This document shows, piece by piece, positions 1 through 64,000 of a DNA stretch of 64,000 nucleotides (the first letter of the stretch is position 1; each line of letters starts with the position of its first letter). The position numbers and the translations under genes were made by a program. The stretch comes from Microvirga sp. KLBC 81 (GTDB lineage: Bacteria > Pseudomonadota > Alphaproteobacteria > Rhizobiales > Beijerinckiaceae): NCBI RefSeq assembly GCF_003075415.1, contig NZ_QDAH01000004.1:124001-188000 (forward strand), in the 5' to 3' direction. The notes under the pieces were generated by a model. It did no database searches and was not told the DNA's origin. It saw nothing but the letters and a program-made list of their open reading frames with translations.

Positions 1-1371
1 GATCGACAGCGCGCGCCGCAACTGGCTTTCCGCCACGGGACCCAGAATGAGGCCCACCACCACCGGGGCAATCGGGAAGTCGAAGCGCCGCATCAGGAAG
101 CCGAGCACCCCGAACACCGTCAGCATGATGAGCTCCACCGGCGAAGGATTGGCCGCGATGGTGCCGATGGTGGCGAAGACCAGGATGCCCGCGTAGAGCC
201 AGGGCTGAGGAATGGCCAGAAGGCGCACCCACAGGCCGACGAGCGGCAGGTTCAGCACCAGCAGCATGCCGTTGGCGATGAAGAGGCTCGCGATCAGGCC
301 CCAGACGAGATCAGGCCGCTCCGCGAACAGCAGCGGGCCGGGATTGAGGCCATATTGCTGGAAGCCCGCCAGCAGCATGGCCGCCGTCGCGGAGGTCGGC
401 AGGCCCAGCGTCAGCAGCGGCACGAGCGTGCCGGCGGCGGACGCATTGTTGGCGGCCTCCGGCCCGGCCACGCCCTCGATGGCGCCCTTGCCGAACTCTT
501 CCGGGTGCTTTGTCAGACGCTTTTCGGTCGAATAGGACAGGAAGGTCGGGATCTCCGCGCCGCCGGCCGGAAGAGCCCCGATGGGAAAACCGTAGAGCGT
601 TCCGCGCAGCCAGGGTTTCCAGGAGCGCTTCCAGTCCTCTTTCGTCATCCAGAGGGAGCCGCGTACCGCCTCGAGCTTCTCCTCCTGGATATGGCGGCGA
701 GAGGCGACATAAAGGGCTTCGCCAACGGCGAAGAGGCCGACCGCCAGGGTCGTGACTTCGATGTTGTCGTACAATTCCGGGACGCCGAAGCTCAGGCGCG
801 ACTGGCCCGACAGGATATCAATGCCGACAAGTCCGAGCATGAGGCCGATGAACAGGCTGGTGAGGCCATGGATCGGCGAGTCGCCGAAGGTCGCGGAGAC
901 CGTCACGAAAGCCACGCACATGAGGGCGAAATAATCCTCAGGCCCGAAGCTCACGGCGATGTCGACCAGATAGGGGGCCAGGAAGGTCAGGCCCAAGGTG
1001 GCGATGGTGCCGGCGACGAAGGAGCCGATGGCGGAGGTGGCGAGCGCGGGGCCGCCGCGTCCGGCCTTGGCCATCAGGTTGCCCTCGAGAGCGGTGGCCA
1101 TGGAGGCGCTTTCGCCCGGCGTGTTGATCAGGATCGCGGTGGTCGAACCGCCATACATGCCGCCGTAATAGATGCCGGCGAACATGATGATGGAGCCTGC
1201 CGGATCGAGCTTGAAGGTGATCGGCAGGAGCAGCGCCACGGTGAGTGCCGGGCCGATGCCGGGCAGAACGCCGACGGCGGTGCCGAGGAGAACGCCGATG
1301 AGCGCGAAGAGCAGGTTCATCGGCTGTATGGCGACGGAAAGGCCGTTGGCGAGCGAGAGAAAGGCTTCCAT
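1..1371 (-). CDS. tctA: Tripartite tricarboxylate transporter large permease TctA (partial)
   Basis: Large membrane subunit of a tripartite tricarboxylate transporter, which imports citrate-like or other carboxylates using an ion gradient and a periplasmic binding protein. The reading frame is open from an ATG at 1371 down to base 1, so 457 codons are present and the C-terminus lies outside the window; the family is about 500 residues. The N-terminal half carries the glycine-rich family segments [12 protein letters not shown] and [12 protein letters not shown] followed by [10 protein letters not shown], and a second related repeat ([14 protein letters not shown]) lies in the second half. It is the last gene of a tctC-tctB-tctA operon, 8 bases after tctB. 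The substrate cannot be read from the sequence. Confidence 0.95.
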
Positions 1372-1379
1372 GTCAGGCC

Positions 1380-1853
1380 TCAGAACAGGTTTTCAAGCGG
1401 TCCTGCCGGCAGGGACAGGGTCAGGAGCTTGCCGAGCAGCAGGTAGATGAAGACGGCCAGCCCCGCTCCGATCAGGAGATCCACAAGGAAGGCGCGGCGT
1501 CCGAACGCCGCGGAGGTCGTGGCGAACAGAATGGCCGTGCCGATCATGAAGCCCCAGCCGAGAGAGATCAGAGCAATCAGGATCGCAAGCCCGCCGAGAA
1601 TCAGGATGATCGGCTTCCAATCGAGGCTCTCGCGCTCCGGCAGATCTCCCCTGAAAGCCGAGATGGCATTGCCGAGGGCGAGAACGGCAAGACCGATGGA
1701 TACGATGACCGGCATGACCTTCGGGCCGAGATCGTAAGGGGACAGGATCTGGAGCCTGGTCATGTCCCACCAGACCACGCCGGCGAGAACCAGGAGAATG
1801 AGCGCGATGGCAAGGCCTGCCACGTCGATGCGCCGCTGCGGAGTTGTCGTCAT
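1380..1853 (-). CDS. tctB: Tripartite tricarboxylate transporter small permease TctB
   Basis: Small membrane subunit of the same transporter, 157 residues with four predicted membrane segments, the usual size and layout of TctB. The first segment is around residues 12–27, and the C-terminus is hydrophobic up to the end. Identification rests on size, hydrophobic pattern and position between tctC and tctA, because this family is poorly conserved. It is separated from tctC by a 66-base gap that holds a terminator-like hairpin, so its expression is probably lower than that of tctC. Confidence 0.9.
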
Positions 1854-1861
1854 GGGATATC

Positions 1862-1896
1862 CTAAAAAGAAGCGCCGCGCTCCGAGAACGCGGCGC
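1862..1896 (-). terminator. Intrinsic terminator or attenuator between tctC and tctB
   Basis: On the minus strand an 8-bp perfect GC stem (arms 1889–1896 and 1872–1879, nine-base loop) is followed by the T-rich run TCTTTTTAGG. This is the form of a Rho-independent terminator. It sits inside the operon, downstream of the binding protein gene and upstream of the two membrane genes, so it is likely to be a partial terminator that lets more binding protein be made than permease. Confidence 0.75.
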
Positions 1897-1919
1897 CTCC
1901 TACGGCATTATCGTGATTT

Positions 1920-2891
1920 TTAAGACTTCACCAGTCCAACCGAGGTCAGAACCTCTTTGGTGCGAGCCTGCTCGTCGGCCAGGATCTTCGCGAAAGCGTC
2001 ACCGGAGATGTAGGCATCCTCCCAGCCCTTGGCCTTCAGGATGTCCTGCCACTCCTTGGACTTCGCCATCTTGTCCATGGCGTCCGTCAGAGTCTTCTTC
2101 TGGTCGGCGGAGAGGCCCGGAGGAGCAACGACAGCGCGCCAGTTGGCGATCTCGATGTCGACACCCTGAGCCTTGATGGAGGGTTTGTCGGCGGTGGCCT
2201 TATCGGCAGGCGTCGTCAGGCCGATAAGGCGCAGCTTGCCGGCCTTGATCTGGCTTTCGAACTCGCCGTAGCCGGAGATACCGGCCGTCACCTTGCCGCC
2301 GAGGATGGCCGCCAGGGCTTCACCACCGCCGGAGAAGGGGATGTAGTTGATCTTGGTCGCGTCGGCACCAGCCGCCTTGGCGAACAGGGCCGCGGCGATG
2401 TGGTCGACGCCGCCGGCCGAGCCGCCGGCCCAGGTGACCTTGGCCGGGTCCGCCTTCAAGGCTGCCGCAAGCTGCTTGGCGTCCTTGATCGGGGAATCGG
2501 CCGGAACGACGATGGCCTCGTATTCCGCCGTCAGGCGGGCGATGGGCGTCGTCTGTTCGAGGGTGATCGGCGATTTGTTGGTGAGCAGCGCGCCGACCAT
2601 CACATAGCCCATGACCATGAGCTGGTTGCCGTCGCCTTTGGAATTGTTCACGAGCTGGGCGATACCGATGGAGCCGCCGGCGCCGGGAACGTTTGTGACC
2701 TGCACGCTCTTGGCGATGCCGGACTGGGTCAGAGCCTGCTGCATGGACCGGGCGGTCTGGTCCCAGCCGCCGCCAGGGGCCGCCGGGGCCATGATCTTCA
2801 GCTCCATCTGGGCCGCAGCCGATGTCACGAAGCCTGCAACAGCAGCGGCGGCTAGGGCGCCGCGCCAAAGGCTCTTGCGAAGTTGGCTCAT
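1920..2891 (-). CDS. tctC: Tripartite tricarboxylate transporter substrate-binding protein TctC
   Basis: Periplasmic substrate-binding protein of the Bug/TctC family, 323 residues. A Sec signal peptide covers about residues 1–27 (ending ASAAA-like, VTSAAAQ). The family loop AAPGGGWDQTARSMQ follows at about residues 37–51, and the second ligand loop VPGAGGSIG at about 68–76. A strong Shine-Dalgarno (GGAGG, seven bases upstream) supports the ATG at 2891. It is the first gene of the operon; the ligand may be any small carboxylate. Confidence 0.95.
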   Translation of the reverse strand: MSQLRKSLWRGALAAAAVAGFVTSAAAQMELKIMAPAAPGGGWDQTARSMQQALTQSGIAKSVQVTNVPGAGGSIGIAQLVNNSKGDGNQLMVMGYVMVGALLTNKSPITLEQTTPIARLTAEYEAIVVPADSPIKDAKQLAAALKADPAKVTWAGGSAGGVDHIAAALFAKAAGADATKINYIPFSGGGEALAAILGGKVTAGISGYGEFESQIKAGKLRLIGLTTPADKATADKPSIKAQGVDIEIANWRAVVAPPGLSADQKKTLTDAMDKMAKSKEWQDILKAKGWEDAYISGDAFAKILADEQARTKEVLTSVGLVKS

Positions 2892-3046
2892 AGTGTTTCC
2901 TCCATGGGACTTTAAGTCACGTCAGAGCGTGGTGCCGCAGACCGTAAAGGCGCTTTTCCTGAGGGGCAAGCGTCTGGGTCCTTTATCGCTGTTGAACCTT
3001 CGCGTAAGAGCCTGATGTAAGACCCTAACGGAGAGCGCACTTTCTT

Positions 3047-4291
3047 ATGGCCTTCATTGACGTCCCCATGACCAGCCAGCGGCTTCGCGTTGCCGAACGT
3101 TTTTGGCGCGCCGCCATGGTGAGCCTGGCCATTACGCCCTTAGGAATGTCGATCGCCCACCGCTCCAGTCCTGTGTATGTGGTCCTGAGCGCTGTCCTTT
3201 GCTTGGTGGCGACGAGCCTTGAGGGACGGATCCGCCCTTTCCTGCGGCGCCTTTCAGCGGCATTGACCTCGCCTCTGGGGCTCGCCGTGCTTGCGTTCGT
3301 TGGCTGGACCCTGATGTCCGTCGGTTGGAGTGAGTTCGGATCCGTTTCCCTTCGCGCCTTCGGGGAATTTTGGCTGCCGATTGCGGCCGCCCTGATCCTG
3401 GCTCTGACCTTACCCAAGTATCTGACGCGGCAGATGTTTTGGATTCTGGCCGGCACCTTCCTGTTGTCGGGCATCATCATTGTGGCGGAGCTCGGAACGG
3501 GCTTGGTTCTGCGCAAGGCCATCGGCGTGCGTGCCGATCCCTTTATTTTCAATCGCCCTGTGTTGACGCTGCTCATGCTGGCCCTGCCTCTGACGGCCTG
3601 GATCCTCGACGATCTGCGGAGAGGGGCGGTCTGGGGCTTGGCTCTGCTGCTGTTCCTCACTGCAGTCGTGATGCAGTCCGAAAGCGATGCCGCCGTTCTG
3701 GGGCTGGCCATCATCTGCCTCACCTTTCCCATGGCCTGGTTTGTGCCACGAGTGACCTTTGTCTTGGTGGCCTTCGCCGTCCTGGTGGCCTTCTGCGTTT
3801 CTCCTCTCGTCGGTCCCATTGCGGCTCAACTGATCCCCCCCGCAATGCATGAGAAAATGGCCAGCAGCCACTCGAAGGAGAGGGTGGAACTCTGGCAGAG
3901 CTTCGGCTATGTGGTGCGGGAGAAGCCCATTCTGGGCTCCGGCTTCGGCATAAGCCCGCGCATGGCGGAAACCACCATTGCTCAGAAGGTGCCAGTGGAG
4001 CATCAGCGGATGCTGAACATCGGGCATCCTCACAATGCAGCTCTGCAGATCTGGGTGGAGCTTGGTGCGATCGGTGCCGCTATTGCGGTGTTTATTGCGT
4101 TTCTCACCCTGCGGGCGGTCTGGCGGTTACCCCACCTGACCAGGTGCGCTTCCATGGCACTGATAGCCGGAGCAGGCCCGGTAGCACTCGTTGGTCATGG
4201 CGCTTGGCAGGGATGGTGGGCAGCATCGCTTGGCGCAGCCATTATATGGATGCAAGCTGCCAGCCGATTCCAAACGGAGACCAAGTCATGA
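3047..4291 (+). CDS. O-antigen ligase-like (Wzy_C) membrane protein
   Basis: Integral membrane protein of 414 residues with about ten or more hydrophobic segments, belonging to the O-antigen ligase/polymerase (Wzy_C) group that joins or polymerises surface polysaccharide at the periplasmic face. The periplasmic loop near residues 270–330 carries the family features GSGFGI and the signature HPHNAALQIWVELG. The stop codon overlaps the start of the next gene (ATGA), so it is probably co-transcribed with glutathione reductase, although the two have no obvious shared task. Whether it acts on lipopolysaccharide, another glycan or a protein cannot be decided. Confidence 0.85.
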   Translation: MAFIDVPMTSQRLRVAERFWRAAMVSLAITPLGMSIAHRSSPVYVVLSAVLCLVATSLEGRIRPFLRRLSAALTSPLGLAVLAFVGWTLMSVGWSEFGSVSLRAFGEFWLPIAAALILALTLPKYLTRQMFWILAGTFLLSGIIIVAELGTGLVLRKAIGVRADPFIFNRPVLTLLMLALPLTAWILDDLRRGAVWGLALLLFLTAVVMQSESDAAVLGLAIICLTFPMAWFVPRVTFVLVAFAVLVAFCVSPLVGPIAAQLIPPAMHEKMASSHSKERVELWQSFGYVVREKPILGSGFGISPRMAETTIAQKVPVEHQRMLNIGHPHNAALQIWVELGAIGAAIAVFIAFLTLRAVWRLPHLTRCASMALIAGAGPVALVGHGAWQGWWAASLGAAIIWMQAASRFQTETKS

Positions 4292-5673
4292 CCCAGTTCG
4301 ATGTAGATCTTTTCGTCATCGGAGGGGGGTCGGGTGGTGTCCGCGCCGCTCGCATCGCCGCGAACTACGGCGCGAAGGTGATGATCGCGGAGGAGTACCG
4401 GATCGGTGGAACCTGCGTCATTCGCGGCTGCGTGCCCAAGAAGCTCATGGTCTATGCCAGCCGCTTCGCCGACGAATTCCACGATGCGGCCGGGTTCGGC
4501 TGGACTGTTGGCGAAACGAGCTTCGACTGGGCGACGCTCATCCGCAACAAGGACGAAGAGATCGACCGGCTGGAGGGGATCTACCGGGCCAATCTCGAAA
4601 GGGCCGGGGTCGAGACCATCAACAGCCGCGCCGTGATCGAGGATGCGCATACGATCCACATTCTCAAGACCGGCGCCCGGATCCGCGCGCGCTACATCCT
4701 CGTAGCGGTCGGCGCGCATCCGACCCTGGAGCCCGCCATTCCGGGCGGTGAGCTGGGCATCACCTCGAACGAGGTCTTCCATCTGGAAACCCAGCCGAGG
4801 CGCATCATGGTTGTCGGCGGCGGCTATATCGCCGTGGAATTCGCCGGCGTGTTTGCGGGGCTCGGGAGCGACGTGACCTTGGTTCACCGGGGCGACAAGC
4901 TCCTGCGCGGCTTCGACGAGGATGTGCGCGATGCCCTGGGTGAGGCCTATGCTCAGCGCGGGATCAATCTCGCTCTCAAGACGACTGTGACGCGCCTGGA
5001 CAAGGCTGCAGACGGCATTGCCGCGACCTTGTCCGATGGCTCCGTGGTTACCGTCGACCAAGTGCTGGTTGCGACAGGCCGACGGCCGAACACGAAGGGG
5101 CTCGGCCTCGAGAAGGTAGGCATCACTGTCGACGAGGTGGGGGCGATCCCGGTCGATACCTATTCTCAGACGCTTATCCCTTCGATCTATGCGGTCGGCG
5201 ACGTGACCAATAGAGTCAATCTCACGCCCATCGCCATCCGCGAGGGACACGCCTTTGCAGACACTGTGTTCGGCAGAAAGCCCACTATCGTCGACCACGA
5301 CCTGATCCCCACGGCCGTCTTTTCGACCCCCGAAATAGGCGTGATCGGCTGCGGCGAGGCGGCAGCCCGACAGGTCTACGGGGATATCGATGTCTACAAG
5401 ACGGCGTTCCGGCCCATGAAGGCCACCCGGTCGGGCGGCTCCGAACGGGTGCTCATGAAGCTCGTCGTCGACAAGGCCACCGACAAGGTCGTAGGCGTCC
5501 ACATCATGGGGCACGATGCGGGCGAGCTGATTCAGCTTGCTGGGATTGCCGTTACCATGGGGGCCACCAAGGCCGATTTCGACCGCACCGTCGCCGTTCA
5601 TCCGACAGCTGCGGAGGAGCTGGTGACCATGCGCACGCCAGTGGTGGTCAAGAAGCCGGTTGCGGTAGGGTGA
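4288..5673 (+). CDS. gor: Glutathione-disulfide reductase
   Basis: FAD-dependent NADPH:glutathione disulfide oxidoreductase, 461 residues, keeping the cytoplasmic glutathione pool reduced. The N-terminal dinucleotide fold IGGGSGG (residues 11–17) is followed by the redox-active disulfide in GGTCVIRGC (Cys43 and Cys48). A second nucleotide fold VVGGGYIAVEFA binds NADPH, and the C-terminal HPTAAEE supplies the catalytic histidine–glutamate pair. The ATG at 4288 is chosen because it overlaps the preceding stop codon and starts directly at the FAD domain; an upstream in-frame start would add 48 residues unlike the family. Confidence 0.95.
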   Translation: MTQFDVDLFVIGGGSGGVRAARIAANYGAKVMIAEEYRIGGTCVIRGCVPKKLMVYASRFADEFHDAAGFGWTVGETSFDWATLIRNKDEEIDRLEGIYRANLERAGVETINSRAVIEDAHTIHILKTGARIRARYILVAVGAHPTLEPAIPGGELGITSNEVFHLETQPRRIMVVGGGYIAVEFAGVFAGLGSDVTLVHRGDKLLRGFDEDVRDALGEAYAQRGINLALKTTVTRLDKAADGIAATLSDGSVVTVDQVLVATGRRPNTKGLGLEKVGITVDEVGAIPVDTYSQTLIPSIYAVGDVTNRVNLTPIAIREGHAFADTVFGRKPTIVDHDLIPTAVFSTPEIGVIGCGEAAARQVYGDIDVYKTAFRPMKATRSGGSERVLMKLVVDKATDKVVGVHIMGHDAGELIQLAGIAVTMGATKADFDRTVAVHPTAAEELVTMRTPVVVKKPVAVG

Positions 5674-5796
5674 ACGGAGTTTCGAAAAGACGCGGCCTTT
5701 CGGCACTCGCCTTTTTATTTATGTCGTGTATAGGTGCCTTTTCGTGCTGCTTGTTGCGGTGAACGAGAGGATACAAACGACACGGGGGTAAGTGTC

Positions 5797-7182
5797 ATGA
5801 CTGAGCGGTGGACGCCTGATAGCTGGAGACACAAGCCGATCCAGCAGGTCCCGGCCTATCCGGACCCGGAGGCGCTTGAAAGCGTGGAGCAGCAGCTCGC
5901 CGGCTTTCCCCCGCTGGTTTTTGCGGGCGAGGCCCGCAAGCTGAAGCGCGAGCTGGCGAAAGTGGCCAAGGGCGAGGCTTTCCTCCTCCAGGGCGGCGAC
6001 TGCGCCGAGAGCTTCGCCGAACACTCCGCCGACAACATCCGCGATTTCTTCCGCCTGTTCCTGCAGATGGCCGTGGTGCTCACCTATGCGGGCGGCTCGC
6101 CCGTGGTGAAGGTCGGCCGCGTGGCCGGCCAGTTCGCCAAGCCGCGCTCCTCCGCGACCGAGACCATCGACGGCGTCGAGCTGCCGAGCTACCGCGGCGA
6201 CATCATCAGCGACATCGCCTTCACGCCTGAGGCCCGCACGCCCGATCCGCGCCGCCAGCTCATGGCGTACCGCCAGTCGGCCGCGACGCTGAACCTGATC
6301 CGCGCCTTCGCGACGGGCGGCTACGCGAACCTCGAGAACGCGCATCGCTGGATGCTCGGCTTCGTGAAGGATTCGCCGCAATCCTCGCGCTACAGCGAGC
6401 TGGCCGAGCGCATCACCGAGAGCCTCAACTTCATGCGGGCCATCGGCATCGATCCCGAAACGCATCCCGAGATGCGCTCGACGGATTTCTACACCAGCCA
6501 CGAGGCCCTGCTGCTCGGCTACGAGGAGGCCCTGACCCGCGTGGATTCCACCACCGGTGACTGGTACGCCACCTCCGGCCATATGCTCTGGATCGGCGAC
6601 CGCACCCGCCAGACGGACCATGCCCATGTGGAATACATGCGCGGCATCAAGAACCCGATCGGCCTCAAGTGCGGCCCGTCGCTCACGCCGGACGGGCTTC
6701 TCAAGCTCATCGACACCCTGAACCCTGAGGACGAGGCTGGCCGTCTCACCCTGATCTGCCGCTTCGGCGCGGACAAGGTGGCCGATCATCTGCCGGGCCT
6801 GATCCGCGCGGTGCAGAAGGAAGGCCGCACGGTGGTGTGGTCCTGCGATCCGATGCACGGCAACACGATCAAGGCTGCTTCGGGCTACAAGACGCGCCCC
6901 TTCGAGCGCGTCATGGGCGAGGTGAGGGACTTCTTCGCCATCCATCAGGCGGAAGGCACCCATGCCGGCGGCATCCACCTGGAGATGACCGGCAAGAACG
7001 TGACGGAATGCACCGGCGGCGCCCGCGCGCTCACCGATGCGGACCTCTCCGACCGCTACCACACCTATTGCGACCCGCGCCTCAACGCGGAGCAGGCACT
7101 GGAAATCGCCTTCCTGACCTCGGAACTGATCAAGCGCGAGCGCCAGTCAAGGGAAAGGCCCACCGCTCTGGCGGCTGAGTAA
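5797..7182 (+). CDS. Class II 3-deoxy-7-phosphoheptulonate (DAHP) synthase
   Basis: First enzyme of the shikimate pathway, condensing phosphoenolpyruvate with erythrose 4-phosphate. It is the plant-like class II type of 461 residues, shown by [12 protein letters not shown] near residue 70, [22 protein letters not shown] and SCDPMHGNT. The ATG at 5797 begins at the conserved start WTPDSWR. A strong terminator follows 10 bases after the stop codon, and the gene appears to be a single transcription unit. A leftward frame of 447 codons over the same DNA is a codon-bias shadow. Confidence 0.95.
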
Positions 7183-7191
7183 AAATAAAAG

Positions 7192-7220
7192 AAAAGGGGC
7201 GTTTTCGGCGCCCCTTTTGC
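7192..7220 (+). terminator. Rho-independent terminator after the DAHP synthase gene
   Basis: Perfect 10-bp inverted repeat (arms 7192–7201 and 7209–7218) with AAAAGGGGCG pairing to CGCCCCTTTT; the T run is part of the right arm, so it can serve both strands. It lies between the rightward synthase gene and the leftward small membrane gene at 7253, and probably ends transcription from both. Confidence 0.85.
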
Positions 7221-7252
7221 TTTATCCGTGAGGCTGCTGAGCAATACTCAAC

Positions 7253-7336
7253 TCAGCTCAGCCAGCCCATGAAGAAGAGAATAAGGATGATCGGCAGAGG
7301 AATGCCGATGAGCCAAAGCAAAGCGCCTTTAAACAT
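7253..7336 (-). CDS. 27-residue membrane protein (MFKGALLWLIGIP type)
   Basis: Very small protein of 27 residues, essentially one membrane segment with a Pro-containing kink (LIGIPLPIILILFF). The start at 7336 is supported by a Shine-Dalgarno GGAGG six bases upstream on the minus strand. I recognise this type as a short conserved membrane peptide seen in alphaproteobacteria; its role is unknown. A longer in-frame extension to 7453 has no ribosome-binding site and an unlikely Arg/Cys-rich composition. Confidence 0.6.
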   Translation of the reverse strand: MFKGALLWLIGIPLPIILILFFMGWLS

Positions 7337-7528
7337 GGTTGCCTCCATTGTCCAAAACGTGTGAGGACAACGACCTGAGCTATATTGGGTTCCGCAAATT
7401 GCTGCGAGCCGCTTTTTCTGCCGTTTCAGCTTTGATGGATCGGAGCGATCCATTCGGCGTTAAGCTCACGGGATAGCTCAGGCTTTGCATTGCTGCGCAT
7501 CCGGCAGCGCGCTAATTCTTCGGGTGCC

Positions 7529-9262
7529 ATGGCTCAGAACACACTCAAGATCGCTCTCGCGCAGCTCAATCCCACCGTCGGCGATGTCGCCGGCAACGAG
7601 CAAAAGGCTCGTTATGCCCGCGCGGAGGCTGCCCGGATGGGAGCGGATCTCGTGATGTTCGCCGAACAGTTCCTCGCGGGCTATCCCGCCGAGGATCTCG
7701 TGCTCAAGCCTGCCTTCCAGGATTCTTGCCGCGCCGCGCTCGAGCGCCTCGCCCGCGAGACGGCGGATGGCGGTCCTGGCATGCTCATCGGCCTGCCATG
7801 GCGCGAGAAGGACGAACTGTACAACGCCTATGCGCTTCTCGATAACGGTGCGATCTCGGTACGCTTCAAGGTCGATCTGCCCAATTACGGCGTCTTCGAC
7901 GAGAAGCGGAATTTCGAGTCCGGCCCCTTGCCGGGACCCGTTAATTTCCGCGGCATCCGGCTGGGCATTCCGATCTGCGAGGATATCTGGACCGGCGACG
8001 TGGTCGAGTGCCTGGCCGAAACGGGAGCCGAGATGCTCCTCGTTCCCAACGGCTCGCCCTATTGGCGCGGCAAGACGGACGAGCGCTTCAACATTGCCGC
8101 CGCGCGCGTGACGGAAAGCGGATTGCCGCTCGTCTATCTCAATCAGGTCGGTGGCCAGGACGAACTCGTCTTCGACGGCGCCTCCTTCGTCCTCAACGTC
8201 GATTGCTCGCTTGTCTGCCAGTTGCCTGCCTATGAGGAGATGATCGCGCTCACCTTCTGGGAAAAGGGCGAGGAAGGCTGGTTGTGCCGCGAGGCCCCCA
8301 TGATGACGGTGGAGGAGGGCGAACAGGCTGATTATGCCGCCTGCGTCCTCGGCCTTCGCGATTACGTGGACAAGAACCGCTTCCCCGGCGTGGTCCTCGG
8401 GCTTTCCGGTGGCATCGATTCCGCGATCTGTGCCGCCATGGCCGTCGATGCGCTGGGCGCTGAGCGCGTGCATTGCGTGATGCTGCCCTACCGCTACACC
8501 TCGGGTGAATCCTTGCGTGATGCGGAGGCCTGCGCGAAGGCCTTGGGCGTGCGCTACGACATCCTGCCCATCGCCGATCCCGTGGAGGGCTTCGAGGCCG
8601 CGCTCCAGCCTCTCTTCCAGGGCAGGGAGCGTGACATCACGGAGGAGAACCTCCAGAGCCGCGCGCGCGGCACCATCCTCATGGCGATCTCGAACAAGTT
8701 CGGCGCCATGGTGGTGACCACGGGCAACAAGTCCGAGATGTCGGTGGGCTATGCCACGATCTACGGCGACATGAACGGCGGCTTCAACCCGATCAAGGAT
8801 CTCTACAAGATGGAGGTCTACCGCCTGTCCGCGCTCCGCAACCGGTGGAAGCCGAAGGGGGCTCTGGGCCCGGATGGCATCGTGATCCCTGAAAACATCC
8901 TCACCAAGACTCCTTCTGCGGAGTTGCGCGAGAACCAGAAGGATCAGGACTCGCTGCCGCCGTATGAGGATCTCGATGCGATCCTGCGCGGCCTGGTCGA
9001 GGAGGAGCTTCGCGTATCCGACATCGTCGCCAAGGGCTATGACCTTGAGGTGGTGAAGAAGATCGAGCGCCTGCTCTACATCGCCGAATACAAGCGCCGA
9101 CAATCGGCGCCGGGCGTGAAGGTCACGCGCAGAAATTTCGGCCGCGACCGCCGCTATCCCATCGTGAACCGCTTTCGGGATCAGGGCCTCGTCGCCGATC
9201 AGAGGGACGAAGCCCTGGAGCGGGCCATCGGCAAACCACGCATGGGCTCATTGGACGTTTAG
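7529..9262 (+). CDS. nadE: Glutamine-dependent NAD+ synthetase
   Basis: Last step of NAD synthesis: amidation of nicotinate adenine dinucleotide using ATP and ammonia from glutamine. It has 577 residues in two parts. The N-terminal nitrilase-type glutaminase has its triad visible as Glu46 (FAEQFL), Lys114 (RFKVDLPNYG) and Cys150 (IPICEDIW). The C-terminal ATP-pyrophosphatase domain has its P-loop SGGIDS at residues 293–298. The ATG at 7529 begins at MAQNTLKIALAQ, the normal start of the domain; an upstream ATG at 7490 has no support. Confidence 0.95.
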   Translation: MAQNTLKIALAQLNPTVGDVAGNEQKARYARAEAARMGADLVMFAEQFLAGYPAEDLVLKPAFQDSCRAALERLARETADGGPGMLIGLPWREKDELYNAYALLDNGAISVRFKVDLPNYGVFDEKRNFESGPLPGPVNFRGIRLGIPICEDIWTGDVVECLAETGAEMLLVPNGSPYWRGKTDERFNIAAARVTESGLPLVYLNQVGGQDELVFDGASFVLNVDCSLVCQLPAYEEMIALTFWEKGEEGWLCREAPMMTVEEGEQADYAACVLGLRDYVDKNRFPGVVLGLSGGIDSAICAAMAVDALGAERVHCVMLPYRYTSGESLRDAEACAKALGVRYDILPIADPVEGFEAALQPLFQGRERDITEENLQSRARGTILMAISNKFGAMVVTTGNKSEMSVGYATIYGDMNGGFNPIKDLYKMEVYRLSALRNRWKPKGALGPDGIVIPENILTKTPSAELRENQKDQDSLPPYEDLDAILRGLVEEELRVSDIVAKGYDLEVVKKIERLLYIAEYKRRQSAPGVKVTRRNFGRDRRYPIVNRFRDQGLVADQRDEALERAIGKPRMGSLDV

Positions 9263-9280
9263 AGCCCTCGACACCCTCCA

Positions 9281-9370
9281 CGTCATCACCGGCCTTGTGC
9301 CGGTGATCCCGATCGTGTGAGACGGTGCGCTCTTCGGATCGGGATGGCCGGGACAAGCCCGGCCATGACG
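9281..9370. repeat. Palindromic repeat, family A, copy 1
   Basis: About 90 bases bounded by GTCATCACCGG and CGGCCATGAC, made of two stem-loops (ACCGGCCTTGTGCCGGT and GGCCGGGACAAGCCCGGCC) joined by a variable middle. Further copies are at 10870, 12741 and 18005. It lies in the nadE–gltX gap. Confidence 0.85.
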
Positions 9371-9414
9371 TGAGGAAGGCTTTCGCATCCGGTCGCACCA
9401 CCTCCACCCCTTAT

Positions 9415-9435
9415 CCCTCCCCGCAAGGGGGAGGG
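9415..9435. repeat. Short G/C stem-loop
   Basis: CCCTCCCC and GGGGAGGG pair around a GCAA-containing loop. This is a common short intergenic stem-loop in this bacterial group; there is no T run, so a terminator role is uncertain. Confidence 0.5.
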
Positions 9436-9510
9436 GAAATGACGGAGAGCCTCTTGTCTGAACTGTTCACCTCTTGCACTGCCCGGCTCCCTTCGCCATA
9501 GGGTTCGCTT

Positions 9511-10851
9511 ATGTCCAAGCCCATCGTTCGCTTCGCCCCGTCTCCGACCGGGCACATCCATATCGGCAATACCCGCGTGGCCCTGCTCAACGCGCTCTTC
9601 GCGCGTCGGGAAGGCGGCACCTTCATCCTGCGCTTCGACGACACGGACCTCGTGCGCTCGAAGCAGGAATACGCCGATTCCATTGAGGCCGATCTCCAAT
9701 GGCTCGGCATCCCGCCGGATGTCACCGTGCGGCAGTCGCAGCGTTTCGATCTCTATGATGCCGCGGCGGAGCAGCTGAAGGATGTCGGCCGTCTCTACCC
9801 TTGCTACGAGACGCCGGAGGAGCTGGAGTTTCGCCGCAAGCGTCAGCTCGCCCGCAGCCTTCCGCCGATCTACGATCGCGCTGCGTTGAAGCTCACGGAC
9901 GAAGAGCGCGCGAAGCTCGAAAGCGAAGGCCGCAAGCCTCATTGGCGTTTCCGTCTCGACCACACGAACGTGGTGTGGAACGACCTCGTGCGCGGCGAGT
10001 GCCACGTGGATTGTGGATCACTCTCCGATCCCGTGCTGGTGCGCGAGGACGGCACCTATCTCTACACGCTGCCATCGGTGGTCGATGACATCGACCTCAA
10101 GATCACTCATGTGATCCGCGGCGAGGACCACGTCACCAACACGGCGGTACAGATCCAGATCTTCCATGCACTCGGTGCTGGTATTCCCACCTTCGCGCAT
10201 CACAGCCTGCTGATCACCGCGAGTGGTGAGGGTCTTTCCAAGCGCCTCGGTCACCTCTCGGTGAAGGGCCTGCGCGATGCGGGCCTTGAACCGCAGGCGG
10301 TGGCGTCGCTTGCCGTGCTTGTCGGTTCCGCTGAGGCCGTGCGTCCCGTGGCCGATCTCAACGAACTCGCCAAGCTCATCGACTTCTCGCACATTTCCCG
10401 CGCGCCTGCGAAGTTCGACGAGAGCGAGCTGGAGCATCTCAACGCGCGTCTCATCCATGAGATGCCGTACGAGACCGTGCGAGAGCGTCTTGCGGCGCTC
10501 GATGCGGATCTCGGCGAAGTATTCTGGAATGCCGTGCGCGGCAATCTCACGAAGGTTCGCGATGTAGCGGAATGGGCCAAGGTCGTGCGTGGGCCGGTGA
10601 CACCCGTCATCGAGGATCGCGCCTTCATCGATGCGGCCGCCGAAGTGCTGCCGGATGGGCCGTGGGATACCACGACCTGGAAAGCCTGGACAGAAGCCGT
10701 GAAGACGAAGACAGGGGTAAAAGGCAAAGCGCTGTTCATGCCGCTGCGCCTCGCGCTCACGGGTCTCGATCACGGTCCGGAACTCGGCAATCTCCTGCCG
10801 CTGATCGGCCCCGAGCGGGCGAGGGCTCGGTTGTCGGGGCAGGCGGCGTAA
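9511..10851 (+). CDS. gltX: Glutamyl-tRNA synthetase
   Basis: Class I aminoacyl-tRNA synthetase charging tRNA-Glu (in this group often also tRNA-Gln, which is then amidated). It has 446 residues, normal length. The HIGH-type signature is [11 protein letters not shown] at about residues 10–20, and the KMSKS-type motif is LSKRLGH near residue 243. Many Rhizobiales carry two gltX genes, and this could be either. The flanks on both sides carry family A repeats, suggesting a stand-alone gene. Confidence 0.95.
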
Positions 10852-10869
10852 CGAGCAGGAAACACTCTT

Positions 10870-10957
10870 GTCATGGCCGGGCTTGTCCCGGCCATCCCGA
10901 TCCGAAGAGCGCACCGTCTCACACGATCGGGATCACCGGCACGAGGCCGGTGATGAC
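10870..10957. repeat. Palindromic repeat, family A, copy 2 (inverted)
   Basis: Same element as at 9281 in the opposite orientation, from GTCATGGCCGG to CCGGTGATGAC. Its middle (TCCGAAGAGCGCACCGTCTCACACGAT) is nearly the reverse complement of the middle of copy 1. It fills the space between the convergent gltX and the ABC permease gene. Confidence 0.85.
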
Positions 10958-10971
10958 GTGGAGAGTTAGCA

Positions 10972-11729
10972 TTACGCCTTGATCTTGTAGCCCGTCCGGA
11001 AGATCCACCAGACAGCGGCAAGGCAGACCGCCATGAACACCAGCGTCATGCCGAGGCTGATGCCGACATCCACGTCGGCGACGCCATAAAAGCTCCAGCG
11101 GAAGCCGCTGACCAGATAGACCACCGGGTTGAACAGAGCGACCTTCTGCCAGAAGGGCGGCAGCATGTTGATGGAGTAGAAGCTGCCGCCGAGGAAGGCC
11201 AGCGGCGTCACGATCATCAGGGGGATCACCTGCAGCTTCTGGAAGCTGTCGGCCCATATGCCGATGATGAAGCCGAAGAGGCTGAAGGTGACGGAGGTCA
11301 GGACCAGGAAGGCGATCATCCAGACGGGATGTTCGATGGAGAAATCCACGAACAGCCGTGCGGTGACGAGAATGATGGTGCCAATGATCACCGACTTCGT
11401 GGCTGCCGCGCCCACATAGCCGATCACCGTCTCTATGGCCGAAATGGGGGCCGAGAGGATCTCGTAAATAGTGCCGGTGAATTTCGGCATGTAGATTCCG
11501 AACGACGCGTTGGAGATGCTCTCGGTCAGGAGCGAGAGCATGATGAGACCCGGTACGATGAAAGCGCCATAGCTCACGCCATCGATATGGGCCATGCGCG
11601 ATCCGATGGCCGAGCCGAAGACGATGAAATAGAGCGAGGTCGAGAGAACCGGCGAGGCGATGCTCTGCATCAGCGTGCGCCAGGTGCGGGCCATCTCGAA
11701 GAGATAAATGGCCTTGATGCCGTAAACGT

Positions 11730-11733
<4 letters not shown>
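10972..11733 (-). CDS. ABC-2 type transporter permease
   Basis: Membrane component of an ABC-2 exporter, 253 residues with six hydrophobic segments and the family element [12 protein letters not shown]-like between segments 5 and 6. Its start codon overlaps the stop of the ATPase gene by four bases, so the two form one operon and one complex. The closest general relatives include the NodJ/YadH-type exporters of polysaccharide or lipid-linked compounds; the substrate here is not known. Confidence 0.9.
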
Positions 11734-12701
<968 letters not shown>

Positions 12702-12740
12702 GACGAGCCTGATAGCATAAAAATGCCGTACGAACTCCCC

Positions 12741-12830
12741 CGTCATCACCGGCCTTGTGCCGGTGATCCCGATGGGTGAAGCGCTGCGCTTTTCTGTGTT
12801 GGGATGGCCGGGACAAGCCCGGCCATGACG
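12741..12830. repeat. Palindromic repeat, family A, copy 3
   Basis: Same orientation as the copy at 9281, with the two stem-loops intact and a different middle (GGGTGAAGCGCTGCGCTTTTCTG). It lies between the ABC ATPase start and the end of the DUF2865 gene. Confidence 0.85.
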
Positions 12831-12918
12831 AGGGGTGTCAGAGGAGAAGAGGGCGCTCTCTGTTCTGTCTGCGATCCCGAATCGGCTTCGCCGTCCGGGA
12901 TGACAGACCAATCCGTCC

Positions 12919-14043
12919 TCAGTTCTGCGGGTTCGGCACCGGAATGAGGTTCGGCGCAATCACGCGCACTGTCTTCTTCTGGCCGCTGTCGGTGACGACC
13001 TCCTGCTTGTTGCCCTCATTCTCGCCGACCACGCGCGTGGTCTCGATCGATTGCGGACCGATACCGGAGGATTCCTTGCTCGCGGTCGGAGCGGAGGCCG
13101 CGCTCTCAGCCGCGGCCTTCTCTTCCTCGTCTGCCTTCTTGTCTGCAGCCTTGCGGGCCTGCACGGCCTTCGGACGCGACATCTCCTCCGCCTTCTCGGC
13201 CGTCACGATCACGTCGCCCTTGCGCTGCTCCAGCATGCCCTCGGCCTTGCGCAGTACGACCGCCCAGCTCTCGTTGGGCTTCTTGCAGGCGCAGCTCTCG
13301 TCGAAGGACTTGCGGAACTTGAAGGCGTTGGCGAGCGACGTGTAAGCCTTATTGCTCGAGAGCGAGACGGCGCGTGTCAGGCCGTCGTCGCCGCCCGGAT
13401 AAGCATAAGCCGTCGTTTCCGTGCCGGGGCAGAGGGCCTGGCACATCTCGTCGGCGCTCTGCTGGCCGCCGGGCGGGGTGGTGAGGGGGAAGAACGAGCC
13501 GTCGCAGGTCTTCACGCAAATCAGACGACCGCCGCCGAGGGCAGGCCGTCCTTCATCGGCGATGATCGGCTGGCCTTCGGGGGCGATCTCCTGCTGCTGC
13601 TGACCGCGCGGGGGACCGAAGAGCGATTCGAAGAAGCCGCGGGGCTGCTCGGTGGAGCAGGTCTGCTGCACGGCAGCCTGAAGCTGGCGGCGGCGCGCCT
13701 CCACATCAGCGGGATCGAGGGACTGCTGGGCAAGGCGGGCATAGCCGGCCTCGAGCTGGCGAATCTGTGCGGCGATGGAGCCGCACTCGCGCGGGGCAGG
13801 GCCCGCAAAGAAGCCCAATGGACCCCGCTCGCAGCCGATGGAACTGTAGTAGCGCACCAGACGGTTGATCTCCGCCCGCTGGGCCTGCATCTGCCCGGAC
13901 GGCGCCCCGCCGCCGCTGCGCTCGAGATTCGCCAGTTCCGCGCGATAGCGCTGGCACTCGGGCGATTGGGCGAGGGCTGCCTGTCCGGCGGCCAGGAAGG
14001 CCGTCACGGCAAGGAGGGTGCGGAGAAAGAATGTCTTTGTCAT
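12919..14043 (-). CDS. DUF2865 domain-containing secreted protein
   Basis: Exported protein of 374 residues with a Sec signal peptide (about residues 1–26, ending QAALAQ). The middle region is rich in Gln and Arg and has a paired-Cys segment. The DUF2865 core includes [24 protein letters not shown] and [11 protein letters not shown], and the C-terminal part is acidic and repetitive. The family is confined largely to Rhizobiales and has no known function; the conserved cysteines suggest a disulfide-stabilised periplasmic or surface domain. The ATG at 14043 is preferred to a TTG just upstream. Confidence 0.88.
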
Positions 14044-14196
14044 CAAGCTGATCGCAGAATCGGGTCCGATACGGCGCCATGGCCAGGAAGCTGGTCATCT
14101 GACGCCGGAATGGGGCCCTATTGTGATTACCGTCTTGCCGGCTCCGGGGGAAGGCCTCTAGCCTGCCCGTCGAAAACGACCCTGACGAGGCCCTGC

Positions 14197-14580
14197 ATGT
14201 ACTCCCATACGACTGTTGGAGCAAATGACCTGGCGCGAGCGCGCGCCTTTTACGATGCCGTGCTGGCTCCCCTGGGGCTCGAGGTTCGGTTCACGGACGA
14301 GGATATGGTGGGCTATGGCCTGCCGGGCGGCCGTCCCCAGCTCTTGGTCGTACGGCCCTTCGACAGGGAAGAGCCCTCCGTGGGCAACGGCTCCATGATC
14401 GCCCTGCTCGCTTCCAAGCGGGCACTGGTCGATGCCTGCTATGAGCTGGCGATGAAGCAGGGCGGGACGGATGAGGGCGGGCCTGGATTGAGGCCCCATT
14501 ATCACCGCAACTATTACGGCGCTTACTTCCGCGATCTCGACGGCAACAAGATCTGCATTTGCAGCCATCACGCCGAATAG
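14197..14580 (+). CDS. VOC family (glyoxalase/dioxygenase-like) protein
   Basis: Single-domain protein of 127 residues with the βαβββ vicinal-oxygen-chelate fold. It starts with the typical YSHTTVGANDLARARAFYD and ends with AYFRDLDGNKICICSHH, where the metal-binding residues are expected. This subgroup is a broad set of small glyoxalase-like proteins with unknown substrates. No linked gene helps; the next gene is a CreA-like protein 59 bases downstream. Confidence 0.88.
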   Translation: MYSHTTVGANDLARARAFYDAVLAPLGLEVRFTDEDMVGYGLPGGRPQLLVVRPFDREEPSVGNGSMIALLASKRALVDACYELAMKQGGTDEGGPGLRPHYHRNYYGAYFRDLDGNKICICSHHAE

Positions 14581-14639
14581 CCCTCGTCAAAGGCAGACAG
14601 CATTCCCACATGACAGCGTAACATCAGGAGACAACGGGA

Positions 14640-15146
14640 ATGCTTGCTCGAATCGCTCTGGCCCTGACCCTCGTCGTGGGGGCAGTCACCGGCGCTGCGG
14701 CCCAGGAGCCGGATCTGATTTTCAAGAAATCCACCGTCTGGCGCGCGCTGACGCCTGACGACAAGCTCGCCGTCTACGGCATCGACGATCCCCTCGTGGA
14801 AGGCGTGGCCTGCCATTACACGACCCCCGAGCGGGGCGGCATCTCCGGCACCCTCGGCATGGCGGAGGAGGTGTCCGACATCTCGCTCGCCTGCCGTCAG
14901 GTCGGTCCGGTGAAGTTCAAGCAGCGGTTCGGCCAGGGCGACGTGGTGTTCAGCGAGCGCCGCTCGCTCATCTTCAAGCGCATGCAGATCGTCCGCGGCT
15001 GTGACGTGAAGCGCAATACCCTGGTCTACATGGTCTATTCGGATCGGCCGATTGAAGGTTCGCCGAAAAACTCGACTTCCACCGTACCTCTGATGCCTTG
15101 GGGCGCCGAGGTTCCGCCGAAATGCGGCGACTGGCTGAACAGGTAA
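14640..15146 (+). CDS. CreA family periplasmic protein
   Basis: 168-residue exported protein with a signal peptide (about residues 1–22, ending GAAAQ) and the CreA family body: GIDDPLVEGVACHYT, GISGTLGMAEE, SLACRQVGP and SLIFKRMQIVRGCD. CreA (PF05981) is a widespread small periplasmic protein of unknown biochemical role, named from its place beside creBCD in enterobacteria; no cre genes are seen here. Confidence 0.9.
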   Translation: MLARIALALTLVVGAVTGAAAQEPDLIFKKSTVWRALTPDDKLAVYGIDDPLVEGVACHYTTPERGGISGTLGMAEEVSDISLACRQVGPVKFKQRFGQGDVVFSERRSLIFKRMQIVRGCDVKRNTLVYMVYSDRPIEGSPKNSTSTVPLMPWGAEVPPKCGDWLNR

Positions 15147-15399
15147 AGGGGGCGTTTGTCCTTGCAGTCATGCCCAGCCTTGTGCCGGGCATCCAGGTCT
15201 TTATCGCCCTGTGCCCTGAGGGCGTGGATGACCGGATCATGGCCCGGCCATGATGGGGAGAGCGTCATTCCCGGCCGGAGATGGCGCAGCCATCGGAGGG
15301 GAAGGGAAACCAGAGCGTAGCGCGTGAGGGTGGATCCCGTTCCCGGTCCTTGCGGACCGCCGGGGATGACCCAGGAAGGCGATGGCGGAGGGCGATATC

Positions 15400-15676
15400 A
15401 AAGAGCGCGCGGAAGCGGCCTCGGGGCTGGCGAGCCTGCCGAGGGTGAATGGGTCGAGGGGGGCGCGAGGAGCGGTCCGGCTCGATGTCTGATGATGATG
15501 CTTGGAACCCGACGGCTCCTCGCGCACGGCTTCTTTAGGCGGACACCGCAGCGGTCGCTCGGGACCTGCGGGCGGCCTCCTGCCGGTGGGCTGGCGTTCA
15601 GCCTCCTCCGCAGGACCGTGCCCCGGCTCCGCCACCTGCGACGCCTCGCGAGCGCGCCCCTCGGTGAGCCGGGACA
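15400..15676 (-). ncRNA. Candidate untranslated RNA
   Basis: Leftward transcript predicted from the strong promoter at 15683–15711. It is GC-rich, has many complementary short blocks (for example CGGCTC with GAGCCG, and GGCGGCC-type segments) and contains no plausible reading frame with a ribosome-binding site. I compared it by eye with features of RNase P RNA, tmRNA, SRP RNA and 6S RNA and found none of their conserved blocks. The 3' end given is a guess. Confidence 0.3.
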
Positions 15677-15682
15677 GGACAG

Positions 15683-15711
15683 GATATAGCCGAGCTTAGG
15701 ACAATTGTCAA
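15683..15711 (-). promoter_or_regulatory. Near-consensus σ70 promoter on the minus strand
   Basis: TTGACA (15706–15711), a 17-base spacer, then TATATC (15683–15688). The −35 box overlaps the palindrome GACAATTGTC (15700–15709), a possible operator. No protein gene follows for at least 400 bases. Confidence 0.6.
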
Positions 15712-15895
15712 GAACGAACAGAGAACATTCTTTCACCGACACTCCCTCGTCATGCCCGCGCTTGGCGCGGGCATCCACGTCTTTGGAAGCGCTGCGGATC
15801 CAAGACGGGGATGACGCGGAGGGTGTCATTGACGATGTGAACAAGAGCGGATAGCCGGGACACGCCCGACCATGACGATAAGCCAGTATAGAGCA

Positions 15896-16222
15896 TTAGT
15901 TCGAGCAGGTGATCGAGATCGGACGATGCTCGGGAACTGTGACGGATACCTTGCGGATCGAGCCGGTGGTCTCCTCAGCCTCGACCTGGCGGAAGGAAGT
16001 CGCGCGGGTGTAGCCTTGAGCCTCGCACCAGGTATCTGCCACAACTTGGCCACAAGCCTGGTTTGAGATGAGGCATTCCGCGACGCCGTAGCCATCGGCG
16101 GCGGGAACCAGGAAGGTCGCTTCGGTCGATGAGGCCTGAGTGCCGTTGGGAAGCAGCGTCATGGACGCGGCTCCAATGAACATGGCTGTGCCCAATCCGA
16201 GCACGGCAAATGCGCGGCGCAT
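15896..16222 (-). CDS. Small secreted protein, unknown function
   Basis: 108 residues with a cleavable signal peptide (about residues 1–30, hydrophobic stretch FAVLGLGTAMFIGAA). The mature part has cysteines in AECLISNQACG, DTWCEAQGY and at the C-terminus (ITCSN). The ATG at 16222 is preferred because a GAGG ribosome-binding site lies seven bases upstream; a longer frame to 16408 has no such support. It resembles small exported proteins common in Rhizobiales, with no assigned function. Confidence 0.75.
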   Translation of the reverse strand: MRRAFAVLGLGTAMFIGAASMTLLPNGTQASSTEATFLVPAADGYGVAECLISNQACGQVVADTWCEAQGYTRATSFRQVEAEETTGSIRKVSVTVPEHRPISITCSN

Positions 16223-16516
16223 AGAAAACCTCATTGATTGAATACGTGCTTTATTGTCACGGAGCCCCGTGAATAAAGCTCTAACGGGTTTGGTAAAGAC
16301 CCGTTTCTTGCATGCCTGCAAAGCAATTGTGCTCTTCAGCACGGGAACCTTGACGCCTGTCGCCGGACGGGGCATTGATTGGTTCATGAACACGGCAACG
16401 ATCCTCATTTCCGGGATTATTTGCGGCTAGCGCACCACGCTGGCTGGAGCCGTCTCGTTCTCGTTCCAAGAATGAAACCAACCTCCGGCCTTGTGGCCTG
16501 ACAGGGATTTGGTTTC

Positions 16517-17986
16517 ATGGCGCCCCAGCTGAAGCTCTACAACACGCTCACCCGGTCGAAGGACGCGTTCGTCCCGATCGACCCCAAGAACGTGCGCATG
16601 TATGTCTGCGGCCCCACGGTTTACGACTATGCGCATATCGGGAACGCCCGCCCCATCATCGTCTTCGACCTTCTCTTCCGTCTGCTGAGGCATGTTTACG
16701 GTACGGAAGAGGTCACGTATGTGCGCAACATCACGGATGTGGACGACAAGATTAACGCCCGCGCCGCCCGCGATTACCCGGACCTGCCCCACAACCACGC
16801 CATCCGCGAGGTGACCCGGAAGACGGAGGAGCAGTTCCACGCCGATATCCGCGCGCTCGGCGTCCTGATGCCTGAGGACGTGAACGTCCCCGGCAAAAGG
16901 CCAAGCTTCGTGGAACCTAGGGCCACCGAGCACATCGACGAGATGCGCATGATCATCGAGCGGCTGATCGAACGGGGTAACGCTTACGTGGCAGAGGAGC
17001 ACGTGCTCTTCTCCGTCGCCGGCATGCAGAAGCTTCCCGGCCTGCCGAAATACGGTGCCCTCTCCAAGCGCTCCCTCGACGAACTGCTCTCCGGTGCCCG
17101 CGTGGACGTGGCGCCCTACAAGCGCGACCCCATGGATTTCGTGCTCTGGAAGCCCTCCGGTCCGCAGGATCCGGCCTGGCCGTCGCCGGCCGGCATCAGG
17201 ACCCCGGGCCGTCCCGGCTGGCATATCGAGTGCTCCGCCATGTCGTGGAAGCACCTGGTCCAGGCCTTTGCGACGCGGCTTTCCTGCAGCGATCCGACGG
17301 AGCGCGAGATCTTCGACATCCATGGCGGCGGGATCGACCTCGTGTTCCCGCACCACGAGAACGAGATCGCGCAGAGCTGCTGCGCGTTTCAGACGCCGCG
17401 CATGGCCAATGTCTGGATGCACAACGGCTTCCTGCAGGTGGAAGGCGAGAAGATGTCGAAGTCCATCGGCAACTTCTTCACCATCAACGACCTGCTTCAG
17501 CAATGGCCGGGCGAGGTGCTGCGTTTCAACATGCTGCGCACCCATTACCGTCAGCCCATCGACTGGACCGAGAAGGGCCTGGAGGAAACCCAGAAGACCC
17601 TCGACCGCTGGTACGAAATGGCGGGCCATGGGCGATCGGCTCAGCTGTCGGAGCAGATCGTCGAGGCGCTCGCGGACGATCTCAACACACCGAAGATGCT
17701 TGCGGAGCTTCATGCCCTCGACGGGCAGGGGGCCCACGAAGAGCTCGGCGCGAACCTGCGCGCGCTCGGCTTCCTCCTCGAAGGAGCCGAGGCATGGAAG
17801 GCGCGAAAGCAAGCCTCGCTCACCGTCGATCCCGCCGTGGTCGAGGGCTTGATTGCCGCTCGCAAGGAGGCGCGCGCCGCGAAGAACTGGGCCGAGTCGG
17901 ACCGCATTCGCGACGAACTCGCCGCGCTCAATGTTGTCGTGAAGGACAACAAGGACGGCACTACCACCTGGGAGGTTGGGCGATGA
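16517..17986 (+). CDS. cysS: Cysteinyl-tRNA synthetase
   Basis: Class I aminoacyl-tRNA synthetase, 489 residues. The zinc-ligand cysteine lies in [17 protein letters not shown], which also contains the HIGH-type motif; [10 protein letters not shown] provides a second zinc ligand, HHENE a third, and KMSKSIGN is the KMSKS loop. Length and motif order are normal. A family A repeat follows the stop codon, after which a GNAT gene begins. Confidence 0.96.
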
Positions 17987-18004
17987 CCTTTCAATCTCTC
18001 CACC

Positions 18005-18093
18005 GTCATGGCCGGGCTTGTCCCGGCCATCCCGTTCTGGAAGAGCGCTGCGCTTCTCCTTATCGGGATCACCGGCACAAGGCCGGTGATGAC
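18005..18093. repeat. Palindromic repeat, family A, copy 4 (inverted)
   Basis: Same orientation as the copy at 10870, from GTCATGGCCGG to CCGGTGATGAC, with a middle of TTCTGGAAGAGCGCTGCGCTTCTCC. It separates cysS from the GNAT gene. Confidence 0.85.
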
Positions 18094-18134
18094 GAAGGTG
18101 TAAGCTGCAGCTTATTCGTGCAGGAGATGTGCTG

Positions 18135-18644
18135 ATGGGACAGTCTTTGCCGAAACCGGGGCTTCGTCCCTTCCTTCCCGCCGACGTACCGGTGCTCGTC
18201 GAGATCTTCCAGGCGAGCATCGAGGAACTGACGGGCGAGGATTACAGCGACGCCCAGCAGGAAGCCTGGATGGGGCAATCCGAGGAAGAGGATTTCGCCG
18301 AGAAACTGGCGAAGGATCTCACCCTCGTGGCGACGCTCGAGGGGTCGGCCGTCGGCTTCATTGCGCTGAAAGACAACGAGTTGATCGAGCTGTTCCATGT
18401 GCATCCCGCCGTGGCCGGGCAGGGGATCGGCACGATGCTCTATGATGCGGTCGAGAAGCTCGCGACCGCACGCGGCGCGGCGCGCCTCGTGGCCGAGGTC
18501 AGCGACAACGCGCAGCCCTTCTTCCAGAAGCAGGGCTTCCAGCCGCAGCGCCGCAACACCCTCTCGCTCGGCGACGAGTGGCTCGGCACCACCACCATGG
18601 AAAAACGCCTCGCACCCGCCGAGGACAGGAAGATGTCGTCATGA
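18135..18644 (+). CDS. GNAT family N-acetyltransferase
   Basis: 169-residue acetyl-CoA-dependent acyltransferase fold. The acetyl-CoA pyrophosphate loop is seen as VHPAVAGQGIGTMLYD (about residues 96–111) and the late FFQKQGFQP segment is typical. The ATG at 18135 follows an AGGAG ribosome-binding site. Its stop overlaps the cimA start (ATGA), so the two are translationally coupled, but a functional link is not obvious. Substrate unknown. Confidence 0.88.
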   Translation: MGQSLPKPGLRPFLPADVPVLVEIFQASIEELTGEDYSDAQQEAWMGQSEEEDFAEKLAKDLTLVATLEGSAVGFIALKDNELIELFHVHPAVAGQGIGTMLYDAVEKLATARGAARLVAEVSDNAQPFFQKQGFQPQRRNTLSLGDEWLGTTTMEKRLAPAEDRKMSS

Positions 18645-20236
18645 GCGTTGAACGCGTCTATCTCTTCGACACCACCTTGCGCGACGGCGCGCAGACCACG
18701 GGTGTGGACTTCTCACTTGAAGACAAGCGCGCGATCGCCACGCTCCTCGACAAGCTCGGCATCGATTACGTGGAAGGCGGTTATCCGGGGGCGAACCCGC
18801 TGGATACCGCCTTTTTCTCTGAGAAGCGCACGAAGAAAGCCAAGTTCACGGCGTTTGGCATGACGAAGCGGGCAGGGCGCTCGGTTTCGACGGATCCCGG
18901 CGTTTCGGCGCTTCTGGAGGCTGAGGCCGATGCGATCTGCTTCGTCGCCAAGTCCTGGGACTATCACGTTCACGTGGCGCTCGAGACGACGCTGGAGGAT
19001 AACCTCGCCGGCATTCACGACAGCGTCGAGGCGGCGCGGGCCAAAGGCCGCGAGGTGATCGTCGATTGCGAGCATTTCTTCGACGGCTACAAGGCCAATC
19101 CCGATTATGCGCTCTCCTGCGCGAAGACCGCTTACGAGGCCGGTGCGCGCTGGGTCGTTCTCTGCGATACCAACGGCGGCACACTGCCTCATGAGGTGAT
19201 GGAGATCGTCAAGGCCGTCACCAAGGTTGTGCCAGGCACCCATGTGGGCATTCACGCTCATGACGATTGCGGCTGCGCCGTTGCCAATTCCCTGGCGGCG
19301 ATAGAGGCGGGCGCGCGCCATATCCAGGGCACGCTTAATGGTCTGGGCGAGCGCTGCGGCAATGCCAATCTCATCACGCTCATCGGCGCGCTGAAGCTGA
19401 AGGACGGCTACGCCTCTCGCTTCGAACTGGGCGTGACGGACGAGGCGTTGAGCGGACTCACCCATGTCTCTCGGCAGGTGGACGAGATCCTCAACCGTCA
19501 GCCCAACCGCCACGCGCCCTTCGTCGGCGCGAGCGCCTTCGCGACCAAGGCAGGCATTCATGCCTCCGCCGTGCTGAAAGACCCGCGCACCTACGAGCAT
19601 GTGGAGCCGGAAGTCGTCGGCAACGTGCGGAAAGTGCTGGTGTCGGATCAGGGTGGCCAATCAAATATCCTTGCCGAACTCAAGCGCTGCGGCTTCGAGC
19701 TGGAGAAGGGCGATCCGCGTATCGCCCGCGTGCTCGACGAGGTGAAGCGGAAAGAAGCAGAGGGCTTCGCCTTCGAAGGAGCGGATGCCTCCTTCTATGT
19801 GCTGGTCAAACGCATGCTGGGCGAGGTGCCGGCCTTCTTCGATGTGGAGCGTTTCTCGGTGAACGTGGAGCGCCGCTACAACGCGATGGGCGAACTCGTC
19901 ACGGCCTCGGAAGCCATCGTGAAGGTGCGTGTGGGCGATGAGGTTCTCATCTCCGCCGCCGAAGGCAACGGCCCCGTGAACGCGCTCGACGTGGCGCTTC
20001 GCAAGGATCTCGGCAAGTATCAGAACCTGATTCAGGATCTGGAACTGGTGGACTATAAGGTGCGCATCTATCAGGGCGGTTCGGACGCCGTGACACGCGT
20101 GCTCATAGAATTCACGGATGCCACTGGCGAACGCTGGACCACCATCGGCGTCTCGGCCAACATCATCGATGCCTCGTTCCAGGCACTGACCGATTCCATG
20201 ATCTACAAGCTGCTCAAGGGTGGGGCGACGCTTTAG
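18641..20236 (+). CDS. cimA: Citramalate synthase
   Basis: Member of the isopropylmalate/homocitrate/citramalate synthase family, 531 residues, of the (R)-citramalate synthase subtype (TIGR00977). It condenses pyruvate with acetyl-CoA in the threonine-independent route to isoleucine. The TIM barrel begins with FDTTLRDGAQTTG, includes the metal-binding IHAHDDCGCA and QGTLNGLGERCGN, and the C-terminal LeuA-type regulatory domain covers about residues 400–531. The internal TTLRDGAQT and SAVLKDP patterns favour CimA over LeuA. In alphaproteobacteria this assignment is by homology only. Confidence 0.9.
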   Translation: MSVERVYLFDTTLRDGAQTTGVDFSLEDKRAIATLLDKLGIDYVEGGYPGANPLDTAFFSEKRTKKAKFTAFGMTKRAGRSVSTDPGVSALLEAEADAICFVAKSWDYHVHVALETTLEDNLAGIHDSVEAARAKGREVIVDCEHFFDGYKANPDYALSCAKTAYEAGARWVVLCDTNGGTLPHEVMEIVKAVTKVVPGTHVGIHAHDDCGCAVANSLAAIEAGARHIQGTLNGLGERCGNANLITLIGALKLKDGYASRFELGVTDEALSGLTHVSRQVDEILNRQPNRHAPFVGASAFATKAGIHASAVLKDPRTYEHVEPEVVGNVRKVLVSDQGGQSNILAELKRCGFELEKGDPRIARVLDEVKRKEAEGFAFEGADASFYVLVKRMLGEVPAFFDVERFSVNVERRYNAMGELVTASEAIVKVRVGDEVLISAAEGNGPVNALDVALRKDLGKYQNLIQDLELVDYKVRIYQGGSDAVTRVLIEFTDATGERWTTIGVSANIIDASFQALTDSMIYKLLKGGATL

Positions 20237-20260
20237 CGACCTGCCTTAGGAAACACTGCC

Positions 20261-20360
20261 CTCATCCTGAGGAGGTCGCGCAGCGAGCGTCTCGAAGGAG
20301 GATCCAGTGTGCTCTGGAATCTCCTTCGAGACGCCGCTTTCAGCGGCTCCTCAGGATGAG
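20261..20360. repeat. Palindromic repeat, family C
   Basis: Begins CTCATCCTGAGGAG and ends CTCCTCAGGATGAG, with inner complementary blocks CGTCTCGAAGGA and TCCTTCGAGACG. This is a common intergenic repeat in Rhizobiales. It lies between cimA and the YdcZ-like gene; only one copy is in the window. Confidence 0.8.
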
Positions 20361-20414
20361 GTTGGAGTTTGAACATCAGCCGCAAACAGCCTCATCCAAA
20401 GACCGGGACGATCC

Positions 20415-20864
20415 ATGAACATCTCGCTCCTGCTGCCGCTCGCCGGCATTCTCATCGGCGGCGTCTTTCTGTCGTCGCAGGCTCCCATCAATGCCGCACT
20501 CGCCCGTGCGCTCGGCGATCCCCTGCTGGCCGCCTGCATTTCCTTCGGTGTCGGCTTCTTGGTGCTTGCCATCCTCAGCGCCTTTCGCGGCGTATGGCCT
20601 TCCGGCAGCGCCCTGGCTTCCGCGCCCTGGTGGGCGTGGCTCGGCGGATTCTTAGGCGCGTTCTATGTGGCAATCGTGATCTGGGGCGTGCCGCAGCTCG
20701 GTGCGGTGAGCACCGTGGCGGCTCTGATCCTCGGCCAAGTGGTTGCGGCTCTCGTCCTTGATGCGATTGGAGCCTTCGGCCTGCCCGTACAGGCGATTTC
20801 CTGGCAGCGCATTGTCGCGGCAGGTCTCATCCTGGGCGGGCTCGTTCTCTCCCGCGCAGGATGA
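20415..20864 (+). CDS. YdcZ-like (DUF606) DMT superfamily transporter
   Basis: 149-residue integral membrane protein with five hydrophobic segments, starting ISLLLPLAGILIGGVF and carrying the half-repeat pattern of the small drug/metabolite transporter superfamily (SSQAPINAALAR, GGFLGAFYVA, ISWQRIVAAGLILGG). Members of this family probably work as dimers; the substrate is not known. It converges on the LOG-family gene, with 10 bases between the stops. Confidence 0.85.
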   Translation: MNISLLLPLAGILIGGVFLSSQAPINAALARALGDPLLAACISFGVGFLVLAILSAFRGVWPSGSALASAPWWAWLGGFLGAFYVAIVIWGVPQLGAVSTVAALILGQVVAALVLDAIGAFGLPVQAISWQRIVAAGLILGGLVLSRAG

Positions 20865-20874
20865 GCGGCGTTCC

Positions 20875-21483
20875 TTAGAACTTCGTCTCGATCAGGTCGG
20901 CATTCTCGACGATGCCGATGCGCCGCGCGGCGGCCTCGATCATCGGAATCACATCCTCGACCTGTTCAGCCACGAGGTAGCTGAGTTCGAGGCCTTGGCG
21001 GATAAAGCCCTGTTCGCGCATATGGGCGAAAAGCGTGAGCAGGGGCTTCCAGAAGCCCTTGGTGCTGAGCATCAGGATCGGCTTCGTGTGACGGCCGAGC
21101 TGTGCCCAGGTCATCTGCTCGACGAGTTCTTCCAGCGTTCCGATGCCGCCCGGCAGCGCCACGAAGGCATCGGCCTTTTCGAACATCAGACGCTTGCGGG
21201 TGTGCATGTCCGGCACGACGATGGTTTCCTGCACCGCGTCGAGAAGCTTCTCGCGGGATTTCAGGAAGTCCGGGATGATGCCGGTGACATAGCCGCCATG
21301 ATCGAGAACGGCCTGAGCGACGGTGCCCATGAGCCCCACATTGCCGCCTCCATAGACGAGATTGATGCCCTGCTCGGCCATGGCGCGGCCCAAGGCCGCG
21401 GCATTCGCAGCAAAGACGGGATCGTCTCCGAAACCGGAGCCGCAATACACACAGATGGATTTGACAGGCTTTTGATCTGACAT
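20875..21483 (-). CDS. LOG family protein (TIGR00730 type)
   Basis: 202 residues with the Rossmann-like fold of the cytokinin-activating nucleoside 5'-monophosphate phosphoribohydrolase family. The signature PGGIGTLEE lies near residue 115, with GGGNVGLMG and MHTRKRLMFE before it. In bacteria these proteins hydrolyse purine nucleotide monophosphates or are annotated as Rossmann-fold nucleotide-binding proteins. The start MSDQKPVKS is chosen by family similarity; MPMSDQ two codons upstream is equally possible, and there is no clear ribosome-binding site. Confidence 0.88.
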   Translation of the reverse strand: MSDQKPVKSICVYCGSGFGDDPVFAANAAALGRAMAEQGINLVYGGGNVGLMGTVAQAVLDHGGYVTGIIPDFLKSREKLLDAVQETIVVPDMHTRKRLMFEKADAFVALPGGIGTLEELVEQMTWAQLGRHTKPILMLSTKGFWKPLLTLFAHMREQGFIRQGLELSYLVAEQVEDVIPMIEAAARRIGIVENADLIETKF

Positions 21484-21611
21484 GGGCATTTCGGGGAGGC
21501 GGGGAGCCTCCCGCGTTGAATCATAAAACATTATATTCCCTTTATGGCCGTAGCCTTTTGAAAGATAAACGGCTTAAATGCATGAAAGTGCCGGAGTTGA
21601 GAAAAAGCGTT

Positions 21612-22880
21612 ATGGCGCAGGCGACAGAGCTTAAAGGAACCATCGCGATCATCGGCGCGGCAGCCGCCGGCGTCGTCGCGGTTCTTGTTGGCGCGCTTTA
21701 TTGGGCGTGGCCCGGCGCTCCTGAGCAGACTCGCGGTGCGGCAACGCCTCAAGCTACTCTCCAGCAGCCTGCCCCGCAACAGAGTTCTGCTCCGCAAGCT
21801 CCGCCTGCCAAAGCCCCCGAACCGAAAGCCGCCGATGCGAAGCCTGCCGAGGCTCCCATCGTTCCGTCCTTCGATCTCGTGCGCGTGGAGCCCAACGGCG
21901 AGAGCGTGATCGCCGGGCGGGCCGCTCCAGGGGCGACCATCGAGCTCTTGAGGGGCGATCAGGTCCATGCCCGCGCCGTAGCCGATGCCTCGGGCCTCTT
22001 TGCCATTGTGCCGCCGGCCCTGCCGCCAGGCTCCCATCAAGTCGTGCTGCAATCCATCGCGCCGGATGGGGTTCGCCAGCGCTCGCACCAGAGCGTGACG
22101 GTGGTGATCGATGCGTCCCAGAAACGGCCTCTGGTGACCCTGACCTCGCCGGATCAGCCGACGGTGGTTCTCTCGAATCCCGAGCCGCCCGAGCCGCAGG
22201 TTGCACAGACCACGCCAAAGCAGCCCGAGCAGCTGGCGCAAACGGCAGAGCCCGCTCAAGCGGCTCCTCAACCGCAGCCGCAGGCGAATGCCGCGCCCGA
22301 ACCCCAGGCTCAGCCTGCGCCTCGGCCTGAGATCAAGATCGTCAGCGTTGAAACCGAGGCAGGGAGGCTCTTCGTCTCCGGCCAATCGGCTCCGGGTGCG
22401 ACGGTGCGCCTTTATCTGAACGATACCCTCATCGCACCCGGTGGGGCAGGAGGCGACGGCAAGGTGTCCTTCTCCATCGGCTCCGGCGTACGGCCAGGCG
22501 AATATCGAATCCGCCTCGATGATGTGGACCCGGTCTCAGGCCAGGTGAAATCCCGGGCCGAAGTGGGCTTCACCGTCCCGGTTCAGGTCGCCTCGGCCCA
22601 GCCCGAAGCTCCGGCTGCATCCGCTCAGCCGCAGGCTGATGGGAAGTCCGCGACCGATGCCCAGGTCGCTGCGTCCGGCACGGTCGTGATCCCCAACATC
22701 AACACGGCCATCATCTCCAAGGGCGACAATCTCTGGCGGATCAGCCAGCGGATCTATGGCTCGGGCTACCGCTATACCGTGATCTACGGGGCGAATAAGG
22801 ACCAGATCCGCAATCCAAACCTGATCTACCCTGGTCAGGTGTTCGTGCTTCCTGCCGATCAGAACCAGAAGACCAACTAG
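21612..22880 (+). CDS. LysM peptidoglycan-binding protein with Ig-like repeats
   Basis: 422 residues. An N-terminal membrane anchor (about residues 10–33) is followed by a Pro/Gln/Ala-rich linker, a first Ig-like repeat with IAGRAAPGATIELL, a second Pro/Gln/Glu linker, a second related repeat (VSGQSAPGATVRLY), and a C-terminal LysM domain (KGDNLWRISQRIYGSG … IYPGQVFVLP). The layout suggests a periplasmic protein tethered to the inner membrane that contacts the cell wall. Rhizobiales homologues are widespread and unstudied. The ATG at 21612 directly precedes the membrane segment; upstream in-frame starts exist and overlap the divergent LOG gene. Confidence 0.85.
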   Translation: MAQATELKGTIAIIGAAAAGVVAVLVGALYWAWPGAPEQTRGAATPQATLQQPAPQQSSAPQAPPAKAPEPKAADAKPAEAPIVPSFDLVRVEPNGESVIAGRAAPGATIELLRGDQVHARAVADASGLFAIVPPALPPGSHQVVLQSIAPDGVRQRSHQSVTVVIDASQKRPLVTLTSPDQPTVVLSNPEPPEPQVAQTTPKQPEQLAQTAEPAQAAPQPQPQANAAPEPQAQPAPRPEIKIVSVETEAGRLFVSGQSAPGATVRLYLNDTLIAPGGAGGDGKVSFSIGSGVRPGEYRIRLDDVDPVSGQVKSRAEVGFTVPVQVASAQPEAPAASAQPQADGKSATDAQVAASGTVVIPNINTAIISKGDNLWRISQRIYGSGYRYTVIYGANKDQIRNPNLIYPGQVFVLPADQNQKTN

Positions 22881-22969
22881 GTCAGGGCAGGGCTGCGGGC
22901 GGAGCGGGGTGAATTCCTGTTTCCGATCCCTTATATCGGGGTCCGACAACTCATTCGGATTCTCTGGTC

Positions 22970-24883
22970 ATGCTCCCCACCACTTCCGTCCCTTCGACAA
23001 GCGCCGCCGTGCGAAAAGCCAGCGGCTTGGCTGCGACCTGGACGAAGCTCTGGCCTTATCTCTGGCCGCAGGGGCGGCCCGATCTGCAGCGCCGCGTCTT
23101 CATCGCCTTCGGCCTGCTGCTCGTGGCCAAGGGCGTGACCATGGTCACGCCTTTCGCCTTCAAATGGGCGACGGATGCGCTCGTGGCCGTGACGAGTAGC
23201 GGCAATCAGGCCACCGAAGCCGCGGCCACCTCAGGCTCATGGCTCTGGAAGTCGCCGATCCTGCTCACGATCATCTACGGCGTCACCCGCATCCTCATGG
23301 CGGTGCTGACCCAGGTGCGTGACGGCCTCTTCGCCAAGGTCGCCATGCATGCGGTGCGCAATCTCGCGCTCCAAGCCTTCGAGCACATGCATCGCCTGTC
23401 TCTGCGCTTTCATCTCGAACGCAAGACCGGCGGTCTCACCCGCGTGCTGGAGCGCGGCCGCGAAGGCATCGAGGAATTGTCGCGCCTCATGGTGCTGACG
23501 CTCGTGCCGACCATTCTCGAATTCGTGCTGGTGCTCGGTCTCCTCGCCTGGGAATTCGACTGGGTCTATTCGCTCGTCGTCTTCGTGATGGTGGTGATCT
23601 ATCTCGCCTATACCTACAAGGCGACGCAGTGGCGGATCTCGATCCGCAAGCAGATGAACGACTCCGATACCGATGCCAATACGAAGGCGGTCGACTCGCT
23701 GCTGAACTACGAGACGGTGAAATACTTTGGGGCTGAGCAGCGGGAAACCGCGCGATACGACCGCTCCATGGAACGCTACGAGAAGGCCTCGACGCAGACC
23801 TATACGTCGCTCGCCGTGCTCAACGCAGGCCAAGCCGTGATCTTCTCGATCGGCATGGCGATCGTGATGGTGCTCGCGGCGCAGGACATCATGGCGGGCC
23901 GCGTTTCCGTCGGCAGCTTCGTGCTCGTGAACGCCATGCTGGTTCAGCTCTACATTCCGCTGAACTTCATGGGCATGCTCTATCGCGAGATCAAGCAGGC
24001 GCTCATCGACATCGACGACATGTTCCGGATCATCGAGCAGAACCCCGAGATCCAGGACAAGCCAGGCGCGAAGCCGCTCGAGATCAAGCAGGCCGTCGTG
24101 CGTTTCGAGGACGTGCATTTCTCCTATATTCCGGAGCGTCCGATCCTCAAAGGCGTGAGCTTCGAAGTGCCGGCCGGCCATACGGTCGCCATCGTCGGTC
24201 CCTCGGGCGCAGGCAAGTCCACCATCTCGCGCCTGCTGTTCCGCTTCTACGAGCCCACGAGCGGCCGCATCCTCATAGACGGGCAGAACATCGCCGACGT
24301 GCAGCAGGCCTCGCTCCGCAAAGTGATCGGCATGGTCCCGCAGGACACGGTGCTGTTCAACGACACCATCGGTTACAACATCCAATACGGCCGCTGGGAC
24401 GCGACCCCGGAGGAGGTGAGGGAGGCCGCGCGCCTTGCTCAGATCGACCGCTTTATCAGCCTTCTGCCGGAGGGCTACGACACGCCGGTGGGCGAGCGCG
24501 GCCTGAAGCTCTCGGGCGGCGAGAAGCAGCGCGTGGCCATCGCCCGCACGATCCTCAAAGGCCCGCCGATCCTGGTGCTCGACGAAGCCACCTCGGCGCT
24601 CGACACCTTTACGGAGAAGGAAATCCAGGACGCCCTCGACCGGGTGAGCCGTGGCCGTACGACCTTGGTCATCGCCCACCGCCTGTCCACCGTGATCGGG
24701 GCCGACGAGATCATCGTTCTCGACCATGGCCGCGTGGTGGAGCGGGGCAATCACACCAGCCTCCTGGCTCTGGGCGGCGTCTACGCCTCCATGTGGAACC
24801 GCCAGCGCGAGGCCGATCAGGCCCGCGAGACCCTGAAGCGCGCCGAGGAAGAGGAGCGTGGGGAGGAAAGCGTGGCAGGTTGA
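22970..24883 (+). CDS. ABC transporter, Atm1/HMT1 type (fused permease and ATPase)
   Basis: 637-residue half-transporter. Transmembrane domain at about residues 40–330 with six helices; the nucleotide-binding domain has Walker A GPSGAGKST, signature LSGGEKQR and Walker B LVLDEATSALD. The motif YFGAEQRETARYD before the fourth helix and SLNYETVKYF-like DSLLNYETVK mark it as the Atm1/ABCB7 group, which exports glutathione-linked sulfur or metal compounds. It probably works as a homodimer in the inner membrane. Confidence 0.92.
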   Translation: MLPTTSVPSTSAAVRKASGLAATWTKLWPYLWPQGRPDLQRRVFIAFGLLLVAKGVTMVTPFAFKWATDALVAVTSSGNQATEAAATSGSWLWKSPILLTIIYGVTRILMAVLTQVRDGLFAKVAMHAVRNLALQAFEHMHRLSLRFHLERKTGGLTRVLERGREGIEELSRLMVLTLVPTILEFVLVLGLLAWEFDWVYSLVVFVMVVIYLAYTYKATQWRISIRKQMNDSDTDANTKAVDSLLNYETVKYFGAEQRETARYDRSMERYEKASTQTYTSLAVLNAGQAVIFSIGMAIVMVLAAQDIMAGRVSVGSFVLVNAMLVQLYIPLNFMGMLYREIKQALIDIDDMFRIIEQNPEIQDKPGAKPLEIKQAVVRFEDVHFSYIPERPILKGVSFEVPAGHTVAIVGPSGAGKSTISRLLFRFYEPTSGRILIDGQNIADVQQASLRKVIGMVPQDTVLFNDTIGYNIQYGRWDATPEEVREAARLAQIDRFISLLPEGYDTPVGERGLKLSGGEKQRVAIARTILKGPPILVLDEATSALDTFTEKEIQDALDRVSRGRTTLVIAHRLSTVIGADEIIVLDHGRVVERGNHTSLLALGGVYASMWNRQREADQARETLKRAEEEERGEESVAG

Positions 24884-24935
24884 CGGAAGCGCCCGCGCCT
24901 GCCATCCCACGCAAACTCGATAAAGGCTTCAAAGA

Positions 24936-25637
24936 ATGACCGATATTCTGGAATCGATGCGCCGCATCTTCGTCCCGATCCACAAGGAGGGGTATCCCTT
25001 CATCCTGATCGCGCTGTTCGCGACCATCGTCCTGGCCTGGCTCTGGTCGCCGCTCGGCTGGATTGGCGCCATTCTCACCGTCTGGGTCTGCTACTTCTTC
25101 CGCGATCCGCCGCGCGTGACCCCGATGCGCGAAGGCCTCGTCATCTCCCCGGCCGATGGGCGTGTTAACCTGATCACCACGGCGGTTCCCCCGGCCGAGC
25201 TCAGCCTGCCGCCTGAGCCCATGACCCGCATCTCGGTCTTCATGAACGTGTTCGACTGCCACGTGAACCGCTCGCCGGTCGCGGGCCGGATCGAGCAGAT
25301 CCTCTATACGCCGGGCCTCTTCCTCAATGCCGAGCTCGATAAGGCGAGCGAGGACAACGAGCGCAACGCCCTCGTCATCGAGACGGCGGGCACCCGCGTC
25401 GGCGTGGTGCAGATTGCAGGCCTCGTGGCGCGCCGCATCGTCTCCTTCGTGAAGGTGGGCGATACGTTGAGCACCGGCGAGCGCTTCGGCCTCATCCGCT
25501 TCGGCTCGCGCCTCGACATCTACGTGCCGCTCTCCGCCCAGATCCTCGTGGGGCTCGGCCAGACGGCGGTGGCCGGCGAGACGGTCCTGGCGGATCTGAC
25601 TGCCAACGAGCCCGCCCGTCAGTACCGGACCGGCTAG
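24936..25637 (+). CDS. psd: Phosphatidylserine decarboxylase (short, membrane-bound)
   Basis: Converts phosphatidylserine to phosphatidylethanolamine. It is the short form of 233 residues, with two N-terminal membrane segments, DGRVNLI and [13 protein letters not shown]. The self-cleavage site is RFGSRLD, where Ser191 becomes the pyruvoyl cofactor. It is followed by pssA, the preceding enzyme of the same pathway, with a 172-base gap. Confidence 0.94.
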
Positions 25638-25809
25638 CATTTCGTGCGGAATCGGAGATCCGCGTCAGTGAAAGTGTCGCCTGCGGGGTCGGTTTTCCGC
25701 TCCCGCGGGCCCTTGGACGGAACTGTCCACAGCAGTTTGCGCTTCTCCCATACCTGCACACTGCTCAGCTCTCCTTGCCGGTCAGGCTGGCTCCTCCTAG
25801 GTTTTTGCC

Positions 25810-26664
25810 ATGAGTGACCTCTTTCCTCCCTTCGCCCCGGATCCGAACGAACCGCGCAAGCGGCTCTTCAAGCCCGTTCCGTTCCGGATGATCGCCCCCA
25901 ACATCATCACCCTCATTGCCCTCTGCCTGGGCCTCTGGGCGATCCGGCTCGCCTTCGAGGGGCGCTATGAGCAGGCCGTGCTGGCGGTGATCGTTGCGGC
26001 TTTCCTCGATGGCGTGGACGGACGCATCGCGCGGCTCCTGAAGGGCACCTCCCGCTTCGGCGCGGAGCTCGATTCCCTGGCGGATTTCCTGAACTTTGGC
26101 GTCACCCCGGCGCTCATTCTCTACAGCTTCGTCCTGCACGAACTGCGTTCGCTCGGCTGGATCGGCTCCATCGTGCTCGCCATCGCGGCAGCCCTGCGCC
26201 TGGCCCGGTTCAACGTCATGATCGACGATCCCAACCGGCCTGAGTGGAAGAAGAACTTCTTCGTCGGCATGGCGGCCCCCATGGGCGCCATGTGTGCCCT
26301 GCTGCCGCTCTATCTCTCGTTCCTCGGCACGCCGGTCCAGAATTCCTCGGTGGCTCCCGTCGTCCTGATCTACACGGTCGGCATTGCCTTCCTCATGGTC
26401 TCGACCATCCCGACCTATTCGGGAAAGACCATGGGCAAGTACGTACCGCGCCAGTGGGTTCTGCCGATCTTCGTGCTGTCGGTGGCGGCCTTCGGCCTGC
26501 TCATCAGCTTCCCGTTCGAGATGCTGGCCCTGATCACCATTCTCTTCCTGCTGACGATCCCCATCGGCGTCATGCGCTACCGGAAGCTCGAGCGGGACGA
26601 TGCCATGCGCGGAGCGGATGTCCAACCAGCCCCCTCGGACGTCGAGCCGCCTCCGGCCGCTTGA
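25810..26664 (+). CDS. pssA: CDP-diacylglycerol–serine O-phosphatidyltransferase
   Basis: Makes phosphatidylserine from CDP-diacylglycerol and serine. It has 284 residues with about eight membrane segments. The CDP-alcohol phosphotransferase motif is complete: Asp70-Gly71, Ala74-Arg75, Gly84, Asp88 and Asp92 with the right spacing. It works directly upstream of psd in the pathway. A 9-bp stem-loop (26672–26700) follows the stop codon. Confidence 0.94.
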   Translation: MSDLFPPFAPDPNEPRKRLFKPVPFRMIAPNIITLIALCLGLWAIRLAFEGRYEQAVLAVIVAAFLDGVDGRIARLLKGTSRFGAELDSLADFLNFGVTPALILYSFVLHELRSLGWIGSIVLAIAAALRLARFNVMIDDPNRPEWKKNFFVGMAAPMGAMCALLPLYLSFLGTPVQNSSVAPVVLIYTVGIAFLMVSTIPTYSGKTMGKYVPRQWVLPIFVLSVAAFGLLISFPFEMLALITILFLLTIPIGVMRYRKLERDDAMRGADVQPAPSDVEPPPAA

Positions 26665-26671
26665 TTCACTC

Positions 26672-26700
26672 ACGCCCGGTGCCATGTTGTGACCGGGCGT
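26672..26700. other. Stem-loop after pssA
   Basis: ACGCCCGGT and ACCGGGCGT form a perfect 9-bp stem around an 11-base loop, eight bases after the stop codon. No T run follows, so it may be an mRNA 3'-end stem or a weak terminator. Confidence 0.5.
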
Positions 26701-26712
26701 AGCCTTATGCCC

Positions 26713-26763
26713 AGAGCATCGGGCAGGGCCCAAAAGCGGGTCCATTTTTCCGCACGATGCGCT
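26713..26763. repeat. Palindromic repeat, family B, short copy
   Basis: Starts AGAGCATCGGGC and ends CCGCACGATGCGCT, with the internal CAAAAGCGGGTCCATTTTTCCGCACGAT section typical of family B. Longer copies lie at 31791, 32007, 46608 and 51184, and another short one at 63721. Confidence 0.75.
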
Positions 26764-26818
26764 ACAGAACAAGCAATGATCGTGAAGGGCTGACAGGCCC
26801 TGGAGCGTGGAGATCAAA

Positions 26819-27469
26819 GTGGCGTCTTCTTCCGAGGTGTCGAATACCAGCTGGCGTCCGAAGCTCGTTCTGGCTTCCGCCTCGCCCCGCAGGCTGGCCC
26901 TGCTGCAGCAGGCCGGCATCGAGCCCGATGCCCTCCTGCCCGCCGATGTGGACGAGGCGCCCTTGAAGAACGAGGGTCCGAAGGACCTTGCCAAGCGCCT
27001 CTCCCGTGCCAAGGCGGAGGTCGCCCGCAAGACCGCCCGCAACCGGGAGGACCTGAAGGACGCCTATATCCTCTCCGCCGATACGATCGTGGTGGCAGGC
27101 GGGCGCATTCTGCCCAAGGCCGAGGTGGTGGACGAGGCGGCGGCATGCCTGCGCCTGCTCTCGGGCCGGGCGCATCGGGTCTACACCTCCATCTGCCTCA
27201 TCACCCCGAAGGATTCGGTGCGCGAGCGCCTCGTGGAAACCCGAGTGCGCTTCAAGCGTCTCTCGCGGGAGGAGTTCGAGCGCTATCTCGCCTCGGGCGA
27301 ATGGCGCGGCAAGGCGGGCGGCTATGCCATCCAGGGCCTTGCCGGGACCTTCGTGGTGAAGCTCGTCGGTTCCTACACCAACGTGGTGGGCCTGCCGCTC
27401 TACGAGACCGTGGCGCTGCTCGATGGGGAGGGGTTCCCCGTGCGCTTCACCTGGCTCAACGCCGCCTGA
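26819..27469 (+). CDS. maf: Maf family nucleotide pyrophosphatase
   Basis: 216-residue Maf/Ham1-fold protein that hydrolyses modified or canonical nucleoside triphosphates to monophosphates and affects cell division in some bacteria. It shows the N-terminal [17 protein letters not shown] near residue 85, and [10 protein letters not shown] in the last third. A GTG at 26819 is chosen because GGAG lies six bases upstream; a GTG at 26807 would add four residues. It is followed by yacG and tRNA-Phe, an order often conserved in Rhizobiales. Confidence 0.9.
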
Positions 27470-27489
27470 TTCCCAAGAGGAGGAAAGGC

Positions 27490-27690
27490 ATGGATCCCGC
27501 CAACGAGAACAAGCCGCTGGCCTCGTCCGGCAGGTGCCCGATCTGCGGCAAGCCGTCGAGCCTGGAATTCAAGCCCTTCTGCTCCAAGCGCTGCGCGGAT
27601 GTGGACCTGAACCGCTGGCTCTCCGGCGGCTATGCCATTCCGTCCGTGGATGACCCGGAGGACAAGGGCGAAGACGACCGCGAAGACTGA
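27490..27690 (+). CDS. yacG: DNA gyrase inhibitor YacG
   Basis: 66-residue zinc protein. The four-cysteine zinc site is CPIC … FCSKRC near residues 16–35, followed by DLNRWLSGGYAIP, both standard for YacG. In E. coli it binds and inhibits DNA gyrase. A GAGGAGG ribosome-binding site precedes the ATG. The C-terminus is acidic. Confidence 0.92.
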   Translation: MDPANENKPLASSGRCPICGKPSSLEFKPFCSKRCADVDLNRWLSGGYAIPSVDDPEDKGEDDRED

Positions 27691-27796
27691 CGAAAATTTT
27701 TTTCATGAAAATTTCTCGTCCAGGCGGCTGGACAGGCGGCAAAGGTCTGACTATACAACCGCCCACGACGCGCACGGCACAAGCCGCGCATCGGAT

Positions 27797-27872
27797 GCCC
27801 AGGTAGCTCAGTTGGTAGAGCATGCGACTGAAAATCGCAGTGTCGGTGGTTCGATTCCGCCCCTGGGCACCA
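27797..27872 (+). tRNA. tRNA-Phe (GAA)
   Basis: Complete cloverleaf of 76 bases with encoded CCA. Acceptor GCCCAGG pairs with CCTGGGC; the anticodon stem TGCGA/TCGCA encloses the loop CTGAAAA, giving anticodon GAA; the T-arm is GGTGG TTCGATT CCGCC. A dead integrase gene lies about 0.85 kb downstream. Confidence 0.97.
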
Positions 27873-27984
27873 CTCTCTTATCCTTACGCGTCAATGATTT
27901 GAGTGCTGATGGTGCTTTTGCGCCGCCTGCGGTGTTACCGCGCGTGTTATCGGATCGCGTCGCCGTTGAGGCTCAACGCCCACC

Positions 27985-28446
27985 ATGTCGTTTGAGCTTG
28001 GCCAGCTAACAGAATTGGTGTTCGGTCACCGGCAGTACCTGACGGTGGGGGACTTGCCGCGCAGTGTTGCTGAATATCTTGGCTGCCATCCAGGAATCGT
28101 CTTCCTTCGCCGACGTGAAGCGCAGAAGATCTGGATCAAGCACCCGGAGGTTAGTCCGCTTGATCTGCTCCAACTGCCTCTCGTCGTCACAAAGGGGTGC
28201 TATTACGCCGATCCCAAGCGGCGGAGGTGTGTGACAGTCCTCTATCAGAACCCACATAAGCACCGACCCTATGTATTGGGCCTGAAGAGCGCTGCGCAAG
28301 GTTGCGAGGTCTGGGTTTCGACCTTCTATCAAACAACCGAGAGAGAGGCCCAAAAGATGTTCGGCAAATGGGAGGTTCTGCGGCCTGCGAAAAAGTATGA
28401 CGGCCTCCCCTGGGCTAAGGGAGGCCGTCATTTCCGCACACGGTAG
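27985..28446 (+). CDS. Hypothetical protein beside tRNA-Phe
   Basis: 153 residues, not recognised with confidence. Basic C-terminus, mixed α/β pattern, no signal peptide or membrane segment. The segment from KGCYYADPKRR to VWVSTFYQTTEREAQKM has the look of the small BECR-type nuclease/toxin domains of phages (β-strands ending in Tyr/Thr-rich motifs), but this is only a hunch. Its location between tRNA-Phe and a decayed integrase suggests it arrived on a mobile element. The last 17 codons overlap a perfect 13-bp hairpin. Confidence 0.55.
   Translation: MSFELGQLTELVFGHRQYLTVGDLPRSVAEYLGCHPGIVFLRRREAQKIWIKHPEVSPLDLLQLPLVVTKGCYYADPKRRRCVTVLYQNPHKHRPYVLGLKSAAQGCEVWVSTFYQTTEREAQKMFGKWEVLRPAKKYDGLPWAKGGRHFRTR
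28397..28431. other. Perfect 13-bp hairpin overlapping a gene end
   Basis: Arms 28397–28409 and 28419–28431 (ATGACGGCCTCCC with its reverse complement) with a nine-base loop. It overlaps the last codons of the gene at 27985 and is followed by TTCC rather than a T run. It may act as a terminator or a 3' stability element. Confidence 0.6.
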
Positions 28447-28714
28447 GGCCTGCCGGGAACCCTACAATTTCACCCACCTGCCCAAGGCGGTGCTACGGCT
28501 GGCAGATTGCAGGACCGAAGTCCTTTCACCGTGTCTCGCGTGCAGCGGCGCAATAATACGGGCGACGGGCTACCGATCTATTAAGAAGAGCTTTTTCCAG
28601 ACTGTTCCCCGGTCCGACCAAGGCTGGTCCACAGGCGGAGTCGCGCAGAAAGACCTGATTCGACTGCAGTTCTTGAGAGCTTTCCACATCCGCCTTCCGG
28701 GACAGATCGCTGGC

Positions 28715-29433
28715 CTAGTCAGCCTCATTTCTCTGTCGCTGCGCTATCCGTAGCTCCGCCACCCGGCTCGTCTGAACAATCTTCCCGCGGTTGTAGCGCA
28801 TGGTCGTGCTGAGCTGGGGAGGGGCCGCCCTCATCACGTTTTCGGCCTGTGCGCCCGCCTCAAAGGCTTCTGAGACGGCTCCAACGTGGCTGTCCATGTT
28901 CCAGACGTCATCTGGCCAGCCAGCCTTACGAGCGATCTTCTTGAACGTCCTGCTGAAGTGCGACTTGCGCCGCGGCTTGCCAGAACCCTTGTCGAGGATC
29001 ACGGGGCCGATCCGCCGCTCCGAGGGCATGCCGGCCAGCTCGGAAATGATGTCCGGGTAGAGCTTCAGGTCGTGCTCCGCCGTCTCTGAGCCGTTCAATT
29101 TCGGGGTGGGCTTCTTCAGGATCAAGTTGCTGTCGATTTGGCTTCAGGTGAGCCCCCATTCCCAAACCCAAGTGCCGTTCGTGACCGTGCCTTTAATCGC
29201 TCCCGGTCTTCGACATTCGGTTTCACCCACTCGCCAATGAGGTCCTTCTACCGGAGGCGAAGCTCGAATTGGAGAGTGACTGTCAGGGCGGGGGAGGGGC
29301 GCCCGGCCTCATGAGCGGCTTCGCGGAAGGCCGCAATCTGAGCGTAGGTAGAATGCTTTTCCCTTGCCTTCGGTGATTTGATCTCCATGTGTTTAAGGAC
29401 TTAGGTCAGCTTCAGGCGGTCGTCATCCTTGTA
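28715..29433 (-). pseudogene. Tyrosine-type site-specific integrase, decayed
   Basis: Remnant of a phage-type integrase on the minus strand. Recognisable pieces in order are CPAYKDDDRLKLT, EIKSPKAREKHSTYAQIAAF, RPSPALTVTLQFELRLR, KDLIGEWV, TNGTWVWEWGLT, PVILDKGSGKPRRK and LSTTMRYNRG. The frame is broken by stops at 29401–29403 (TAA), 29248–29250 (TAG) and 29144–29146 (TGA) and by one frameshift. In the surviving C-terminal 136 codons the expected arginine of DSRAG reads His and the HxxR region is altered, so it cannot be active. Its 5' end is cut by the terminal GTAAGCG of an IS66-type element. Confidence 0.8.
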
Positions 29434-30050
29434 AGCGGGGCAGTTTGGGGGGCGAGGGATTCCTCCGGACCGGCTTTCGTGATTCACTTCATGCATGACG
29501 GTGCCGCCCCCTAACCTTGCCAAGTCCCTGTCTCAGAAGGCCCTGCGCCGGCTGGTCTCGGATCTGGCCGGCACGCTCGAGCGCGTGGAGCAGGAGCTCT
29601 CGCAGCTGCGGACTCACAACCAGGCTCTGCAAGAGGAGGTCGAGCGGCTGCGCCTCGACAACAGCAACCTGCACGCCAGCAATCAGGCCTTGAAGGACGA
29701 GATCGCCCGGCTCAAGAACCTGCCGCCGCGCCCGCCGTTCAAGCCGTCCGGCCTGGAGAAAGCCACTTGGCCGCGGCCCGCCGGTCCGGGTCGCGCTTCA
29801 AAGGCTACAGGCTGGTCACACGACGGGATCTGATCGTGGCCGCCGAGGTGGTGCGCTACAAGCGGGAACGCTGGGTCACGCCGCAGGGCCAGACCATCAT
29901 TGCACCCTTGCCGCCCGGTCTCACCGGCGGGTTCGGGCCCGGTGCGCGGCGGTTCTGCCTCGCCCTGCACACGCAGGGCCAGGTGACCGCCGAACGGCTG
30001 ACCGAGCTTGGGTGTAGCGCCGGGGCGGATGCCGGGCAATGCGTCGGGAA
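29431..30050 (+). mobile_element. IS66-type transposase remnant, copy 1
   Basis: Begins with GTAAGCG, the terminal sequence of IS66 elements. An ATG at 29498 opens a coiled-coil N-terminus (LERVEQELSQLRTHN…ALQEEVERLRLDN) as in IS66 TnpC transposases, ending in LKNLPPRPPFKPSG. A frameshift near 29770 moves the homology to another frame (KGYRLVTRRDLIVAAEVVRYKRERW, then LPPGLTGGFGPG), which stops matching near 30030. The catalytic domain and right end are missing. It is inserted in the integrase gene. Confidence 0.75.
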
Positions 30051-30173
30051 TTTCGTCGGGACCCACGGTCCCAACATCTGCCGAAACGTGCCGTTTGTCG
30101 CCGCTTTGTTCTTTTTTACAGGCTTGCATTCGGAGCGGAAAATCCTTAGAGGACAAAGGCCGTTAGGTGGTTT

Positions 30174-30250
30174 CGGGGCGTAGCGCAGTCTGGTAGCGCA
30201 TCTGCTTTGGGAGCAGAGGGTCGCGGGTTCAAATCCTGCCGCCCCGACCA
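30174..30250 (+). tRNA. tRNA-Pro (TGG)
   Basis: 77 bases with encoded CCA. Acceptor CGGGGCG pairs with CGCCCCG; the anticodon stem TCTGC/GCAGA encloses TTTGGGA, giving anticodon TGG; the T-arm is GCGGG TTCAAAT CCTGC. It lies just after the IS66 remnant and upstream of the NDUFS4-like gene. Confidence 0.97.
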
Positions 30251-30290
30251 TCCTCACTGGTAAGAGTCTTGGAGAGAGTGCGAAAAACCA

Positions 30291-30596
30291 ATGCCCGCTC
30301 GGATTTACAAGCCCGCCAAATCCGCAATGCAGTCCGGCATGGCCCGGACCAAGCAGTGGCTTCTCGTTTTCGAGCAGGACAGGCCCCGTGAGATCGAGCC
30401 CTTGATGGGCTGGACCAGCTCAGGTGATACCCGTCAGCAGCTCCGCCTCTGGTTCGACACCAAGGAGGAGGCCATTGCCTATGCCGAGCGCGAAGGCATC
30501 GCCTATCGGGTCGAGGAGCCGCACGAGATCAAGCGGCGCACGATGTCCTACTCCGACAATTTCAAGTTCAATCGCGTCGGCCCCTGGACCCACTGA
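30291..30596 (+). CDS. NADH dehydrogenase (complex I) NDUFS4-type subunit
   Basis: 101-residue protein of the ETC complex I subunit family (PF04800), homologue of mitochondrial NDUFS4, an accessory subunit found in alphaproteobacteria. Core features are MPARIYKPAKSAMQSG, WLLVFEQDRPREIEPLMGWT, FDTKEEAIAYAE and the C-terminal SYSDNFKFNR. It acts at the matrix/cytoplasmic arm of complex I near the NADH-binding module. It stands alone between tRNA-Pro and tRNA-Arg; the nuo operon is elsewhere. Confidence 0.93.
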   Translation: MPARIYKPAKSAMQSGMARTKQWLLVFEQDRPREIEPLMGWTSSGDTRQQLRLWFDTKEEAIAYAEREGIAYRVEEPHEIKRRTMSYSDNFKFNRVGPWTH

Positions 30597-30618
30597 AGGC
30601 CCAGGACCGCGGCTCGAC

Positions 30619-30695
30619 GGCCCCTTAGCTCAGCTGGATAGAGCAACTGCCTTCTAAGCAGTAGGTCGCAGGTTCGAGCCCTGCAGGGGTCGCCA
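30619..30695 (+). tRNA. tRNA-Arg (TCT)
   Basis: 77 bases with encoded CCA. Acceptor GGCCCCT pairs with AGGGGTC (one G–U pair); the anticodon stem ACTGC/GCAGT encloses CTTCTAA, giving anticodon TCT; the T-arm is GCAGG TTCGAGC CCTGC. Confidence 0.96.
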
Positions 30696-30825
30696 TTATT
30701 TTGAACCCTTTCACCATGGAATGGTGCCAATCGCCCGATGCGAGCTTCCGGTTCATGCAAGGTGGCAAAGCGTGGACCAGGAGCTCTTTGGCTTATCCCT
30801 CTGGCAGCGTAACGAATCAAACGTC

Positions 30826-30985
30826 AGCGGGGCAGATTGGGGGCGAGGGATTCCTCCGGACGGGCATTCGTGATTCACTTCAGGCATGAGCGTGCCACCC
30901 GGTGGTTCCGCCAAGCCCCTGTCTCAGAAGGCCCTGCGCCGGCTGGTCTCGGAACTGGCCGGCACGCCCGCGCGCGTGCAGCAGC
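30826..30985 (+). mobile_element. IS66-type 5' end remnant, copy 2
   Basis: Nearly identical to the first 150 bases of the remnant at 29431 (shared GGCGAGGGATTCCTCCGGAC, CTGTCTCAGAAGGCCCTGCG and the start SQKALRRLVS), then diverges at about 30980. Together the two copies make a direct repeat around tRNA-Pro, the NDUFS4-like gene and tRNA-Arg. Confidence 0.75.
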
Positions 30986-31210
30986 CCGCGGTGTGGCGCC
31001 AAAACCCGCTATGGGCGGTCATGTGAGGCGCCCGCCGTTCGGGGCAGGCAGCGGTGCCGGATGCACGGTGGAGCCTCAGGATCCGGTGCCCCGCGCGGCA
31101 ACCGGAATGCGCTGAAGACCGGGTTGTACACCCGGGAGATGTTCGCGCAGCGCCAAGCGGTGCAGGCGCTGTTGCGGCGCTCGCGCCAGATGCTCGAAGA
31201 TTTGGAGTAG
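30902..31210 (+). CDS. HGG-motif (HGGxSTG-like) protein, probably truncated
   Basis: The frame ends with the conserved pattern RCGAKTR-like CGAKTRYGRSCEAP, CRMHGGASGSGAPRGNRNA and LKTGLYTREM, which I recognise as the small HGG-motif protein family common in Rhizobiales and often near phage or mobile DNA. Two Cys pairs suggest metal binding; function unknown. The first 30 residues or so fall within the IS66 remnant and are likely not original, so the gene has probably lost its own start. 102 codons in total. Confidence 0.5.
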   Translation: MVPPSPCLRRPCAGWSRNWPARPRACSSPRCGAKTRYGRSCEAPAVRGRQRCRMHGGASGSGAPRGNRNALKTGLYTREMFAQRQAVQALLRRSRQMLEDLE

Positions 31211-31790
31211 GTGTACAGGTCGCCTAAGGTCGCCGTGAGGAGGTGGACATAGGCCTCAATGGCAACTCCTCTCGAATTGATCGACAGGTTCGCGGGCGGT
31301 GCCCACCAGCAGGTTGGCGATGGACCCGATGGTTCGTGTGCAACCGTCAGGGGGCTTGGCCAATCAAGTCCAGTGGCATCGCCTCCGTGGGATCGCGTGC
31401 TTTCTCGAGGCGCTCAACCCTTTTGGCCGGAGGCGATCTCGTCCTGGCCCAGTTCTGCGTTCTGCTGCAGGTCGCAATCGGGTGCCTCAAGACGGATCCT
31501 CATACCGAAAGGGTTGCGATCGCGCGAATGGATCCTCGCCTGATCGGTGGAGCCGGGATCAATACAGCCATCTCAATTCGGTTCTTGGTCATGCTTTTTG
31601 CCCGTGTGACCATCGCCCTCCCGGCTTTGACGGTGGCCCTCGCACTTGCTGTGGTTGCCGCGGCGGAGAGGGTGAGCTGGAGGCAATAACAGTCTGCCAT
31701 TCTGATTGCTCCCCGGGATGGCTGTGGGAATTGGTCTGAGACTCGAAGGGAGCGTGCCGCCAATGGCGGCCTGCCGAACCGAATGGGGCT

Positions 31791-31900
31791 AGCGCATCGT
31801 GCGGAAAAGTGGACCCGGTTTTACGCTTCAACGATGCGCTCTCTAGAGAAGGGAGCATCGGACCCAAAAGTGCAAGTCCACTTTTGGGTCCGATGCTCTA
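31791..31900. repeat. Palindromic repeat, family B
   Basis: Starts AGCGCATCGTGCGGAAAAGTGG and ends in TTTTGGGTCCGATGCT. The right half (GAGCATCGGACCCAAAAGTG … CACTTTTGGGTCCGATGCTC) is a near-perfect hairpin. Confidence 0.85.
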
Positions 31901-32006
31901 GGCTCCCCTGTCGCGATACACTTGGTGTGAGGAGGCGGGGGCCGGGACGGAATCTTGTGCTGATGGCACTGCCGATGGGGTCCGGTACCGGGGTCGTTCC
32001 CGTCTT

Positions 32007-32146
32007 AGAGCGTCGTGCGGAAAAGTGGATCCGGTTTTCGCTGACGCGGACCTCCGGTTCCGCTCTCAATGATGCTCTCATTCAAGGAGAAAGCATCGGA
32101 TTGGTCCCAAAAGTGCAAATCCACTTGTGGGTCCGATGCCGTAGAG
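32007..32146. repeat. Palindromic repeat, family B
   Basis: Long copy: AGAGCGTCGTGCGGAAAAGTGG at the left, then the GACGCGGACCTCCGGTTCCG section, GCTCTCATTCAAGGAGAAAGCATCGG, and a right hairpin of CCAAAAGTGCAAATCCACTTGTGGG. Confidence 0.85.
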
Positions 32147-32280
32147 TTGAATTGGCTTCCAATGGCCTCCCGCGGCGAAGCGCGGCAAGTGTGAGACCAG
32201 AGGTAAAGATGGGGCCGGTCCGGGCTCTCTGGTGTTCGGCTGCAAATACTCAGGCGTTCGAAGTGGCCTCGAAATCGACC

Positions 32281-32460
32281 AGCCGACGGAATAACAAAGA
32301 TAATATAGTAAATTTTGATAATGATGCATCATCGTCATTGTAGATATTAGTTATAATAGCATCTAGTCATTGAATTTTGATGCAAATAATGTTACGTTAA
32401 CGAATAATAACCCTGATATGAAGTCGCAACACAATGCTTTGTCTTGTTGTTTATTTATTA
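32281..32460. other. AT-rich block
   Basis: By hand count about 29% G+C over 180 bases, against well over 55% around it. It includes the 12-bp palindrome ATGATGCATCAT (32321–32332) and several AATTTTGAT and TAATAA runs. No gene is visible; it could be a promoter region, an integration or replication site, or foreign DNA. Confidence 0.6.
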
Positions 32461-32653
32461 GATCGGATTCTGTCCATCTGTTTGCCTGGTTTTCGCGTTG
32501 CGTGATCTTGAGCCACAACGCAGTGCCGCTGCTCCTGGCGCTTGGTTGGCTCAACAGGTCACAGCGACCTGCTCGAGCAAGGGCTATCACAGCAGCTGAT
32601 CGGAGCGTCGTCGTTCAAACGAGGGCCACAGGTCCCTTTCCGGGAGAGGTGCC

Positions 32654-32914
32654 ATGACCAGTGCATCCTGCCGCGGCCTGCTGTGTCGGCTGTCGCCGTC
32701 AGAGCCTGATCTGCCCAACGGCAGACCGGCCACTGTTGCCTCCCTCGGACTGCCGGTGCGCCTTGTTGCCGTCGACGCGGAGCCTGAGCGCCGGCTCAAA
32801 GTCTGGGAGCGGACAGGTGACGTGTGTGTTGTGTGTGAGCTGCTCACGCATGAGGCCTGCGCCTTGGCGAAAACACGGGATGATCACCATCGGGCAGCCC
32901 AGGCCAAACAGTAG
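32654..32914 (+). CDS. Possible small hypothetical protein
   Basis: 86-codon frame with an ATG preceded by GAGAGG at suitable distance. Composition is acidic-to-neutral with Cys pairs (CRGLLCRL, CVVCELL) in a decayed region, and it has no recognised relatives. It may be chance; kept because of the ribosome-binding site. Confidence 0.25.
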   Translation: MTSASCRGLLCRLSPSEPDLPNGRPATVASLGLPVRLVAVDAEPERRLKVWERTGDVCVVCELLTHEACALAKTRDDHHRAAQAKQ

Positions 32915-33351
32915 AAGATCCGTCACATCGGGGCTCAAGTCTCGCAGAGACCTCTGCCATTCGGACGGACCAGTCCGTGGAAGCGGACGCTGTCAGGGCG
33001 GATTGTGCCACGGTAAGCGGACGATGGCGCCGCTAAGCGGTCAGCCCCGCTGCGGGATCCGAGTTGAATGTCAGTGGAGCAGGGGATGCAGCCACAGGCC
33101 GAAAAGTTGCATAGATCGTGGATCACACCTGGGCGCGGGTCCAATCTTAAGGTCTCTCCTCCGGTGGTCGCGAGACGCAGAAAATTCCGCATCGCAATCC
33201 CGCTGTGGAATAATGAACTCGCCTTGGCCGCGTCTAAGACATCAATCGCCTGTCATCTGCTCATAGGATGATGCTGCGCGCTGGAAGATGCGGCGGGCGC
33301 ACGTTGCCATCGCTCGAACAGGACAGGTCGCCTGCAGGAGCCCGAAAGCCG
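32915..33351. other. Gap before the hydroxyacid dehydrogenase gene, nothing recognised
   Basis: Short frames on both strands lack ribosome-binding sites and family features. It probably contains the promoter of the dehydrogenase gene at its right end. Confidence 0.5.
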
Positions 33352-34305
33352 ATGATGTCGTCCCGGATGTCCGAGAACTTCGAAGTCACATACTGCGCCG
33401 ATCCCGCTCGGGGTGCGACATGGAAGCAAATCTTCCGGGATGAGCTTCCACAGACGACCTTTCGGATTTGGCCGGAAGCGGGAACGCCCGAAAGTGTCGA
33501 ATACCTGATTGCGTGGACGCCCCCGCCGGGCATCGCAGCATCATTTCCGAATCTCAAAGTGCTGTTCAGCACTGGAGCCGGAATCGATCAGCTCGACCTG
33601 GGTAACATTCCAGACGGCGTCCAAGTCGTGCGCATGATCGACCCGAACCTCACCAGCGGAATGGTGGAATTCGCCACGATGGGCGTTCTCGCGCTCCATC
33701 GGGACATTCCCCATTATCTCGCGGACCAGCGGGCTCGCCTCTGGGCTCCCCGCCCGGTTCGGCGCGCGGCGGACCACATTGTCGGCATCATGGGGCTTGG
33801 CGTGCTCGGCCGCGCAGTCGCCGATGCCCTGAAGCCCTTCAACTTCACCCTGAAGGGATGGAGCGCCTCGCCGAAGTCGATCGATGGCATGCGGACATTC
33901 GCAGGCATCGAGGAGCTGCCCGCCTTTCTGTCCGACTGCGACATATTGGTCTGCCTCCTGCCTTTAACTAGCGAAACGGAGAGCCTGCTCTGCGACACCA
34001 CGTTCAAGCTCCTTCCGCGTGGCGCGCGGCTACTCAATCTCGGCCGGGGTCGTCACCTAGTCGAGGAGGACCTACTCCTGGCGCTCGAGAGCGGCCAGAT
34101 CGACTGTGCGATGCTAGATGTGCTGCGGGCGGAGCCACCTGAGGCAGGCCATCCCCTCCTCGGGCATCCCCGTGTCATCGTGACGCCGCACATCGCGAGC
34201 ACGACGCATCCGGTGACGGCGGCGCAGCGCGTATGCGCTCTGATCAAGCAGCACCGTCGGGGGCTGCCTCTTGAGGATGCCATAGATCGCCGGCGCGGTT
34301 ATTGA
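33352..34305 (+). CDS. D-2-hydroxyacid dehydrogenase (GhrA-like)
   Basis: 317 residues of the NAD(P)-dependent D-isomer 2-hydroxyacid dehydrogenase family, closest in form to glyoxylate/hydroxypyruvate reductase A. The nucleotide-binding motif is GIMGLGVLGRAVADAL; substrate and catalytic residues appear in FSTGAGIDQL, LLNLGRGRHLVEEDLL (Arg), DVLRAEPP (Glu) and PHIAS (His). The start at 33352 is supported by AGGAG 11 bases upstream. It faces the catabolic cluster and may reduce a keto acid made by it. Confidence 0.88.
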   Translation: MMSSRMSENFEVTYCADPARGATWKQIFRDELPQTTFRIWPEAGTPESVEYLIAWTPPPGIAASFPNLKVLFSTGAGIDQLDLGNIPDGVQVVRMIDPNLTSGMVEFATMGVLALHRDIPHYLADQRARLWAPRPVRRAADHIVGIMGLGVLGRAVADALKPFNFTLKGWSASPKSIDGMRTFAGIEELPAFLSDCDILVCLLPLTSETESLLCDTTFKLLPRGARLLNLGRGRHLVEEDLLLALESGQIDCAMLDVLRAEPPEAGHPLLGHPRVIVTPHIASTTHPVTAAQRVCALIKQHRRGLPLEDAIDRRRGY

Positions 34306-34370
34306 AAACGCCGGAAACGCGCATTGGCCTCGGACTGAAGGGCGACATCCTTCCGCCCGCGCTCGCGGCG

Positions 34371-35795
34371 CTATTGGTAGCCGACGATTCCCTTGATCTC
34401 CAGGAACTCGCTCAGGCCGAACTCGCCGTATTCGCGGCCGTTGCCCGATTGCTTGTAGCCCCCAAACGGCGCCGCGGGATCCCATCTCGGCGAGTTGATG
34501 TAGACGCTGCCGGCGCGAAGCCTGTGCGCCACTCGGCGCGCTTCGTCGAGGGACCCGGCCTGGACATAGGCCGCGAGACCAAACACGGTGTCGTTCGCGA
34601 GATGGATGGCCTCGTCCTCGGTCTCGTAGCCGAGGATCGAAAGCACCGGCCCGAAGATCTCCTCCCGCGCAATCCGCATGTCGTGGCGAACCGAGGCAAA
34701 GACCGTCGGGCACACGAAATAACCCTGATTGAGTCCATGCGGCCGCCCGGGTCCGCCCGCCACGAGTTCGGCGCCTTCGGCGATGCCTGACTCGATCATG
34801 TCCTGGATCTTGTCGAACTGGATCTTGCTGACGACCGGCCCCATCGTGGTCTCTGGCCTTGTCGGGCTGCCGACGACGACCCCCTCGGCGGTTTCCCTGG
34901 CCAGGGCAATCGCATCGTCCATACGTTCGAAGGGCACGAACATCCGGGTTGGCGCATTGCACGATTGGCCGCTGTTCTCGAAGCATTTGGCGGCCCCCGA
35001 ACGGACCGCTTTCAAGAAGTCCGCACTGCGCAGGATGATGTTTGCGGACTTTCCACCTAATTCCTGCTGCACCCGCTTGATAGTGGGAGCGGCCGCTTGC
35101 GCGACCACGATCCCGGCCCGCGTCGAGCCCGTGAAGGAGACCATGTCGACATCCGGATGGGACGCCAGAGCCAGCCCGACAGAGGGCCCGTCGCCGTTCA
35201 CCAGGTTGAACACGCCCTTCGGCGTGCCCGCCTCGTGAAGGACCTCGGCGAAAAGAATGGCATTGAGAGGCGCAATTTCGGAGGGTTTGAGCACCATGGT
35301 GCAGCCTGCGGCGAGGGCGGGCGCTACCTTGCACGCGATCTGGTTGATCGGCCAGTTCCACGGCGTGATCATTCCGACGACCCCGATGGGCTCCCGGACG
35401 ATCTGGGTGGTGCCGATCATGCTGGTAAATTCGAACGCTTCCAGTGTCTTTATGGTCTGGCGGAGATGGGCCGCGCCGATTCCGGCTTGGGACGATCTCG
35501 CCAGCCGCAGCGGGGCGCCCATCTCGCGCGAGATGATGTCGCCGAACTCGTCCATGCGGCTCTCGAAGGCTTCGAGGATCCGCCTGAGCAAGGCAAGCCG
35601 CTCGGCCTTGGTCGTGCTCGAAAAGGATGGGAAGGCCGCCCTAGCCGCCGAGACGGCGCGGTCCACGTCGGCGGCCGTGCCCACCGAAATCCGCGCGAAG
35701 GCCTGCTCGGTCGCGGGATCGACAACATCGAGGGTCGCAGGGACAACGGGATCGACCCATTCGCCGTTGATGTAGAATTTCAAAGCGTTCGACAT
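34371..35795 (-). CDS. Aldehyde dehydrogenase family protein
   Basis: NAD(P)-dependent oxidation of an aldehyde to its acid, 474 residues. Glu in QELGGKSANII and Cys in NSGQSCNAPTRM are the catalytic pair, preceded by ITPWNWP (oxyanion Asn) and FTGSTRAG (cofactor loop). AAGGAG precedes the ATG at 35795. It is the last gene of the leftward operon, 39 bases after the GMC oxidoreductase, which would supply an aldehyde from an alcohol. Confidence 0.93.
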   Translation of the reverse strand: MSNALKFYINGEWVDPVVPATLDVVDPATEQAFARISVGTAADVDRAVSAARAAFPSFSSTTKAERLALLRRILEAFESRMDEFGDIISREMGAPLRLARSSQAGIGAAHLRQTIKTLEAFEFTSMIGTTQIVREPIGVVGMITPWNWPINQIACKVAPALAAGCTMVLKPSEIAPLNAILFAEVLHEAGTPKGVFNLVNGDGPSVGLALASHPDVDMVSFTGSTRAGIVVAQAAAPTIKRVQQELGGKSANIILRSADFLKAVRSGAAKCFENSGQSCNAPTRMFVPFERMDDAIALARETAEGVVVGSPTRPETTMGPVVSKIQFDKIQDMIESGIAEGAELVAGGPGRPHGLNQGYFVCPTVFASVRHDMRIAREEIFGPVLSILGYETEDEAIHLANDTVFGLAAYVQAGSLDEARRVAHRLRAGSVYINSPRWDPAAPFGGYKQSGNGREYGEFGLSEFLEIKGIVGYQ

Positions 35796-35834
35796 CGCCA
35801 CTCCTTCAATCGGTCGCCAAGCGCGGGTGCTTCC

Positions 35835-37538
35835 TCAATGGTGTTGCCCCTTCACGAAATCGGCAATCCTCTCGGCCATCATGATGACGGGGATGTTCGT
35901 GTTCGCGCGCGGGATGCTGGGCATGATGGATGCGTCACAGACGCTCAAATTCTGAACGCCATAGACCGTGCCTCTCGGACTGGTCACTGCCATCCGGTCC
36001 CCGGTCGCCCCCATCCGGCATGTCCCCGAGGGATGCCAGGTGCCGCCGACATAGGCGCTTACGAAGGCGGTGAGCGCCGCGTCGTCGCCGATGAGCTTGT
36101 CGAGCGTCGCCCCAAGGGTCACGATATTGTGGATAACGCCGGGCCGCAGCGGGCCGGCCCGGTCGAGCAATGCGGAGAGGATGCCGCGCTGCAGCGAGCC
36201 GATCATACCGGGAGCCGCCGCCTTCGCGACGCGAGGTGAATAGCTCGCCGGGAAGGCGGCTTCGCACGTTCCGCGCATCATCGGGTCGCGTAAGACCTTC
36301 GCGCCGAGGCGGAAAGCCGCCTTGAGCCGCTCCAGGTCGCGCGGGTCCGACAGCATGTTGAAATCCACCGCGGGCTCGGCGCGCGGGTCCGGAGAGACCA
36401 GCTTGAGATGTCCCCTGGAATACGACTTGTTCACCCAGAAGAACATCGTGCCGATTCTCTGCCCGACAGAGTGCCAGGCCGACCGGGACAGAATGGCCGC
36501 ATGCATGTCTCCTGGCGGAGTGCCCTGCAGGCGGGACGAGAAGCGCAATATGGCCTGCTCGTGGTGCTCGCTTGGATCTGCTGCCCGTGCAGCCGGAGGC
36601 AGATAGGCCGAGACCGCTATCGACGGATGCTCCATGAGGTTCCGGCCCACGCCGGGACTGTCGCTGATGACCGGAATACCCAGTCTTGCCAAATCCTCTG
36701 TTGGCCCGATCCCGCTACGCATCAGCAGAGCCGGAGAGTGGATGGCGCCGCAGGATATGACGACTTCGGCCGCTTGCAGGGTTTCCGCTTCGCCGCCGTT
36801 TGCGGCGGCCAGCACGGCGCCTGTGGCTTTGGAGCCCTCGAAGATCACGCGCTCCGCCATCCTGTCCGTGATGATGCGAAGGTTTGGGCGTTTGCGGACC
36901 TCAGGCGTCAGATAGATGATCGACGTCGGCACGCGCTCACCACTGTCGCTCACCGCAACCGCTCCGGGATAGACGCCATCCTCCCAAGGCCCGTTCTGGT
37001 CGGGCAGAACCGAGTATCCGTGCAGCTGCAGGGTCTCGGACACGGCCTTCACGAAGGGCGACATGCGCTCGGGCGTGATCCTGCGGATGGGAACAGGGCC
37101 GTTCTTGCCGTGCAACGGCCCGTCGAAATCACAATCGCGCTCGAGCTTGATGAAATAGGGAAGGCACTCTTCCCATCCCCATCCCTCAGCCCCGAGCTCG
37201 CGCCACTCGTCATAGTCGCTCGGAGCCCCCCGATTGGCCATGAGGGCGTTGATGGCGGAGCCTCCTCCCAGCAGGCGTGCCTGCTCGTAGCGCCGCGGCG
37301 AGCGTTCGCCTCGAGTGGAAGGTGAATGTCCCATAAGGGCAGTCAATGAACTCCAGATGTTCCTGGTATCGAGATAGGCGTGCCCCGGATACCGGCTGCG
37401 GATCTCCGCCGGAACGTTGTCCGGACGTATGTCGCGGCCCGCCTCCACGAGCACCACCCGCTTGCGCGAGTCCTCGGACAGGCGGGCCGCTAGAACGCAG
37501 CCTGCGGAGCCGCCACCCAGGATAAGATAGTCAATCAC
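35835..37538 (-). CDS. GMC family FAD-dependent oxidoreductase
   Basis: 567-residue glucose-methanol-choline family enzyme, similar to choline dehydrogenase and other alcohol dehydrogenases. The FAD fold starts at DYLILGGGSAGCVLAARLSE, GMC signature 1 is LLGGGSAINALMANRG, signature 2 is SCGAIHSPALLMRSG, and the C-terminal GTWHPSGTCRMG carries the active-site histidine. The next step of the pathway would be the neighbouring aldehyde dehydrogenase. The true alcohol substrate is not known. Confidence 0.93.
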   Translation of the reverse strand: MIDYLILGGGSAGCVLAARLSEDSRKRVVLVEAGRDIRPDNVPAEIRSRYPGHAYLDTRNIWSSLTALMGHSPSTRGERSPRRYEQARLLGGGSAINALMANRGAPSDYDEWRELGAEGWGWEECLPYFIKLERDCDFDGPLHGKNGPVPIRRITPERMSPFVKAVSETLQLHGYSVLPDQNGPWEDGVYPGAVAVSDSGERVPTSIIYLTPEVRKRPNLRIITDRMAERVIFEGSKATGAVLAAANGGEAETLQAAEVVISCGAIHSPALLMRSGIGPTEDLARLGIPVISDSPGVGRNLMEHPSIAVSAYLPPAARAADPSEHHEQAILRFSSRLQGTPPGDMHAAILSRSAWHSVGQRIGTMFFWVNKSYSRGHLKLVSPDPRAEPAVDFNMLSDPRDLERLKAAFRLGAKVLRDPMMRGTCEAAFPASYSPRVAKAAAPGMIGSLQRGILSALLDRAGPLRPGVIHNIVTLGATLDKLIGDDAALTAFVSAYVGGTWHPSGTCRMGATGDRMAVTSPRGTVYGVQNLSVCDASIMPSIPRANTNIPVIMMAERIADFVKGQHH

Positions 37539-37592
37539 GTCGAGAACCTATTCAGGATATGCAGCTACGCAGGAACGAACCTTTTGCCGAGA

Positions 37593-38399
37593 TCAGTGAC
37601 CGGCCGGCGCCTCTCCCGTTTTGGTGCGCCCCTCCCGCGAACTGAGCGAGATCAGCATGACGAGGATGAAGGACACTGCGGTAAGGAGAGAGCTGATCGA
37701 GGCGATTGTTGGATCGATCTCATCCCGCAGGGCCGTGAACATGCGCTTGGTGAGTGTCTGGTTGTCGCCGCCGGAAATGAACAACGCCACGATTGTCTCG
37801 TCCAGGGCCGAGATGAACGCAAACAGCATTCCTGAAATAACGCTCGGCTTGATCTGCGGCAGCGTGACGGCAAAGAAGCTGCGGAACCGGTTCATGCCGA
37901 GGCTGCGGGCGACCATCTCCTGCGTCGGGTCAAATTTCCGCAAGCCGACGAGCACCGCGGTGATGACATAGGGAATTCCAAGCATCACGTTGGCCAGAAC
38001 CAAGCCGGACATCGTCGCGATCAGGCCGATCTTCATGTAGACGAAGAAGACTCCAACGGCGATGATCACAATCGGAGTGACGAGCGGCAGCAGCAGTACG
38101 ACCTGGAGGCTGCGCACGAACGGCGACTTCGCGTTGTGCAGGGCATAGGCGGCAGCTGTGCCGAAGACGGTCGAGATGATGGCCGTCAGGAAAGCCAGGA
38201 TCAGGCTGACCTTGGTGGCCTGCATCCAGGCGACACTGCTCACATAAGCCTCGTACCACCGGAAGGAGAAGCTCGGAGGCGGGAAGGTCAGAAACCGTGT
38301 TCCCGAAAACGACATCGGCACGATGATTAGCACCGGTATCATCAGGTAGAGCAGGATCAGGCCGACGACGGAATAAAGCAGGATACGCGTTGAGGGCAT
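37593..38399 (-). CDS. ABC transporter permease, PotC type
   Basis: 268-residue inner-membrane permease with six segments, of the spermidine/putrescine (type I binding-protein-dependent) group. The cytoplasmic loop that touches the ATPase (EMVARSLGMNRFRSFFAVTLPQI, split here as EMVARSLGMNRFR) is typical. It begins four bases after the partner permease; the GAGG ribosome-binding site lies in the end of that gene. Confidence 0.92.
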   Translation of the reverse strand: MPSTRILLYSVVGLILLYLMIPVLIIVPMSFSGTRFLTFPPPSFSFRWYEAYVSSVAWMQATKVSLILAFLTAIISTVFGTAAAYALHNAKSPFVRSLQVVLLLPLVTPIVIIAVGVFFVYMKIGLIATMSGLVLANVMLGIPYVITAVLVGLRKFDPTQEMVARSLGMNRFRSFFAVTLPQIKPSVISGMLFAFISALDETIVALFISGGDNQTLTKRMFTALRDEIDPTIASISSLLTAVSFILVMLISLSSREGRTKTGEAPAGH

Positions 38400-38403
38400 G
38401 GGC

Positions 38404-39273
38404 CTACCTCATTCCCATCAGGCGCTCAACCGGGATAACGCGGCTGGCAGCCCAGAAAATCACGAACACGCAGAAGAGCAGGACGACGCTGATCGAGCTT
38501 GCCGCGCCCCACTGGTTGTAGAGTTCGACGTTGCGGCTCACCAGATTCGAGATCATGAAGATGCGCCCTCCGCCGAGCAGTTCCGGGGTGATGTAGAAGC
38601 CGAGCGACAGGACGAAGACCAGCACGACTCCAGCGATGACGCCCGGCAGCGACAGCGGCAGGAAGACCCGGTAGAACACATGAGACGGGCTGCCGCCGAG
38701 GCTTGCCCCTGCCATAACCAGCTCGCCCGGTATCTTCTGCATCGCGGCGTAGAGCGGCAGGACCATGAAGGGAAGCAGGATGTGGACCGTCGCGACGATG
38801 GTCCCGAATTCGTTGTTCACGAGCTGCACCGGAGAGTCGATCAGGCCCAGGGACTGGAGACTGCTGTTGATGATGCCGGTGCGCTGCAAGAGGATGAGCC
38901 ACGCATAGGCCCGCACCAGCACGCTGGTCCAGAATGGCAGGATTACCATCGCGAGGATGATGAGACTCCACCTTTTGGGCGCGGCCGACGCGGCATAGGC
39001 TACAGGATAGCCCAAGAGCAGGGTGACAATTGTTACAATGAACGAGATTCGGAAGGTCTGCGCGAATGTGCTCCAGTAGACCGGCTCGGTCGCGATGCGG
39101 CGGTAGTTCTCGAGAGTGAAGCCGTCATGATAGATGGATTGCCAGGCGAGCCATGACAGCGGCACAAGCAGCAGCACCACAACAACGGCCAGGGCGGGCG
39201 CCAGGAGCAGAAGCATCAGCATTTGCTCTTGGCGGTCATGCCGCTGGAAGGTTTCGGTTCTCGATTTGAACAA
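38404..39273 (-). CDS. ABC transporter permease, PotB type (TTG start)
   Basis: 289-residue permease partner of the PotC-type protein, with a loop MAGASLGGSPSHVFYRVFLPL as in this family. The proposed TTG start at 39273 has a good GGAGG ribosome-binding site seven bases upstream. A longer frame, up to 39420, would run across two perfect hairpins in the gap and has no ribosome-binding site, so the longer start is unlikely. Confidence 0.85.
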   Translation of the reverse strand: MFKSRTETFQRHDRQEQMLMLLLLAPALAVVVVLLLVPLSWLAWQSIYHDGFTLENYRRIATEPVYWSTFAQTFRISFIVTIVTLLLGYPVAYAASAAPKRWSLIILAMVILPFWTSVLVRAYAWLILLQRTGIINSSLQSLGLIDSPVQLVNNEFGTIVATVHILLPFMVLPLYAAMQKIPGELVMAGASLGGSPSHVFYRVFLPLSLPGVIAGVVLVFVLSLGFYITPELLGGGRIFMISNLVSRNVELYNQWGAASSISVVLLFCVFVIFWAASRVIPVERLMGMR

Positions 39274-39300
39274 GAAAAGGCCTCCGAGCGGATAGGGCTT

Positions 39301-39332
39301 TTTCCGCAAAGGCGGATATTGCTTTGCGGAAA
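39301..39332 (-). promoter_or_regulatory. Hairpin 2 between binding protein and permease
   Basis: Perfect 10-bp stem TTTCCGCAAA / TTTGCGGAAA (arms 39301–39310 and 39323–39332). It is the second of two tandem hairpins just upstream of the permease start and could protect the upstream message or hinder permease translation. Confidence 0.6.
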
Positions 39333-39356
39333 TTGGGGCAGACAAGGACACATGAA

Positions 39357-39388
39357 GCGGTTCGCGATCCTCACTGATCGCGAACCGC
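39357..39388 (-). promoter_or_regulatory. Hairpin 1 after the binding-protein gene
   Basis: Perfect 12-bp stem GCGGTTCGCGAT / ATCGCGAACCGC (arms 39357–39368 and 39377–39388) with an eight-base loop, 73 bases after the stop of the binding-protein gene. It lacks a T run, so it is more likely a 3' stabiliser that raises binding-protein mRNA over permease mRNA. Confidence 0.7.
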
Positions 39389-39461
39389 CCTGGAGCATCA
39401 GACCTGAAATTTGACTTCACTTTTGCAACCCCATCTGATGCTTCTCTTCAAGCGCGGCGCA

Positions 39462-40511
39462 TCAGCGCTTCTGGATGAACTCCGCCCAGCGCTTCTGCAC
39501 TTCCTCACCCGCGGGCGAGCTCCACCATTCGGTGTCGATGAGAGCCTGCTTGGCAGCATTCTCAGGCGCGCTCGGGAGCTCCGCCGCGCGCTCGGTCGGA
39601 ATCTTCCCGGTCTTGAATGCTTCCGGGTTGCCTGGGCCATAATCGATCTCGAGCGGCAGGTTCGCCTGGAACTCGGGAGAGATCGCCTCATTGACGAAGC
39701 GCACCGCTGTCTCCAGGTTCGGCGCGTTCTTCAGGATGCAGAGCGACGTGTGCTGCAGAAGCCCCTGGTTATAGGTGAATCCGACATCGGCACCCTCCTT
39801 GGCGACGGCGCTTACGCGGCCGTTCCAGGCCATCTCCATGTCGATCTCGCCGTCGCTGAGCAGCTGCGCTGACTGGCCGCCGGAGGTCCACCACACGGTG
39901 ACGTGCGGCTTAATCTCCTCGAGCTTCTTGAAGGCGCGGTCGACATCGAGAGGGTAGAGCTTGTCGGGCGCAACGCCGTCGGCCATCAGGGCGGCCTCGA
40001 GCGTCGCGAGCGGATGGTTGCGCAACGCACGGGTGCCGGAGAACTTCTTCACGTCCCAAAAATCGGCCCAGCTCTTCGGCGGGTTGCCGCCGAACTTCTT
40101 CTTGTTGTAGGCGAGGACGCTCGAGTAGAATTCGTAGGCCACCGAGTACGGCGTCTTGTAGGCGGCGGGCATCTTCTCCGCATTGGGGATCTTGGAGAAT
40201 TCGAGCTTCTCGATCAGGCCCTGCTCCCCGCCGCGGATGCAGTCTTTCGTCGGCGTGTCAACGACGTCCCAGATCGGCTTGCCGGTGGCGCCCTGCGTCT
40301 TGATAACCGGCCACGCGTCCGGAGCGCTATCCTGCTTGACGGTGATCCCGAGCTTCTTGGCAACCGGATCGAGAATGGCCTTGGTCTGAGCCGCCTGATA
40401 GGCGCCGCCCTGGGAGACGAACGTAACCTCCTCGGCGAGGGCCGGGGTCGACAGGAGCGCGGCGCCGGCGACAGCCGACGCAAGAATGGATTTTAAGTGT
40501 CTTTTCAGCAT
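39462..40511 (-). CDS. ABC transporter substrate-binding protein, PotD type
   Basis: 349 residues with a cleavable signal peptide (about residues 1–26, ending PALAEE). The mature protein follows the PotD-like pattern: EVTFVSQGGAYQ, IWDVVDTPTKDC, SWADFWDVKKFSG, MEMAWNGR. These proteins bind polyamines or related small compounds in the periplasm. GAGGAG precedes the ATG. It is 49 bases after the amine oxidase, so uptake and oxidation are linked. Confidence 0.93.
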   Translation of the reverse strand: MLKRHLKSILASAVAGAALLSTPALAEEVTFVSQGGAYQAAQTKAILDPVAKKLGITVKQDSAPDAWPVIKTQGATGKPIWDVVDTPTKDCIRGGEQGLIEKLEFSKIPNAEKMPAAYKTPYSVAYEFYSSVLAYNKKKFGGNPPKSWADFWDVKKFSGTRALRNHPLATLEAALMADGVAPDKLYPLDVDRAFKKLEEIKPHVTVWWTSGGQSAQLLSDGEIDMEMAWNGRVSAVAKEGADVGFTYNQGLLQHTSLCILKNAPNLETAVRFVNEAISPEFQANLPLEIDYGPGNPEAFKTGKIPTERAAELPSAPENAAKQALIDTEWWSSPAGEEVQKRWAEFIQKR

Positions 40512-40560
40512 TTGGTTCTCCTCTGTTTATATGGGTCCACGACCGTCTTCATCCTGGGCC

Positions 40561-41865
40561 TTACCGCCCGATTGCATCCAGGAACTGGTACCAGCCGGCC
40601 ACCAGCCGGACGGCAGGTTCGCGGATGACATAGAAGGGAACCTTCTTGAGATGCTCCGTCCTCAGAAGGCCGATGTCCGGTTCTCCGCCGGTTACGATTT
40701 CTGCCAGGTACTTTCCCATGAGGGTCGACATGGCGACGCCAGTGCCGTTGTAACCCATTGCGTAGATAACGCGCTCGTCGAGGCGTCCGACATGGGGGAT
40801 GCTGTCCAGCGTCATGCCCACGAGTCCCGACCAGCGGTGAGTGACCTTCACCATGGCAAGCTCAGGAAACTGAAGAACCATCGCTCTTTCCAAGGCCGCG
40901 AAGGCGCTTGGCGAATCGTTCCTGCCGAATGCGCCGCGTCCTCCGAACAGGAGCCGGTCGCCCGATTTGCGGAACCAGCGCATCATGCGCCGTGTCTCGG
41001 TGTAGCTTCGTCCCGTCGCGAGAAGGCCCTCGCCGGGCGTTCCCGTGAGCGGCTCGGTCGCAATGATCGCGCTGCGGAACGGGATGAGGGTACGCTTGAC
41101 GTTCGCCGTGGCGGGCGTGAGATCGGAATAGGCGTTCGTCGCAATCACGGCCTGCTTGGCCCGAATGGAGCCACCGGGAGTTTCGACGACGAGGCCGTCC
41201 CGGACTTTGCGGATCGCCGTGGCGGGGCTCTGCTGGAAGATTGTCACACCGATCCGGTCGATGCCGGACGCCAGCCCACGGACGAAGTTAAGGGGATGGA
41301 TGATCCCGCCATGGGTATTCAGCAAGCCGCCGACAAAGCCTTTGGAGCCGGTCTCCTCTACCATCTCCGCGGGAGCGAGTATCGACACCGAGTGGTCGCC
41401 GAGGGCGCCCTTGAGCCAGTCGACCTCTTTCCTGAGGGCCTGAAGGGAAATCTCGTTATGAGCGCAGCGCAGGCTTCCGCTTTCCCGGAAGTCTGCCCCC
41501 TTGATGTCGTAGGCTTCGACGAGTTCGCCGACATGCTCGATCGCTTCGAGGCCGATGTCGTGCATCCGCCGCGCGGTGTCGATGCCCCACGATTGTGCGA
41601 TGTCGGCAAAGGCGAGCCGGAACTTGCCGGAGACGACACCGCCATTGCGGCCGCTGGCGCCCCATCCGATGTGGTTACCTTCGAGCACGACGGGGCTGAG
41701 TCCCTTGCGCGCCAGATACCGGGCCGTCGAGAGGCCCGTATATCCGCCACCGATGATCGCCACGTCGTACTGGTGGTCGCCCGCAAGCGAAGCGAAGCGG
41801 GGCCCGGTTTCAGCCGTGTGGGTCCAGAGCGAGGAAATCTCGGGAGAAGGTTTGAATAGCACCAT
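40561..41865 (-). CDS. FAD-dependent oxidoreductase, DAO/PuuB type
   Basis: 434-residue enzyme of the D-amino-acid oxidase-like family, resembling γ-glutamylputrescine oxidase (PuuB). The FAD fold is DVAIIGGGYTGLSTARYLA, followed by VVLEGNHIGWGASGRNGG; the C-terminal part has RWSGLVGMTLDSIPHVG and MGYNGTGVAMS. Such enzymes oxidise an amine nitrogen–carbon bond to release an aldehyde. The ATG at 41865 is close to the end of the HAD gene (16 bases). A substrate such as a modified polyamine is possible but not proven. Confidence 0.9.
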   Translation of the reverse strand: MVLFKPSPEISSLWTHTAETGPRFASLAGDHQYDVAIIGGGYTGLSTARYLARKGLSPVVLEGNHIGWGASGRNGGVVSGKFRLAFADIAQSWGIDTARRMHDIGLEAIEHVGELVEAYDIKGADFRESGSLRCAHNEISLQALRKEVDWLKGALGDHSVSILAPAEMVEETGSKGFVGGLLNTHGGIIHPLNFVRGLASGIDRIGVTIFQQSPATAIRKVRDGLVVETPGGSIRAKQAVIATNAYSDLTPATANVKRTLIPFRSAIIATEPLTGTPGEGLLATGRSYTETRRMMRWFRKSGDRLLFGGRGAFGRNDSPSAFAALERAMVLQFPELAMVKVTHRWSGLVGMTLDSIPHVGRLDERVIYAMGYNGTGVAMSTLMGKYLAEIVTGGEPDIGLLRTEHLKKVPFYVIREPAVRLVAGWYQFLDAIGR

Positions 41866-41881
41866 GATGGGGCGGTCGCTG

Positions 41882-42619
41882 CTAGGCGGCTGTCGCGGTC
41901 TTGGCGAAGCCCTGGATTTCCGCGTCCACTGCGTCGGCAAGCTGCTTCAGGGTCGAGAAGTGGTAGTCGGGCTTGGTCAGCACCTTGGGCTCGGGCGTGC
42001 CGCCAAATCCCTTCAGACCCTGCCGGCGCTCTATCCAGCAAACCTTGTAACCTAGCTCCCGCGCGACTCCGATGTCGTGATACTGGCTCTGAGCCACATG
42101 GAGGATCTCTTCAAATTTGTATCCGTGCGCGGATTGACGGCCACAATTGAAGGCGAAGAAGCGCGGATCTGGCTTCGCGACGCCTGTTTCGTCACAGGTG
42201 ACGCTGTCGTGGAACGGGTTGCCCAGCGTATGGGAATAGGCCGAGAAGGCCGTGCGGTCGGCATTTGTCATCGCGACGAGGCGGAAATTCTTGCGCAGAC
42301 GCCTGAGCGCATCGACGGAGTCGCTGAAAGCGGGCCAGCGGAAGACGGAGAGCTGGAACGCGTCCGCCGTCGCCTCGTCGTTCTTGAAGCCGAGCTCGTT
42401 GGCCAGGGACAGGTAGACATCCTTCATTGCGAAGCTGGAGCGGCCATAGAACTTGTCGCGGCCGCGCTTGTAGGCCTCGAAGATCTTGTCGTCCGTCGCC
42501 TCGACCGCTTTCGGGCCGCCGATATGCCGAATGGCGTCCAGAACGCCCTTTTCGAAATCGATAAGCGTACCGACCACATCGAACGTGAGGACTTTGAAGG
42601 AAGTGAGTGACATCTGCAT
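41882..42619 (-). CDS. Haloacid dehalogenase type II-like protein
   Basis: 245-residue HAD superfamily protein. Its motif I is FDVVGTL: the nucleophile Asp14 is present but the second Asp of phosphatases is replaced, as in L-2-haloacid dehalogenases (FDAYGTL). Motif II is AMTNADR, motif III lies around CDETGVAKPDPRFF. So a hydrolytic dehalogenase, or a related ester/halide hydrolase, fits better than a phosphatase. It sits 36 bases after the ABC ATPase gene in the cluster. Confidence 0.88.
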   Translation of the reverse strand: MQMSLTSFKVLTFDVVGTLIDFEKGVLDAIRHIGGPKAVEATDDKIFEAYKRGRDKFYGRSSFAMKDVYLSLANELGFKNDEATADAFQLSVFRWPAFSDSVDALRRLRKNFRLVAMTNADRTAFSAYSHTLGNPFHDSVTCDETGVAKPDPRFFAFNCGRQSAHGYKFEEILHVAQSQYHDIGVARELGYKVCWIERRQGLKGFGGTPEPKVLTKPDYHFSTLKQLADAVDAEIQGFAKTATAA

Positions 42620-42654
42620 GCTCTCGTGAGGTTTTGAGGATTGAAGTCTTGCGA

Positions 42655-43734
42655 TTACGTTCTTGGAACGATGATCGTATCCTGGGGGTGCAGGGCGACG
42701 GTCATGGGCGCGCCGACCGGTTTGATCTTCTGTCGGCTGGTGTGATTACAGGCCTGCCGCACGCTCAGCGTCTTGCCATTTTCGAGTTCGAGGAAGACGC
42801 GGATGCTCTCGCCCTGGAACAGCACCTCGGTGACGGTGCCGGCCAGATAGTTCATGCCGTCGGGCGCCTCCCCGTCGACGATGATCAGCTTCTCGGACTG
42901 AACGGCGAGGAACGCCTCTCCCGCGGCCGGGATCGCGTGATCGGAACGCAGGGCGATCTTGCCGATCCTGACCTTGCCGGGTCCGACCTTATCGACGGGA
43001 ACAAGGGTGGCCTCACCGATGAAACTCGCAACGAACGAGTCCACGGGCCAGTCGTGCAGGCGCTCGGGCGTGTCGATCTGAACGATCTTGCCCTTGTTCA
43101 TCACGGCGACGCGGTCGCTCATCGTCAGCGCCTCGCGCTGATCGTGCGTCACATAAATGATCGTGGAACCCAGCTTGCGATGGAGATGGCGCAACTCGAT
43201 TTGCATGCTCTCGCGCAACTGCTTGTCGAGAGCCGACAGCGGCTCGTCCATCAGGATCAGCCGCGGCTCGAAGATGATGGCGCGCGCCAGGGCGACGCGC
43301 TGGCGCTGACCGCCCGAAAGCTCCGAGATGCGGCGCTTCTCGAAGCCCTGCAGCTCGACCATGGCAAGCGCATCGCGGACCTTGTCCGGCCATTCCGCTT
43401 TCGGGATGCGCCGCGCACGGAGCGGAAAAGCGACGTTCTCCCCGACGCTCATGTGGGGGAACAGCGCGTAGTTCTGAAAGACGATTCCGATCTCCCGCTT
43501 GTGAGGTGGAGAAAATGTAATATCCTCATCCCCGAGGAAAATGGCCCCGGAGCTGGGCTGCACGAAGCCGCCGAGGATACCGAGAAAGGTGGTTTTGCCG
43601 GAGCCGGATGGCCCAAGAATAGATACGAACTCGCCGGGGCTGATGTCGAGACTTACGTTGTCGAGAGCTCGAAAACTTCCGTAGGTTTTCGTCGCAGATT
43701 TGATCGAGACCCCTACACCCTTAGGTTTCGCCAT
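42655..43734 (-). CDS. ABC transporter ATP-binding protein, PotA type
   Basis: 359-residue ATPase with Walker A GPSGSGKTTF, signature LSGGQRQR, Walker B LILMDEPLSALD, and a C-terminal TOBE domain (about residues 265–355), the layout of the polyamine importer ATPase PotA. It is the first gene of the leftward operon, divergent from the LysR gene; the shared upstream region (43735–43976) is the likely control region. Confidence 0.94.
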   Translation of the reverse strand: MAKPKGVGVSIKSATKTYGSFRALDNVSLDISPGEFVSILGPSGSGKTTFLGILGGFVQPSSGAIFLGDEDITFSPPHKREIGIVFQNYALFPHMSVGENVAFPLRARRIPKAEWPDKVRDALAMVELQGFEKRRISELSGGQRQRVALARAIIFEPRLILMDEPLSALDKQLRESMQIELRHLHRKLGSTIIYVTHDQREALTMSDRVAVMNKGKIVQIDTPERLHDWPVDSFVASFIGEATLVPVDKVGPGKVRIGKIALRSDHAIPAAGEAFLAVQSEKLIIVDGEAPDGMNYLAGTVTEVLFQGESIRVFLELENGKTLSVRQACNHTSRQKIKPVGAPMTVALHPQDTIIVPRT

Positions 43735-43964
43735 GAGATCCCTTACTCCATATTCCTAGGCTTTTCTGAGAAAACTAAATTCTTTTACTGTGTTCTTCCG
43801 CAAAACTTCTTACGCATAGTGATGAAGACTTGAATACCGCCAGCCGGGAAGGCGGAGAGAAAGCTGCGTTGCCCGGTTTCCTTGCGACATCATCAGGTCT
43901 GTCTTGGAGAGGAAGAGATCAAAAGCCGGGATGCGACGCTATTGAAAAAAAGTCAGGGCCTATG

Positions 43965-43977
43965 TTACATGATGTAA
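43965..43977. promoter_or_regulatory. Perfect T-N11-A palindrome (LysR-type site)
   Basis: TTACATGATGTAA, a 13-base perfect dyad of the T-N11-A form favoured by LysR regulators, located at the start of the LysR gene and in the divergent region with the ABC operon. It is likely a site for autoregulation or activation. Confidence 0.55.
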
Positions 43978-44936
43978 TGACCTCGCTGCGCAGATCCTTA
44001 CCTTCGATGAATGCACTCTTCACGTTGGAGGCTGCGGCCCGATGCGGTAACTTCTCGCGTGCTGCCGATGAACTCAACGTAACCCCGGCCGCTGTGAGTC
44101 GAATGATCTCGCGGGTTGAGGAGCACCTGGGTATCAAGCTGTTTTACCGCATGCCCTCGGGAGCCGCTCTCACCGAGGAGGGGAAGCTCCTGTTCGATAG
44201 CATCACGCGAGGATTTACCGGCATCGAGGCCGCGATCAGGGAGATCAAAGACCGCCAGAATGGAATGGAGACTGTGACACTGTCCGTTTCGACAGGCTTC
44301 ACGACCCATTGGCTGATGCCGCGGATGGGGAAGTTCAAGGCGGCCTTTCCGTCCGTCGACTTGAGATTCCAGCTTCTGAACGGGCCGCTCGGCGGGCCCG
44401 TCGACGACGTTGATCTCGGAATGCGCTTCGTCAGCGGCTCCGACGAGCGGCACGAGGCCGTGTTCGTCATGCCGGAAATCCTACTGCCGATCTGCACTCC
44501 CCTCTACTTGGAGCAGCACATCCGCGAGGAGCAGGGCGCCGAGGTCGTTGCGGGCACAGTCGTCAATCTCAGCAACGCCCAACCCGACTGGTCCGGGCTC
44601 TTCTCGCCCCGGCGCGGCGGAGAGGCCCTCAACTCCCTGATCTTTTCCGATTATGCCGTCGTCGTGCAGGCAGCGCTCCTGGGACAGGGCGTGGCGCTCG
44701 GATGGCTAAACGTAGTCGCCCATTGGCTGCGCACGAAGGCGCTGGTGCCGGCTCGATTGGATCTGATGAAGACCGAGCGTCTCTGCCATCTGGTGCGCGC
44801 CCGCGCGAGACCGCACAGGCCGATCGTATACCATATCTGCGACTGGATCATCTCGGAACTGCACGAGGATCTGGCGGAGATCGCCAAGGAATATCCGATG
44901 CTGAATCTCGAAGCGGAGCTCAGGAGGAGCCCCTGA
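43977..44936 (+). CDS. LysR family regulator, GcvA type
   Basis: 319 residues. The N-terminal winged helix starts LPSMNALFTLEAAARCGNFS and includes AAVSRMISRVEEHLG; the rest is the periplasmic-binding-fold effector domain. The MNALxxLEAAAR opening is the GcvA subgroup. ATG 43977 is preferred because it leaves the usual ten-residue lead; 43962 is also possible. It is divergent from the PotA-type gene and is the likely regulator of the cluster, responding to its substrate or product. Confidence 0.9.
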   Translation: MTSLRRSLPSMNALFTLEAAARCGNFSRAADELNVTPAAVSRMISRVEEHLGIKLFYRMPSGAALTEEGKLLFDSITRGFTGIEAAIREIKDRQNGMETVTLSVSTGFTTHWLMPRMGKFKAAFPSVDLRFQLLNGPLGGPVDDVDLGMRFVSGSDERHEAVFVMPEILLPICTPLYLEQHIREEQGAEVVAGTVVNLSNAQPDWSGLFSPRRGGEALNSLIFSDYAVVVQAALLGQGVALGWLNVVAHWLRTKALVPARLDLMKTERLCHLVRARARPHRPIVYHICDWIISELHEDLAEIAKEYPMLNLEAELRRSP

Positions 44937-44975
44937 GAGCGCGCCTCAATCGTCGTGAGGAGGGCCGTTCTCCTG

Positions 44976-46268
44976 CTACCGAGCCAGTTCGCGCTCGACG
45001 CTCGACGCGATCTCAAGAAGCCGGCGGTCCTGTCCATTGCGTCCAGTCAGCATGAGACCGATAGGACTCGGCATGTCGGGAAGCGGAAGGGAAATGCTGG
45101 TGAGGTCGAACAGGTTGGCGACTCTGGTGTTGCGCAGGATGAGGAGATCCGTGCGGCTGTAGAGTTCGGGGTCGAGGGCCAGCGGCGCGATCAGGGGAGC
45201 GGAAATCGCCGTCGCCGGCATGACCATGACATCTACCGGCTTCAGCCGCTCGTCCATGGCCGCAGCCAGGGCCCGTCGCTGCCGCATCATCCGAAGATAT
45301 GCCGGCGCCGGGATCGTGCCGCCCCTGGCGATGCCCACCTGCACGCGCGGATCGATCCTGTCAGCCCTCGCTACGATCCAATCCGCGTGGATCTCGCTTG
45401 CCTCAACCGACGCAATCGACGCGAGGGAAGTTGCCCGCGCCATTCCTTCGAGCAGATCCTCGATGTCGTGGTCGAGGATCGTCGCCCCGGCCTTCGAGAG
45501 GCGGCCGAGGCTCGCCTCGAAGGCCTCCGTCACCAGCGGCTCGGTCTCCGCAAACAGGCGGCCGCGCGGCACCCCGATCCGGAGCCCGCTCAGCGGAAAG
45601 GGCGCAAGGACGGCCGGCTCCTCGCCCGCCATGACCGCATCGGCGAAGGCGCAGTCCTGAACGGAACGGGCGAGCGGCCCGACCGAGTCGAGGCTCAGCG
45701 AGAGCGGAAACACGCCCTTGATCGGCACCCGGCGCGCGGTCGGCTTGAAACCGACCACCCCGTTGAGCGTCGCCGGGATGCGCACCGAGCCGCCGGTGTC
45801 GCTGCCAATCGAGATCGTGCTTGTGCCCTCCGCGACCGACACGCCCGCCCCCGAGGAGGAGCCACCGGGAATGCCCGCCGGGTCGGCGGCGTTGCCGGGG
45901 GTGCCGTAATGCGGGTTCAGGCCGAGACCGGAGAAGGCGAACTCGACCATGTTGGTCTTGCCGAGGATCACTGCCCCCGCCTGACGCAGCCGACGCACGA
46001 CCTCCGCGTCCTGCCGCGCGGGCGGCGCGTCGCGCAGGATGCGCGATCCGGCCGCGGTGGCCTCGCCGGCGACGTCGAACAGATCCTTGATCGAGACGAT
46101 CGCTCCGTCGATCGGGCCGAGGGGCACCCCCGCCTGCGAGCGGGCATCGGCAGCGTCGGCCGCCGCGCGGGCCGTCTCCGCATAGACGCGCAGGAACACG
46201 CGCTCGTCGTCCGCGCGCGCGGCCAGACGCGCCAGGATGCCCTCAAGTCTCTCGCGAACAATGCCCAT
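44976..46268 (-). CDS. Amidase (amidase signature family)
   Basis: 430-residue serine amidase. The catalytic Ser–cisSer–Lys triad is visible: Lys61 in VSIKDLFDV, the cis-serine in PGGSSSGAG (about residue 138) and Ser161 in GSDTGGSVRIPA. The family hydrolyses a wide range of amides, including indole-3-acetamide and carbamates. It converges on the LysR gene with a 39-base gap and probably belongs to the same catabolic locus, acting on an amide form of the substrate. Confidence 0.92.
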   Translation of the reverse strand: MGIVRERLEGILARLAARADDERVFLRVYAETARAAADAADARSQAGVPLGPIDGAIVSIKDLFDVAGEATAAGSRILRDAPPARQDAEVVRRLRQAGAVILGKTNMVEFAFSGLGLNPHYGTPGNAADPAGIPGGSSSGAGVSVAEGTSTISIGSDTGGSVRIPATLNGVVGFKPTARRVPIKGVFPLSLSLDSVGPLARSVQDCAFADAVMAGEEPAVLAPFPLSGLRIGVPRGRLFAETEPLVTEAFEASLGRLSKAGATILDHDIEDLLEGMARATSLASIASVEASEIHADWIVARADRIDPRVQVGIARGGTIPAPAYLRMMRQRRALAAAMDERLKPVDVMVMPATAISAPLIAPLALDPELYSRTDLLILRNTRVANLFDLTSISLPLPDMPSPIGLMLTGRNGQDRRLLEIASSVERELAR

Positions 46269-47161
46269 CTCATTCCCCAGAAGGCGGATGCCATGATGCT
46301 CCTTAGAAAGCTTTCGGCTGTGAGCTCGGCGCTTCCAGTACGGCTTGATCAGGAGACCCTTACGGTTATGCCGGGTTTGTCAAACCCTAACATGGCCATC
46401 ACCAGCGAGGGATGGGAAAGTGGGCGCGAGAGCTGAATGGCGGAAACTTCGAGATTGTGAGAAGACTCGTGGATGGGGCACCTGAGGGCGGAAGCGGGCC
46501 GTGTAAGCTCCGAGACTGGTTGCTGTCGATCCTATCCTGTCACGAGCCGCGCGGCTGCTGTCGTAGACCACCTCTCGCAGTACAGACCGCTGACGCGCGT
46601 CGTCTACAGCATCGGATTGGTCCCAAAAGTGCATCTGCACTTTTGGGACCAATCCGATGCTATCTCCTTCAATGAGAGCATCGTTGAGTGCGGAACCGGA
46701 GGTCCGCGTCAGCGAAAACCGGATCCACTTTTCGCTGACGCGGCCCTTCGGGTCCGCACGATGCTCTAGCTCGATCAGCATAAGCGGCCAATATTGGCCT
46801 AGGCCTGTGCAGATAAGTCTCAATTGCGGGTGAAGAACCCAGTTGGGTTTGCTGTGTTGGGCGCTTGCCGCCCACGGCAGCGCTCCTGCCGAAGGGAGTA
46901 CAGATGCGGAGGGCGCCCGTTCTCAGAGATAGACTGATCTCCCGTGGCCTTCAGCGCAGCTTAGGGCAGCAGTGTCGGATCGCCGGCAGCAATGCCCCAG
47001 GCTTGGTTCTGAGGTGTCTGATTGGACTATGACGACACTGGCGGCCGACATCGAAGTCTGCGGAGCATTGGTTTACAATTTAGCTGTACCCGATTGTGAC
47101 TTAATCATCACAAGACTGAGCCGTTTACAGATAGTTGCTGAAATTGTTGAGGTGCAAGCTG
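46269..47161. other. Region after the amidase gene, no convincing gene
   Basis: No frame here has both a ribosome-binding site and family features. It contains a long family B repeat (46608–46769) whose left half is a 54-bp perfect palindrome. The right side leads into the tRNA-Lys fragment at 47162. Confidence 0.6.
46608..46769. repeat. Palindromic repeat, family B, with a 26-bp perfect hairpin
   Basis: The left part, 46608–46661, has two 26-base arms (AGCATCGGATTGGTCCCAAA… and its exact reverse complement) separated by two bases. The right part carries the CAATGAGAGCATCGTTGAG section and ends CCGCACGATGCTCTAG. Confidence 0.9.
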
Positions 47162-47207
47162 CCTCTTGATCTGCGGGTCCAAGGTTCGCGTCCTTGTACA
47201 CCCACCA
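47162..47207 (+). other. 3' half of tRNA-Lys (CTT), possible attachment-site scar
   Basis: Contains the anticodon loop CTCTTGA, variable loop GGGTC, T-arm CAAGG TTCGCGT CCTTG, acceptor TACACCC, A and CCA. The 5' half is missing from the sequence before it. 3'-end tRNA fragments of this kind are left when integrative elements use tRNA genes as att sites. Confidence 0.6.
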
Positions 47208-47422
47208 AAGTGTTCGAGGACTTAGGCAAAGTGGGTAGAGCGTCTTCTAAAGCTGTGTCCGTACTATGTCCAAAACGAACTCCCCCGAAATACCGCCGCT
47301 CGCCTGCATTGAGCTTAGCGATCCTGCAGGTTACGCTTCGCGCGCAAGTCCTTTGGTCGGGTGCAGCAAACCAGGTCTAAACCTTTCCGCGCCAGACTGG
47401 CTTTAGTCGAAGTCGAGGCGCG

Positions 47423-48151
47423 ATGTTGAGATCACAGGTTTTCTTCTGGGCCATACTGGTGCTGGCCCTCCTCAGTTCGGGCGGTGCCCAAATCCAAGGC
47501 GTCCAAGCACAGGTGCTTGCTGCCTCAATCACTTCATCTCCCCAGGATCAGGCTGTTCTCAAGGAATTCCCCGGTCGTTCGCTGTATCTGGACATCATCA
47601 GACGAGAGGCGGTCTCTCGTGGACTTCCCGCTGCCATTGCCGATGCGGTGGTGCGGATCGAGAGCGGGTACAACCCAACGGCTGTTGGCTCAGTCGGGGA
47701 GATCGGGCTCATGCAGGTTCGACCCACCACAGCTGCGATGATGGGCTTTAGCGGCACGACTGCTGATCTGGCTCAGCCGGAGACGAACATCCGCTATGGA
47801 GTGGCTTACCTCGCAAAAGCCTGGCGTTTAGCTGGTGGGGACCTCTGCCGGGCGCTGATGAAGTACCGGGCCGGTCACGGTGAGGGCAGCATGTCTCCGT
47901 TGAGCGCCGAGTACTGTCGTAGGGCCCAAGTGCATCTGGCCGCGATCGGGTGGTTCCCTGAAACGGAAGTGCGCCCGCCGCCGGGCGTCAACACGGCTCC
48001 CGTTCGGTTGGCCGATGCAAGCCCTCAAGAGGCGGAGATCAATAGGGGACCGAAGATGGTCTCGGTGCGGTCGTCCGGTGCTCTGTTGGCCGCGAACCGT
48101 GCGCTAATGGCGGAGGCCTGGCGTCGGATCTCTATTGCGGCGAGAAGGTGA
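47423..48151 (+). CDS. Lytic transglycosylase domain-containing protein
   Basis: 242 residues with a signal peptide (about residues 1–30, ending GVQAQ) and a C-type SLT domain. Catalytic Glu80 is in VRIESGYNP, followed by GEIGLMQVRP and MKYRAGHGEG, the usual motifs. The enzyme cleaves peptidoglycan at the MurNAc–GlcNAc bond. It is not next to a secretion operon in this window. It may open the wall for surface-structure assembly, or act in general turnover. Confidence 0.9.
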   Translation: MLRSQVFFWAILVLALLSSGGAQIQGVQAQVLAASITSSPQDQAVLKEFPGRSLYLDIIRREAVSRGLPAAIADAVVRIESGYNPTAVGSVGEIGLMQVRPTTAAMMGFSGTTADLAQPETNIRYGVAYLAKAWRLAGGDLCRALMKYRAGHGEGSMSPLSAEYCRRAQVHLAAIGWFPETEVRPPPGVNTAPVRLADASPQEAEINRGPKMVSVRSSGALLAANRALMAEAWRRISIAARR

Positions 48152-48408
48152 TGCTTCCAGAAAGCGTATACGTCTAGGCCCTGGGTGGAGGAGGGGCGGT
48201 ACCTTAGAAGCGCACTCGTTTGCGCCACTGAGGGCGACTGCCGCACCAGGGGCTCGCCTGTCCTGGTCTCACTCGAGTGCGACCTTGGATGTTGCCGACC
48301 GGAACAACAAGTGAGGGTTAGATCCACCGCTCAGTGGATCAGGCCACCGTGACGACGGCGGGCATCTCGATATCGATCTCGGAAGCGGAGTTGCTCGTAG
48401 GCTTCTCA
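48152..48408. other. Short gap, nothing recognised
   Basis: A 72-codon frame at 48334 runs over the dead sunset-domain gene on the opposite strand and has no ribosome-binding site. Confidence 0.4.
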
Positions 48409-48613
48409 TCAGATCATGGCCTTGCGCCAGCCGGCCCGTGCCGCATCATGTTCGGAGCAGAACCAACGTTCACCTTTGGGTCAGGTGATCCGTATGGCGT
48501 AGTAATAGGGCTGGTTTGGCACGTAATCTCTGCCCGCCTGTGTCGGGGCTGATGTTGGCCTTAATGCTGCAGCCCTTCTCCACGATGAATTTCTGCCATT
48601 CTTGAATCTCCAT
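48409..48613 (-). pseudogene. Sunset-domain protein, broken
   Basis: Minus-strand ATG at 48613 opens MEIQEWQKFIVEKGCSIKAN, then after a one-base shift comes RDYVPNQPYYYAIRIT, a TGA stop, and PKGERWFCSEHDAARAGWRK. The pieces match the order of the sunset domain (C-IKGNIS … YHVPG … Y … KGERWFCSEAEARAAGWR). One frameshift and one stop mean it is not functional. I rely on memory of the domain pattern. Confidence 0.6.
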
Positions 48614-48792
48614 TAGGAGTAGGACTTTTTAGTCACGGCAGTAGCCTAGATGTACTCAGTATTTATACCTGAACTGAAATCAGAGATACCGGGCTAGTAC
48701 TGAGGAGAACTACCAGCAAGGACATCAATTTCGGTAAGACATGACTCCTAACGTTCAGATTCCGAGTTGGAACTACTGTGAAAGGGGGAGCC

Positions 48793-49977
48793 ATGAAGCC
48801 TTCACTCATCCTCGCTGTGTCGGGAATTGCAATGCTCCTAGCGTATCCGACATCATCACACGCACAGGGGGCAAGCCTTAGACAGCAATGCATTCCGGAC
48901 GTCCCCGACGTTTCAAGGTACGCGAACTGCGGCCTGCAGGTGGTGCGAGGACACGAAGTATGCCGGTGCGCAATCCTCCCCCAGGCACAACGCACGACTA
49001 CCCGACAGCTCGACCAAGATGCCAAATTTACAAGCCTGACGGAGGGCGTGCCCAGGCGTGATGGTGCGGTTGGCCATTCCGTCACTCTTATCCCGGTTAA
49101 TCCGTTGCCGCCCCCCACCTGTCTGCAAAGCGGTTGGATCAATCCCGCAACTGGGGTGGAGAGCTGCTCGAACGACAGCGACCGTGGCACTGACAGGGCC
49201 AGCAACGACAGAGGAGGCTCCGGTGGCGGTGGCTCGGGTGGCTCCGGTAGCGGTGGCAAGGGCGGTGGTGGCTCCGGCGGGGGTGGCACAGGCAGCGGTG
49301 GTTCTGGCGGAGCTGGTTCCGGTAGTGGTGGCACTGGAGGTGGCACGGGTGGTGGCGGCTCCTCGGGTGGAGGCTCTGTCGGTGGTGGCTCATCCGGCGG
49401 GGGCTCATCCGGCGGTGGCTCCTCGGGTGGTGGATCGTCGGGTGGAGGCTCCGGCGGTAGCTCTGGTGGCGGCGGATCCTCGGGTGGTGGATCGTCGGGT
49501 GGAGGCTCCGGCGGTAGCTCTGGTGGCGGCGGATCCTCGGGTAGTGGTTCCTCGGGTGGCGGCTCTGGCAGCGGCTCTGGCAGCGGCTCCTCGGGTGGTA
49601 GCTCCGGTGGCGGCGGCGCCTCGGGCGGCGGTTCCTCGAGCGGTGATTCCTCCGGTGGCGGCTCATCCGGCGGGGGCTCTGGCGGTGGTGGGAGCAATAG
49701 CGGTCCCGGCAACGGCAACGGCAACAACGGCAATCCCGGCAACGGCGGAGGAAACACGGGCGGGTCCGGACCAGGCACTGGCAATGGTGGCACTAACAAT
49801 GGCGGCGGCAACGGCGGCGATGGCACCGGCAATGGTGGCACTAACAACAGCGGTGGGAAGGGCAGTAACGGCAACGGCAGCGGAGGCGCCCCTCCTGGCA
49901 CGGGCGGCCTTGCAAATAGCTCCCAGGGATCTGGCAATGGTGGCGGTTCGGGCGGAAGAGGCGGCAGAGATCGCTGA
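48793..49977 (+). CDS. Glycine-rich secreted protein
   Basis: 394 residues: signal peptide (about residues 1–24, ending SSHAQG), then a domain of about 110 residues with six cysteines (RQQCIPD, YANCGLQ, HEVCRCA, PPTCLQSG, VESCSND), then about 250 residues of Gly/Ser repeats (GGGSSGGGSSGG type) turning to Gly/Asn repeats (GNGNGNNGNPGN). The ATG at 48793 has GGGGGAG just upstream. The tail suggests a flexible surface or matrix protein. No family recognised; homologous collapse in assembly of the repeats is possible. Confidence 0.75.
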   Translation: MKPSLILAVSGIAMLLAYPTSSHAQGASLRQQCIPDVPDVSRYANCGLQVVRGHEVCRCAILPQAQRTTTRQLDQDAKFTSLTEGVPRRDGAVGHSVTLIPVNPLPPPTCLQSGWINPATGVESCSNDSDRGTDRASNDRGGSGGGGSGGSGSGGKGGGGSGGGGTGSGGSGGAGSGSGGTGGGTGGGGSSGGGSVGGGSSGGGSSGGGSSGGGSSGGGSGGSSGGGGSSGGGSSGGGSGGSSGGGGSSGSGSSGGGSGSGSGSGSSGGSSGGGGASGGGSSSGDSSGGGSSGGGSGGGGSNSGPGNGNGNNGNPGNGGGNTGGSGPGTGNGGTNNGGGNGGDGTGNGGTNNSGGKGSNGNGSGGAPPGTGGLANSSQGSGNGGGSGGRGGRDR

Positions 49978-50449
49978 CGTGGTCTCGAGCCTGGCCTGAT
50001 GAAGTCAGAACTGAATCTACGGTAGCAGGGGGCAGCACATATTAGCGCTGCAACGGACAATAAGGTTCGCGACAAACATTATAGAAACCGTCAGTACCCT
50101 TGGTGTTTGTCATGTGCCCCCTACGGTCTGATGAGACACTGGACAGCCGAACAACCCAAACACTGCGGGGTTGTTCGTTCTCCGCACCTGCCCCCGGCTG
50201 GGAAGCCTTACACCCCCAGCTAGGGCCACAGGCGCCCGAAGCCGGAGATTCGCAATGGCCCCCTCAGTTAGGGCGCTATTATTAAATGTTACCGTCAGAG
50301 CAAATGTCGCTGAGGGCCGTGTGTGGAATAAGGCTGAGACAGGCGCGGCGCTGGAGGCTATCCACCCGTTTCGGACGCTTGATGTCCGTGCAGCTCTCCG
50401 GCTTCCGGGCTGGAAATGGTGACGGCGTTCGCATGATCTTGAGACGCTT
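49978..50449. other. Gap, nothing recognised
   Basis: Short frames without ribosome-binding sites. No repeats or RNA genes seen. Confidence 0.4.
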
Positions 50450-51133
50450 ATGCGGGTAAGCACAAAGATAGCGATTCTTTTTTGGGCGGCATCACTCGCC
50501 GGAGCGTGCGGGCCACAGGGTGCCACGCACGAGAACCAGCGCGCCCCGGCGGCAAAGATCAAAATGGACCTTGACGAGGTGCGGTCGAAGTTGGTGGCGG
50601 CCGGGATCCCCGCCACGGCGATCCGGCCCGGCAAGGATCCTGATTACGACATCGATATCCTGATCCTGTCGCCGACCGATCAGATGCTGGCGAAGGCTGA
50701 CCGAGACGCAATGGCCAAGCTACAGATCGACAGCCATTATGCATTCGACTTCGCCACTGAGGAGCAGCGGGTGGCCTTCGCGCCATTCGTGGTGGCCGAA
50801 AACGCCCGGCGTGACCGCGAGGCAGCAATCGCGGTGCTGAGCCAAGACGGCAAGCTCGACAAAGTCCCGCGGTTCGACGGAAGAGAGCCGATGTCCGCCT
50901 TCGCGCACCGGCTCGAGCAATTTTGCGGTTTTGAGCCGGGCGAGGCGCTTCGCGTGGTGGACCTGCACTGGCTTGAGTTCAATAACCCATCCTTCGGCCG
51001 GGAAACTGCAGTGGCTCAAGCGGAGGGTCGCTCGATTGAATCGTTCTGGTGTCTCAAGCGAGTTATAGACGCCACCGGTCTCAGCCGGCACTTCATCGGC
51101 AATCGCTTCCGCAATCCTGACGATGCCACATGA
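50450..51133 (+). CDS. Putative lipoprotein, unknown family
   Basis: 227 residues. N-terminal signal with a lipobox-like LAGAC (Cys at residue 20), so probably lipid-anchored. The mature part is mostly soluble, with Asp/Glu-rich helices (DLDEVRSKLVAAGIP, DPDYDIDILIL) and two late cysteines (QFCGF, FWCLKR). I recognise no family. It is followed by a family B repeat. Confidence 0.65.
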   Translation: MRVSTKIAILFWAASLAGACGPQGATHENQRAPAAKIKMDLDEVRSKLVAAGIPATAIRPGKDPDYDIDILILSPTDQMLAKADRDAMAKLQIDSHYAFDFATEEQRVAFAPFVVAENARRDREAAIAVLSQDGKLDKVPRFDGREPMSAFAHRLEQFCGFEPGEALRVVDLHWLEFNNPSFGRETAVAQAEGRSIESFWCLKRVIDATGLSRHFIGNRFRNPDDAT

Positions 51134-51183
51134 CCTCCGCTGCATCCCGGTCCCGGATGTGAGCCGCAGATTGCGTTATTCTA

Positions 51184-51340
51184 CAGCATCGAACCAAAAG
51201 TGGATTTGCACTTTTGGGACCCATCCGATGCTTTCTCCTTGAATGAGAGCATCGTGTGACGCGGAAAACCGGATCCACTTTTCACTGGCGTGGCCCTTCG
51301 GGTCGCTGACGCAGACCTTCGGTTCCGCACGATGCTCTAG
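51184..51340. repeat. Palindromic repeat, family B
   Basis: Long copy from AGCATCGAACCAAAAGTGG to CCGCACGATGCTCTAG, with duplicated GGCCCTTCGGGTCGCTGACGC section. Confidence 0.85.
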
Positions 51341-51748
51341 GTGCGGCAGCCGTTCCATTCACACGCGCCAAATTGGCCGAGTGCGGACTCTCGGAATGAG
51401 CCGCGATATCGCATAGTTGCCTTTGGGGAACCAGATAGCGTGTCACCTGAGCGTACTCGGAAGACGATCCGGACACTGCTCGGCCCAATAAAGCGAACCG
51501 CGAAGACGCTTCGACAGCACCGCGGTGCGCTCACGAATACTGACGAATGCCACGGCTGAAAGCAAAACGAGGACCACGCCCCCCGGCATTGGTCCTCGTC
51601 TTTCCCCTCGCCCAAGAACTCCAGGCGAGGAAAACATACCGCAACTCTCGCTGACCCACAGGGGCTAAAAGGGAGTACCCCGTGCGAATTGAAGGAGGAG
51701 AGGAGCAAGGGTGGGGCTTGGGGCTACAACGGCCCTCGTCCTCTCCTT

Positions 51749-51780
51749 GCCCAATGCGAAGGGGGCAAATCGCATTGGGC
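51749..51780. other. Perfect 11-bp hairpin
   Basis: GCCCAATGCGA (51749–51759) and TCGCATTGGGC (51770–51780) with a ten-base loop. No T run follows on either strand. Confidence 0.5.
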
Positions 51781-51959
51781 CATAAGATCATAGCTCAATG
51801 CTCATCGCCGCAGCGCGGCTAAGGCGCTGTACCTCACCTGCGTCAAACAATCTCCACCATCGGCAACCGCTCCGGCTCGGCCTTGTGTCGGGGAAGACGG
51901 GCCGCCAGCACAGCCGCGATCGGCCCCGACTTCATGGCAAGAAATCTGCCCGCCAGTCC

Positions 51960-52280
51960 TCAGCATCGATGGACACGAACCCGCTGGTTCGGACCGACCA
52001 CATAGCTTTGGACCGCGCAGCCAGGACGATCAGCCCGCTGCGGGAGTGCCGGGAGAACTGTGCCAGTCACATCGACATCCCGCGGTGCGATATTCACGTT
52101 AGTCTCGCGTGGCCAGATTTGGGCGGTCGCTGGGACGGGGGTTCCATCTGGGTAGCGCAGCACCGGGTCGACGACTGTTCCATCCGGATTGCGAAGGATC
52201 TGATCGGCCTGAGCCAGCACCGCCTCGGGCAGAGCTGCCCCAAGAGCCAGAAGACCGAGAAGCAGCATGCGGTTGAGCAT
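51960..52280 (-). CDS. Small secreted protein, C-terminal VRVHxC family
   Basis: 106 residues with a signal peptide (about residues 1–23, ending EAVLAQ). The mature part includes DPVLRYPDGTPVP and ends with RDVDVTG, CAVQSYVV and VRVHRC. The gene at 57840 ends in the same way (DVDVTG, CTTRTYTV, VRVHAC), so the two make a small family in this region. The two C-terminal cysteines could form a disulfide. Function unknown. Confidence 0.65.
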   Translation of the reverse strand: MLNRMLLLGLLALGAALPEAVLAQADQILRNPDGTVVDPVLRYPDGTPVPATAQIWPRETNVNIAPRDVDVTGTVLPALPQRADRPGCAVQSYVVGPNQRVRVHRC

Positions 52281-52501
52281 GGGTTATCTCCCGTCAGAAA
52301 GCCCCTGAAGAAAACGGAAGAACAGGGCTGCCAGTTCATCCGTGGTTAGCCGTGCCAGGATCGCCCCGCTGCGGTCTGGCAGCAGGACAAAGGTTGATCA
52401 GGAGGCCAAGAACTTCAGCAGCTTGATCGCGGCTGTCAGCAACCGCACTGCCAACACGCTTGGCCAGATAGAAGCTGACCTTTGGCTCAGAGGACGTGAG
52501 C

Positions 52502-52735
52502 TGGCTCGCCAAGTGCTACCTCGTTCTGCACCAGGTCGACCCGGAGTAGGACATCCGGCGCTTTTACTCCCTCAGGATCGAGCGGGATCTCTTCGGGACC
52601 GTGCGCCTAGTGCGCAACGGGGACCGGATCCGCACCAACGGGCAGGAGTTGGTTGAGATCTTTGACGAGGAGGCCGGCGCGGGGCTGGAGATCTTGGCAC
52701 AGGCCAAGTGGCGACGGGGCTATCGGGACCTCTGA
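52502..52735 (+). pseudogene. WGR domain protein, broken
   Basis: Reading LVLHQVDPE, a TAG stop at 52547–52549, then DIRRFYSLRIERDLFG, VRLVRNGD, VEIFDEEAGAGLEIL and AKWRRGYRDL before a TGA. The pattern is that of the short WGR domain proteins found beside many Rhizobiales genes (RFYALSIEPTLFG … RRGYRDL). The WGR motif itself is altered, so this is a relic. Confidence 0.65.
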
Positions 52736-52777
52736 TTTCACACCGCGGAGTGCCCGCTATCGACTCATTCCGGGCAT

Positions 52778-53153
52778 TTAGTTGGTTGTGTCGAGCCAGT
52801 CTTTAAGCCAGCTCTCCAAGCTGGGATCAAGATCAGTGAACGCCTCCTCGATGGTCAGTTCATCGTCGTAGTAATAGTCATTGAACGCTACGATGACGCC
52901 GCGTTCAAGGTCGTATGAGGCAGGGCCGACATTGTGGGTCAACGGCAAGAGATGCGGCGGCCAGGCAGCTTCCCCGGTGTAACCGGGGCCGCGACGGCGA
53001 AGGTCGTCATATTCCAGACCGATGCGCTCCAGCGAATAAAACCCTGGCCCGTGCCGGGGCCGAAACCCCATCAGCGATCGAAGAGAGCTGTCGTAAGTCA
53101 TGCGGGATCGGCCTGCCGATCTTCTCCTCGATCACATCAAAGCCAGTTTCTGT
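52778..53153 (-). pseudogene. SMI1/KNR4 (SUKH) family protein, frameshifted
   Basis: On the minus strand, TGFDVIEEKIGRPIPHDLRQ and SIADG in one frame are followed, after a shift near 53090, by HGPGFYSLERIGLEYDDL, YDLERGVIVAFNDYYYDDE and the end DPSLESWLKDWL. The order fits a SUKH domain protein, a superfamily that includes many immunity proteins against toxins. The last 107 codons from an ATG at 53101 form an open frame that might still be translated, but without the N-terminal part. Confidence 0.55.
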
Positions 53154-53584
53154 CGCAGGTGGCGCAAGAGGGGAGTTGTTCGTGTCCTCACTCGACGCGC
53201 TGAGCCATCCGTCGGCTCGCGTGACATGCATGGGGCATCTTCCGACCCCAGCGTTCCATTTGCTCGGCCGAGAGGCGAACGGAGTTCGGCGAACCGGGGC
53301 TCTCCAAGTCAAAGAGCTCAGCGAGCTTATCAGGATCATCTACGACGCCGACAGGCTCGCGCTTCGGCGCAGCGCTCCGTCGACGCGGGTCCTGGATACG
53401 CAGCTTGATGGAGGAGATGAGTTCGGGTGAGAGGCTTGGGCACATTTTTCATTCTGCTTGCTCAATGGGCGAAAGCAAGATGCAACGGCAGCGCAGTAAC
53501 TGTCTCGTAACCACAACTTGAAGCGACCCTGATCCAATCCAGGCATGCGGCGTTCTCCGTCTGCTTGAACGGGGAGGACTGCCC
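53154..53584. other. Gap, nothing recognised
   Basis: May contain the original N-terminus of the decayed SUKH gene on the minus strand (an open frame continues to 53445) but I cannot align it. Confidence 0.4.
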
Positions 53585-53708
53585 ATGACCATTCTCGATC
53601 CGATCACCGGAAACCTCGTCACCATCGACACCTCGATCAGACCACGTCGCTAAGGCGCTGGAGGCCATCGCCCAGACGAAGCGGTGGCAGGGCTACCGGG
53701 ATTTGTGA
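53585..53708 (+). pseudogene. WGR-type gene remnant, second copy
   Basis: A short frame MTILDPITGNLVTIDTSI with a good ribosome-binding site (GGGGAGG) stops at 53651–53653. A shifted frame then reads VAKALEAIAQTKRWQGYRDL with a TGA, which matches the end of the WGR remnant at 52502. It looks like a fusion of deletion ends. Confidence 0.5.
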
Positions 53709-53749
53709 TGGCTTACATTCCAACGCCCATTGTGCCGCAGGATAGCAGT

Positions 53750-54124
53750 CTATTTATTTCTGCCACCGCCGTTACCGCTGTTGCCACCCCCGCCGCCATT
53801 CCCATTGCCGTTGTTGCCGCTACCGCCGTTGCCGTTGCCGCTGTTGCCTCCGCCGCCCCCGTTGCCATTGCCGTTGTTGCCGTTGTTGCCGCCAGTACCT
53901 CCAGCGCCGCCGTTGCCCCCCGGGCCTGCGGGCGGCCCGCTGGAGAAAGCGCCACTGATCGCAGTGTTCGCTTGCTGCCACTGGGCTGCAAGCTGAGTGC
54001 CAGTCGCCGCGATGGAGATCAGCGCCGCGCCCGCGATCAGGCCGAGCAAAAGCGAATACTCAACCATTGCCGCGCCGGCATCATCCCGAACGACATGCTG
54101 CCAGAACCGCCCCCGTGGCCCCAT
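53750..54124 (-). CDS. Flp-type pilin with a Gly/Asn-rich tail
   Basis: 124 residues. The N-terminal part has the type IVb pilin signature GAAMVEYSLLLGLIAGAALI, where a prepilin peptidase would cut before the Met/Val-Glu-Tyr helix. Residues 66–124 are low complexity (GGNGGAGGTGG, NGNGNGGGGGNSG repeats). Flp pilins are normally 50–70 residues, so the tail doubles the length. The start at 54124 has AGGAG in front. No Tad assembly genes lie in the window, but a TadE-like gene is at 62803. Confidence 0.75.
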   Translation of the reverse strand: MGPRGRFWQHVVRDDAGAAMVEYSLLLGLIAGAALISIAATGTQLAAQWQQANTAISGAFSSGPPAGPGGNGGAGGTGGNNGNNGNGNGGGGGNSGNGNGGSGNNGNGNGGGGGNSGNGGGRNK

Positions 54125-54508
54125 TCCTGTCTCCTGTCGATGTTGTCCAACTATTAGTGACAGCGTTCCTATCGAGCCGCGAGCGATCAAGCGGAGTAAT
54201 CACGCGGGGTGAGCCTTGTACCGCCCGCCTCGCGCGAGGCGGGTACGCCGTTGCATTCCACAACGCTGATTACCCGCAAATTGAGAAATAACCCATAAGG
54301 TCCAATATGGAACCTGAAAAAGCGTATTCGTGAAGTCTTCGCGGCGGCTTATGGAACGCGCCGCGCCCATTCAGTGAAACCGGCCCTGGTGGAGGCCGCG
54401 GCGCGCGATACTCGTTACTGCTTTCGCGTCAGATGCCGAAATGCTGCTTGAGGAGTTGGATTGGACGGTGCGCACCACCGCGTTCCGCTTCCGGACAGGA
54501 GTTAACCT
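54125..54508. other. Divergent promoter region with a 20-bp palindrome
   Basis: Between the leftward pilin gene and the rightward gene at 54509. It holds the palindrome CCCGCCTCGCGCGAGGCGGG at 54224–54243. A short frame around 54290–54440 has no recognised relatives. Confidence 0.5.
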
Positions 54509-55177
54509 GTGGCCGCCCTTTCATCGCTATCCTTTGAAGAATGGATCGCCTTCGTCTTTGATCACCCGGCCACGGGGCCGGAGTGGTACTGGGCAGAGGA
54601 TGTGCCCTACTGGGACGCGCCGGCCCGGCTAACCACCGAATATGTGACGAGACTGTTCGAGGATCCTCTCCCGGCGCTCACCGGGTTCACCGATGCCGAA
54701 GTGAACATGGGACTGAATTATCTGATCAGTCCGGGTCTCGGGGAGCATCTGTTCTGCCTCGATGACCCTTCCGTGGAGATCCAGGCACGGGTGCGCTGCG
54801 TCCGCGCGTGCGAGAGTCTGTTCCGCCAGCTCTTCCGGCCCCGATGCTCGCCGCATCTGTCCCACCGCGACGAGCCCGGACGGTTCCCGCTCAATGCGGT
54901 GTGCTACATGTGGTGGGATCTCATGCCGGTCCATGGCGGCCCGCAAGAGGAAGACCGCCGCGCGCTGCACGCGGCCGCTTTGGAGACCATGGGGGCCATT
55001 CTTCGGATGGATTCGGTCGCTTGCCAGGAAAGCGCGCTTCATGGGCTCGGTCACTGGCACACAGCTTTCCCGGAGGAGACCGCGCGCATGATCGACGCCT
55101 TCATCCGGTCGCACCCGCATAGCCGGCCTGAACTGCTGGCATACGCAAGGGGGGCACGCTGCGGCTGCGTGCTTTAA
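54509..55177 (+). CDS. Hypothetical protein
   Basis: 222 residues, no signal peptide or membrane segment, acidic and rich in Trp (EEWIAFVFDHP, EWYWAEDVPYW). The C-terminal half has the pattern LHGLGHWHTAFPE and ends RGARCGCVL. Start GTG at 54509 is supported by AGGAG seven bases upstream. I have a vague memory of such proteins in Methylobacteriaceae but no family name; function unknown. Confidence 0.7.
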   Translation: MAALSSLSFEEWIAFVFDHPATGPEWYWAEDVPYWDAPARLTTEYVTRLFEDPLPALTGFTDAEVNMGLNYLISPGLGEHLFCLDDPSVEIQARVRCVRACESLFRQLFRPRCSPHLSHRDEPGRFPLNAVCYMWWDLMPVHGGPQEEDRRALHAAALETMGAILRMDSVACQESALHGLGHWHTAFPEETARMIDAFIRSHPHSRPELLAYARGARCGCVL

Positions 55178-55397
55178 GAGATGGAGCCGGCGGTACAGCC
55201 GCGGTCGGCCCCGCCTTTCCTAGGTGCCAGCCCTACTCAGTCCAGTGCGCTGCGCTCGTCACCTCGAAAAATCCGGCCGTTTACACGGGTTAGCTGTGGT
55301 CCTACTCCCGAGGATGAAGAAATCTCATCTTCAGTAGTCTCTGGAACTGACCGAGCGTGACCATATTGTTCTAGGTGCTTGCCGCCAATGGAGCCAA
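55178..55397. other. Short gap, nothing recognised
   Basis: No features seen. Confidence 0.4.
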
Positions 55398-56450
55398 ATG
55401 ATGCGCACCTTGGATCGCCTTACCCTGATCAGCACCTGTCTTGCCACCACCGTAGTGATCTTCACGACTGTGCCGGTTGTCCAGCAATTCCTGCCACGAC
55501 GAGAGACGCTGTTTGACTTCCGGCGGCGTGAGCAGCCGGTCGTGCAAACGGTCGACCTGTCGCGTCTGACCCCTCAGATCCGACAGGCCGTCGAGAAGGC
55601 CCGAGAGCAGGGGCTCCACCAAGCCCGCTTGGAACTCGACAAGCTGCACGCCCGCATCATGGCCAAGGTCGATGGCGCGTTCCTGGACTGGTACTTTGGC
55701 TATGTGACCCAGCAGCGCATGGCCTGGGGGTACGCGTTCAACAAGGCCGCAAGCTGGGTCTCCGGCAGCGATGCCGACAAGGACCTCCAGGAGCATATTG
55801 CCCGAGAGTTCGGCCTGCGCGTCATACCGGCGCCGGTCCTCGACGAGGAGCTCCAGAGGATTGCCCGGCAGTCGGTTGCGGTGTTCCTGACATCTCTCCA
55901 GGATCACCTGCAAAGCATCCCCAAACAGTACGAGATCCCGCCCGCGCAATGGGAGGCTTACCTGGCAAGCATCTCGACCATGGTCAGCCTGACGGAGGGC
56001 AGCCGCAGTGTCCCGCTGACCCTCAAGGCCTTTGCCGCCGGCCTGGTCTGGAGCGGCACAGGCGTGGTGGCCAGCCTGGCACCTGCCGTGACGGCTCAAC
56101 TCGCCAGAACGGCGGTTGTCGCAGGAACCACCCGCGCAACCGGAGTTCTGACAGGGGCGGTCGCCCGGAAAGCTCTAACGACTGTCGGGCGGCAAGCCGC
56201 CGCGCGAGGGGCCGCGGCATCGGCTGGCTCCTGGGGGCCTGTTGTGGGAGGGGCTGCTCTGTTAGGGCTGATCGTCTGGGAGATCTGGGACCACAGGAGC
56301 ACGGTTGCAGAGAACCGGCCCTTGCTGCGCAACAACATCGATCATTTTCTGCGGCTGTACGAGCACAGTCTTGTCGAACCGGCCGGCATGATTGGCACGA
56401 TTCTCCACGACCTGGAGACCAGGATCGTCACGAACATTGTCAGCACATAG
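55398..56450 (+). CDS. Predicted membrane protein, unknown family
   Basis: 350 residues. One N-terminal membrane segment (about residues 10–28), a long soluble helical part (about residues 50–200, with VEKAREQGLHQARLELDK), then an Ala/Gly/Val-rich stretch (about 210–300: GTGVVASLAPAVTAQLART, GAAASAGSWGPVVGG) likely to insert in or cross the membrane, then a short soluble end. The alternating Ala/Gly-rich second half is unusual. No family recognised. Confidence 0.65.
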   Translation: MMRTLDRLTLISTCLATTVVIFTTVPVVQQFLPRRETLFDFRRREQPVVQTVDLSRLTPQIRQAVEKAREQGLHQARLELDKLHARIMAKVDGAFLDWYFGYVTQQRMAWGYAFNKAASWVSGSDADKDLQEHIAREFGLRVIPAPVLDEELQRIARQSVAVFLTSLQDHLQSIPKQYEIPPAQWEAYLASISTMVSLTEGSRSVPLTLKAFAAGLVWSGTGVVASLAPAVTAQLARTAVVAGTTRATGVLTGAVARKALTTVGRQAAARGAAASAGSWGPVVGGAALLGLIVWEIWDHRSTVAENRPLLRNNIDHFLRLYEHSLVEPAGMIGTILHDLETRIVTNIVST

Positions 56451-56613
56451 GCTACTGGCTGAACAAAAAGGCGCTCGGCAGAGAACCGCAAATGTTGCCG
56501 CTTGATTGAAGGCTTTGGGTAGGCTGAGTTCCCTTGTGGTGCTTGGGTTGTTTAGCTCCTGTTCGGGCTCGCGGCACTCCTGCATTGGTCCGAAAACGGC
56601 TCACCTATACTGA

Positions 56614-56940
56614 TTAGCAGGAGATCAGAAGCGTCGCCGGATACGGATCCCTACAGCTCACAGCGTCGGCTTGATCGTTTTTATCGTGTGTGAAGAGCCG
56701 TCCTGTCTTCGCAATGCATCCTGGTGGAAGCGGGGCAGAACCAACAGGCTTATATCCCATCTGCCGCATCAGGTTTGTGACGAGATAGCCCGCTTGTGCC
56801 GTATCTTCGTTATGCTTGCCATAGTCAGACCCAAGGGCCTCTTTGAGAAGCGAGTCAATGAATGCCAAGGGCGGCAGACCCTGTTTAACAGCCGCGAGAG
56901 CCGCCCGCTTCCCTTCAGGCGAGAAGATGACTTGCTCCAT
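56614..56940 (-). CDS. Hypothetical protein
   Basis: 108 residues from an ATG at 56940. Helical and charged at the N-terminus (FSPEGKRAALAAVKQGLPP), then LLKEALGSDYGKHNEDTA and a Cys-containing end (PPGCIAKTG, VSCRDP). A longer frame to 57225 overlaps a rightward small membrane gene and is less likely. No strong ribosome-binding site was found. Function unknown. Confidence 0.45.
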   Translation of the reverse strand: MEQVIFSPEGKRAALAAVKQGLPPLAFIDSLLKEALGSDYGKHNEDTAQAGYLVTNLMRQMGYKPVGSAPLPPGCIAKTGRLFTHDKNDQADAVSCRDPYPATLLISC

Positions 56941-57114
56941 GACCTTTGAGATAAGACCAGTGTGGCAATGGCGATCGTTCTCGAACTTCGCGCCGGCTTG
57001 CCAGTTACCTGCGGCCCGCAATTCAAGGGAGTGGGCGGATGCTTGGTACAGCAAAGGAACAATGCAGAACGAAGTGAGAGGAGAAGCGTCATCTAAATGA
57101 AAGGAGAGGTCATC

Positions 57115-57276
57115 ATGGACGCCGCGACCTACTTGGTTACTTACGCTTTCCTCACCAACATCCAGCCTGCTCCTCTCCTGCTGCTGATGGCAATCGCCAT
57201 TCGCTTCGGCTGGAATGTCGCCCATGACATTGGAACCCGCCGTCGCATCGAACAGCGGTTTAACCAGATTATCTGA
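57115..57276 (+). CDS. 53-residue membrane protein
   Basis: Short frame with a strong AAGGAGAGG ribosome-binding site. Sequence starts MDAATYLVTYAFLTNIQPAP and contains one hydrophobic segment (PLLLLMAIAIRFGW) followed by a basic tail (GTRRRIEQRF). Good start and composition favour a real gene. Function unknown. Confidence 0.55.
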   Translation: MDAATYLVTYAFLTNIQPAPLLLLMAIAIRFGWNVAHDIGTRRRIEQRFNQII

Positions 57277-57839
57277 CGAGGCCAGTAACAGACCGGATGT
57301 CTAAGCTGCTGAGGGTGTCGACACGCAATTGCCAGCGCGGCTGGACCCAGGACAGAACAGTGCGATGTCGGATGACACCTGCTCGCGTGTCATCCTCCTC
57401 CGCCCTGTCTAGGTTGTGGGCTGCCCACGCGAGCAGGTGTCATCCGAGGCCGCTGGGCCGCCTCACCCAGTTTTTCTTCAGATACCTACGACTGCCAGCA
57501 CATGGATCGCGCCTGATTCGACCTGATGATTGCGGTGCTTGATGTTGAGACCAGGCGCGGCCATCTGGTGGCGATTCATGCCCTGATCCCGGGCCCGCTC
57601 ATGAGAGGGATATTCTCACAGCCACTACACCGAATGGGGCCGAAGGTGCAGCCCGCCAGTATTGGGGATATCACCATCCGCTCCACGGGCTTCAGCGGTC
57701 CAAACCATCCCAAGTCCTCATGAATCACCAGAGAGCTGGGGGAAGGCGGGGGCGGGAACGGTCAGGTCGATAGCCCCCAAACAAGCCCTGCGTCAGGTCT
57801 GCGCGCCGGTGCTTGAGAGATGATTGGTTTTCGGAGCTT
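57277..57839. other. Region with a 22-bp inverted repeat, no convincing gene
   Basis: Two short frames (57297 and 57526) have no family features. The main structure is the inverted repeat at 57368–57447. Confidence 0.5.
57368..57447. repeat. Perfect 22-bp inverted repeat
   Basis: Arms 57368–57389 and 57426–57447 (TCGGATGACACCTGCTCGCG… and its exact reverse complement) with a 36-base spacer. Not related to repeat families A, B or C. It could be the ends of a tiny mobile element, a binding site pair or an RNA hairpin. Confidence 0.75.
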
Positions 57840-58175
57840 TCAGCAGGCATGAACGCGAACTGTTGCTCCAGAGAGCACGGTGTACGTCCTCGTCGTGCAC
57901 GCAGGGCGCGGGAGTGCATTGATGGCGGGAGGCGCTGCGGCTTCGGGAACAGCCTCCAACGAGGGGTCGAGTGCGCCTGTGACATCAACATCCTGTTGCG
58001 GAGGGAGGGGGAGTTCAGGTTCTGCTTGGGTCGGTGATGAGGCCGCTGTGGCAGGAGGGATGATTGCCTCCATAGGAGGATCGACCCAGAGGCGCCGCTC
58101 CTTGGCAACGGCGTGCAAGGACGGAGTCATCAGACAAAGGAAACACGCCGCAACGGTGCGCAACTTGATCGGCAC
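57840..58175 (-). CDS. Small secreted protein, C-terminal VRVHxC family (paralogue)
   Basis: 111 residues from a GTG at 58175 with AGAGGAG eight bases upstream. Signal peptide (KLRTVAACFLCLMTPSLHA), a Pro/Ala/Glu-rich middle, and a C-terminus with QQDVDVTG, CTTRTYTV and VRVHAC. It shares that end with the protein at 51960, and both are leftward genes in this region. Function unknown. Confidence 0.6.
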   Translation of the reverse strand: MPIKLRTVAACFLCLMTPSLHAVAKERRLWVDPPMEAIIPPATAASSPTQAEPELPLPPQQDVDVTGALDPSLEAVPEAAAPPAINALPRPACTTRTYTVLSGATVRVHAC

Positions 58176-58580
58176 TTTATCAGCTCCTCTAGCGCTATAA
58201 CGTGGTGAGCTGTGCTTCGGTTTCTGCGGCTGTACTATTGTGTCGGCCGGCGGAATAGGCACTTCATCCGCGATGGCATCAGGTCTGCCATATGTTTCGT
58301 AGCGTTTTACTGCAATGGCAACGGCACGCCTGGTTGGCGATCGTCCAGAACTGCGTCGCAGCCTTATAGACCGCGCGAAAACGTCAATTTGTTTTAAGGA
58401 CCAATCGACGGTTGCGCGTTTGTGGCTAGCATGGCTCCTGTCGATCAGGCTGCCACCTCACGCGCCGCTTGCAGGTGCCAGCCCACTTGTGGCTACTCCG
58501 GAAGAAGCCATCGGTCGTCTCGGTGATCGCTTGCGGCCCTCTGACGGCCCGATATGCTATCAGGCATATTGGGGGGCGAA
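58176..58580. other. Gap, nothing recognised
   Basis: Likely promoter DNA for the genes on both sides. No frame with family features. Confidence 0.4.
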
Positions 58581-59552
58581 ATGGATCAGTCGCAGTTCAC
58601 AAATACGGTGTCCAGCATCCAGGCGTCAGGTCGTATCGGGCCCGAGCAAGTCCTGCAGCTGCGTCGGATCATCTACGGCGGCCGGGTTGTGTCAAAGCAG
58701 CACATTGAGGGGCTGTTCACCCTTGATTGCACCTGCTCTGAGAAGAGCGATGCCTGGACCGACCTGTATGCGGAAGCCATCGCCGACTTTCTCGTCGAAC
58801 ATCAGGAGCCTGCGGGCTATGTCGATGACCGAAATGCTGACTGGCTCATCGAGCAGGTCAGTCGGGACGGACGGATTGACACCGCTGCGGAGCTTGAAGC
58901 GGTGATCGGTGTTCTGGAAAAGTCGAAGAAGAGTCCGGAACGGCTGGTGCGCTTCGCCCTTGAGGCCGCGCGCGACACCGTCCTTCAGGGATCGGGACCG
59001 GCGCGCCGCGGCGGAGAATACAAGCCAGGGATCGTCACTGAGGCTGATGTGCAGTTCCTGCGGCGCATTCTCTATGCCTATGGTGGCGATCAGCACATTG
59101 CTGTCTCGCGTGCCGAGGCAGAGGTCCTGTTTGAGATCAACGACGCCACCGCAGAAGCTGAGAACCACCCGGCATGGTCTGATTTGTTCGTCAAAGCTGT
59201 CGCCAACTCCGTGCTGTTCTATTCTGGCTATACCGTCCCGACCCGCGAGGAGGCTCTGCAGCGAGAGCGCTGGCTCGACGAGCCCATAGATGTGGGCTCG
59301 TTCTTCGGACGGATGCTGGAGGGGCTGGCAGGGGTGTTCACTGGCTACCGCGCGCCCGAGGCCCGTGCGAAGGAGACAGGCGTCTGGGGCAAGGCCGAGG
59401 TTCGGCAGGCGGGCCACATCACCGGTGACGAGGCACATTGGCTGAGCGCTCGTCTGCAGCGGGACGGAATGCTGCACGAAAATGAACGGGCTCTGTTGGC
59501 CTTTCTGCGCGACAAGGCGGTTCTGATCGATCCGGCCTTGCAGGTCGCATAG
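58581..59552 (+). CDS. Protein with internal repeats, unknown function
   Basis: 323 residues, acidic, soluble, helical. Two related blocks are visible: LQLRRIIYGGR … DAWTDLYAEAIADFLV … DRNADWLIEQ, and FLRRILYAYGG … HPAWSDLFVKAVANSVLF … QRERWLDEP, with a shorter third block near the C-terminus (DEAHWLSARLQRDG … ERALLAFLRD). The ATG at 58581 has GGGGGG upstream. The repeat resembles tellurite/TerB-like or EF-hand-like helical units but no family is certain. Confidence 0.65.
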   Translation: MDQSQFTNTVSSIQASGRIGPEQVLQLRRIIYGGRVVSKQHIEGLFTLDCTCSEKSDAWTDLYAEAIADFLVEHQEPAGYVDDRNADWLIEQVSRDGRIDTAAELEAVIGVLEKSKKSPERLVRFALEAARDTVLQGSGPARRGGEYKPGIVTEADVQFLRRILYAYGGDQHIAVSRAEAEVLFEINDATAEAENHPAWSDLFVKAVANSVLFYSGYTVPTREEALQRERWLDEPIDVGSFFGRMLEGLAGVFTGYRAPEARAKETGVWGKAEVRQAGHITGDEAHWLSARLQRDGMLHENERALLAFLRDKAVLIDPALQVA

Positions 59553-59889
59553 AGCGGCACGATGGATCAGAATTGCTGTGCAGGCCAGTGACAGTGTGCA
59601 ACCCATGCTGATGCTAGGTTTCTCAGCGTCCCTGCCATCACAGCGAGAAGACAGAGGTGAGCCAGTGCGGCAGCGTAAGGGAGCTCTGTCGCGCTGTACA
59701 ATGGTGCATGGCCATCAAGCGGCCTCAGTGCCCACAATACCGGTACGGCGGAGTGGATCATGGCAGGATGACTTCCTGTGCGGCTACGTCCCGGGCCAGG
59801 GCACAATTGTCACCGACCGATCCCTTTGCGCCGCTTCAAGCCGCCAAGAAATGCGGCAGGAGTGATGTCAATTCTGCTGGGGTGGTGTG
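59553..59889. other. Gap, nothing recognised
   Basis: Short frames only. Confidence 0.4.
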
Positions 59890-60108
59890 ATGCAAACGGC
59901 CATGAATGTCATGGGGGCTCTCTCGCTCGGGGTCTACGCGATCCCCATTCTGTTCATCCTCTGGAAGGTTGTAAGAACACCTCTCCGAAGCTGGCTGCCC
60001 TTCCTGTTTTTGATCGGCCTGATTTTATTGATCCAGGGACTGGGCGAGTTGATTGGCGCCGACACGATGACCACGCTTATGTACTGGCTCGCCGGCTTTA
60101 GGTGGTAG
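59890..60108 (+). CDS. 72-residue membrane protein
   Basis: Two hydrophobic segments (GALSLGVYAIPILFILW and LPFLFLIGLILLIQGLGEL) separated by a basic loop (KVVRTPLRS). A short ATG start follows GGGGTGG. Function unknown. Confidence 0.55.
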   Translation: MQTAMNVMGALSLGVYAIPILFILWKVVRTPLRSWLPFLFLIGLILLIQGLGELIGADTMTTLMYWLAGFRW

Positions 60109-60722
60109 ACGAATTCTGGTCTGGCCGATTTAAGGAAAACATCCAAGATGGGATCCTCTTGATCCCTGCCGATCAGAGGACGTTTGTATAAAGCCCCAGC
60201 GAGAGGCATCTAAGTTGTCCGTGCGGCTGCGGGCAATTGGGCTGCTCCGCATCACGACCAGAAGCTCAACGCAGGTGAAGGTCGCTCAGAAAGTGAGCGG
60301 CACGTCCGGCGCCCGAGACGGGATCGTAGCCCGCGGATGAGCCGACTGATACTGATGGGCGAGGTGCCACCTGAGAGCTGCCCAAGCCCGCGGTCGCTCG
60401 TTGTTTCAGGCGGAGCGCAGGTGCGGATGTTCCAAGAACGGCTGTGTACGTGCCGGAGACGAGAGCGGCTTAATCTTCACAGGAAGCTGGCACTCGCTGT
60501 TCGAGGCGGAACCTCCAAGCCCGCGTTGGCGGCCTCTTGCGGCCTGACCAGATCCGCTTGTCGCCGTCGAAAGCGCGGATAGCAGGAGTTTAGGCAGTGT
60601 GGCATGATTAACTTCTTAAACGAGGGCTCTTTTCAGTGTCTCTTTCGGCGTATTGCATACCCAGTAAGCATTAGGCCATCCGGTCTATGGCTTGCTTAGA
60701 CCGCTCACTGCGTACTCTCGGA
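60109..60722. other. Gap, nothing recognised
   Basis: A frame at 60337 is basic and Cys-rich without family features. The right end leads into the promoter of the LuxR gene. Confidence 0.4.
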
Positions 60723-60750
60723 GGAACGGATTAATAAGACCTTAGTGGTT
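60723..60750 (+). promoter_or_regulatory. Possible EcfG-type stress promoter
   Basis: GGAAC (60723–60727), 19 bases, then GGTT (60747–60750). This approximates the GGAAC…CGTT pattern of general-stress σ(EcfG) promoters in alphaproteobacteria; spacing is at the long end. The LuxR-type gene starts 20 bases downstream. Confidence 0.3.
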
Positions 60751-60769
60751 ACCTCTGGAGGGAGCAGCA

Positions 60770-61537
60770 ATGTCAGCAGAAACTCTCTGTCGCAGCACCG
60801 GTGAAAGCCTCCAGGACGCGAGGGCAGTGAGAAACGTCGGGCAGGCCGTGAAGACAATTCTGTTTGGTCGGAACCCGTTGATCCGCGTAGGGTTCGAACA
60901 TCTCCTCGCTGGGACCTGCTTTGCCGTAGCAGGCGTTGCGTCCGATGACGCCTCCCTGTCGCACTGCTGCTCAGGTGATGCACCTGACTTATTTATCGTC
61001 GATGGCAGTGATCCCTTGCAGCAGGTGATCGAGACGGCTCGTAGCTTGAGGTGTCAGTACCCCGAGGCTCGGATCATGATCGTTGGACACACCTTTGATC
61101 CGAACTTCGTGCGGCAGGGGAGGGATGCAGGGGCTGATGGCTTCTGCCTGTCGACCACGGGGCGTGACGTTCTGATTAAGTCTCTGGAGCTCGCAATGTT
61201 GGGTGAGGCCGTTCTGCCAGCGGCTTTGGTGTCCTCCTTGCTCGATGACCTCCCGGTTCGCTCAGAACCAGGGTTCTTGGATGCCAAGTCGTCCGTGCAG
61301 ACCTCGCCTGATCTGAGAGTGCACAATCTCTCAAACCGGGAGGTCGAGATCCTGAAATGTCTGATGCAGGGAGCCTCCAACAAGATTATTGCCCGGCAGT
61401 TTGACGTCGTAGAGGCTACAGTTAAAGTTCACATCAAGGCCATCTTGAGAAAGATCGGTGCGGCTAACCGCACGCAAGCGGCTATGTGGGCCACGACCCG
61501 CCTGTCGACCGGGAGCAGCGCCGCGATGAGCGCCTGA
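60770..61537 (+). CDS. LuxR-type response regulator with degenerate receiver
   Basis: 255 residues. Receiver-like N-terminal part starts KTILFGRNPLIRVGFEHLL, where the usual acidic pair (VDDHP) is replaced by FGRNP; the phosphorylation Asp may remain in FIVDGSDP. C-terminal LuxR HTH: LSNREVEILKCLMQGASNK … VEATVKVHIKAILRKIG. GGAGG precedes the ATG. It may bind DNA without phosphorylation. No histidine kinase is near. Confidence 0.85.
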   Translation: MSAETLCRSTGESLQDARAVRNVGQAVKTILFGRNPLIRVGFEHLLAGTCFAVAGVASDDASLSHCCSGDAPDLFIVDGSDPLQQVIETARSLRCQYPEARIMIVGHTFDPNFVRQGRDAGADGFCLSTTGRDVLIKSLELAMLGEAVLPAALVSSLLDDLPVRSEPGFLDAKSSVQTSPDLRVHNLSNREVEILKCLMQGASNKIIARQFDVVEATVKVHIKAILRKIGAANRTQAAMWATTRLSTGSSAAMSA

Positions 61538-61932
61538 TCGGCGGATTTTAAACGGGCTGGCGAAGCGGCACAGGTAGACCAACTCACAGCCGCAGAGCCA
61601 TCAGTTCTGGTCGAACGGTGACTTGCTCCAGCCGATCCGGACTGCACCCATGCGGACCTCGGGTGCACCGCCTCGATTCATCATGGGGCCGTTTTAGATA
61701 CGGCAGGCCAGTGCAGGTAAGCGCTTCAGGGGCAGGGACCATACGGGCATGATCCCTCCAGGGGGTGACGGTCAGCCTCCCGGTTTTGAAAGGGCCTGAG
61801 CCACGGTCGTCCAGGCCGCGCCGATCGGTAGGGTAGGGCTCAGCAGATGGCGCCCAGGGTCCCCGTCAGAACCACAGTGCGAACGATGAGGAGCGCGAGT
61901 CGCTCCATGGTGACTGTTTCGACTTCGCTCGT
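61538..61932. other. Gap, nothing recognised
   Basis: Short frames only; no repeat or RNA seen. Confidence 0.4.
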
Positions 61933-62340
61933 CTAATCAGGGAAAGGCAATGGCGGGTCGATTTCCAGAGGAACATGGCCGTCCTGACACGCACCGTCGT
62001 CGGGAAACCCGAGGCGTGCACAAGGACCGGACATAAGAGGGTTTGAGGTTCGCCTATATGCCTCTTCAAGCGCCTCAATCCTCACGACGGGACTGATGGG
62101 CCAGCCAGAGGTAATCAGCCGGATCCGAGGCCGATCGAAGGATGTACTATGGAAGGCGAGGGTGAAATCGGTGGGTTCTGTTCCGATTTCTCTTGAGAGA
62201 TGAGAGATGACAACAGGCTGAGGGGCCAGACCGCATCGTTCGTTTGTCAAGTCGAGGGCAGGCAGGAGGTTTTTGCTGAGAACGCTGGGGCGATCACTGT
62301 GACGCGCGGAGCAGATGATAACCTCCTTGGGATCTAACAT
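61933..62340 (-). CDS. Hypothetical protein
   Basis: 135 codons, divergent from the small membrane gene at 62421. No signal peptide; Pro- and Arg-rich with a possible β-rich centre (DFTLAFHSTSFDRPRIRLIT). No ribosome-binding site or family recognised; it may be a chance frame. Confidence 0.35.
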   Translation of the reverse strand: MLDPKEVIICSARHSDRPSVLSKNLLPALDLTNERCGLAPQPVVISHLSREIGTEPTDFTLAFHSTSFDRPRIRLITSGWPISPVVRIEALEEAYRRTSNPLMSGPCARLGFPDDGACQDGHVPLEIDPPLPFPD

Positions 62341-62420
62341 AGGAATAGACTGTTGACTATTTGTGTGGTGTGCTCAAGTCACACAAAAATCGCTGCTGCT
62401 AGACGAGGGAGGCGTTTCTC

Positions 62421-62594
62421 ATGTGGACCCTGTACGGTTCGATCGCGATTGGCGGGGTGCTTCTGGCGTTCGCTCCGCCCAAGGATGTGGTGGAGCAGAA
62501 GAGTGTCGCCCACGAGGTGGCCTTCATGCTCACGTGGCCCTTCTACCTCCTGCTCGATATTTTCGTGCAGTCCAGGCGCAGGAGACGTCCATAG
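62421..62594 (+). CDS. 57-residue membrane protein
   Basis: Short gene with a GGAGG ribosome-binding site eight bases upstream. Two hydrophobic segments (TLYGSIAIGGVLLAFAPP and VAFMLTWPFYLLLDIFV) and a strongly basic end (QSRRRRRP). Resembles many phage- or island-borne small membrane proteins. Function unknown. Confidence 0.55.
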   Translation: MWTLYGSIAIGGVLLAFAPPKDVVEQKSVAHEVAFMLTWPFYLLLDIFVQSRRRRRP

Positions 62595-62802
62595 CCTCGG
62601 AAGGTCCAGAGGCGATCACACGTTCTGGCGATCGATTGCAGTGGCTGACTTGCGCGCGTAGCGCAAGTCGTGCGGATGCCAGTGAGCGGGACATTGCCGG
62701 CCGTTAGCACTCCAGCCCGTGTCCGGAAAGGACGGCTCTCCGGCCACTGCATACACCATAGGTCTAAGTCGCATTCAGGGTGCCGGGTCGCCTCATCATG
62801 AT

Positions 62803-63447
62803 TTAGGTCCCCACGCCTGGTGGTCCGAACGACTCGCTCGTCAGCCGCGTCGTGGCTGGGGTGTAGAACCCATCGGGCTGGCCGCTGCACTCAGGGGGTG
62901 GGGGTGGGTTGATGAAAGCCGGAATGAAGCCGTCGAGGAACGTGAACTGAAGCCGTTTGCAAATTGTCACCGTGACCCGCACCGGCGGACCGCCGGGCCG
63001 CCCCACGAAGCCAAGGGCGTATTCTGAGGAATCGAACGTCTGATAGGTGACAGTGACCTCGCTGGCTTGCAGGGTGGGAAAGGCCCGTTGCATCTGCGGT
63101 ATGATCTGGGAAAAATCGCAGCCGACGGTTCCTGACTTGCAAATGTAGGATGTGCCGGGGGCAGGCTTGCATCCTCCCGCCACAATCTCGCAGCTCTCTC
63201 CAATGGTATCTGGTACCCACCATCCGATGCTTGCCAGATCTGTTCGAAGAGTTGTGGACACAGGCTGGTTAACGACTGCCCATCGGGCGCCGAGTTGAGC
63301 CGCCTTGGTGGCGGCATTCGCTTGGAACAGAAACAGCCCTATCTCGATGGCCCCCACGGTTAGTAACAGGACAAGCGGGAGCACAATAGCCATTTCGACC
63401 ATTGCCGCGCCCGCCGTGTCGCGAAGCGTCATTCTGATCTGTCGCAT
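62803..63447 (-). CDS. TadE/TadG-like pseudopilin
   Basis: 214 residues. The N-terminus RDTAGAAMVEMAIVLPLVLLL is a pseudopilin-type leader and hydrophobic helix as in TadE; the body has several Cys (GESCEIVAGGCKPAPG, CKSGTVGC) and ends in a Pro/Cys segment. GGGGA lies six bases before the ATG at 63447. TadE/F/G proteins accompany Flp pili, so this may work with the pilin at 53750, although the rest of a tad locus is absent from the window. Confidence 0.8.
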   Translation of the reverse strand: MRQIRMTLRDTAGAAMVEMAIVLPLVLLLTVGAIEIGLFLFQANAATKAAQLGARWAVVNQPVSTTLRTDLASIGWWVPDTIGESCEIVAGGCKPAPGTSYICKSGTVGCDFSQIIPQMQRAFPTLQASEVTVTYQTFDSSEYALGFVGRPGGPPVRVTVTICKRLQFTFLDGFIPAFINPPPPPECSGQPDGFYTPATTRLTSESFGPPGVGT

Positions 63448-64000
63448 TCTGATCCCCAGCACTTTCCACGTAGGAAAGCATGCTCAGAGAGCAGTTTCCA
63501 GCGCACTACCCCATTCGATCAAGAGGCTAATTCTTATGAGGCATTCACGCGACCATCGGGCGTATCAAAGGTGCCACCAGTACATTCCCGACCCGATGGC
63601 ACCCTCCGGCATCGGACGTTACCTCGGGGGATCAGCAGTCAAAAGCATTTTGCCTGAGGACCAGCATTGCCCTAATCAGTCCTGATCCTGAACCAGTGAC
63701 GCTTACGTTCATCCAGTTACAGCATCGGACCCACAAGTGGATTTGCACTTTTGGGGCTCATCCGATGCTTTCTCCTTGAATGAGAGCATCGGCACAGGAG
63801 CTTGCCCGCGTGACCATGTCTTCATTCGCCGACAGCCAGTGCTTTGCGGTTGAGGCGCCTCATCCCCCAAACGGAGCGGGGCACGCCCTGGATTGTTGGG
63901 ACAGTGATCGTTGTGCAGTAACGGAGTGCTGGGTGCTAAGGCCACCTCCTCACTGGATGTAAGCGCGCTGCTGACGTGCATTGAGCGCGCGCCTACGCGA
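63448..64000. other. End of the window, no gene seen
   Basis: Contains a short family B repeat (63721–63791). Frames up to 126 codons exist but show no ribosome-binding sites or family features. Confidence 0.4.
63721..63791. repeat. Palindromic repeat, family B, short copy
   Basis: AGCATCGGACCCACAAGTGG … TTGGGGCTCATCCGATGCT then CTTGAATGAGAGCATCGG. It lacks the GTGCGGAAAAGTGG part. Confidence 0.8.

What the first reader, a model, noticed from the sequence alone, without database searches (positions are those of the whole stretch)
53750..54124. Flp pilin fused to a Gly/Asn-rich tail
The normal pilin part is followed by about 60 residues of GN/GG repeats, doubling the protein. The glycine-rich protein at 48793 ends with a similar Gly/Asn section. 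Such a tail on a pilin could coat the fibre or allow cross-linking. It may also be an artefact of a frameshift into a low-complexity frame.
Basis: partly seen in the sequence, partly recalled or inferred. Interest (0 to 1): 0.65.

Follow-up and report, generated by a model that had tools for sequence, protein, structure and literature searches.

The report
Tad pilin with glycine/asparagine-rich tail
A soil bacterium encodes a tiny pilus building block whose usual helix is followed by a long, probably floppy glycine- and asparagine-rich tail; the tail is a genuine part of the protein, and a second group of bacteria carries similar proteins with even longer tails, so it may be a way to coat an otherwise bare fibre.

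Summary
The ORF 54124-53750 (minus strand) is an Flp-like Tad prepilin (leader, GAAMVEY motif, hydrophobic helix) followed in frame by 62 residues, 34 Gly and 17 Asn. It is not a frameshift. A second copy on another contig of the same genome keeps the tail in frame (ending GGGKNK for GGGRNK, one 3-nt indel), and the Microvirga arabica ortholog has a shorter Gly/Ser/Asn tail. Between the two copies tail changes are mostly silent (dN/dS 0.12; random placement gives so few amino-acid changes in under 0.1% of trials). In both species the gene lies 4.6-12 kb from cpaA of the same Tad operon, which has its own short Flp. Other Flps read here are mostly 37-60 mature residues. The exception: 6 of 28 genomes of an unnamed alphaproteobacterial genus carry Flps with 150-179-residue Gly/Ser/Asn-rich tails; a small tree of the helices rejects one shared origin with the Microvirga ones (AU P 0.01, 54 columns). 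Best reading, inferred: a tailed pilin joins the short one in the fibre and displays a disordered brush on the shaft. Cleavage, assembly and function are untested. New variant of a known kind.

The parts
53750..54124 (-). tailed Flp-like prepilin gene, 124 aa plus stop
54074..54124 (-). leader, residues 1-17, predicted to be cut after Gly17 at GAAMVEY
   Evidence: sequence; motif GXXXXEY as given in PMC10934763; cleavage not tested
53939..54073 (-). mature pilin part, residues 18-62, one predicted helix
   Evidence: AlphaFold helix 4-61; Flp_Fap residues 12-55
53753..53938 (-). Gly/Asn-rich tail, residues 63-124
   Evidence: composition; kept in frame in the C1 copy; no predicted structure, pLDDT blocks 48-62
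54131..54135 (-). AGGAG, likely ribosome-binding site, 6 nt before the ATG
   Evidence: sequence; AGGAG also before the start in the C1 copy and in M. arabica
51960..52280 (-). 106-aa secreted-looking protein, also duplicated beside the C1 copy of the pilin (85% identical)
48793..49977 (+). GlyR: secreted-looking protein with a Cys-containing N-terminal part and a long Gly/Ser/Asn tail
62803..63462 (-). TadE-like minor pilin of the adjoining Tad operon (the rest of the operon lies beyond the window's right end)
   Evidence: Pfam TadE 46.7 bits

Best explanation
It is an extra, divergent Flp pilin of a Tad (type IVc) pilus. Most likely the prepilin peptidase CpaA cuts it after Gly17, the helix of about 45 residues packs into the Tad fibre beside the operon's short Flp, and the C-terminal 62 residues, which have no place in the helical core, project from the shaft as a disordered, nearly uncharged, hydrated Gly/Asn brush that changes what the fibre sticks to or bundles with, perhaps including the Gly/Asn-rich GlyR protein encoded 3.8 kb away. 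Shown here: the gene, the motif, the in-frame tail in two copies and (shorter) in a second species, protein-level constraint on the tail between the two copies, a place near one Tad operon in both species, and a separate group of tailed Flps in another genus. Inferred: cleavage, incorporation, surface display and any binding.
For: Flp motif and helix; second copy with the same tail and M. arabica ortholog with a shorter one; tail dN/dS 0.12 against 0.69 for residues 1-62 and 0.39 for the neighbouring 106-aa protein, simulation P 0.0004-0.0009; 12 kb and 4.6 kb from cpaA of the same Tad operon in the two species; pilin C-terminus outward in the solved fibre (PMC11067988); KilP of Myxococcus modelled with its C-terminal region covering the fibre (PMC12075869); tailed Flps in 6 of 28 genomes of another genus.
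Against: Flp_Fap score below the curated cut-off for all three Microvirga tailed pilins (22.1, 17.6 and 31.8 bits). Rare: 2 of 48 Microvirga genomes. The C1 copy has no tad gene in the 37 kb examined. The M. arabica tail is only 28 residues. Constraint rests on one pair of copies, and repeat slippage could add to the silent excess. No expression or pilus data; the tree does not group the three Microvirga tailed pilins, though it does not reject that (P 0.38).
Confidence: 0.5

Rival explanations
1. It is a minor or adapter Flp, used in few copies at the pilus tip or base, the tail being a flexible linker or docking segment there and not a coat along the shaft.
For: It is divergent from the operon's own Flp, stands apart from the operon core, and lies 8.7 kb from tadE. 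Flp adapters KilK and KilO are known in the Myxococcus Kil system (PMC12075869, passages).
Against: KilO is 59 aa in that paper; nothing here ties the tail to TadE or TadG. Not really tested.
Confidence: 0.25
2. The tail is a by-product of in-frame repeat slippage in G+C-rich DNA with no specific function, tolerated because it hangs outside the fibre.
For: Repeat periods of 15 and 33 nt; higher silent divergence in the tail than in the rest (dS 0.51 against 0.11); tail length differs from 28 (M. arabica) to 62-63.
Against: Few amino-acid changes for the number of nucleotide changes; same end in both copies; tails of similar make-up in another genus.
Confidence: 0.15
3. The protein is not put into pili but stays in the inner membrane, or is secreted, with the tail in the periplasm or outside.
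For: Divergent helix; the C1 copy is not beside tad genes.
Against: Cleavage motif with the Glu and Tyr that hold the solved fibre together is kept (PMC11067988); orphan Flp genes away from the operon are known, e.g. smc02446 of Sinorhizobium (PMC10934763).
Confidence: 0.08
4. Frameshift or assembly artefact in a low-complexity stretch.
For: Other frames are open through the repeat.
Against: Second copy on another contig with the tail in the same frame and a like end; ortholog with a tail in the same frame; codon-position pattern of changes.
Confidence: 0.02

Closest known systems
Flp/PilA pilins of Tad (type IVc) pili, Pfam PF04964; solved fibres 8u1k and 8u2b
   Same: Leader, GXXXXEY motif, single hydrophobic helix.
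   Different: Known ones are 50-80 aa in all (PMC10934763, passages) and end soon after the helix; this has 62 more residues of Gly/Asn-rich sequence and a sub-threshold helix score.
KilP of the Myxococcus Kil system (PMC12075869, passages)
   Same: A longer Flp whose C-terminal region is modelled as covering the surface of the fibre.
   Different: There the region is a second helix with charged residues, which unfolds in the modelled fibre; here it is an uncharged Gly/Asn repeat. KilP is the major pilin; the role here is unknown.
KilK and KilO, Flp adapter pilins (same paper)
   Same: Extra Flps besides the major one, needed at the tip.
   Different: KilO is 59 aa; no low-complexity tail is described in the passages I saw.
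Orphan Flp genes such as Sinorhizobium smc02446 (PMC10934763, passages)
   Same: Flp gene outside the assembly operon.
   Different: 57 aa, no room for a tail.
GlyR family of Microvirga (unnamed; window 48793-49977)
   Same: Secreted-looking proteins with long Gly/Asn-rich tails, one encoded 3.8 kb (here) and 8 kb (M. arabica) from the pilin.
   Different: N-terminal part is a Cys-containing domain, not a pilin; most copies are not near tad genes.

Membership tests
Flp/Fap pilins (Tad pilins, PF04964) | Prepilin motif GXXXXEY before a hydrophobic stretch | tested here: met
   G-AAMVEY-SLLLGLIAGAALI
Flp/Fap pilins (Tad pilins, PF04964) | Profile score over Pfam's curated cut-off (32.2 bits) | tested here: not met
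   20.7 bits whole protein, 22.1 without the tail; C1 copy 17.6, M. arabica 31.8. Hence called Flp-like; helices of five of the six tailed pilins of the other genus pass (41.7-51.5) and one has 31.9
Flp/Fap pilins (Tad pilins, PF04964) | Single alpha-helix | tested here: met
   AlphaFold helix 4-61, mean pLDDT 70.9, pTM 0.34; a prediction only
Flp/Fap pilins (Tad pilins, PF04964) | Small size, 50-80 aa | tested here: not met
   124 aa; size range from PMC10934763
Flp/Fap pilins (Tad pilins, PF04964) | Same genome has a Tad machine | tested here: met
   Tad operon on the same contig, orthologous to that of M. arabica
Flp/Fap pilins (Tad pilins, PF04964) | Found in the assembled fibre | not testable with these tools
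   needs purified pili
TadE-like minor pilins (PF07811) | Match to the TadE model | tested here: not met
   no TadE match for the pilin at E up to 1, while the neighbour at 62806-63462 scores 46.7 bits
Frameshift artefact | Relatives end near residue 65; stop lost by an indel | tested here: not met
   C1 copy 123 aa with the tail, M. arabica 89-90 aa with a shorter one; more distant Flps do end near there

The most novel reading that the evidence does not exclude
Tad pilins lack the globular domain with which other type IV pilins present a surface. Some alphaproteobacteria have made up for it, more than once, by adding a long disordered Gly/Asn/Ser spacer to an extra Flp copy; in the other genus seen here the spacer ends in a basic cluster or a pair of cysteines in all six cases. 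The fibre would then be a copolymer of short and tailed pilins whose shaft carries a tunable brush. Tailed Flps would be a recurrent, so far unnamed way to equip Tad pili.
Probability: 0.3. Interest if true: 0.75.

Novelty: new variant of a known kind. Interest (0 to 1): 0.55.

Why it matters
Tad pili are widespread and built from some of the smallest pilins, and how their bare helical shafts gain adhesive or protective properties is not well explained. A pilin with a long disordered tail offers a simple test: remove the tail alone and ask what the fibre loses. Tails of like composition on two groups of Flps that a small tree keeps apart hint at selection and not accident. My ten searches of the held paper library turned up no description of Gly/Asn-tailed Flps; the terms were narrow and that library lacks most subscription papers.

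Tried and rejected
Frameshift artefact: contradicted by the C1 copy, the M. arabica ortholog and the codon-position pattern. Covalent cross-linking through Cys, Tyr or Lys: no Cys, no Tyr, one Lys in this tail. N-X-S/T sequons: none seen by eye in the tail (sequence).

Long tail as an ordinary feature of Flps: in the class search (289 genomes, 127 with a match; its list of rows was cut) I fetched every listed row with an open frame of 81 aa or more, and four rows: 59 stretches. The 64 motif-bearing proteins parsed have mature lengths of 30-73; the 30 is cut off by the end of its stretch. The longest low-complexity ends were Thr/Ser-rich (G726, 72 mature residues) and Ser-rich (G402, 60); the 73 and 70 of L160 are not low-complexity. 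One search added short Gly/Ser/Asp/Lys-rich ends in G1266 (64), G1228 (60) and G990 (69). So short low-complexity ends are not rare. This census is biased: PF04964 in the default search does not find this window's pilin in its own genome.

The scan of genome contigs with the single protein found nothing; with the alignment it gave 25 loci, of which only M. arabica is tailed. Plasmid collection: no match for this pilin; the helix of one tailed pilin of the other genus matches 27 plasmid records, all under 60% identity, whose tails were not read.

GlyR tied to Tad genes as a rule: not borne out. 6 of 63 GlyR rows lie on one contig within 20 kb of a cpaC homolog, four of them within 2 kb; but 18 of 20 stretches around GlyR genes show no Tad gene with the Microvirga queries, and the other two were put in because they were known to have one. 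Two of the 20 are short contigs (5 and 6 kb).

One origin for all tailed Flps: rejected by an AU test, P 0.01, on 54 columns with long branches, with the group named after the sequences were seen and with G1329 missing because my motif filter had skipped it.

Not done: no search by fold (a lone helix would match anything), no second structure job, no dN/dS in the other genus, no Pfam scan of the tad operon outside tadE.

Full report
Where it is. The genus is taken to be Microvirga: same-genus genome G005 has the contig that the public record NZ_JAFBID010000023.1 of Microvirga arabica SV2184P represents (same 76,236 bases, same match start). The contig carries a Tad operon orthologous to that of M. 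arabica, so it fits the genus.

The gene. On the minus strand, an AGGAG 6 nt before the ATG at 54124 heads a 124-aa protein. It begins MGPRGRFWQHVVRDDAG / AAMVEYSLLLGLIAGAALISIAATGTQLAAQWQQANTAISGAF, with a leader and the GXXXXEY motif of Tad pilins (motif as given in PMC10934763, passages). Pfam Flp_Fap matches residues 12-55 at 20.7 bits, below the curated 32.2. In the PDB by sequence, Tad pilins 8u2b and 8u1k match weakly (E 0.021 and 0.091), behind a phage-type tail protein at 0.014. Residues 63-124 are 34 Gly and 17 Asn of 62.

Is the tail real? A second copy lies on contig C1 (288720-289088; 123 aa; 86% identical) with the same tail, one codon shorter, ending GGGKNK where this one ends GGGRNK. 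The M. arabica ortholog is 56-57% identical over the helix and goes on in the same frame into a 28-residue Gly/Ser/Asn end. Between the two copies, Nei-Gojobori counts give 5.0 synonymous and 10.0 non-synonymous differences for residues 1-62 (dS 0.11, dN 0.076, ratio 0.69) and 17.0 and 8.0 for residues 63-124 (dS 0.51, dN 0.061, ratio 0.12); the neighbouring duplicated 106-aa protein gives dS 0.23 and ratio 0.39. In codons 59-124, 29 changes fall at codon positions 4, 7 and 18 and alter 11 residues; 29 changes placed at random alter 18.4-19.2 on average and 11 or fewer in 0.035-0.09% of 20,000 trials, depending on the share of transitions. So the tail DNA has turned over faster than its surroundings while the protein stayed Gly/Asn-rich. 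Slippage among in-frame repeat units (periods 15 and 33) could add to the silent excess, and only one pair of copies is at hand.

Neighbourhood. Just beyond the window's right end the contig carries tadG, cpaA, a cpaD-like gene, cpaC, a short Flp (48.5 bits), cpaB, cpaE, cpaF, tadB, tadC and tadD. These names are my reading of the sequences and their order, borne out by tblastn to an orthologous set in M. arabica but not by a Pfam scan, except tadE in the window and the Flp. The tailed pilin lies 8.7 kb from tadE and 12 kb from cpaA. In M. arabica it lies 4.6 kb from cpaA of that operon (CpaC 68%, CpaF 89% identical), again with a separate short Flp. Both regions also hold small secreted-looking proteins ending in VRVHxC and a GlyR gene; the M. 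arabica GlyR runs off its contig. The C1 copy stands beside a copy of the 106-aa protein, with no tad gene found in the 37 kb examined.

How common? Of 48 Microvirga genomes, this one included, 13 match the pilin part at E 0.001 or better, in 17 rows: 3 are tailed (two here, one in M. arabica) and 14 are ordinary short Flps. A cpaC at least 69% identical occurs in 8 of 48; in the six besides these two, motif and tblastn searches of 40 kb around cpaC found no tailed Flp, though one short Flp (G041) ends in about a dozen Gly/Ser/Ala residues. In the family, 298 genomes gave 41 rows; of 29 loci not from this genome I could read 28, none over 59 mature residues; one (L053) was unreadable and 10 further rows came without loci and were not read. 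With the tailed alignment as query, 397 genomes of the order and 398 of the phylum (draws that overlap and leave out M. arabica) gave matches over the whole model only for the two copies here.

A second group. The phylum search gave one other match through the tail without a stop, model positions 13-115, in alphaproteobacterial genome G1289. It is an Flp with a 163-residue Gly/Ser/Asn-rich tail, 0.8 kb from a short Flp-like gene. A search of its family (62 genomes, 51 with a match) shows five more with long frames, all in the same genus: 6 of 28 genomes of that genus. Of the 34 other genomes of the family none has a stop-free frame over 133 aa at a match; most of those were judged by frame length and not read. 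All six tailed ones were read. Their tails have 150-179 residues, 25-53% Gly, 9-24% Asn, 9-29% Ser; four have two Cys, near the end, and four have 6-12 Lys/Arg in the last 20 residues. Their N-terminal parts score 31.9-51.5 bits against Flp_Fap, five above the cut-off. On a tree of 35 helices and 54 columns, five of the six (G1329 left out by a filter slip) form one group (98/94) among the short Flps of their family, while the Microvirga ones fall with Microvirga and related Flps. One clade of all tailed Flps is rejected at P 0.01. With so few columns, long branches and a group chosen after the fact, this supports separate origins without proving them. No tad gene was recognised in the 20 kb around the G1289 gene with the Microvirga queries, so its link to a Tad machine is unknown.

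Mechanism. In the solved Caulobacter Tad pilus the 45-residue mature pilin is one amphipathic helix, N-terminus at the centre and C-terminus outward, with the motif's Glu and Tyr in the bonding network (PMC11067988, passages); both residues are kept here. AlphaFold gives a helix over residues 4-61 (pLDDT blocks 74-97) and no structure in the tail (blocks 48-62), with pTM 0.34. If the protein is assembled like that pilin, the tail should be on the outside. The tail has no Cys or aromatic residue and almost no charge, which suits a hydrated spacer or brush, or weak multivalent contacts with other Gly/Asn-rich proteins, better than covalent cross-links. That GlyR is such a partner is a guess from neighbourhood and composition. 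The rival that it is a few-copy adapter pilin, like KilK and KilO of Myxococcus (PMC12075869, passages), is open.

Papers. I saw passages only, of PMC12918737, PMC10934763, PMC11067988, PMC12075869, PMC7762298, PMC3189940 and PMC5760752; the others only as search listings.

Verdict. It is a new variant of a known kind, made more interesting by a second group of tailed Flps.

Noticed in passing
window 48793-49977 (+); L217-L228: GlyR belongs to a Microvirga-wide family: 35 of 48 genomes, 63 rows. The 12 loci read show a signal-peptide-like start, a conserved Cys-containing part (QQCVPAV...NCRLRVV.GQEVCRCAI) and a Gly-rich tail, several with GNDxDGND..GDGTDxDG stretches that resemble calcium-binding repeats (resemblance recalled). 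Four copies lie within 2 kb of a cpaC homolog.
   Followed up: partly
window 51960-52280 (-) and 57840-58262 (-); L025, L116, L125, L126: Two small secreted-looking proteins with a common C-terminal pattern (C..Y.V..G..VRVH.C); relatives lie near Tad loci in M. arabica, G018 and G046. No Pfam or NCBIfam match.
   Followed up: partly
window 51897-54236 against L023 9660-12661: The pilin, a 97-bp piece and the 106-aa gene occur in both places on the same relative strand but in rotated order (pilin-piece-106 here, 106-pilin-piece on C1), as after a tandem duplication and loss or a circular step.
   Followed up: no
G000:C4, G000:C78, G000:C50: The genome seems to hold three Tad loci: the one at the window's right end, one with a 46% CpaC on C78, and one on C50 beside another canonical Flp.
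   Followed up: no
L160 (G974:C7:74049-75529): Three tandem Flps in 1.5 kb, two of which run at different points into unlike ends that are not low-complexity, as if frameshifted.
   Followed up: no
L268-L272, L267: All six tailed Flps of the unnamed genus end in a basic cluster, a pair of cysteines, or both, after the Gly/Asn spacer: a possible binding tip.
   Followed up: partly
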